Virus record (IMG/VR): IMGVR_UViG_3300031825_000064
Coordinates: 1-24,838 of that record
DNA from: a virus
Length of the DNA: 24,838 nt
Direction: 5' to 3' (one strand)
The position numbers and the translations under genes were made by a program. The notes beneath the pieces were generated by a model, which did no database searches, was not told the origin of the DNA, and saw only the letters and a list, made by a program, of their open reading frames with translations. Below, piece after piece: positions 1-24,838 of this stretch (its first letter is position 1; every line of letters starts with the position of its first letter).

Positions 1-100
1 TTATATCAAGGCATCGGGGGTGACTATAACTCTGGCTACAGATTAATGCGTACGAGAGCCTCCCCTAATCCCCGATCAGACAAGTGTTTGGATACGCGAC

Positions 101-127
101 AGGCCGCCCGGGTGTGCGGCTTTTATT
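101..127 (+). terminator. Short rho-independent terminator
   Basis: GCCGC at 103-107 pairs with GCGGC at 116-120, extended by a G-T and an A-T pair to about 7 bp, with an 8-nt loop. TTTTATT follows at 121-127. It probably ends transcription of whatever lies left of the window. The trailing TTTTATTGTC resembles the tail of the hairpin at 7752-7794. Confidence 0.5.
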
Positions 128-163
128 GTCTCATCTACGGTTTAGCGCGTTCACCGACTGGTA

Positions 164-192
164 TTGACACCGAGGAACGAAGGCTCTACCAT
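164..192 (+). promoter_or_regulatory. Sigma70-like promoter before the 79-residue gene
   Basis: TTGACA at 164-169 matches the -35 consensus exactly. After 17 bp comes TACCAT at 187-192, 4 of 6 matches to the -10 box. The predicted start of transcription, near 199, almost coincides with the ATG at 201, so that mRNA would be leaderless. Confidence 0.45.
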
Positions 193-200
193 CAACGCTG

Positions 201-440
201 ATGGTGGAGGGAGAGCTGCCGGCGGAATTGTGTGATCTGACACCGTTTGAAAAGTCAATGGCTGTCGCGGCGGTCGCGCTTGCCCGTCAGATTCAGCGTG
301 AGGCGGCTCTGCTGGGCTGCCAGAAGAATGGGCTGGCGATGCTGTACATCGTCCGCAACGGTGCCCGGATCGGCATCAAATTTCAGCGCGATTATGGAGA
401 GCTAACACTTCCCCCTGATTCGCAGTATGATAAGCAATAA
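201..440 (+). CDS. Small protein of unknown function (79 aa)
   Basis: I do not recognise this 79-residue protein. It is soluble, with a predicted amphipathic helix around residues 15-40 (FEKSMAVAAVALARQIQREA) and a basic, beta-prone tail. The ATG at 201 sits next to a probable transcription start; a GGAGGG at 205-210 lies inside the frame, so a downstream TTG at 228 or ATG at 258 is possible. The gene stops exactly where the first copy of the repeated RNA element begins, so its stop codon is part of that repeat. Its position before the lysis genes suggests a late-gene or regulatory role, but nothing in the sequence proves one. Confidence 0.55.
   Translation: MVEGELPAELCDLTPFEKSMAVAAVALARQIQREAALLGCQKNGLAMLYIVRNGARIGIKFQRDYGELTLPPDSQYDKQ
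402..431 (+). promoter_or_regulatory. Possible promoter of RNA element copy 1
   Basis: TATGAT at 426-431 matches the -10 consensus at 5 of 6 positions. CTAACA at 402-407 is a weak -35 box at 18-bp spacing. It lies inside the end of the 79-residue gene. The support is positional: the homologous block shared with copy 2 begins 6 nt after this -10 box, just as copy 2 begins 7 nt after its own. Confidence 0.35.
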
Positions 441-512
441 CTGAATATCCGGTCGAACTTGGTTTTCAAGCGGCCACTCTCTAAATCAGAGAGTGGCCGC
501 TTTTTGTTGTCT
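438..512 (+). ncRNA. Structured leader/short RNA element, copy 1, with hairpin and U-tract
   Basis: Positions 438-459 match 7719-7740 at 21 of 22 bases, including GAATATCCGGTCGAACT (443-459). ACTG (440-443) can pair with CGGT (450-453) around an AATATC loop. A 13-bp stem (470-482 with 488-500, loop AAATC) is followed by TTTTT, the form of a strong rho-independent terminator. It lies directly ahead of the holin-like gene. It may yield a terminated RNA of about 65-70 nt, act as an attenuator, or stabilise the 5' end of the lysis mRNA. Confidence 0.7.
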
Positions 513-525
513 ATGGAGGTATCAC

Positions 526-954
526 ATGTCGTTCACTCTCAATCGTTCGTGGCTATTGCGCGCGCTTGTGTTCGTCGTGGTTCTGTGTAGCGCCTTCCTG
601 GGCTGGTGCGTGCCGGCGTTCGCACAATCCGGCACGGTGAGTCAATCTCCCCCCACGGATCTCAGCAGCCTGCTGCTGTGGATCGCTACGGGGGGTGGGG
701 CGGCTGCTGTTATCAGCTGGCTGGCAATGCGCTGGGCGTGGTTCCAGGCTCAGCCGGGGGATCGCAAGTCATTACTGATCCTGCTGGCTACGACGTTTCT
801 GGCGGTGCTGGCGAAATTGCTGATCGATCTGCTGCCGGCCGATGTCATCACCACGCTATCCCCCTATGTGACGGTGCTGATCGCAGTCTTCAGCGCCTGG
901 GCAGCTAGCCAGGGAGCATACAAGCTGCAGAAAGCCGCACGGAAATCCGAATAA
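526..954 (+). CDS. Holin-like small membrane protein
   Basis: This 142-residue protein starts at the ATG at 526, chosen because GGAGGT lies at 515-520 with ideal spacing. Residues 9-32 form a signal-peptide-like segment ending AFA before QS. Further hydrophobic stretches follow at about residues 45-68 and 84-125, and the C-terminus is short and basic. Size, two to three membrane segments, charged tail and position next to a lysin gene fit a phage holin that opens the inner membrane for lysis. No specific holin family is recognisable, so the call is by architecture and context. It is followed 17 nt later by another membrane-anchored protein. Confidence 0.6.
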   Translation: MSFTLNRSWLLRALVFVVVLCSAFLGWCVPAFAQSGTVSQSPPTDLSSLLLWIATGGGAAAVISWLAMRWAWFQAQPGDRKSLLILLATTFLAVLAKLLIDLLPADVITTLSPYVTVLIAVFSAWAASQGAYKLQKAARKSE

Positions 955-971
955 TTGCAACGTGGGGGACC

Positions 972-1496
972 ATGACGACGATTCAGCTTGACCAGGTCCT
1001 TTTGATCTTAGGAGTGGCATTGGCAGCGAACACAATCGGGGGTGTAGGTGCAACCGTGATCGCAGTGTTGACGCAGGAAAACCGCCATGGCCGCGCAATC
1101 GCTCAGCGTCAGCGTGAGCACCAGCAGGAAATGGCGGATGCTCAGCGAACGTACCAGCGCGAAAAGGCCGCGCTGACCCAGGAGATCGCGACGCTCAAAG
1201 GTCAGATGGTCATCCTCGTCCAGCTACTCCAGGCGCGCAATGTGCTGACCCCCGGCGACGCCATGCAGATCACGTCCAACCGGACCGACGGCGTCTACAC
1301 CGCGATGGTGCGGCTGTTTAACAAGGAAAGTCTGGAGATACTCGCGGCTGACGTCGGGTTGAGCATAGAGGATATCCCCGACGGGGGCCAGCCGGTCGTC
1401 GCCCTGCGACTCATGCAGGAAGCCCAGCGGCTGGGGAAGTACGACGAGCTGGTGAACGCGATTCAACGTGCCAGGCCAAACGCCGTATTGACTTAG
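972..1496 (+). CDS. Membrane-anchored coiled-coil protein with Effector-Associated-like domain
   Basis: This 174-residue protein has three visible parts. Residues about 6-34 form one membrane segment. Residues about 36-86 are rich in Q, E, R and K and form a likely coiled coil. Residues about 112-170 form a compact helical domain: a VRLFNKESLEIL helix, a DVGLSIEDIP turn, then a KYDELVNAIQRARP ending. That last pattern closely resembles the Effector-Associated/death-like domains described from bacterial conflict and signalling systems, which recruit effectors through homotypic contacts. A G-rich Shine-Dalgarno (GGGGGA) precedes the ATG. Lying between holin and lysin, it may be a regulator or partner of lysis, or a decoy for host immune complexes. 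The domain assignment is from pattern memory; the function is inferred. Confidence 0.6.
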   Translation: MTTIQLDQVLLILGVALAANTIGGVGATVIAVLTQENRHGRAIAQRQREHQQEMADAQRTYQREKAALTQEIATLKGQMVILVQLLQARNVLTPGDAMQITSNRTDGVYTAMVRLFNKESLEILAADVGLSIEDIPDGGQPVVALRLMQEAQRLGKYDELVNAIQRARPNAVLT

Positions 1497-1503
1497 GAGA
1501 AAT

Positions 1504-3351
1504 ATGAGTTACCCAATTCTTGCCCAGCGCGACGTGCGGTGGAAAGATAAAAGCATCGGCTATTCGAGTGAAACAGTCGGGGTGTCCGGCTGCTTGTTTA
1601 TGAGCCTCCTCATGATGGTTTGCCGGGATCAGCCCTTCCTGCCGGCATATATCGATAGCTTCATGGGATGCCTGAATGGGCATAGTAACTACACCCAGGG
1701 CGGCGCGGCCTATCTGCAATCCTTTGATGTGTCGGCCTGCCGGCCGGTGGAGTGGGGCCCATGCGTTTGCCAGAACCCGCAAGCTCGCAGCTATATCGGT
1801 GAGGATATGCCGGCGTCGGAGCTGGCGGCGCTGGTGGCTTGGCTGAAGTCGGGTCAATCTGCCCTCATTGAGGTGGATGATCGCGGGCCGGCGGCTACCA
1901 ATGTCAAGCTCACACACCGGGACCACCAGCATTTTGTGCTGGGGGTTGGCATCAATGCGGCGGGGGCTATTATTGTTCATGACCCCTGGCATGGGGATGA
2001 AGCGACGCTCGTCCCGCGCTATGGCCCCACTAATGAATTTGCGATTTACCGCGCGATTCTCTATAAAACGGTCGCTACCCCAGCCAAGATACCCAAGCTG
2101 ACGATTACCCCGGATAAGATCGCTGCCGGCAAGTCGGCGGTAATCGCCTGGTCGGATACCGATGGGGCATCGGCGATCCGGCTAAATAGCGCCGGCGTGA
2201 CGGGGCCAAGTGGTAATAAAACCGTGGCGCCTGGTGCAACGACCAAGTACACGCTGACGATTACCTATCCCGACGGTGCCGTTACGACACTCGAGCAAAC
2301 ACTGACGGTGACCTCAGCGCCTGCGAAGCCCCATCGCGCCGCCTCGGGTGATCACGTCCTGGCAAACGGCGGCTTTGCGGATTGGGCGGTGTCGAAGGGG
2401 CGTAATGTCGTCACGGTGATGAACGATGAGGTGACCGCTGCGCGCCTGGCGACTGGCGACCCAATGACCTGGACGCCGGATAGCCCCTATCCCCTTGTGT
2501 TCTATCGCCAATATCATGAGACGAATCCCTGGAGCCCATCACAGATGATTGCGCAGCTGGGCGGCATCCTCATGCACAACAATCCGAATGTGTGTATCTC
2601 ACTCGAAAACGAATGGGATAACGGAATCCCCGGCGCGTCGAACACCGCTGACGGGATGAACAAGTTCCTGGACTGGTCGCTGGAATGTGTGCGCCAGCTC
2701 AAAGCGCGTGGGTTCCCCAACGTAGTCGTCCTGAACAGTTCGATGGGCACGCCGGACTTCACGAATCAGGCCGTGTGCGATGTCATCAAGTCGAAGCTGG
2801 CGCCAGAGTGGAACAACGGCAATGTACGCTGGCTGGGTCCGCATCTGTATTCGCCAACGCCAGAGTGGATTTATAAAACGATCCCCTCTTCTTTTGCGAT
2901 GAGTGCTCCACGCATCATCCGCGGGATAGTGGGCCGCGACAAACATGAGGCAACCTGGGTTGACTATGCGCTATCAGCTCGCTCTGCTGAGATGGTCGCG
3001 GAGCTGGCAACCTTTAATGACTCGCCCACCTATCAGGATTGGTTTGAGACACGGTGGCACTTCTACTTCACCCGCTGCGGCCTATCACCCACCGCGCCGG
3101 GTTGGATCGTATGCCTCGAATGGGGCCTGGATGAGGGTGGGGCGGGCGGCTTTAAGGCGCACGGCTGGACAAGAGCGCAGGTGCAGGCCTATAACACCCG
3201 CCTGCTTGATCTTCAATCTGCGCCAATGGTCATAAATGGCATTAGTTATCCGTCGCGCTTCAAAGCTGGCACCTACTTCCAATTGGGTGATAGATCTACC
3301 GAGAAGGGTCATTGGGGTGGCTACGACATGGCAGATTATGAGCCGCTGTAG
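1504..3351 (+). CDS. Multidomain lysin: C39-like peptidase, Ig-like, glycosidase-like
   Basis: This 615-residue protein probably degrades the host cell wall. Residues 1-190 resemble the C39-like papain-fold peptidases: C30 in SGCLF, H143 in HQHFVLG and D160 in HDPWHG give a plausible triad. Residues about 198-275 look like a bacterial Ig-like domain (PKLTITPDKIAAGKSA; VAPGATTKYTLT). Residues about 280-615 resemble a TIM-barrel glycosidase of the clan GH-A type, with E368/E370 in LENEW and E539 in VCLEWG as candidate acid and nucleophile. The start has a good TAGGAGA Shine-Dalgarno. It has no signal peptide, so export would depend on the holin. A virion-associated wall hydrolase is an alternative. 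Confidence 0.6.
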   Translation: MSYPILAQRDVRWKDKSIGYSSETVGVSGCLFMSLLMMVCRDQPFLPAYIDSFMGCLNGHSNYTQGGAAYLQSFDVSACRPVEWGPCVCQNPQARSYIGEDMPASELAALVAWLKSGQSALIEVDDRGPAATNVKLTHRDHQHFVLGVGINAAGAIIVHDPWHGDEATLVPRYGPTNEFAIYRAILYKTVATPAKIPKLTITPDKIAAGKSAVIAWSDTDGASAIRLNSAGVTGPSGNKTVAPGATTKYTLTITYPDGAVTTLEQTLTVTSAPAKPHRAASGDHVLANGGFADWAVSKGRNVVTVMNDEVTAARLATGDPMTWTPDSPYPLVFYRQYHETNPWSPSQMIAQLGGILMHNNPNVCISLENEWDNGIPGASNTADGMNKFLDWSLECVRQLKARGFPNVVVLNSSMGTPDFTNQAVCDVIKSKLAPEWNNGNVRWLGPHLYSPTPEWIYKTIPSSFAMSAPRIIRGIVGRDKHEATWVDYALSARSAEMVAELATFNDSPTYQDWFETRWHFYFTRCGLSPTAPGWIVCLEWGLDEGGAGGFKAHGWTRAQVQAYNTRLLDLQSAPMVINGISYPSRFKAGTYFQLGDRSTEKGHWGGYDMADYEPL

Positions 3352-3381
3352 CCCAGCTTTCGCGGAAGTAGCAGGATAGTC

Positions 3382-3933
3382 ATGAATAACCGGCAACGCG
3401 TCTTTGTGGAGGAATACCTTAAGTGCTGGAATGCGTCTGAGGCAGCCCGCCGCGCCGGTTATTCAGAAAAGGGCCTTCGCCAGACTGCACATAAATTACT
3501 GACAAGGGCTGACATTTCCGCGGAAATAACCCAGCATTTGAAAGAGTTGCAGATTGGGGCCGATGAGGTGCTGGTGCGTCTGACGGAGCAAGCGCGCGGA
3601 AGCATGGCCGACTTTATCAACCCGAAGACCGGCACGATTGACCTGGTCAAGGCTGAGAAAGCCGGCAAGCTGCAACTGATCAAGAGCTTTAGGCGTTCTA
3701 CTGGCAAGACCCGGATGGTTAGCGTGGAGCTCTATGATGCTCAGGCTGCGCTTGTGCAGCTTGGCAAGCATCTAAAGCTGTTCAGCGAAGAGGTGCAACA
3801 CACGGGTGAGCTGACGATCCGATATGTCAATAACTGGCGAAATACTACTGCCGATGCCACACCCGGGCCAGATGTCCGTGATGAGACGGGCGAAACGGTT
3901 CAACCTGCTGAGGGCGGGCAGAAGGTGGCGTAA
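3382..3933 (+). CDS. terS: Terminase small subunit
   Basis: This 183-residue protein carries the Terminase_2-type N-terminal pattern: RQRVFVEEYLKCWNASEAAR, AGYSEKG and LLTRADISAEI, a helix-turn-helix DNA-binding region at about residues 4-50. The family recognises phage DNA and regulates the large subunit during packaging. The C-terminus (about 140-183) is polar and probably disordered apart from a GELTIRYVNNW strand typical of relatives. Its last 110 nt overlap the large subunit gene in another frame. It begins 30 nt after the lysin gene behind a modest AGGA Shine-Dalgarno. Confidence 0.85.
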   Translation: MNNRQRVFVEEYLKCWNASEAARRAGYSEKGLRQTAHKLLTRADISAEITQHLKELQIGADEVLVRLTEQARGSMADFINPKTGTIDLVKAEKAGKLQLIKSFRRSTGKTRMVSVELYDAQAALVQLGKHLKLFSEEVQHTGELTIRYVNNWRNTTADATPGPDVRDETGETVQPAEGGQKVA

Positions 3934-5077
3934 GACGACGATGTGCATGTCTATCTGCCTGGAATCGTTATTGGACCCGGCTACGCGCTCTCCGGAGGTT
4001 ATCTGGGCGTCGCCGACCTACGATCAGTCGCGCACGGCGATGGAGGAAACGCGCCGCGCAGTCGGCAACAATGGCATCTTCAACGAGAGCCGGATGAGCT
4101 GTGTCCTCCCCAATGGGGGGCGCGTCGTGTATCGCTCGCTGGATAAGCTGGATACACTGCGGTCCAAAACTGCCGGCGGTGTCGTAATCGACGAGGCGCC
4201 GTTCACCGACGGGCGCGCCTGGCATGAGGTCGTGCGCCCAACGCTGATCGATACCGGCGGATGGGCGTGGCTGATCGGCACTCCAAAAGGACGCAATTGG
4301 TACTGGCAGGAATGGGAGAATGCGCAATCCCGTCTGGATTGGGCGCGTTTCCACGCTCCGACGCTGGGTGTTGAGATTACCGAACGCGGCCTCGTGCGCA
4401 AGCCGCATCCCCTGGAGAATCCACACATCCCCTTTGCTGAGATTTTGGACTTATACAACACAATCCCGGAACGCGCCTTCCGGCAAGAGATCCTGGCTGA
4501 GTTCGTTGACGATGGCGGTGGAGTGTTTCGGCGCGTGCGCAAGGCGGCAACTGCGGTGCGCCAGGACGCGCCGGTGGACGGGCACCGCTACGTGTTCGGA
4601 GTGGATTGGGGACGCAGTAATGACTATACGGTTATCTGTGTCATTGACGTAAATCTGCAGGCGTGCGTGCATATTGAGCGCTTCAATCAGATTGACTACG
4701 TGGTCCAGCGTGGCCGGCTGAGAGTGCTGTATGAACGCTTTAAGCCCATCATCATCATGGCGGAGCTCAATTCCATCGGACAGCCTATCGTCGAACAGCT
4801 ACAGCGCGATGGATTGCCGGTGCGCGGTTTTACAACGACGATGGCGACAAAGATGGAAATCATTGAGGCGCTGGCGCTGGGCTTTGAGCAGAGCAGGATC
4901 AAGATATTACTGGACGAGATTCTGATTGGTGAATTGCAGGCCTACGAACAAGAGCGCCTGGCATCGGGAGTGCGATATAGCGCGCCCGCGGGAATGCACG
5001 ATGACTGCGTGATGAGCCTGGCACTGGCCTGGAGTATCGGGCGGAATTTGACTGGCACAGGAGGCGGGTGGGGATAA
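3824..5077 (+). CDS. terL: Terminase large subunit (packaging ATPase-nuclease)
   Basis: At 417 residues this is full length for a compact TerL. HPGQ (13-16) is the adenine-recognition motif, GRRWRKTT (32-39) the Walker A region, VVIDEAP (120-126, D123/E124) the Walker B, and IGTPKG the coupling motif. The RNase H-fold nuclease shows D261 in GVDWG, E314 in MAELN and D393/D394 in HDDCV. The Walker A position just before the lysine, nearly always Gly, is Arg36 here. The ATG at 3824 is chosen because the HPGQ motif must be included; it puts 110 nt inside terS. The Shine-Dalgarno is weak, so coupling to terS translation is likely. Confidence 0.9.
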   Translation: MSITGEILLPMPHPGQMSVMRRAKRFNLLRAGRRWRKTTMCMSICLESLLDPATRSPEVIWASPTYDQSRTAMEETRRAVGNNGIFNESRMSCVLPNGGRVVYRSLDKLDTLRSKTAGGVVIDEAPFTDGRAWHEVVRPTLIDTGGWAWLIGTPKGRNWYWQEWENAQSRLDWARFHAPTLGVEITERGLVRKPHPLENPHIPFAEILDLYNTIPERAFRQEILAEFVDDGGGVFRRVRKAATAVRQDAPVDGHRYVFGVDWGRSNDYTVICVIDVNLQACVHIERFNQIDYVVQRGRLRVLYERFKPIIIMAELNSIGQPIVEQLQRDGLPVRGFTTTMATKMEIIEALALGFEQSRIKILLDEILIGELQAYEQERLASGVRYSAPAGMHDDCVMSLALAWSIGRNLTGTGGGWG

Positions 5078-5078
5078 T

Positions 5079-7115
5079 ATGAACAAACTACAGCAGTGGT
5101 TAGCAGGTGCGCTGGGGATCGCCGCGAAGGCCGAGGTCCCGCTGAGCCGGGTACGCTGGAGCGCGTATGGCACGCATGCGGGGAGTGATGCCAACAAGTT
5201 CAGCGATACGCCGGCCGGCTGGATCAACGCCGCGCACGCCAACGTCTGGGCGCGCAATAGCATCCGCGCGCGCGCCTCGGCAGTTGCCCAGACGCCGATG
5301 CGCCTGTATCAGTATGACGAAAAGACGGGCGAAGAGACGGAAGTAACCGAGCATGAGGTGCTGGACCTGCTCGAGAAGGTAAACCCGATCAACTCGAATA
5401 AGTCCTCATTCCGCAGGATGATCGAAACACAACTCTCGATTCATGGCGATTGCATCGTCGTCAAAGTGCGCGGGCTGGAGAGGGTGCGCGAGCTATACGT
5501 GCTCCCGCGCCAGCTCTGCATCCCCGAGCCGGACGATAATAAATTTATCGCCGGCTATCGCTGGCTGGTGACCGGCGAACTGATCCCGCCGGAGAATGTC
5601 ATCCGCTTCTGGTACCCCAGCCCGGACGGCTCCATCGATGCGGAGTCGCCCACTTCCACGGCACTGCGCTATATCAATCCGTACGGCGTGGCGGACATCT
5701 CAGCAGAAGCCATCGACCGGCGTGGCGGACAGGGTGGGGGCATTGTCAGTTACGACGCGCTGTCAAACAACATCGACATCGAGCGCATGAAGTCCGAGTG
5801 GGAACGCAAATACTCGGATCCGCGCAACGCCGGCGTTGACAAACACATGCCACCCGGAACGCGCTACGAATCCGGTGCGCTCACGGCCCAGCAAATGCAG
5901 CGCGAGGAACGCATGATGCGCCTGGCGCACAACATCATGGCGTGTTACTTCGTCCCGCCCGCGAATGCCGGCGATATGAGCGATGCGTCTGTACTGGCCA
6001 ACGCCGCGATGCAATCCAAGACGTTCTGGGAATTGTTCGCTTTGGATGAGTTGGACTTTGTCGCCGAGGTATTCAACAATGAACTGCTGTGGCGTGAATG
6101 GCCGGGATCATACGAGAGCGGGCTGTATTTCAAACACGATGTGAGCCAGGTCGCTGCACTCAGCGAGGACGCAGACGCCAAGATGAATCGCGCCGTCGTT
6201 GGCGTACAAGGGAGCATTATCTCGATCAACGAGGGGCGCGATCTGATTGGGATGGAGCCGGTGGAGGACGATCCCCAGGCCGACCAGGTCACGTTTACGG
6301 TGGAGCAGAAGCCACAATCTACACCGGGAGCGGGCGAGCTGATAGCGCCGGAAGTTCCATCCGCGAAGGCGTTTCCCATGGAGCAACGCAACGGCGTCAT
6401 GATCGGCTTCTTCTTGAGCACTCACGACGCGCGGCGCATTGTGCCGGCAGACAATGAACTGCCGCCCAACGCGCGCCGAGAAGAAACATTACACCTGACA
6501 CTGGCATTCCTGGGCAAGATACAGGACCTTGAGCCTCAGAGGCAGGAAATCACGAGTGTTGTTGACACATTTGCGGCATCCCACAGCCCGATGGCTGGAC
6601 ACGTCCAGGGGATCGGTAAGTTCAACGGGGTAGAGGACGGCGAGTCTGATTGTATTTATGCCTCGTATGATGCAGTGAACCTGGCTCAATTCAGGACTGA
6701 GCTGGTGGCCGCGCTGGCCAGTGCCGGCATTCCGGTGGCGATGGATCACGGCTTCGTGCCGCATATCGCGCTGGCGTACATCCCTCGATCAGACGCCATA
6801 CCGGACATGACGATGCCTGACGCGCCAATGACATTCGCAGCGCTTACCCTGACATGGGGTAACGAGCACCATGTGGTGCCGTTGAGCGCAGGCCACCCTG
6901 TTCCTGCGGCGGATGCCACATTACCAGTCATAGACTTTGTTGGGATGAAGGCGCTCACGCCGGATGGGGCAGGGCAGATCGAGTCGATCCATCGTTTCGG
7001 TGAACATGGCGGGTTGACGGCGACTAAGGCGGCGCCGGTGGTGATCGTTGCCGGTAAGGCATATCCTGCCGGCAGCGTCAAGGTGGTGCTTACGGAGGTG
7101 ACAAATGGCGAGTAG
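5079..7115 (+). CDS. Portal protein fused to a 2H phosphoesterase (LigT-like) domain
   Basis: This 678-residue protein starts 2 nt after the terL stop. Residues about 1-430 look like an HK97-type portal: WARNSIRARASAVAQTPMRLY, HGDCIVVKV, a polar stem region and IISINEGRDLIGMEPV at the end. Portals form the dodecameric DNA channel at one capsid vertex. Residues about 440-590 form a separate domain with two 2H motifs, H472-L-T474 in HLTLAFLG and H562-I-A564 in HIALAY, spaced as in LigT/2'-5' phosphodiesterases. The second motif has Ala where Thr or Ser is usual. Residues about 620-678 form a small beta-rich tail domain of unknown type. Single unbroken frame; the fusion is unusual and would place the enzyme in the virion. 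Confidence 0.85.
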   Translation: MNKLQQWLAGALGIAAKAEVPLSRVRWSAYGTHAGSDANKFSDTPAGWINAAHANVWARNSIRARASAVAQTPMRLYQYDEKTGEETEVTEHEVLDLLEKVNPINSNKSSFRRMIETQLSIHGDCIVVKVRGLERVRELYVLPRQLCIPEPDDNKFIAGYRWLVTGELIPPENVIRFWYPSPDGSIDAESPTSTALRYINPYGVADISAEAIDRRGGQGGGIVSYDALSNNIDIERMKSEWERKYSDPRNAGVDKHMPPGTRYESGALTAQQMQREERMMRLAHNIMACYFVPPANAGDMSDASVLANAAMQSKTFWELFALDELDFVAEVFNNELLWREWPGSYESGLYFKHDVSQVAALSEDADAKMNRAVVGVQGSIISINEGRDLIGMEPVEDDPQADQVTFTVEQKPQSTPGAGELIAPEVPSAKAFPMEQRNGVMIGFFLSTHDARRIVPADNELPPNARREETLHLTLAFLGKIQDLEPQRQEITSVVDTFAASHSPMAGHVQGIGKFNGVEDGESDCIYASYDAVNLAQFRTELVAALASAGIPVAMDHGFVPHIALAYIPRSDAIPDMTMPDAPMTFAALTLTWGNEHHVVPLSAGHPVPAADATLPVIDFVGMKALTPDGAGQIESIHRFGEHGGLTATKAAPVVIVAGKAYPAGSVKVVLTEVTNGE

Positions 7116-7680
7116 TGTGAAACTGATCACGATAGAATCTGCGAAACTGCAGGGGGTCAATGGACGTCTGCGTAAGGTTCCTGAAGAATTGTCGCGCATC
7201 GCCACGCGTGAATTCAGGACGTTTGGGCGTGGCATGGTGGAGGAGTTGAAGCGCGAGGCGCCGTTCGTATCCGGCGAGACAGCGAACTCCATTCGCTTTG
7301 CCGTGCGCAATGCCGACACGCGCAATGTGCGCCTGGAAATCACAGCCGGCAACAAGAACCGCCCGCCGGTCATCATCAACACGATCCTGAACGGTTCCAG
7401 GCCGCATACCATCACGGCGAAGCGGCCCTGGCTGCCCACCAAACACGGCCTGATCCCTATGCTGCTCTTCCGCCGCTCTGCGGGAAACGGTGCGCCATCT
7501 GCGCCGGTAGGCAGCCGTGGCGCCGCCGGCGAGTGGGTGATGACGAAATCTGTGCGGCACCCGGGCACCAAGCCCAACGATTTCTTCAACCGGGCGCTCA
7601 ATACGATGCAGCCGACGCTGGACAATATGCTGACGCGCATCGGGAAGTTAGTGATCGAGACATTCCAGACGAAACAGTAG
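7105..7680 (+). CDS. HK97 gp10-like head-tail connector/neck protein
   Basis: This 191-residue protein resembles the HK97 gp10 family (phage neck/tail-completion proteins): an N-terminal helix region, then LKREAPFVSGETANSIRFAV, and PGTKPNDFFNRAL near the C-terminus, the usual family ending. The ATG at 7105 has a GGAGGTGA Shine-Dalgarno and overlaps the portal gene by 11 nt. Such genes usually follow the capsid gene; here it sits between portal and protease-capsid. It is followed directly by a strong promoter-like sequence. Confidence 0.75.
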   Translation: MASSVKLITIESAKLQGVNGRLRKVPEELSRIATREFRTFGRGMVEELKREAPFVSGETANSIRFAVRNADTRNVRLEITAGNKNRPPVIINTILNGSRPHTITAKRPWLPTKHGLIPMLLFRRSAGNGAPSAPVGSRGAAGEWVMTKSVRHPGTKPNDFFNRALNTMQPTLDNMLTRIGKLVIETFQTKQ

Positions 7681-7682
7681 GA

Positions 7683-7711
7683 TTGACAATCCGGCGCATC
7701 CGTTCTAGTAT
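7683..7711 (+). promoter_or_regulatory. Strong sigma70-like promoter before protease-capsid gene
   Basis: TTGACA (7683-7688) is a perfect -35 box, followed by exactly 17 bp and TAGTAT (7706-7711), 5 of 6 matches to the -10 box. It begins two bases after the connector stop codon. Transcription would start near 7718, at the first base of the sequence block shared with 438-512. A dedicated promoter for the capsid fits the high capsid copy number. Confidence 0.7.
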
Positions 7712-7718
7712 TTGTCTG

Positions 7719-7794
7719 TAACCGAATATCCGGTCGAACTCAGTCTCACGAGCGGCCGCTCTCTGATTTAGAGAGTGGCCGCTTTTTTATTGTC
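7719..7794 (+). ncRNA. Structured leader/short RNA element, copy 2, with hairpin and U-tract
   Basis: This is the second copy of the element at 438-512. ACCG (7721-7724) pairs with CGGT (7731-7734) around the same AATATC loop. A 13-bp stem (7752-7764 with 7770-7782) contains one G-U pair and has loop GATTT, the reverse complement of copy 1's loop AAATC. TTTTTT follows, and the capsid-gene ATG lies only a few bases later at 7795. Any capsid mRNA must therefore carry this hairpin in its leader, so simple termination cannot be its only role. Attenuation or mRNA stabilisation are possible. Confidence 0.7.
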
Positions 7795-9609
7795 ATGGAC
7801 ACGCCAGTAACCGAAACCGATCCGCAACTCGATACCATCTCCGTCAAGGCCGCCGGCGATACCACGCTGGATGTGCTGGGCGCACCGTATGGGATGGATA
7901 AGCGCGGCCAGGAGTTCACCCCCCAGACGGATTTCGGAGACCTGCCCATCATCCCGGTGATCTATTACCACGGCTGGGGCGTAGATGACGGCGAACGCAT
8001 TGGCTGGGCCTACAAGGCGCAGCGTGATAACGCCGGCCAGTGGTATCGCGCCGAACTGGATCCGGCTAACCCGCGCACCCAGAAGCTGATTGCCGATGCC
8101 CGCGCCGGAAAAGTTCGGGCGTCCAGTGATGCGATTTCGCACCTGGTGCGGCCTGCTGAGGCACTCAAAGGTCTGGGCGGCAAGATCGCTCGCTGGGTGA
8201 TCGGCGCACTGTCACTGATGGATAGCGCCACGTATGAGCACGCCATTAACCCGCGCGCCATCGCGCTGCCGGCGGTGCGCGCATATTACGAGCAGTTGTT
8301 TAACGGTTTGAACGAAGAGACTTCGGGCGAGGCAGAGGCCGTCAAAGCCGGGGCCGTGTTTGCGAGGCGCAACCGCGACCGTATCCAGCAGATGAAGGCC
8401 ATGCTTGACGAACTGTTATCGGAGTTCCCCGTAGATGAAGCAAATTCTAATGACCCTGCCACGCAGGGAGGAACGAAAGCAATGGAACCGAATACTACGC
8501 CCGAAGTCACGCCGCCGGCGGTAACACCCCCGGTAACTCCCCCGCCCGCTGCGCCGGTGGATATCCACGCACAGGTCGAAGCGGCTGTGAAAGCTGAGTT
8601 GGATAAGCGCCTGGTCGAGTTGAATCGTCCAAAGTTCGGCGCGCCGGCCGCCAAGGCCGACATGAGCGTTGACGAGTTGGCCGTGAAAGCCTTCAGCCAG
8701 TACCTGCGCACCGGCAAGGACGACCTTTACGAAGAATGGGCCGTCAAGGCCGCGCTCAACGAGGGCACGACCTCGCAGGGCGGCTACCTGGTGCCCACCA
8801 AGTACAGCAATGAGCTGGTGAAGCCGCTCACGCTGGGCAGCATCCTGCGCGCGGCCGGGGCCCGGGTGATCCCCGTGGACGGCACGAACAGCTTCAAGGT
8901 GCCAACCCTCACGAATAGCACCAAGGCGATTCTCACCGCCGAGGCGACCAACTATAACGAGGTGGAACCCACCGTCGGGGAAGTCACTGTGACGCCATGG
9001 AAGTACACCAAACTGGTGAAGACGTCCGAGGAACTGCTGGCTGATAGCCGCATACCGGTTGAAGCGATGGTGACGGATGATGCGGCTAACGCGTTTGTAT
9101 TGGCCGAGAACGACGCCTTCACCGTCGGCGCCGGCACGACCGCGCCGCAAGGCATCACCGTGGGCGCCACGCAGGGCGTGACCGCCGCCGGCACCAGTGC
9201 GATCACCGCCGAGGAAATCATCGACCTGTACCACGCCGTCCCGCAACAGTACCGCGACCGTGCGACGTGGTTGATGAAGGACTCCACGCTGAAGCTGATC
9301 CGCAAATTACGCGAAAACGGTACGACCGGCGCGTTCCTGTGGCAGCCCGCCATCTCCGCCGGGCAACCCGAGACGATCCTGGGACGACCCGTGTACACCT
9401 GCCCGGACATGCCGGCTGCGACGACCGGCAATGCCGCCATCGTGTTCGGTGATCTGACGTACTACTGGATCTTCGATTTCGGCCAGCCGTTCGTCCAGCG
9501 CCTGAACGAGCTGTACGCGGCCACCGGCCAGATCGGTATCCGTTGGTTCCGGCGTTTCGATGCGCACGTCATGCTGGCCACCGCCATCCAGAAGCTGGTG
9601 ATGGCGTAA
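7795..9609 (+). CDS. Prohead protease-major capsid fusion (HK97 fold)
   Basis: This 604-residue protein joins two head proteins. Residues about 15-175 resemble the HK97 prohead protease: VLGAPYGMDKRGQEF, H59 in YYHGW, S110/S111 in VRASSDAIS, and VIGALSLMDSATYEHA. A Pro/Thr-rich linker lies at about 230-256, followed by a charged delta-like helix. Residues about 285-604 are an HK97-type capsid: EGTTSQGGYLVPTKYSNELV, LTAEATNYNEVEPT, TWLMKDSTLKLIRKLRE, GRPVYTCPDMP, and a C-terminal FRRFDAHVML. The ATG at 7795 has no Shine-Dalgarno but includes the whole protease fold. An internal in-frame ATG at 8482 may make capsid alone. Confidence 0.85.
   Translation: MDTPVTETDPQLDTISVKAAGDTTLDVLGAPYGMDKRGQEFTPQTDFGDLPIIPVIYYHGWGVDDGERIGWAYKAQRDNAGQWYRAELDPANPRTQKLIADARAGKVRASSDAISHLVRPAEALKGLGGKIARWVIGALSLMDSATYEHAINPRAIALPAVRAYYEQLFNGLNEETSGEAEAVKAGAVFARRNRDRIQQMKAMLDELLSEFPVDEANSNDPATQGGTKAMEPNTTPEVTPPAVTPPVTPPPAAPVDIHAQVEAAVKAELDKRLVELNRPKFGAPAAKADMSVDELAVKAFSQYLRTGKDDLYEEWAVKAALNEGTTSQGGYLVPTKYSNELVKPLTLGSILRAAGARVIPVDGTNSFKVPTLTNSTKAILTAEATNYNEVEPTVGEVTVTPWKYTKLVKTSEELLADSRIPVEAMVTDDAANAFVLAENDAFTVGAGTTAPQGITVGATQGVTAAGTSAITAEEIIDLYHAVPQQYRDRATWLMKDSTLKLIRKLRENGTTGAFLWQPAISAGQPETILGRPVYTCPDMPAATTGNAAIVFGDLTYYWIFDFGQPFVQRLNELYAATGQIGIRWFRRFDAHVMLATAIQKLVMA
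8482..9609 (+). CDS. Nested major capsid protein from probable internal start
   Basis: Inside the protease-capsid frame, GGAGG at 8467-8471 precedes an in-frame ATG at 8482. This is a better ribosome site than the one at the gene's outer start. The product would be 375 residues, beginning MEPNTTPEV at the linker between protease and capsid parts, which is the natural place to separate them. It would allow many capsid subunits per protease fusion, as in other phages with nested head genes. The 10-nt spacing is slightly long. Internal initiation is inferred from sequence only. Confidence 0.5.
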   Translation: MEPNTTPEVTPPAVTPPVTPPPAAPVDIHAQVEAAVKAELDKRLVELNRPKFGAPAAKADMSVDELAVKAFSQYLRTGKDDLYEEWAVKAALNEGTTSQGGYLVPTKYSNELVKPLTLGSILRAAGARVIPVDGTNSFKVPTLTNSTKAILTAEATNYNEVEPTVGEVTVTPWKYTKLVKTSEELLADSRIPVEAMVTDDAANAFVLAENDAFTVGAGTTAPQGITVGATQGVTAAGTSAITAEEIIDLYHAVPQQYRDRATWLMKDSTLKLIRKLRENGTTGAFLWQPAISAGQPETILGRPVYTCPDMPAATTGNAAIVFGDLTYYWIFDFGQPFVQRLNELYAATGQIGIRWFRRFDAHVMLATAIQKLVMA

Positions 9610-9626
9610 GTTTTTGGGGGTGATTG

Positions 9627-10208
9627 ATGGCTTACGTCACAACCGCAGACCTGAAGGCATGGTTGGATATCGGCTCAACCGCCGATGATGTGCTGCTGCT
9701 GGCATGCATTCAGACTGCGCAGGGGTATTTCGAGTCGCAGACCGGGCGCGTGTTCGAGATGAGCACGGCCAGCACGCACGCCTTTGACGCAGTACGTGAC
9801 GTAAGCCCTGACAATCTGACGCTCTACCTGGATGCTGACCTGGCCGAGATCAGCACGGCCACGAATGGTGACGGGGCGGTCGTCGCCTCCACTGAGTTTG
9901 TCACTGCGCCGCGCAATGCCGGCCCCTACTTTGCAATCACGCTCAAGCGCTCTACCGGCAAGACGTGGACCTATGTCACGGACCCGGAAGGTGCGATAGA
10001 GATCGCAGGCAAATGGGCGTTCAGCGTGACGCCGGCGCCGGAAATCGTGCATGCCGTGAAGATCATCGCCGCACAGTTGTACCAGCAGCGCGCGAACGCC
10101 AGTGACGCGGACAAAATCGTGAGCGCCGATGGGGTGGTGATCGTGCCGTCGTCCATTCCCAAAGTTGCAGCGGATGTCATCCGTAAGTATCAGAGGAAGA
10201 CATTCTAG
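9627..10208 (+). CDS. Head-tail connector/head completion protein (gp6-like)
   Basis: This 193-residue protein has the pattern of HK97 gp6/SPP1 gp15-type adaptors: VTTADLKAWLDIGSTADD, LLACIQTAQGYFESQTGRVF, and a C-terminal AADVIRKYQRKTF. Members form a ring below the portal at the neck. The ATG at 9627 is preferred over the adjacent TTG at 9624 because GGGGGTG at 9616-9622 then has normal spacing. It follows the capsid gene by 17 nt and precedes the accessory cassette. Confidence 0.75.
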   Translation: MAYVTTADLKAWLDIGSTADDVLLLACIQTAQGYFESQTGRVFEMSTASTHAFDAVRDVSPDNLTLYLDADLAEISTATNGDGAVVASTEFVTAPRNAGPYFAITLKRSTGKTWTYVTDPEGAIEIAGKWAFSVTPAPEIVHAVKIIAAQLYQQRANASDADKIVSADGVVIVPSSIPKVAADVIRKYQRKTF

Positions 10209-10216
10209 AGGTAGAT

Positions 10217-10495
10217 ATGCCGAAATTCAGGAAACGCCCAGTAGTGATCGAGGCCGAACAGTTTGATGGAACAGTGGCATGCGCAATCAGGATTGAGGCG
10301 TGGGCTAATGATGGGCGCGTAGGACACATATTTGCTGACAGGGATACAAGCGAACGCGCCATCATGCTCATTGCTACCCTTGAGGGAAATATGGAGGGGC
10401 GGCCACAGGACTGGATCATCAAGGGCGTGAATGGTGAGTTCTATCCGTGCAAGGCAGATATTTTCGAGAAGACATACGAGGCTGTGGCTGAATGA
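10217..10495 (+). CDS. Small conserved phage protein of unknown function
   Basis: This 92-residue protein begins KFRKRPVVIEAEQFDG and ends DWIIKGVNGEFYPCKADIFEKTYE, a pattern I recognise from many phage hypothetical proteins. The biochemical role of that group is unknown to me. It is soluble, with no membrane segment. It starts behind AGAGGT, 8 nt after the connector gene, and its TGA overlaps the next gene's ATG (ATGA). It opens the accessory cassette that separates head from tail genes. Confidence 0.7.
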   Translation: MPKFRKRPVVIEAEQFDGTVACAIRIEAWANDGRVGHIFADRDTSERAIMLIATLEGNMEGRPQDWIIKGVNGEFYPCKADIFEKTYEAVAE

Positions 10496-11205
10496 ACACA
10501 CGTCTGAATCCGACCGTCAATGGATTGCCACATCTGGGACACGCCTATCTGGCGCTGGTGAACCAACACGAGGCACATTCAACCGGCGGAACATTTGATC
10601 TGCGGTTCGATGACTACCAGGGGCGCTGGTTGAAAGATGTCGGCGAAGCGAAGATGCGCGAATACGCGGCGGGGTGGTTGGAGGATTTTGAGTGGCTGGG
10701 CATCAAGGCGGACCGCGTGATCTATGAATCGGAGATTCATGATTACGTTGAAAGCCGCGTTGGGCTGGCGTTCCCTGGCCTAAAAGACCCATACGAGGTG
10801 GCCGGAACGCCCGTTCTCATCCGCGAGGATTCACCTCAGTATCCATACGTGCCATATCTCACGGCAACGATTGCCTTTATGGACCACATGGAGGGAATTG
10901 ACACGCTAATCTGTGGCGACGAGCTACTGAGTCGGTACGCGTTGTACTGCTGGATGAGCGAAAAGATGGGACTGCCGATTATGAAGCATGTCTTCATGCC
11001 CCGGTTACGCGGCAATGGTGAACTGGATACGGTGAGCAAGACAGCGGGGACGTACAAGATTCGGACGTTCCGTAAGCGTGGTTATTCGCCTGAAATGGTT
11101 CGCACAATGTTGGCCTATGCCTGTTTGAAAGACCCGCACGGCCAATGGGCGGTAAGCAACATTAGGCCACAGCCGAGATTAGTGGGGACAGAGGGCGCAT
11201 GTTAA
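10492..11205 (+). CDS. Stand-alone glutamyl-tRNA synthetase-like catalytic domain
   Basis: This 237-residue protein matches the class I GluRS/GlnRS catalytic core. TRLNPTVNGLPHLGH carries the HIGH signature (H14-L-G-H17). GGTFDLRFDD parallels the FxLRIEDTD segment, YLTATIAFMDHMEGIDTLICGDELL the amino-acid site region, and VSKTAG (V181-T184) the KMSKS loop, followed by RKRGYSPEMVRTML. It ends there: no anticodon-binding domain and no CxC zinc motif of the Glu-Q-tRNA(Asp) synthetases (about 300 aa). It may activate an amino acid for a tRNA or for another acceptor. ATP-binding motifs look intact; substrate and acceptor are unknown. The 4-bp overlap with the previous gene implies coupled translation. 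Confidence 0.75.
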   Translation: MNTRLNPTVNGLPHLGHAYLALVNQHEAHSTGGTFDLRFDDYQGRWLKDVGEAKMREYAAGWLEDFEWLGIKADRVIYESEIHDYVESRVGLAFPGLKDPYEVAGTPVLIREDSPQYPYVPYLTATIAFMDHMEGIDTLICGDELLSRYALYCWMSEKMGLPIMKHVFMPRLRGNGELDTVSKTAGTYKIRTFRKRGYSPEMVRTMLAYACLKDPHGQWAVSNIRPQPRLVGTEGAC

Positions 11206-11414
11206 TCCAAATCGCAAAGCAGCTTGAGGTCTTCCACGGACATCCCGTAATACCATGCCTCATGTTCAAGCGTAGTTTTCCCTTGCTTCAGATAGAAGAG
11301 GATTGTTTCAATATCAGTTTTGTGTGGTCCGGCGACGCCAACGTAAACGTCGGCTTTCGTCCTCTTCTTCTTGCCTTCCTGCGTTTGGTTGGTTTGTTCA
11401 GTTTTCTCTTCCAT
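11202..11414 (-). CDS. Small reverse-strand protein (70 aa), unknown
   Basis: This is the only likely reverse-strand gene inside the structural block. The product starts MEEKTEQTNQTQEGKKKRTK, then KTDIETILFYLKQGKTTLEHEAWYYGMSVEDLKLL, a charged tail followed by what could be a small helical, DNA- or protein-binding unit. Its composition looks more protein-like than the competing plus frame (11199-11456), and the stretch is visibly more AT-rich than its neighbours. Its stop overlaps the stop of the synthetase-like gene (TTAA). A TATAAT lies just upstream on its own strand, near 11419-11424. These are marks of a separately acquired gene (moron). Function unknown. Confidence 0.5.
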   Translation of the reverse strand: MEEKTEQTNQTQEGKKKRTKADVYVGVAGPHKTDIETILFYLKQGKTTLEHEAWYYGMSVEDLKLLCDLD

Positions 11415-11439
11415 GAGTTCATTATAAGGCGGTGGTTCG

Positions 11440-12495
11440 ATGAGCTTCCTGCATGACGACGAATACAACATCATCATGGATATCCCGGCCACCGGCCCGA
11501 ACCCCAACGCACCGGACCAGATTGCGCGCGCCATTCCCCTGGATGACCTGAAGCGCCTGCGCGATGCCGGCGCGCAAACCGTGCTGGAATTTGTCTCATG
11601 GCGTAGGGTCGAGCCACAGGCTGGCGTGTACGACTGGTCGTTCAGCGACGAGCAGGTGTCGCGTTGTATGGCTGCCGGCATGAAGGTGTTGATCATGGCG
11701 CCCAATGACGTGCCGGCGTACTTCCCGGATGACTGGTATGTGAAGGCCTGCGACGGCACGGTGATGCGCGAGCGCCACTCAGCGAACCTGGTGCAGTCCT
11801 GGTCATGTCTGTCGCCGTGGAATGTTGATGCGCAGTTGCGCCAGAACGATTTTATTGAGCGGTTGTGTGAGCGCTACAACGGCAATGATTCGCTATGCAT
11901 CTTCTCCCATAGCCAGGAGGGCGAATCGCTGCTTCCGCCGGCGGCATACGCGATGTTTGATGACCATGCAATCGCCTCGTATCGCAAATACGCGGGCGAC
12001 AAAATGGCGCTCCCAAATCCCAAGGCATTCGCAACGCAGCGTTGGCTCTATGAGTCACTCCTGCCGGTCGTGGTTACGCAGCAGACGATCTATTGCCGGA
12101 TGCACCCGGCACATGAGTGTTGGCTGAGTCTGCACCCCGTGTACACCAGCTGGCCGGGCAGTGGAGTGCATGACATCTACAGCTATTTCGCGGAAGTGAT
12201 GGACATGATTCAGCCAAGGACACTGAACTGGTTGATCTTCAGCTGGTTCTCATCTGACTTCCAGCAGCGCTTTGGGGCGATGGCGCAGGCGATCCGCAGG
12301 ATGGGCGTCAACATCATTACAGGTTCCGAGTGGTCACAAGGGCTGATCGATAACACGCCCAAGGCAATTCAGAGCGGTTTCCGCGCTTTATTGACGGCGC
12401 CTCTACATCCGTACCTGGCAAAAGAAGCGGTTGAGCCGTGGGAGTTTGATGCTTTCCGCGCCAGCCATCAGCAGTTTATGGAGGCAAACGCTTGA
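11440..12495 (+). CDS. TIM-barrel glycoside hydrolase-like protein
   Basis: This 351-residue protein has the layout of clan GH-A-like beta/alpha barrels. The hallmark is AGAQTVLEFVSWRRVEPQAGVYDWSF (about 46-72), the second-strand signature, followed by GMKVLIMAPNDVPAYFPDDW. Candidate catalytic acids are E160/E162 in HSQEGES and E297 in ITGSEWSQGL, at positions fitting strands 4 and 7. There is no signal peptide or membrane segment. The ATG at 11440 has only a weak GGTGG Shine-Dalgarno. Its stop overlaps the next start by 4 nt, so it is probably coupled to the glycosyltransferase gene. Substrate unknown; a capsule, host glycan or virion glycan are options. Confidence 0.55.
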   Translation: MSFLHDDEYNIIMDIPATGPNPNAPDQIARAIPLDDLKRLRDAGAQTVLEFVSWRRVEPQAGVYDWSFSDEQVSRCMAAGMKVLIMAPNDVPAYFPDDWYVKACDGTVMRERHSANLVQSWSCLSPWNVDAQLRQNDFIERLCERYNGNDSLCIFSHSQEGESLLPPAAYAMFDDHAIASYRKYAGDKMALPNPKAFATQRWLYESLLPVVVTQQTIYCRMHPAHECWLSLHPVYTSWPGSGVHDIYSYFAEVMDMIQPRTLNWLIFSWFSSDFQQRFGAMAQAIRRMGVNIITGSEWSQGLIDNTPKAIQSGFRALLTAPLHPYLAKEAVEPWEFDAFRASHQQFMEANA

Positions 12496-13253
12496 GCATT
12501 TACTGGGCGATGCTGCTGGAGCGCAGCGTTGATAACGAGGTGGTCGCGAATGTGATGGATATCGCCGGCGTGTGCGCGGTGGCCGGGTACATTCGCATTC
12601 CGATGTCCTATACCCGCACCGACCAGGCGCGCAACAACATCGTCGATGTGTTTCTGAAGCACTCCAGGGGCGACGATGACGTGCTGGTGATGCTGGATAA
12701 CGACCACATGATGCCGCGTGACGTGGTCGTGCGCCTGGCCAGCCAGGTAGATGCTACGCACGAGATTGTTGGTGCCCTGGCGTTCCGGCGCAGCCTGCCG
12801 CATGACCCGTGCTTCTTTATCCGCTCGCCGGATGGCAATGGGTTTGACGTGACGACCCACTTCACCAACGGCCTGATGCAGTGCATGTGTGTCGGAACCG
12901 GCGCTATCGCGATTCGCAAGAGCGCATTGCTGAAGCTCCAGGTGGCCGGCACGAAGCGGCTGTTCTTCCGCTACAGCTACAACGAAGCGAGCGAGGTCCA
13001 GCGCAGTGAGGATTTCGAGTTCGGCGTGCTGTGTGAGAAAGCCGGCATCCCGCACTGGGTGGACACGTCGTTCTATATCCCGCACCAGACGCGCAAGTAC
13101 GTGGGGCCGGAGGATTTCTACGCGGTCCTGAAGGAGGCGAACGATGAGCCAGATAAAACAAACGCTCGCTACGCTCGCATCGGCCTCCGTTTTAGCCGGG
13201 ACGATTCCGGTGACGGGGCTAGCGCTCAGCACGTTGAAGCAGTCAACGCATAG
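12492..13253 (+). CDS. GT-A (family 2-like) glycosyltransferase
   Basis: This 253-residue protein shows GT-A features: VLVMLDNDHMMP with D69-N-D71 as the DxD metal/nucleotide-sugar site, VGTGAIAIRKSAL, and QRSEDFEFGVLCEKAG (E173/D174) as the acceptor/catalytic-base region, ending near a conserved IPHQ. It should transfer a sugar from a nucleotide-sugar donor. It begins with TTG, supported by GGAGG at 12480-12484 at 7-nt spacing and by the TTGA overlap with the glycosidase-like gene. Its last 110 nt run through the start of the tail gene in another frame, so the final 36 residues may be a non-conserved extension. Confidence 0.7.
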   Translation: MSIYWAMLLERSVDNEVVANVMDIAGVCAVAGYIRIPMSYTRTDQARNNIVDVFLKHSRGDDDVLVMLDNDHMMPRDVVVRLASQVDATHEIVGALAFRRSLPHDPCFFIRSPDGNGFDVTTHFTNGLMQCMCVGTGAIAIRKSALLKLQVAGTKRLFFRYSYNEASEVQRSEDFEFGVLCEKAGIPHWVDTSFYIPHQTRKYVGPEDFYAVLKEANDEPDKTNARYARIGLRFSRDDSGDGASAQHVEAVNA

Positions 13254-13596
13254 CGCCGATCTGCCGGTGCGGGTTCTGTCGCTGATCCACAAGGGCGATG
13301 CGACCGCGAAAGGCAGCACGTTTGGCGCAACTTCGGCGATGACCGTGCGCTGGACGGTACATGACCTGCTGTTGTGGAAGGCGGTAGGGCAGGGCGAGGG
13401 CCTAGCGGAATACGAGCCTGATCTGGCCGATTACATGGTTGGGTACGTGGACTGGCTGCGCACAAACAGGATACAAGGCAACAAGATGACAGTTGAGCTG
13501 GTGAGTATGACGCCGGGGGTGTTTGAGTGGCCCGCCGGCGGGGGTAATCAATACTACGGAGTAGATGCGGTTTTAACCGTGAATGAGGTGATTTGA
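13144..13596 (+). CDS. Tail completion/terminator-like protein
   Basis: This 150-residue protein has the size and position of siphovirus tail terminators, which cap the tail tube and bind the neck. Features are LPVRVLSLIHKGDATAKGST, a central WTVHDLLLW helix, and a C-terminal YYGVDAVLTVNEV strand pattern. The assignment rests mostly on place (directly before the tail tube gene) and shape. The ATG at 13144 is well supported by AAGGAGG at 13131-13137, although it lies 110 nt inside the glycosyltransferase frame. It ends one base before the tube gene ATG. Confidence 0.6.
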   Translation: MSQIKQTLATLASASVLAGTIPVTGLALSTLKQSTHSADLPVRVLSLIHKGDATAKGSTFGATSAMTVRWTVHDLLLWKAVGQGEGLAEYEPDLADYMVGYVDWLRTNRIQGNKMTVELVSMTPGVFEWPAGGGNQYYGVDAVLTVNEVI

Positions 13597-14055
13597 ATGG
13601 CACAAACAACCGGGGCTTTTACGCTCAGCAATCAGAAGATCGAAATTTCTACGTCGGGTTGGCCCACGGGCGCAATCGACATTTCCGGTGTCGCGAACTC
13701 GCTGGAAATTTCCGGGGGCGATACCAGTATCGTCAAGGCATTCACCTTTGGCACCGGCACGCCAATCCTGGCGCCAGGCACGAAAGACGACCTGAAAATC
13801 AAGGCCAAGATGTTGTACAGCGAAAATACCGACGATAACTACGCGACGATTGCCGCTGCATACGAGGCAACACCCTCTACGCCCGTTCAGTTGCGTTTCA
13901 GCCCGAAAGGCGGCACGACTGGAAACTTCCGCTTTACGACTGGCACGGGCTACATCGTGAGTCATCCGTACCCATCCGGCGACGCCGAGGGGAAGGACTT
14001 CGCAACGTATGAAGTCACCTTCGACGTTCCGAGTATTACACGGAGCACTATCTAA
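13597..14055 (+). CDS. Major tail (tube) protein
   Basis: This 152-residue, beta-rich protein (ISGVANSLEISGGDTSIVKAF; FATYEVTFDVPSITRSTI) has the length and sequence style of siphovirus tube subunits, which stack as hexamers around the tape measure. The neighbours confirm it: tail completion before, frameshifted chaperone and tape measure after. The Shine-Dalgarno GAGGTG lies upstream of the ATG at 13597; an overlapping ATG at 13593 is in another frame. Its stop shares one base with the next gene's start. Confidence 0.75.
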   Translation: MAQTTGAFTLSNQKIEISTSGWPTGAIDISGVANSLEISGGDTSIVKAFTFGTGTPILAPGTKDDLKIKAKMLYSENTDDNYATIAAAYEATPSTPVQLRFSPKGGTTGNFRFTTGTGYIVSHPYPSGDAEGKDFATYEVTFDVPSITRSTI

Positions 14056-14384
14056 TGGATAAACGCTACATCCCAGAAGATGAAATTGTGCGTGTGCCGG
14101 CAGGCGGTGGGTATAAGGAGTGGTTCGACGTGCTACCGTTCGCCACGCTTGGAAACACATTTGATTCTGCGCGCTACACCGATCCGCGCGAGCGCGTTGC
14201 AGCGCTGATCTGTGGGATATTGGTCGATTGGTCGCTGATTAATAAGGCCGGCGAGAAGCTTCCGATCACCCCTCAGGTTGTGATGCGGCTCAAGAGCGAG
14301 CTGATCGAGCCACTAATGGCACAACTCACTGGGTTGACCGAAAGTTTTTTATCGCTCACGTCAGCGATCCAGAAAAGGACGTAA
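14055..14384 (+). CDS. Tail assembly chaperone, short form (gpG-like)
   Basis: This 109-residue product is the unshifted form of a tail assembly chaperone, recognised by place (between tube and tape measure) and by the frameshift signal near its end. Chaperones of this class bind the tape measure during tail assembly and are absent from the virion. The sequence is largely helical in its second half (PITPQVVMRLKSELIEPLMAQ). The ATG at 14055 overlaps the tube stop by one base. Confidence 0.8.
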   Translation: MDKRYIPEDEIVRVPAGGGYKEWFDVLPFATLGNTFDSARYTDPRERVAALICGILVDWSLINKAGEKLPITPQVVMRLKSELIEPLMAQLTGLTESFLSLTSAIQKRT

Positions 14385-14596
14385 TCCGTCTACTGCTGGA
14401 TGAATACAAGCCAGAAGATATCCACCAGATACCCTCATTGTCCGGGGTGAACATCGGACATCTGGTAAACGAACTCACGCTGACGGCAATGTGTGAACAC
14501 TATCACGCGCTGCCGTCACAGGTGCGCGCTGAACGCTATGATGAAATGATGCGTGTATGGGAGTTGCGTAGCGAGCTATACAAACACAGAGGTTAA
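14055..14596 (+). CDS. Tail assembly chaperone, -1 frameshift form (gpGT-like)
   Basis: A canonical slippery heptamer T TTT TTA (14345-14351) sits in the correct phase near the end of the short form: AGT TTT TTA in the zero frame. After a -1 slip, reading resumes at ATC (14351) and stays open to TAA at 14594-14596. This adds 81 residues (starting IAHVSDPEK) for a 180-residue fusion. The extension looks protein-like, including EYKPEDIHQIP and RAERYDEMMRVWELRSELY. A 6-bp hairpin (14351-14356 with 14363-14368) follows at once. This accounts for the stretch between the short form and the tape measure. Confidence 0.8.
14345..14368 (+). promoter_or_regulatory. Programmed -1 frameshift site
   Basis: The heptamer T TTT TTA is followed by ATCGCT-CACGTC-AGCGAT, which folds into a 6-bp stem with a 6-nt loop. 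The stem begins at the last slippery base, so there is no spacer; in known stimulators the spacer is usually several bases. The heptamer may therefore act largely alone. Confidence 0.75.
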
Positions 14597-14597
14597 C

Positions 14598-16904
14598 GTG
14601 GCGACAAGAGAAGAACTGGAACTCATCTTTAAAGCGGTAGATCAATCATCGCAAACGATTGCCGCAATCTCCAAGTCGCTTGATAAATTCGAACTTGCAA
14701 TCAAGGCCGTCTCGGATACGTTTAGTGCGCTCGCAGCGGTCTCGGGAGATGCGGTTGATGGGCCGCTTGCGGATATGCGCGGCCGGCTGGACGACGCCAC
14801 CAGGGCATTGAATACGCTCGCAAAATCCAGTGAAGAGGCCCGCGCGCGCCTGGGTGGTGTGGAGGACCAGGCCGAGAAGACGGGAGCGAGCGGAAAGACA
14901 AACCTGTCGAACATCGGGAACGCATTGACGGCCCTGGGCGCCGCAACCAGCGAACTTGAGAAAATCCCCCTGATCGGGTCGGGTGTCAGTCAGCTCGGAA
15001 GCGCATTCGCGAGCGCCGGGGGCGTGGCCAGCGCGGCCGGCGTCGCGGTCAATGTGGCGTGGGCGCCCATCGTCCTGGTCCTGGGGGCTGTCGTTGCCGC
15101 TATCGGCGGCGTCGCGGCGGCGTTTGTCGCGGCCGGCAACGCGGCTGCGAATGCGGTGCAGACAGCGGTTAACTGGGGAACGACGATCGACGACATGCAG
15201 GATGTCACCGGTGTCAGCGCAGAGTTCGGCTCGACGCTCGCCACCGGTGCGCGCATTGCCGGCATGGACGTTAATCAGTTAACGGATAACCTCACGGTCC
15301 TCTCGCGCAAATTGAGCAACACCGGCGACGACGGCGAAGACGCGATGGCCAAGCTGGCCGGCGCCTCCGCGAAGGCCGGCGATCAACTTGCGCAACTGGC
15401 GGATGACCATATCCGTGCCGTGACGGATGCAGAACAGTCACTCGCGCGCACAGTAGGGGATGCCAGCCAGGCACTGACACGGTCGCTTGAGGCTGCGCGC
15501 AAACAGAACGAGACAGCCTCGGCAGCTTACTATCAGCGGCTGAATGACCTGGCTGAAAGTCACGCGCAAACCGTCATCAATCTACAGCAATCCATCTCCG
15601 ACGCGCAGGCAGACACGCAGGACCAGCAACAGCAACGCCAGGAGCGACTCAACGAGGACCTGGCAAAGGTCGACGAGAGCGCAGCGGCGGATCGTGCCGG
15701 CATCCTGAGCCAATATGCCAACGCGAATACAGACCTTGGAAAGGCTGCCCGAGATTCGGAGCTTGCGGCACTGGATCAGCGTACTCAGAAAGAGAAAGAG
15801 AAACTCACCACTGCCGCGAAGGCCGAAGAGGATCGCCAGAAAGCTGCGGATGACAAGAAACTCGCACGCCTGCGCGAACAACTCGCGCGAGAGGATACGG
15901 AGTATTCCAAGCAGACGGAACGATTAAGCGCTGAGAATCGGCAGCGCGAACAGGATTATCGCGAGTCGGTGGCGCGCATGACATCTGACGCCGCGGTAAG
16001 CCTCTCGCGCGCCCAGGCGGATAGCGCTAAATCGATGCAGGACATGCAGCAGCAGTACCTGCGTCAGATCGACGCGATTGCGGCCTCCACCGCGGCCGCC
16101 GCGGCCAACATCGGGAAAGCGACCGACGCGACCTCCAAAGCGTTCGAAGACCTCGGCATCAATATCGAGGAATTCGACAAACTCAGCCCGAACGAAAAGA
16201 TACTGGCGCTCTTTGATGCGCTGCTAAAGGTACCGGAAGGGTTTGAGCGCTCCTCCGCAGCGCAGGCGCTTTTCGGACGCAACGCCGGCGCGATGCTGGA
16301 TTTGCTGGATATCTACAAGGTAGAGGGATGGGAAGGGTTAAAGAAGAAAGCACAGGAATATGGGTTGTATCTCTCGCAGGATCAGGTTGATGCAGATAAG
16401 AAATTCCAGCAATCAGTCAACGAAACAAAACTGCGTCTGGCTGCGCTAGAAATGAAAATCGGCACTGATCTACTGCCCGTATTCCAGAAACTGTTGGATG
16501 AATTTGAGGAATTCTGGGAGAAACATGGGCCCGAGGTCATCAAGGTGGTGGATCAGCTCGCGACGATCCTGGTGCCGGCGCTCACGACAGGAATAGGGGA
16601 CGCTGCGCAAGCTATTGATGATCTATTGACTTCTGTCCAGCGTGATCCTTTCGGGACGCTAGGACGCGCGGCGCTCGACCTGATCGGCGTAGGGGGACCG
16701 CTACGCCTGGTGATCGAGGCATTGACCGGGATAAAACAGATTCTGGATTTCAAGAACTATCAGGGCAGGATGAATTCTCTCGGTATCATTACCACCACCT
16801 ATGCGCAGGGTGGGACAAACAATTACAACTATTCGCCCACCTATAGCTCGTCGCCGACTAATCCGTCGATGGATTTTGCGATGATGGAGGCACTCTCTAG
16901 ATAA
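14598..16904 (+). CDS. Tail tape measure protein
   Basis: This protein sets tail length. I place the start at GTG 14598 (VATREELELIF), behind AGAGG at 14588-14592 and just after the chaperone fusion stop; the ATG at 14553 would overlap the chaperone extension. The 768-residue product has an Ala/Gly-rich hydrophobic stretch (about 150-190), then a long Gln/Glu/Arg/Ala coiled coil (about 265-510), then a helical C-terminal part. At about 0.15 nm per residue the tail would be near 115 nm, a family-based estimate. No peptidase or lysozyme domain is visible. Confidence 0.85.
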   Translation: MATREELELIFKAVDQSSQTIAAISKSLDKFELAIKAVSDTFSALAAVSGDAVDGPLADMRGRLDDATRALNTLAKSSEEARARLGGVEDQAEKTGASGKTNLSNIGNALTALGAATSELEKIPLIGSGVSQLGSAFASAGGVASAAGVAVNVAWAPIVLVLGAVVAAIGGVAAAFVAAGNAAANAVQTAVNWGTTIDDMQDVTGVSAEFGSTLATGARIAGMDVNQLTDNLTVLSRKLSNTGDDGEDAMAKLAGASAKAGDQLAQLADDHIRAVTDAEQSLARTVGDASQALTRSLEAARKQNETASAAYYQRLNDLAESHAQTVINLQQSISDAQADTQDQQQQRQERLNEDLAKVDESAAADRAGILSQYANANTDLGKAARDSELAALDQRTQKEKEKLTTAAKAEEDRQKAADDKKLARLREQLAREDTEYSKQTERLSAENRQREQDYRESVARMTSDAAVSLSRAQADSAKSMQDMQQQYLRQIDAIAASTAAAAANIGKATDATSKAFEDLGINIEEFDKLSPNEKILALFDALLKVPEGFERSSAAQALFGRNAGAMLDLLDIYKVEGWEGLKKKAQEYGLYLSQDQVDADKKFQQSVNETKLRLAALEMKIGTDLLPVFQKLLDEFEEFWEKHGPEVIKVVDQLATILVPALTTGIGDAAQAIDDLLTSVQRDPFGTLGRAALDLIGVGGPLRLVIEALTGIKQILDFKNYQGRMNSLGIITTTYAQGGTNNYNYSPTYSSSPTNPSMDFAMMEALSR

Positions 16905-18805
16905 TGGCAACATTCACATTGATCGATGCGGCAGGAGGGTCTTCAACTCTGAGCAGCTTGGGGCTGATCGTAGAACGTGTGATCGGCTTAGGAATGCCGG
17001 ATGTCACCAATATCGCGACTCCCTACGCGTTGCTGGATGGCTCGATGTTCCAACGCTCGCTGGTTCAATCCAAATCTGTTCAGATTATCTGTGCGATGCA
17101 GGGCACGTCACTGGCGAATTTACACGCACTTAAGAAGGCATTGATCGGTAAACTCAATCGCGACGCGACGGCAGTGCAGGTGCCGGTCTGGCTGCGCTAC
17201 GACGGCTCTGGAACGACATACGAAATCCCCCTCTATTACGAGGCCGGAATCGACACGGAGATGGACGGGCTGACGTTCAATCGTTTCGCGTTGCGTTTCA
17301 CGTGCTACGATCCCTACTGGCGCGCGGTCAGCGATTCAACTGTATCACTTTGGGGAAACACCACCATAGCGAATGCAAACTATATCCTCCGCAAGACCGC
17401 CGGGGGAGTGTGGAGCACGATGGGGGGGTTGGATGGTGAGGTGTATGCCATTGCGCTTGATCCATCTACTGGCTATCTATGGGTGGGGGGCGATTTCACC
17501 ATCGCGGGTAGCACAACGGTATATCACATCACATACTGGGATGGGTCGGCATGGCACGCTGTTAATGGGGCCGGCGTCAACGGAATAGTGAAAGCGATTG
17601 TCTGCGGCGGTGGATATGTCTATGCTGCGGGTGCATTTGAGACGGCTATGTCGCCAGGAACATGGCTGGGGGGTATTGCGCGTTATAACTCTGACGGCAC
17701 TGCTTTAACAGCCCTTGGCGGGGGGCTTGCGGCATATGGCGGCGCGTATGACGTTCGCGCACTGGCGTTATTGCCAGACGGGACATTGTACGTGGGCGGG
17801 AATTTCTCAAGTGCGTTGGATGCCGGAATAAACCCAATTGCCAACACGGCGTATATAGCCAAATGGAATGGCAGTGCATGGGTTAGTGTTGGTAATGCGA
17901 ACAATCCCGTTGTGACGCTCGTCGCGCGTGGCACTTCGGAGATTTATGCAGGCGGAACGTTTACGCTGATCGGAGGTGTTTCGGCAACTGAACTAGCAAA
18001 GTGGAACGGGAGCACATGGGTTGCATTGGGAACCGGCGTAGATGATACGCCATATTGCATGACCATTGGACGTGACCGAAACGTCTACATCGGCGGCGCG
18101 TTCCGGGTCGCAGACGGCGCCACCGCGCTGAGGGTGTGCAGGTGGAATGGAGTGGGGCTATACCCGCTGGGTAGCGGCGTTGGTGGGGCTGCATATGATG
18201 GCGTAACAATTGTGCGCTCTATGGCGGTTACAGCAGATGGAACACTATACGTTGGTGGAGTAGTGTTTATGACGGCGGGTGAGGTTTCTCTAACCTCACC
18301 GATTGCGGTGTGGAACGGAAGTGCATTTGTCCCAGAAGATATCGATCTACCAGGCTCGCCAGCCGTGCGCGGAATGGCATCTGATAGTGACGGGAATCTC
18401 TATATCGGATTTAGCACGAGTGGATCGGCGGTTTCACCAGGTCATACTACGGTAACGAATGGGGGTACCGCGCGCGCGTATCCAATTCTGACAATCAATA
18501 TTACCGGCGGCACGTTGCGGATACGCGGTTTGTATAACTACACCGAAGGCAAAATGATTTACGTGAACTATGTCATGGCAAGCGGAGACACGGTCACGCT
18601 AGATCTTACGCCAGGTCAAAAATCCATGCATTCAGCATACTATGGCGATGTATCTGGATATATTCTGCCATCATCGGACCTGTCGACATGGTCATTGTTG
18701 CCGGGAAGTAATGACATCGGGCTGCTTATAAAAACCAATTCGGGAAGCCCGACGGTAAACATATGTTCGCTCGCGTGGCGTAATCGAAACTGGAGCGCTG
18801 ATTAA
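16904..18805 (+). CDS. Distal tail protein (Dit-like) with inserted seven-repeat propeller
   Basis: This 633-residue protein follows the tape measure with a one-base overlap. Residues 1-150 match the N-terminal Dit ring fold (ALRFTCYDPYWRAVSD is a typical ending). Residues about 163-503 contain seven repeats built on WNGSxW...LGxGV...LYVGGxF: the YxGG-like elements include WVGGDF, YAAGAF, YVGGNF, YAGGTF, YIGGAF, YVGGVV and YIGFST. Seven units suit a seven-bladed beta-propeller. Residues about 510-633 return to a tail fold (GQKSMHSAYYGDVSG; SLAWRNRNW). Such an insert on the baseplate ring may bind the host surface. Ordinary Dit proteins are about 250-300 residues. Confidence 0.8.
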   Translation: MATFTLIDAAGGSSTLSSLGLIVERVIGLGMPDVTNIATPYALLDGSMFQRSLVQSKSVQIICAMQGTSLANLHALKKALIGKLNRDATAVQVPVWLRYDGSGTTYEIPLYYEAGIDTEMDGLTFNRFALRFTCYDPYWRAVSDSTVSLWGNTTIANANYILRKTAGGVWSTMGGLDGEVYAIALDPSTGYLWVGGDFTIAGSTTVYHITYWDGSAWHAVNGAGVNGIVKAIVCGGGYVYAAGAFETAMSPGTWLGGIARYNSDGTALTALGGGLAAYGGAYDVRALALLPDGTLYVGGNFSSALDAGINPIANTAYIAKWNGSAWVSVGNANNPVVTLVARGTSEIYAGGTFTLIGGVSATELAKWNGSTWVALGTGVDDTPYCMTIGRDRNVYIGGAFRVADGATALRVCRWNGVGLYPLGSGVGGAAYDGVTIVRSMAVTADGTLYVGGVVFMTAGEVSLTSPIAVWNGSAFVPEDIDLPGSPAVRGMASDSDGNLYIGFSTSGSAVSPGHTTVTNGGTARAYPILTINITGGTLRIRGLYNYTEGKMIYVNYVMASGDTVTLDLTPGQKSMHSAYYGDVSGYILPSSDLSTWSLLPGSNDIGLLIKTNSGSPTVNICSLAWRNRNWSAD

Positions 18806-19914
18806 TGAGCGCTACATATCAACTGTGGCTATATGATCCATTTGGGAACAATCGAGTTCTGATCGAGAAATGGACACGTCTTGTGTATACCCTCGTGGTG
18901 AATGATGCCGGAGCATTGACGCTGACCATGCCAGCAGCGCTACCGTTGGATTATTTCACCCAGGACGCGCGATTACAGGTGATGCGTAGCGTCAATGGTG
19001 CGCCGTTTGCGCTGGAATCGGATGCTCCATGGCTAATCAATTACGTGAGAGCATACACTGAAAACGGCGCACGATTACACGAGATTCGCGCGACACGGCC
19101 AGTAGCATTGCTCGAGGGTCGTATTGTTGCTGCGGCATCTGGGTCTGCGTATGCACAAAAGACAGCGGCTGCGGATAACATGATCAAGGCCATTTGCCGC
19201 GAGTCGCTGGGAACCCTGGTGCTCGACGCCGGGCGGGACCTGTCGTCCTATATCAGCGTTCAGGCGGACATGTCGAAAGCGCCGTCCATCACCAAGGATT
19301 TCGCACGGGCATATGTACTGCGAACGTGCCAGGAGATTGCACAAGCAAGCGCAGATCACGACACCACTCCGACACCATTGTTTTTTGATGTGACGCAGGT
19401 TGGATCTGGCCTTGTGTTGCGAACATACACCGGCCAACGCGGGAATGACCACACATACAACTCCGGGAACCCAGCAGTAGTTCTGTCTGAGGAACGCGGA
19501 AACCTCATCAATCCGTCCCTGGAATACGATTACTCGAACGAAAAGACATACATCTATGCAGGCGGACAGGGAACTGGCACGAGTCAATTGATTGGTACCG
19601 CATCGGACCCCGTACGGATTAAACGATCACCTTTCGGAAGGCGCGAGGGATGGGTGTCGAACACGAACGCGACGACCACAGCGAGTTGCAACTATGAGGC
19701 TGCGACCGCATTAAGGAAGGGGAGGCCATCAATCACGTTCTCTGGAACGATCCAGTCCATTCCTGGCGCTGAGTATGGCGTGGATTGGGGTTGGGGAGAT
19801 AAACTGACGGCAATATCGAACGACATGCAGATGAATTGTAGAGTCGATACATTGAGCGTAACGGTTGAATCTGGGAAAGAGCAAATAGACGGGAAGCTGA
19901 AATATTCGATATGA
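18805..19914 (+). CDS. Baseplate hub protein (ReqiPepy6 Gp37-like)
   Basis: This 369-residue protein resembles the siphovirus Gp37-like hub family. It begins YQLWLYDPFGNNRVLIEKW, then VVNDAGALTLTMPA, has a central LNP-like segment NLINPSLEYDYSNEKTYIYAGGQG, and ends DTLSVTVESGKEQIDGKLKYSI. Members close the tail tube and carry the fibres. It overlaps the Dit-like gene by one base and the spike gene by 4 nt (ATGA), so the three are probably made together. No lysozyme or peptidase domain is attached. Confidence 0.75.
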   Translation: MSATYQLWLYDPFGNNRVLIEKWTRLVYTLVVNDAGALTLTMPAALPLDYFTQDARLQVMRSVNGAPFALESDAPWLINYVRAYTENGARLHEIRATRPVALLEGRIVAAASGSAYAQKTAAADNMIKAICRESLGTLVLDAGRDLSSYISVQADMSKAPSITKDFARAYVLRTCQEIAQASADHDTTPTPLFFDVTQVGSGLVLRTYTGQRGNDHTYNSGNPAVVLSEERGNLINPSLEYDYSNEKTYIYAGGQGTGTSQLIGTASDPVRIKRSPFGRREGWVSNTNATTTASCNYEAATALRKGRPSITFSGTIQSIPGAEYGVDWGWGDKLTAISNDMQMNCRVDTLSVTVESGKEQIDGKLKYSI

Positions 19915-21221
19915 GCAACATTGATCGGTTTCAAGTCCAGATGACGCGCCGCATTGGAGAGATTGAGGATGTCGTTGCGGGGCTAACCACGATTCAGGTC
20001 CCGAGCGGTAGCGGTGGACAAGGCTACGACGTCAAAAGCTATGGCGCGGTTGGAGATGGCGCTACAGATGACACGGCAGCGATTCAGGCTGCCGTGACAG
20101 CCGCCGCAGGTAGTGAAGTATTCTTCCCGCCTGGTATTTATAACATTTCAGCACCAATCGACTTGACAAATCTTAACGGCACAATCTTGCGGGGTTCTGG
20201 CAGGGCCGTGACGGCAATCCAAAACACCAATGTCGCTGGAGGAGTTGCCATCCTGACGGGACCGATTCGAAGCCTGGGCATCGAAAACATGAGAATATCA
20301 GGCGCCCCAGCGGGGGGGAGCGGAGCATGTATTCATATTAGCGGATATGTCACCCATGTCTCATTAAGTCATCTATATGTTGAAAATGGCGAATCGGGAG
20401 TTGATCTGACGGGTGCAAGTGGCATAGATGTTGTGATGATAGACGTGAGACGAGATTCAGGAGATAAGGGATTTCTTCTTGCTACCACAAACGTATTAAA
20501 TCAAGTTACGGCCATCAATTGTTACGCGAATCAAACGAATGGATGGGGATGGCATATTGCGGGAGTAGCAAATTCTGTATTGATTGATTGTAACGCTGAC
20601 AACAACGCGAGTGGTGGATATACACTTGTCAATGGAGTAATTGTGCTTATCGGGTGTGACGCAGAGGTAAATTCAAACTATGGGTATATGGTTTCTGGCG
20701 CAGGCACATATCATTTTCTGGGCTGTCGCACGTACAATCAGAGCCAACCATTTTACATAAACGCAGCAGCGCGCGTCAGTATCGAGAGCTGCCGAACAGC
20801 CAATACTCCCTCTGCGCAATCCATTTTGCTGGGCGCGGCTGCCACGCTACAAACAATCCTGGGAGAAAATGATTTAGACAAACCGCTATATGTCAACGCG
20901 GCGGCAGTAATAGATTACCGGCAGGGGGGCAAGTGGTCGGTTGGGGGAGGCGCGTCCGTAACTATGCATTTGTCTGGTACGGCGACGTGGAACCCAGCGA
21001 ACGTTGCAGGGGGGGGATACACAAGTACAACATTAACCGTGACAGGTGCGGCGGTTGGTAACACTGTCACGGTTGGTTTTTCGATTGCGGTCCCCGCAGG
21101 TTGTTTGTTGATCGGTGCTGTCACAAGCGCGAACACAGTGACGGTAACGTTGCTGAATATGACAGCCTCCGCTGTAGATCTCGGCTCGGGGACGCTAAGG
21201 GCAGACGTGTGGGTACATTAG
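19911..21221 (+). CDS. Tail spike/fibre with pectate-lyase-like beta-helix
   Basis: This 436-residue protein begins with a short helical N-terminus (DRFQVQMTRRIGEIEDVVAGL) that probably attaches to the tail. Then comes the pectate-lyase superfamily signature YDVKSYGAVGDGATDDTAAI (about 39-58), FFPPGIYNIS, and runs of short strands to about residue 330. This is the right-handed beta-helix found in many spikes, which often bind or cleave surface polysaccharide. The last 80 residues are Thr/Val-rich strands, perhaps a trimerisation domain. No catalytic residues can be named with confidence. The 5' half is more AT-rich than its neighbours, as often seen in exchanged receptor-binding genes. Confidence 0.75.
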   Translation: MSNIDRFQVQMTRRIGEIEDVVAGLTTIQVPSGSGGQGYDVKSYGAVGDGATDDTAAIQAAVTAAAGSEVFFPPGIYNISAPIDLTNLNGTILRGSGRAVTAIQNTNVAGGVAILTGPIRSLGIENMRISGAPAGGSGACIHISGYVTHVSLSHLYVENGESGVDLTGASGIDVVMIDVRRDSGDKGFLLATTNVLNQVTAINCYANQTNGWGWHIAGVANSVLIDCNADNNASGGYTLVNGVIVLIGCDAEVNSNYGYMVSGAGTYHFLGCRTYNQSQPFYINAAARVSIESCRTANTPSAQSILLGAAATLQTILGENDLDKPLYVNAAAVIDYRQGGKWSVGGGASVTMHLSGTATWNPANVAGGGYTSTTLTVTGAAVGNTVTVGFSIAVPAGCLLIGAVTSANTVTVTLLNMTASAVDLGSGTLRADVWVH

Positions 21222-21238
21222 ATAAAAGGAGCGAAGAC

Positions 21239-21595
21239 ATGAAAAGCACAACGGTTCCATATTATGGCGAGCTATCGCCGACGTTCACGGTAGACGCCGT
21301 GATCAACTCCGGCGCGCAGGAGTCGCAGGCAATCGACCTGGGGAGCCTAACCCTAGTGGGGGTAGTCACGCCGGCATCCATCACTGGGACTACGGCGAGC
21401 TGGGAGGTCTGCGTTGCCGGCACCACGTACCTGGACATATATGATGAATTCGGCAATCTGGTCACGACCACACTGGCGGGATCTCGTTTTACCGTGGTAG
21501 ATATTCTAGATTTTATCGGTGCTCAGGATATCAAGGTCAAAATGGGATCCGCGCAGGCCACTACGACGACGCTAACACTCGTCGCAAAGCATTAG
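21239..21595 (+). CDS. Small phage structural protein of unknown role (118 aa)
   Basis: The ATG at 21239 has an AAAGGAG Shine-Dalgarno at 21225-21231, favouring it over longer upstream readings. The 118-residue, beta-rich protein (QAIDLGSLTLVGVVTPASITG; LDIYDEFGNLV; FIGAQDIKVKMG; TLTLVAKH) resembles a recurrent type of phage protein found after tail-fibre genes, predicted as a compact beta-sandwich. It may be a fibre tip or accessory virion protein. No enzymatic motif is visible. Confidence 0.65.
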   Translation: MKSTTVPYYGELSPTFTVDAVINSGAQESQAIDLGSLTLVGVVTPASITGTTASWEVCVAGTTYLDIYDEFGNLVTTTLAGSRFTVVDILDFIGAQDIKVKMGSAQATTTTLTLVAKH

Positions 21596-21641
21596 CTGAG
21601 TTAGCGGTAAGGGACGATTAGTGCAAATTGGCGGAGGCGGC

Positions 21642-22388
21642 ATGAGGATAACAGGTAATGCAGTGGTAGACCGGGCGATCTTGGGCAGGGCAGAGCGGCG
21701 GAGCACGTACACTCAGCGGATGCTCGCGCTGTTCGGTGCGTCCATAATCGGTCTGTGGACGCAGGGCGAGGCGTCGGGCACGGTGTGCCGGGACGCAAGC
21801 GGGGATGGCAGGAATGGCACTTACACCGGCGTGCAACTCGCGCAGCCGGGCGTGGATAGATTCACGTCTGCACGGTACGACGGCGCGACGAGTTACGCGA
21901 ATGTCTATAGCTCGTCGCTGGCGACCGCATTGAATGGCACCGAGGGCACGTTGGGAATTTTTGCAAAAATTCCGGCGGCGGCTTGGTCGGATGGAGTACT
22001 CCGCTATTTCGCGCGATTTGCTGTAGCAGCGAACTCGAATGAGTTCAGTATCCAGAAAGCGGTGGGGATAAACTCGTTGACATTCCAGTATTTTGCGGGT
22101 GGCGTCGGGAGGTCGCCGGGGGTGACTGTATCCACCACGAACTGGTTCCACGCGGCTCTGACGTGGAGCAAATCTGGCGATAGCGTCGAGGCATTTGTGA
22201 ATGGAGTTCCTGCCGGCGTATTATCCGGTCTTGGTGTGTGGTCGGGTAGTCTAAATTCTGATCGGTGCTGCATCGGTGCATCGATCAAAACACCATCGTT
22301 CGTTTTTAGTGGATCACTGCAATACGCGATGTTGCTCAACCGCGCAGCGACGTCTGCTGAAGTCGCGCAAATGGCGAGGGCGGTGTAA
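21642..22388 (+). CDS. LamG/concanavalin-like lectin-fold protein
   Basis: This 248-residue protein looks like a laminin-G/concanavalin A-like jelly roll: GLWTQGEASGTVCRDASGDGRNGTYTG at the front, ARYDGATSYANVY, EGTLGIFAKIP, then STTNWFHAALTWSKSGDSVEAFVNGVPAG and a final LQYAMLLNRAATSAEVAQMA. These features match carbohydrate-binding LamG domains. The ATG at 21642 is chosen because GGAGG lies at 21633-21637; a GTG at 21621 is in frame but lacks a site. It lies next to the spike gene, so it probably helps attachment to host sugars. Confidence 0.65.
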   Translation: MRITGNAVVDRAILGRAERRSTYTQRMLALFGASIIGLWTQGEASGTVCRDASGDGRNGTYTGVQLAQPGVDRFTSARYDGATSYANVYSSSLATALNGTEGTLGIFAKIPAAAWSDGVLRYFARFAVAANSNEFSIQKAVGINSLTFQYFAGGVGRSPGVTVSTTNWFHAALTWSKSGDSVEAFVNGVPAGVLSGLGVWSGSLNSDRCCIGASIKTPSFVFSGSLQYAMLLNRAATSAEVAQMARAV

Positions 22389-22390
22389 CG

Positions 22391-22762
22391 ATGTGGATTG
22401 GATATTTACTCGTGGAACTCTCTGGCGCGTTCGCGGGGGGAGTCTCAGCGGCTCAGCAGACGGCAATCGATAAGGCCGTTAAAACACTCAACAAAATCAC
22501 CGAGCAGCAACCATACCAGCTCTGGCACTATCGCATGAATCTTGCGAAAACGGCGTTCATCGGATGTGCGCAGTGGTCCAGCAAACCATCGAAGTCCGAC
22601 CTGGTCGCGGTCATCAATCAGTTCAGTGGCATCTCCACCACGGTGCTCAATAGCTCAGTCGCTATGACGATTTTTAACGGTGAAACGTGGGATGCATCAG
22701 GTGATGCGTGCCGGGCATATCTCGCGGCGAATCTGGCCGCGTGGGAGAGCGCTGAGGCGTGA
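22391..22762 (+). CDS. Hypothetical protein (123 aa)
   Basis: I do not recognise this protein. It starts 2 nt after the LamG-like gene with MWIGYLLVELSGAFAGG, a mildly hydrophobic N-terminus too weak for a clear membrane anchor. It continues with a helical middle (AIDKAVKTLNKITEQQ) and ends in a Trp/Ala-rich tail. Gene order suggests a distal tail or post-tail accessory role. There is no clear Shine-Dalgarno, which fits coupling to the gene before. Confidence 0.55.
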   Translation: MWIGYLLVELSGAFAGGVSAAQQTAIDKAVKTLNKITEQQPYQLWHYRMNLAKTAFIGCAQWSSKPSKSDLVAVINQFSGISTTVLNSSVAMTIFNGETWDASGDACRAYLAANLAAWESAEA

Positions 22763-22763
22763 A

Positions 22764-22991
22764 ATGGAATGGATAAAAACAAGTGACCGTTTACCACTCC
22801 TGGGGCAGCCGGTTTTGGCGCTCTCCATGAACAGTGGCCAGGAATGCGGACCATCATTTGCGATCCTGAGCACGCATGAGGTTATAGAAAACGGGATCAC
22901 TATTATCGGTTGGGGATCAGCATACGATTACTGGACAACGGTTGCACCAGACTACTGGATGGAATTGCCAGAGCCGCCCAATTTACGCTAA
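22764..22991 (+). CDS. DUF551-like small protein
   Basis: This 75-residue protein begins EWIKTSDRLPLLGQPVLAL and ends YWMELPEPPNL, the two ends of the DUF551 pattern found in many phages and bacteria. The family has no established function. The ATG at 22764 lies one base after the stop of the previous gene and gives the usual family length. It is the last plus-strand structural-side gene before the non-coding gap and the reverse integrase. Confidence 0.75.
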   Translation: MEWIKTSDRLPLLGQPVLALSMNSGQECGPSFAILSTHEVIENGITIIGWGSAYDYWTTVAPDYWMELPEPPNLR

Positions 22992-23218
22992 TCGGCCATT
23001 AGTCGCAGTCCGGCAGGGGAGCGCCCAGTCGTTGGGCCGCTTAATAGTATTTTACTAAACCATTGTTGTGTAAAATACTCCATAGGGCCAGAAATGCCGG
23101 GGAAGGGGCGCATTTCGCGGTCTGTAGGGCCTCTCGGGCCGTGGCGCTTAGTACTAAGGTCGGGCTGGTCACGGTCGTCGAGCGGTCGCTTTCGATAAGG
23201 GGCATTATCATAAGCTTT
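22992..23218. other. Non-coding gap between late genes and integrase
   Basis: This 227-bp gap separates the last plus gene from the converging integrase gene. It holds a weak bulged hairpin (AGCGCCCA at 23020-23027 with TGGGCCGCT at 23033-23041), which could end the late operon although the T-tract is poor, and the inverted repeat at 23046-23079. I see no gene in it. Confidence 0.6.
23046..23079. repeat. Perfect 10-bp inverted repeat, candidate attachment site or operator
   Basis: AGTATTTTAC (23046-23055) is repeated as its exact reverse complement GTAAAATACT (23070-23079), with a 14-bp spacer. The 34-bp symmetric site is much more AT-rich than its surroundings and lies about 140 bp past the integrase stop. 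Serine integrase attachment sites are short imperfect palindromes close to the integrase gene, so an att site is possible. A repressor operator or weak bidirectional terminator are alternatives. Confidence 0.5.
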
Positions 23219-24838
23219 TTATGCGGTCCGTTCGATCAACCATTCCACATCTTCAGGCCAAGATTGTAGCCGTCGCTCACCGGGGGCACTATTGGCCTGA
23301 AAGATGGCCTCAGTGCGAGCGTACAACCGGTACGCAAATACTATTTCACCCCAGGCCTGCTGTGCCCATGGCCTGAGGTGGAACCGACTAATCTCCCCCA
23401 TGTCACTAAACTCGATCTTCTCAAACAGCTTGCTGAGGGCTTTCTTCTTATTGATGTCGCGCATTTGCTTTATGGCACTGGAAAGATCGTTCAGGTTATT
23501 CATGAGCTTATCGACATCATCCTCGCGTACCAACTCGGACTGAGCGACCCTGAGTGCTCGCTCCAGCTCAGCATAACGGGTGTTGTAATGCTCGCGTTGT
23601 ACCTGGCCAGATAGCAATAAGTCCATCAACACTTCCATCTGCCGGCTAAAGGTATCGATATCACGTCGCGCTTTCAGCTTGCGCTCATCTCCGACGCGCT
23701 CGGCCACTGAGCGTCGAATCATGTCGCGCATCTCCGGCGGAAACTGAATGCCGGCCATGTGCTGGATGATCTCGGTATCGGCGCGGTCACCATCGATATA
23801 GGGCCCCGAGCGACGGCTACGGTAATAATGCAGACCATGACTGACGTCGGCCCGCAGGCGGACATCGCCCCAATATGCAATCGGCGTTAATAATGCAACC
23901 CATTCAGTTGCCTTCCGGCCGACCAGCTGGTTTTTGAACCGCCTCTCGATGACGGCGCAGGCCTGCATCTCGTCGATCAACGGTTCAATCGCTGGACCGC
24001 GTTGGGCGTGCATTGCAGTCGCGTATCGCTGAAGGTAGGTACCCTCGCCGTGCAGAATGATGCGGGCGTTCTTCGAGCGGAAGCGTTGACCCACAATCGC
24101 ATAGCCTGCGTAGAAGAGCACATTCCCTACAATACTTCGAATAACCTCGCGGCTAAAGCGCTTAGGGAGATGGTCGCGCCCTTCATGTCGCATTTGCTGA
24201 TCGTTCGCCTTGATCGCCACAGCGTCATAGGATAGACCAGCGGAATACCAGGTCAGGATCGACCGAACTGTGTTGCCATGCTTATCGTGTGGCACATAAT
24301 ACGCATCCTGCCCCTTCCCGCCTCGCTTCATGCCAAAAGGACACATCCCCCATGGCAGCATCAATTTATCGCGGAAGTAGGCAGACGTCTGTTTCATCAG
24401 GTCTGAGGTATTGTCGCTCTGGTACTGAGCTACCATGGCGCGTGAGTTAATATCCAGAATCGCCGAAGCGGTAAAGCCGGTGCGGTCAGTATCGATCCCA
24501 TCCCAGCAGGTCACGAATCGTTTATTGCTTTCCTTGCAGGTGTCCACCAGTTCGCCGATCTCTCGCACGCTGCGTGCCGACCGGTCGATCATGAAGACGA
24601 CCAGGAATCTGCACTCGGGGTGCTTGAGCGCCTCTTTCAGTCGCACCCAGTCGGGGCGATTGTGCGTAGTGCGCCCAGAGCGATGTCCGCCGGCGTCCTC
24701 GTAGATGGTGAACTTGGTCGCGCCGATCTCGGCCGCCTTGGCGTTTACCGCGTCTCGCTGTTTTTCAATACTAATGGTTTCGCGTTCGCGTCCCTTGCGG
24801 ATTTTTGATCGTCGCAAGTATCCGACGCCTTCGTAGTC
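23219..24838 (-). CDS. Large serine recombinase/integrase, 5' end beyond window
   Basis: At least 539 codons are visible. The reading frame is open to the right edge, where it reads YEGVGYLRRSKIRKGR. The Ser of RRS (codon 24808-24806) is the likely nucleophile. SIEKQRDAV, FMIDRSARSVREI and DINSRAMVAQYQSDNTSDLMK complete the catalytic domain, followed by the recombinase domain (YVPHDKHGNTVRSIL; IRSIVGNVLFYAGY). The zinc-ribbon region (about 23790-23890) keeps its pattern but lacks cysteines. A coiled coil (EDDVDKLMNNLNDLSSAIKQM) lies near the end. It should integrate or excise the phage at short att sites. A TTG at 24817 is not the natural start. Confidence 0.88.
   Translation of the reverse strand, partial: DYEGVGYLRRSKIRKGRERETISIEKQRDAVNAKAAEIGATKFTIYEDAGGHRSGRTTHNRPDWVRLKEALKHPECRFLVVFMIDRSARSVREIGELVDTCKESNKRFVTCWDGIDTDRTGFTASAILDINSRAMVAQYQSDNTSDLMKQTSAYFRDKLMLPWGMCPFGMKRGGKGQDAYYVPHDKHGNTVRSILTWYSAGLSYDAVAIKANDQQMRHEGRDHLPKRFSREVIRSIVGNVLFYAGYAIVGQRFRSKNARIILHGEGTYLQRYATAMHAQRGPAIEPLIDEMQACAVIERRFKNQLVGRKATEWVALLTPIAYWGDVRLRADVSHGLHYYRSRRSGPYIDGDRADTEIIQHMAGIQFPPEMRDMIRRSVAERVGDERKLKARRDIDTFSRQMEVLMDLLLSGQVQREHYNTRYAELERALRVAQSELVREDDVDKLMNNLNDLSSAIKQMRDINKKKALSKLFEKIEFSDMGEISRFHLRPWAQQAWGEIVFAYRLYARTEAIFQANSAPGERRLQSWPEDVEWLIERTA

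Follow-up and report, generated by a model that had tools for sequence, protein, structure and literature searches.

The portal protein of the virus analysed here carries a 2H phosphoesterase domain at its C-terminal end, and domains of the same kind are joined to several different head proteins in other phages. Because Iyer et al. already described such proteins in 2017 and 2022, this one is a member of a published class of 2H fusions, one among dozens. The 2017 paper described 2H domains fused to MuF or portal proteins and proposed that they act as RNases or else degrade nucleotides used in defence (PMC5512222); the 2022 paper took the fusions to suggest that the enzymes are packaged and injected to counter immunity based on nucleotides (PMC9503650). 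A "phage phosphoesterase" published in EMBO Rep in 2025 was rejected as a relative, being a metallophosphoesterase and not a 2H protein. The present protein adds one member to the class, and the survey built around it shows how frequent the fusion is, how many head proteins serve as partners, and which residue might give a hint on the substrate.

Results

A portal and a 2H domain in one open reading frame

The window, meaning the whole 24,838-base stretch analysed, is a complete virus record of its own (IMGVR_UViG_3300031825_000064). A single ORF at 5079–7115 (+), open over 678 codons and thus encoding 678 amino acids, holds both the portal and the 2H domain (Table 1). Above the curated Pfam cut-offs, it matched Phage_portal (PF04860; residues 59–390, E = 1.4e-38), 2_5_RNA_ligase2 (PF13563; residues 460–574, E = 7.8e-9) and LigT_PEase (PF02834; residues 463–515, E = 6.4e-7). 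Among the PHROGs, two portal families, phrog_2662 and phrog_12, also matched the portal half, and residues 438–614 matched phrog_14859, labelled "RNA ligase" (E = 4e-23). Terminase genes (3382–5077) and neck and capsid genes (7105–9609), identified with Pfam and PHROGs, flank the ORF; its PF04860 profile, its portal fold and these head-gene neighbours mark it as an HK97-type portal.

Table 1. Positions of the parts of the portal-2H gene in the window
Feature	Position	Strand	Basis
HK97-type portal part, residues ~41–396	5199..6266	+	PF04860; full-length model resembles GTA and HK97 portals
Disordered linker, residues 397–434 (38 residues)	6267..6380	+	pLDDT <50 in full-length model; 33% identity to L018
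2H phosphoesterase domain, residues ~435–605	6381..6893	+	PF13563 and PF02834; AlphaFold, Foldseek
Motif 1, H472-L-T474, start of core strand	6492..6500	+	HxT in 84/84 relatives; strand begins at 472
Motif 2, H562-I-A564, codons CAT ATC GCG	6762..6770	+	Strand begins at 562; Ala in window only
Y567, motif-2 His+5, LigT Arg130 position	6777..6779	+	Tyr in 82/84 relatives
C-terminal region, residues 606–678	6894..7112	+	51% identity to L018; low model confidence

The fusion recurs in L018, an independent IMG/VR contig whose protein has portal, 2H domain and the same C-terminal region and is 46% identical over 663 amino acids; it is therefore not an accident of assembly. Between the two proteins identity was lowest in the linker (33%) and otherwise 47% (portal), 52% (2H domain) and 51% (C-terminal part, the last 75 residues); no Pfam family matched this C-terminal region (606–678). 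The 678 open codons, the Pfam matches to both parts and the L018 ortholog thus confirm the first-pass annotation, made from the letters of this DNA, in its reading of a portal and a 2H domain in one unbroken frame.

Several other genes of the window were also recognised. The capsid ORF (7795–9609, +; 604 amino acids) has a capsid fold from about residue 261, and its N-terminal part, which no Pfam or PHROG family matched, has the look of a prohead protease by eye. Among the head-tail genes lies a 237-amino-acid ORF (10492–11205, +) with a catalytic region like that of GluRS, GlnRS and GluQRS (PF00749, E = 5e-21), whose best NCBIfam match, over residues 3–82, scored far under the equivalog cut-offs. 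A GH42/GH35-like glycosidase ORF and then a possible glycosyltransferase ORF occupy 11440–13253 (+). A large serine recombinase (PF00239) is encoded at 23219–24817 (−), which suggests from its sequence that the phage is temperate. No tRNA or tmRNA was found in the window.

The predicted structure consists of two ordered units

The 2H domain was modelled by AlphaFold2 with 84 aligned sequences; pLDDT was mostly 90–98, and the core strands began at both motif histidines. When this model was compared with the PDB by Foldseek, the best match was the CPDase of D. radiodurans (E = 9e-9), followed by T. thermophilus TT0787, E. coli LigT, Usb1, rotavirus VP3 and AKAP18. The domain has the duplicated, two-lobed fold of the 2H superfamily, as seen in the model and in its matches to LigT, CPDase, Usb1 and AKAP18, and the structural comparison that had been proposed as a check on the 2H assignment put CPDase first and then LigT. 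Because the fold matches known 2H proteins, we infer that the two motif histidines face each other.

In the full-length model the portal, which matched GTA and HK97 portals, and the 2H domain formed two ordered units with residues 397–434 disordered between them. The portal had earlier been drawn at about residues 1–430; its N-terminal position stands, but order ends near residue 396 and the remainder of that span is disordered. As modelled, the protein is a 2H phosphoesterase hung on the portal C-terminus by a flexible tether.

The active site is conserved, with one change private to the window

Both motifs, H472-x-T474 and H562-x-A564, lie at the positions that had been given for them; of the two H-x-(T/S) motifs, both histidines and the first threonine are present, and the second threonine is replaced by alanine. 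In the alignment of 84 head-type 2H domains, motif 1 was HxT in all 84, the motif-2 histidine was present in 83, and threonine or serine followed it in 82. Since the search patterns cover the motifs, the check on them was limited to rows found only via the other motif, and among these motif 1 was kept in 38 of 38 and motif 2 in 30 of 32. The aligned sequences thus show a putative active site that is conserved across the head-type family.

Alanine at the second Thr/Ser position occurred in the window alone among the 84, Ser or Cys being found there in other relatives, and the L018 ortholog has an intact second motif (PHIT). This lone alanine could mean that the window domain has lost its catalytic activity, wholly or in part, and has been kept as a structural or binding module, a reading that overlaps the others considered below. 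We regard it as improbable, as both histidines are retained, identity to L018 is no lower in the 2H domain (52%) than in the portal (47%), Ser or Cys occurs at the same position in other relatives, and the alanine could be a one-base sequencing error. No further contig with the motif-2 DNA of the window was found against which Ala564 could be checked. The caution voiced earlier, that this residue might alter or abolish catalysis, is apt for the window copy, whose full activity is uncertain, but it says little about the family, because the alanine is private to this contig (1 of 84). Judged from the alignment, the recognition of Ala564 as a window-private change is new in this analysis.

The 2H domain is joined to several kinds of head protein

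Relatives were sought with the 2H alignment (A2), and loci were found by patterns covering motifs 1 and 2. From IMG/VR this search yielded 247 relatives, 80 of them retained for analysis; the 75 loci that it picked up in species genomes were mostly LigT-like genes. The full-length protein, scanned directly against both collections, gave no relative in either. Thirty-eight ORFs consisting of a long N-terminal region plus a 2H domain were selected, and 2_5_RNA_ligase2 matched every one. By Pfam, with counts that could overlap, their partners were PF04860 (20 of 38), Portal_Mu (4), Phage_portal_3 (1), SPP1_portal (1) and MuF (6). The further portal-2H fusions for which a search had been suggested are therefore many, up to six having other portal families in addition to the 20 with PF04860. 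Portals missed by Pfam were found with PHROGs in L026, L035, L073, L091 and L032. Single members of the 38 (A3) also matched an intein, a PI3/PI4 kinase and an ADP-ribosyltransferase family.

The range of architectures was wide. A 1162-amino-acid ORF (L048:2370-5858) joined the 2H domain to a major head protein (PHROGs), an Anaerolineae MAG (L098) had the order portal-2H-MuF, two Deinococcus plasmids carried a Mu-type portal with 2H, and a Streptomyces phage had MuF-2H. In Arthrobacter and Microbacterium phages, 2H and an XkdF-type protease formed one protein, encoded directly after the portal and MuF genes; the XkdF assignments rest on Pfam, a custom XkdF profile having been ignored as contaminated by 2H sequence. 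In Gordonia phage GMA6 (L003:3662-5751), a free 2H gene was preceded by a portal-MuF gene and followed immediately by an ADP-ribosyltransferase gene.

On the 2H tree, whose deep branches are weak, the label portal, other or alone needs at least 17 changes. In HK97-like heads each of the fusion partners is located within the procapsid or at least points one end into it, and by analogy the partners in these phages would share that location. The repeated changes of label and the variety of head proteins suit packaging better than a task specific to the portal, the same domain being joined to different head proteins.

A tyrosine replaces the phosphate-binding arginine of LigT

Five residues after the motif-2 histidine (His+5), at a position outside all search patterns, 82 of the 84 head-type domains have Tyr, whereas 60 of the 62 bacterial ThpR/LigT-like proteins from the genome scan have Arg. 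In E. coli LigT this residue, Arg130, binds the product phosphate (PMC5283653). The second motif of T4 Acb1, YTPHITLSY, likewise has Tyr at His+5, and the HxT/HxT chemistry of Acb1 has been established (PMC9117128). The replacement of the LigT arginine by Tyr across the family, as far as the alignment reveals it, is new in this analysis and may serve as a hint on the substrate.

Despite this tyrosine, the overall profile of the family is closest to LigT/CPDase. Plain membership in LigT was rejected for the window protein, which has Tyr567 in place of Arg and scored 32.2 bits against the TIGR02258 equivalog cut-off (NCBIfam) of 65.7. Plain membership in Acb1 was rejected as well, since the Acb1 profile PF23474 did not match the window; it weakly matched 31 of the 84 relatives (best E = 1e-5).

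These comparisons bear on whether the domain is an RNA-end enzyme, that is, a LigT/CPDase-like 2',3'-cyclic phosphodiesterase or Usb1-like RNase acting on host or phage RNA, such as tRNAs cut by anticodon nucleases. CPDase and LigT are the best fold and profile matches, Usb1 was also found, and an RNase role is one option favoured by Iyer et al. 2017 (PMC5512222). However, the product-binding Arg130 of LigT is Tyr throughout the family, neither an RNA ligase nor a kinase gene turned up among the window genes that were scanned, and the same authors never saw this 2H type with RNA ligases. We consider an RNA-end role rather unlikely.

Acb1 domains sit at the corresponding position of PF06381 portals

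When the PDB was searched with T4 Acb1, the cyanophage Pam3 portal matched weakly (8hds; E = 0.06). By Pfam, this portal (L194:1013-2878) consists of PF06381 at residues 40–388 and Acb1 (PF23474) at residues 471–616 (E = 5e-29). The same layout was found in Rhizobium phage RHph_I72, Pseudomonas phage phiPSA1, Synechococcus phage Yong-M2-251 and Aminobacter phage Erebus, with Acb1 E-values of 2e-22 to 2e-43, and His+5 in these five Acb1-portals was Tyr or Leu and in none Arg. By these profile matches, a true Acb1 domain occupies on PF06381 portals the place that the 2H domain takes in the window. A literature search of limited reach found no relevant publication on an Acb1-portal fusion; these fusions, which include cultured phages, are new in this analysis and may already be described elsewhere.

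Discussion

Portals have about twelve subunits, are made late and remain with the particle; their C-terminus is normally at the crown, within the capsid. An enzyme fused to the portal would enter the procapsid in fixed number, as would those of relatives in which MuF, a prohead protease or a capsid protein is the partner. In the window protein the 2H domain would hang from the portal crown into the capsid lumen in about twelve copies; by analogy with other portals, the tethered domain probably faces the lumen. Because the portal stays with the particle and its C-terminus is inside the capsid, entry into a new host would require release of the domain, for instance by a cut in the 38-residue linker, followed by ejection; no cleavage site was identified in that linker. 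The domain would then hydrolyse a nucleotide signal, or a phosphodiester akin to one, that a defence system of the host produces, either in the new host or, alternatively, in the cell that produces the virions.

We prefer this counter-defence role, in either cell, to an RNA-end role, and give it about an even chance; the producing-cell and inactive-copy readings overlap both. In its favour are, as judged from the sequences, Tyr at His+5 as in T4 Acb1 instead of the phosphate-binding Arg of LigT, retention of both motifs over 84 relatives and of the fusion in an ortholog at 46% identity, the 2H fold, the variety of head proteins to which the domain is joined, and prior publication of the same role. 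The idea is strengthened by the true Acb1 domains on other portals. Against it, the overall profile and fold place the domain closer to LigT/CPDase than to Acb1, the second Thr is replaced by Ala in the window copy, and a domain tied to a portal has no obvious way into a new host unless cleaved, portals moreover being late proteins.

The enzyme might instead be confined to the producing cell and never delivered; while still attached to unassembled portal, or to portal within procapsids, it would counter defences that are late or sense head assembly. A release mechanism is not evident, the portal is made late, and for related enzymes Iyer et al. 2022 raise the countering of immunity directed at the packaging apparatus (PMC9503650). 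On the other side, injection has been proposed for related MuF-fused enzymes, and the length, disorder and poor conservation of the linker are as expected of a cleavable tether. Action confined to the producing cell, which overlaps the preferred reading, is possible but on the unlikely side. The first-pass annotation had proposed an anti-defence or RNA-processing enzyme packaged with the virion and "ready before any phage gene is expressed". Its nucleotide-signal idea, helped by the Acb1-portals, is now the leading guess, but ready-made delivery is unsupported as stated, since a tethered domain that probably faces the lumen would need release and could equally act in the producing cell.

A broader proposal, which we put forward tentatively and think doubtful as a whole, is that the portal C-terminus acquired an Acb1 clade (in PF06381 portals) and, independently, a Tyr-signature clade (in portals of PF04860 and other families) because some virions carry signal-degrading enzymes as standard, freed by a cut in the linker and active before phage genes are read. 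If virion-borne 2H enzymes do destroy nucleotide alarms, counter-defence would start with the particle itself. As the Pam3 portal with its Acb1 domain is already in the PDB, a direct test is possible.

Comparison with known systems

The portal and MuF fusions of Iyer et al. (PMC5512222, PMC9503650) share with the window protein a 2H domain on a phage portal, and packaging with a counter-defence or RNase role was proposed for them; both papers mention the class briefly, and the motif-2 alanine is the window's own feature. The LigT/ThpR proteins (PF13563/PF02834; drCPDase, E. coli LigT) are its best fold and profile match, but the window domain differs in Tyr for Arg130, Ala for the second Thr, a score below the cut-off and its attachment to a portal. 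Acb1 (T4 gp57B; PF23474) also has the 2H fold, and T4 Acb1 fits the second motif [FY]-x-PH-[IV]-x-[LIF]-x-Y, whereas the window domain is not matched by PF23474, is larger, and sits on a PF04860 and not a PF06381 portal. The closest 2H domains in named phages, at about 27–32% identity, belong to the 2H-XkdF proteins of Arthrobacter phages Salgado, Kovu and Ottawa (phrog_14859), whose gene has a similar head-gene setting just after the portal and MuF genes, but whose partner is a protease and not a portal and whose second HxT is intact. In Pam3 and its relatives, as in the window, the enzyme is C-terminal to a portal and carried on a linker.
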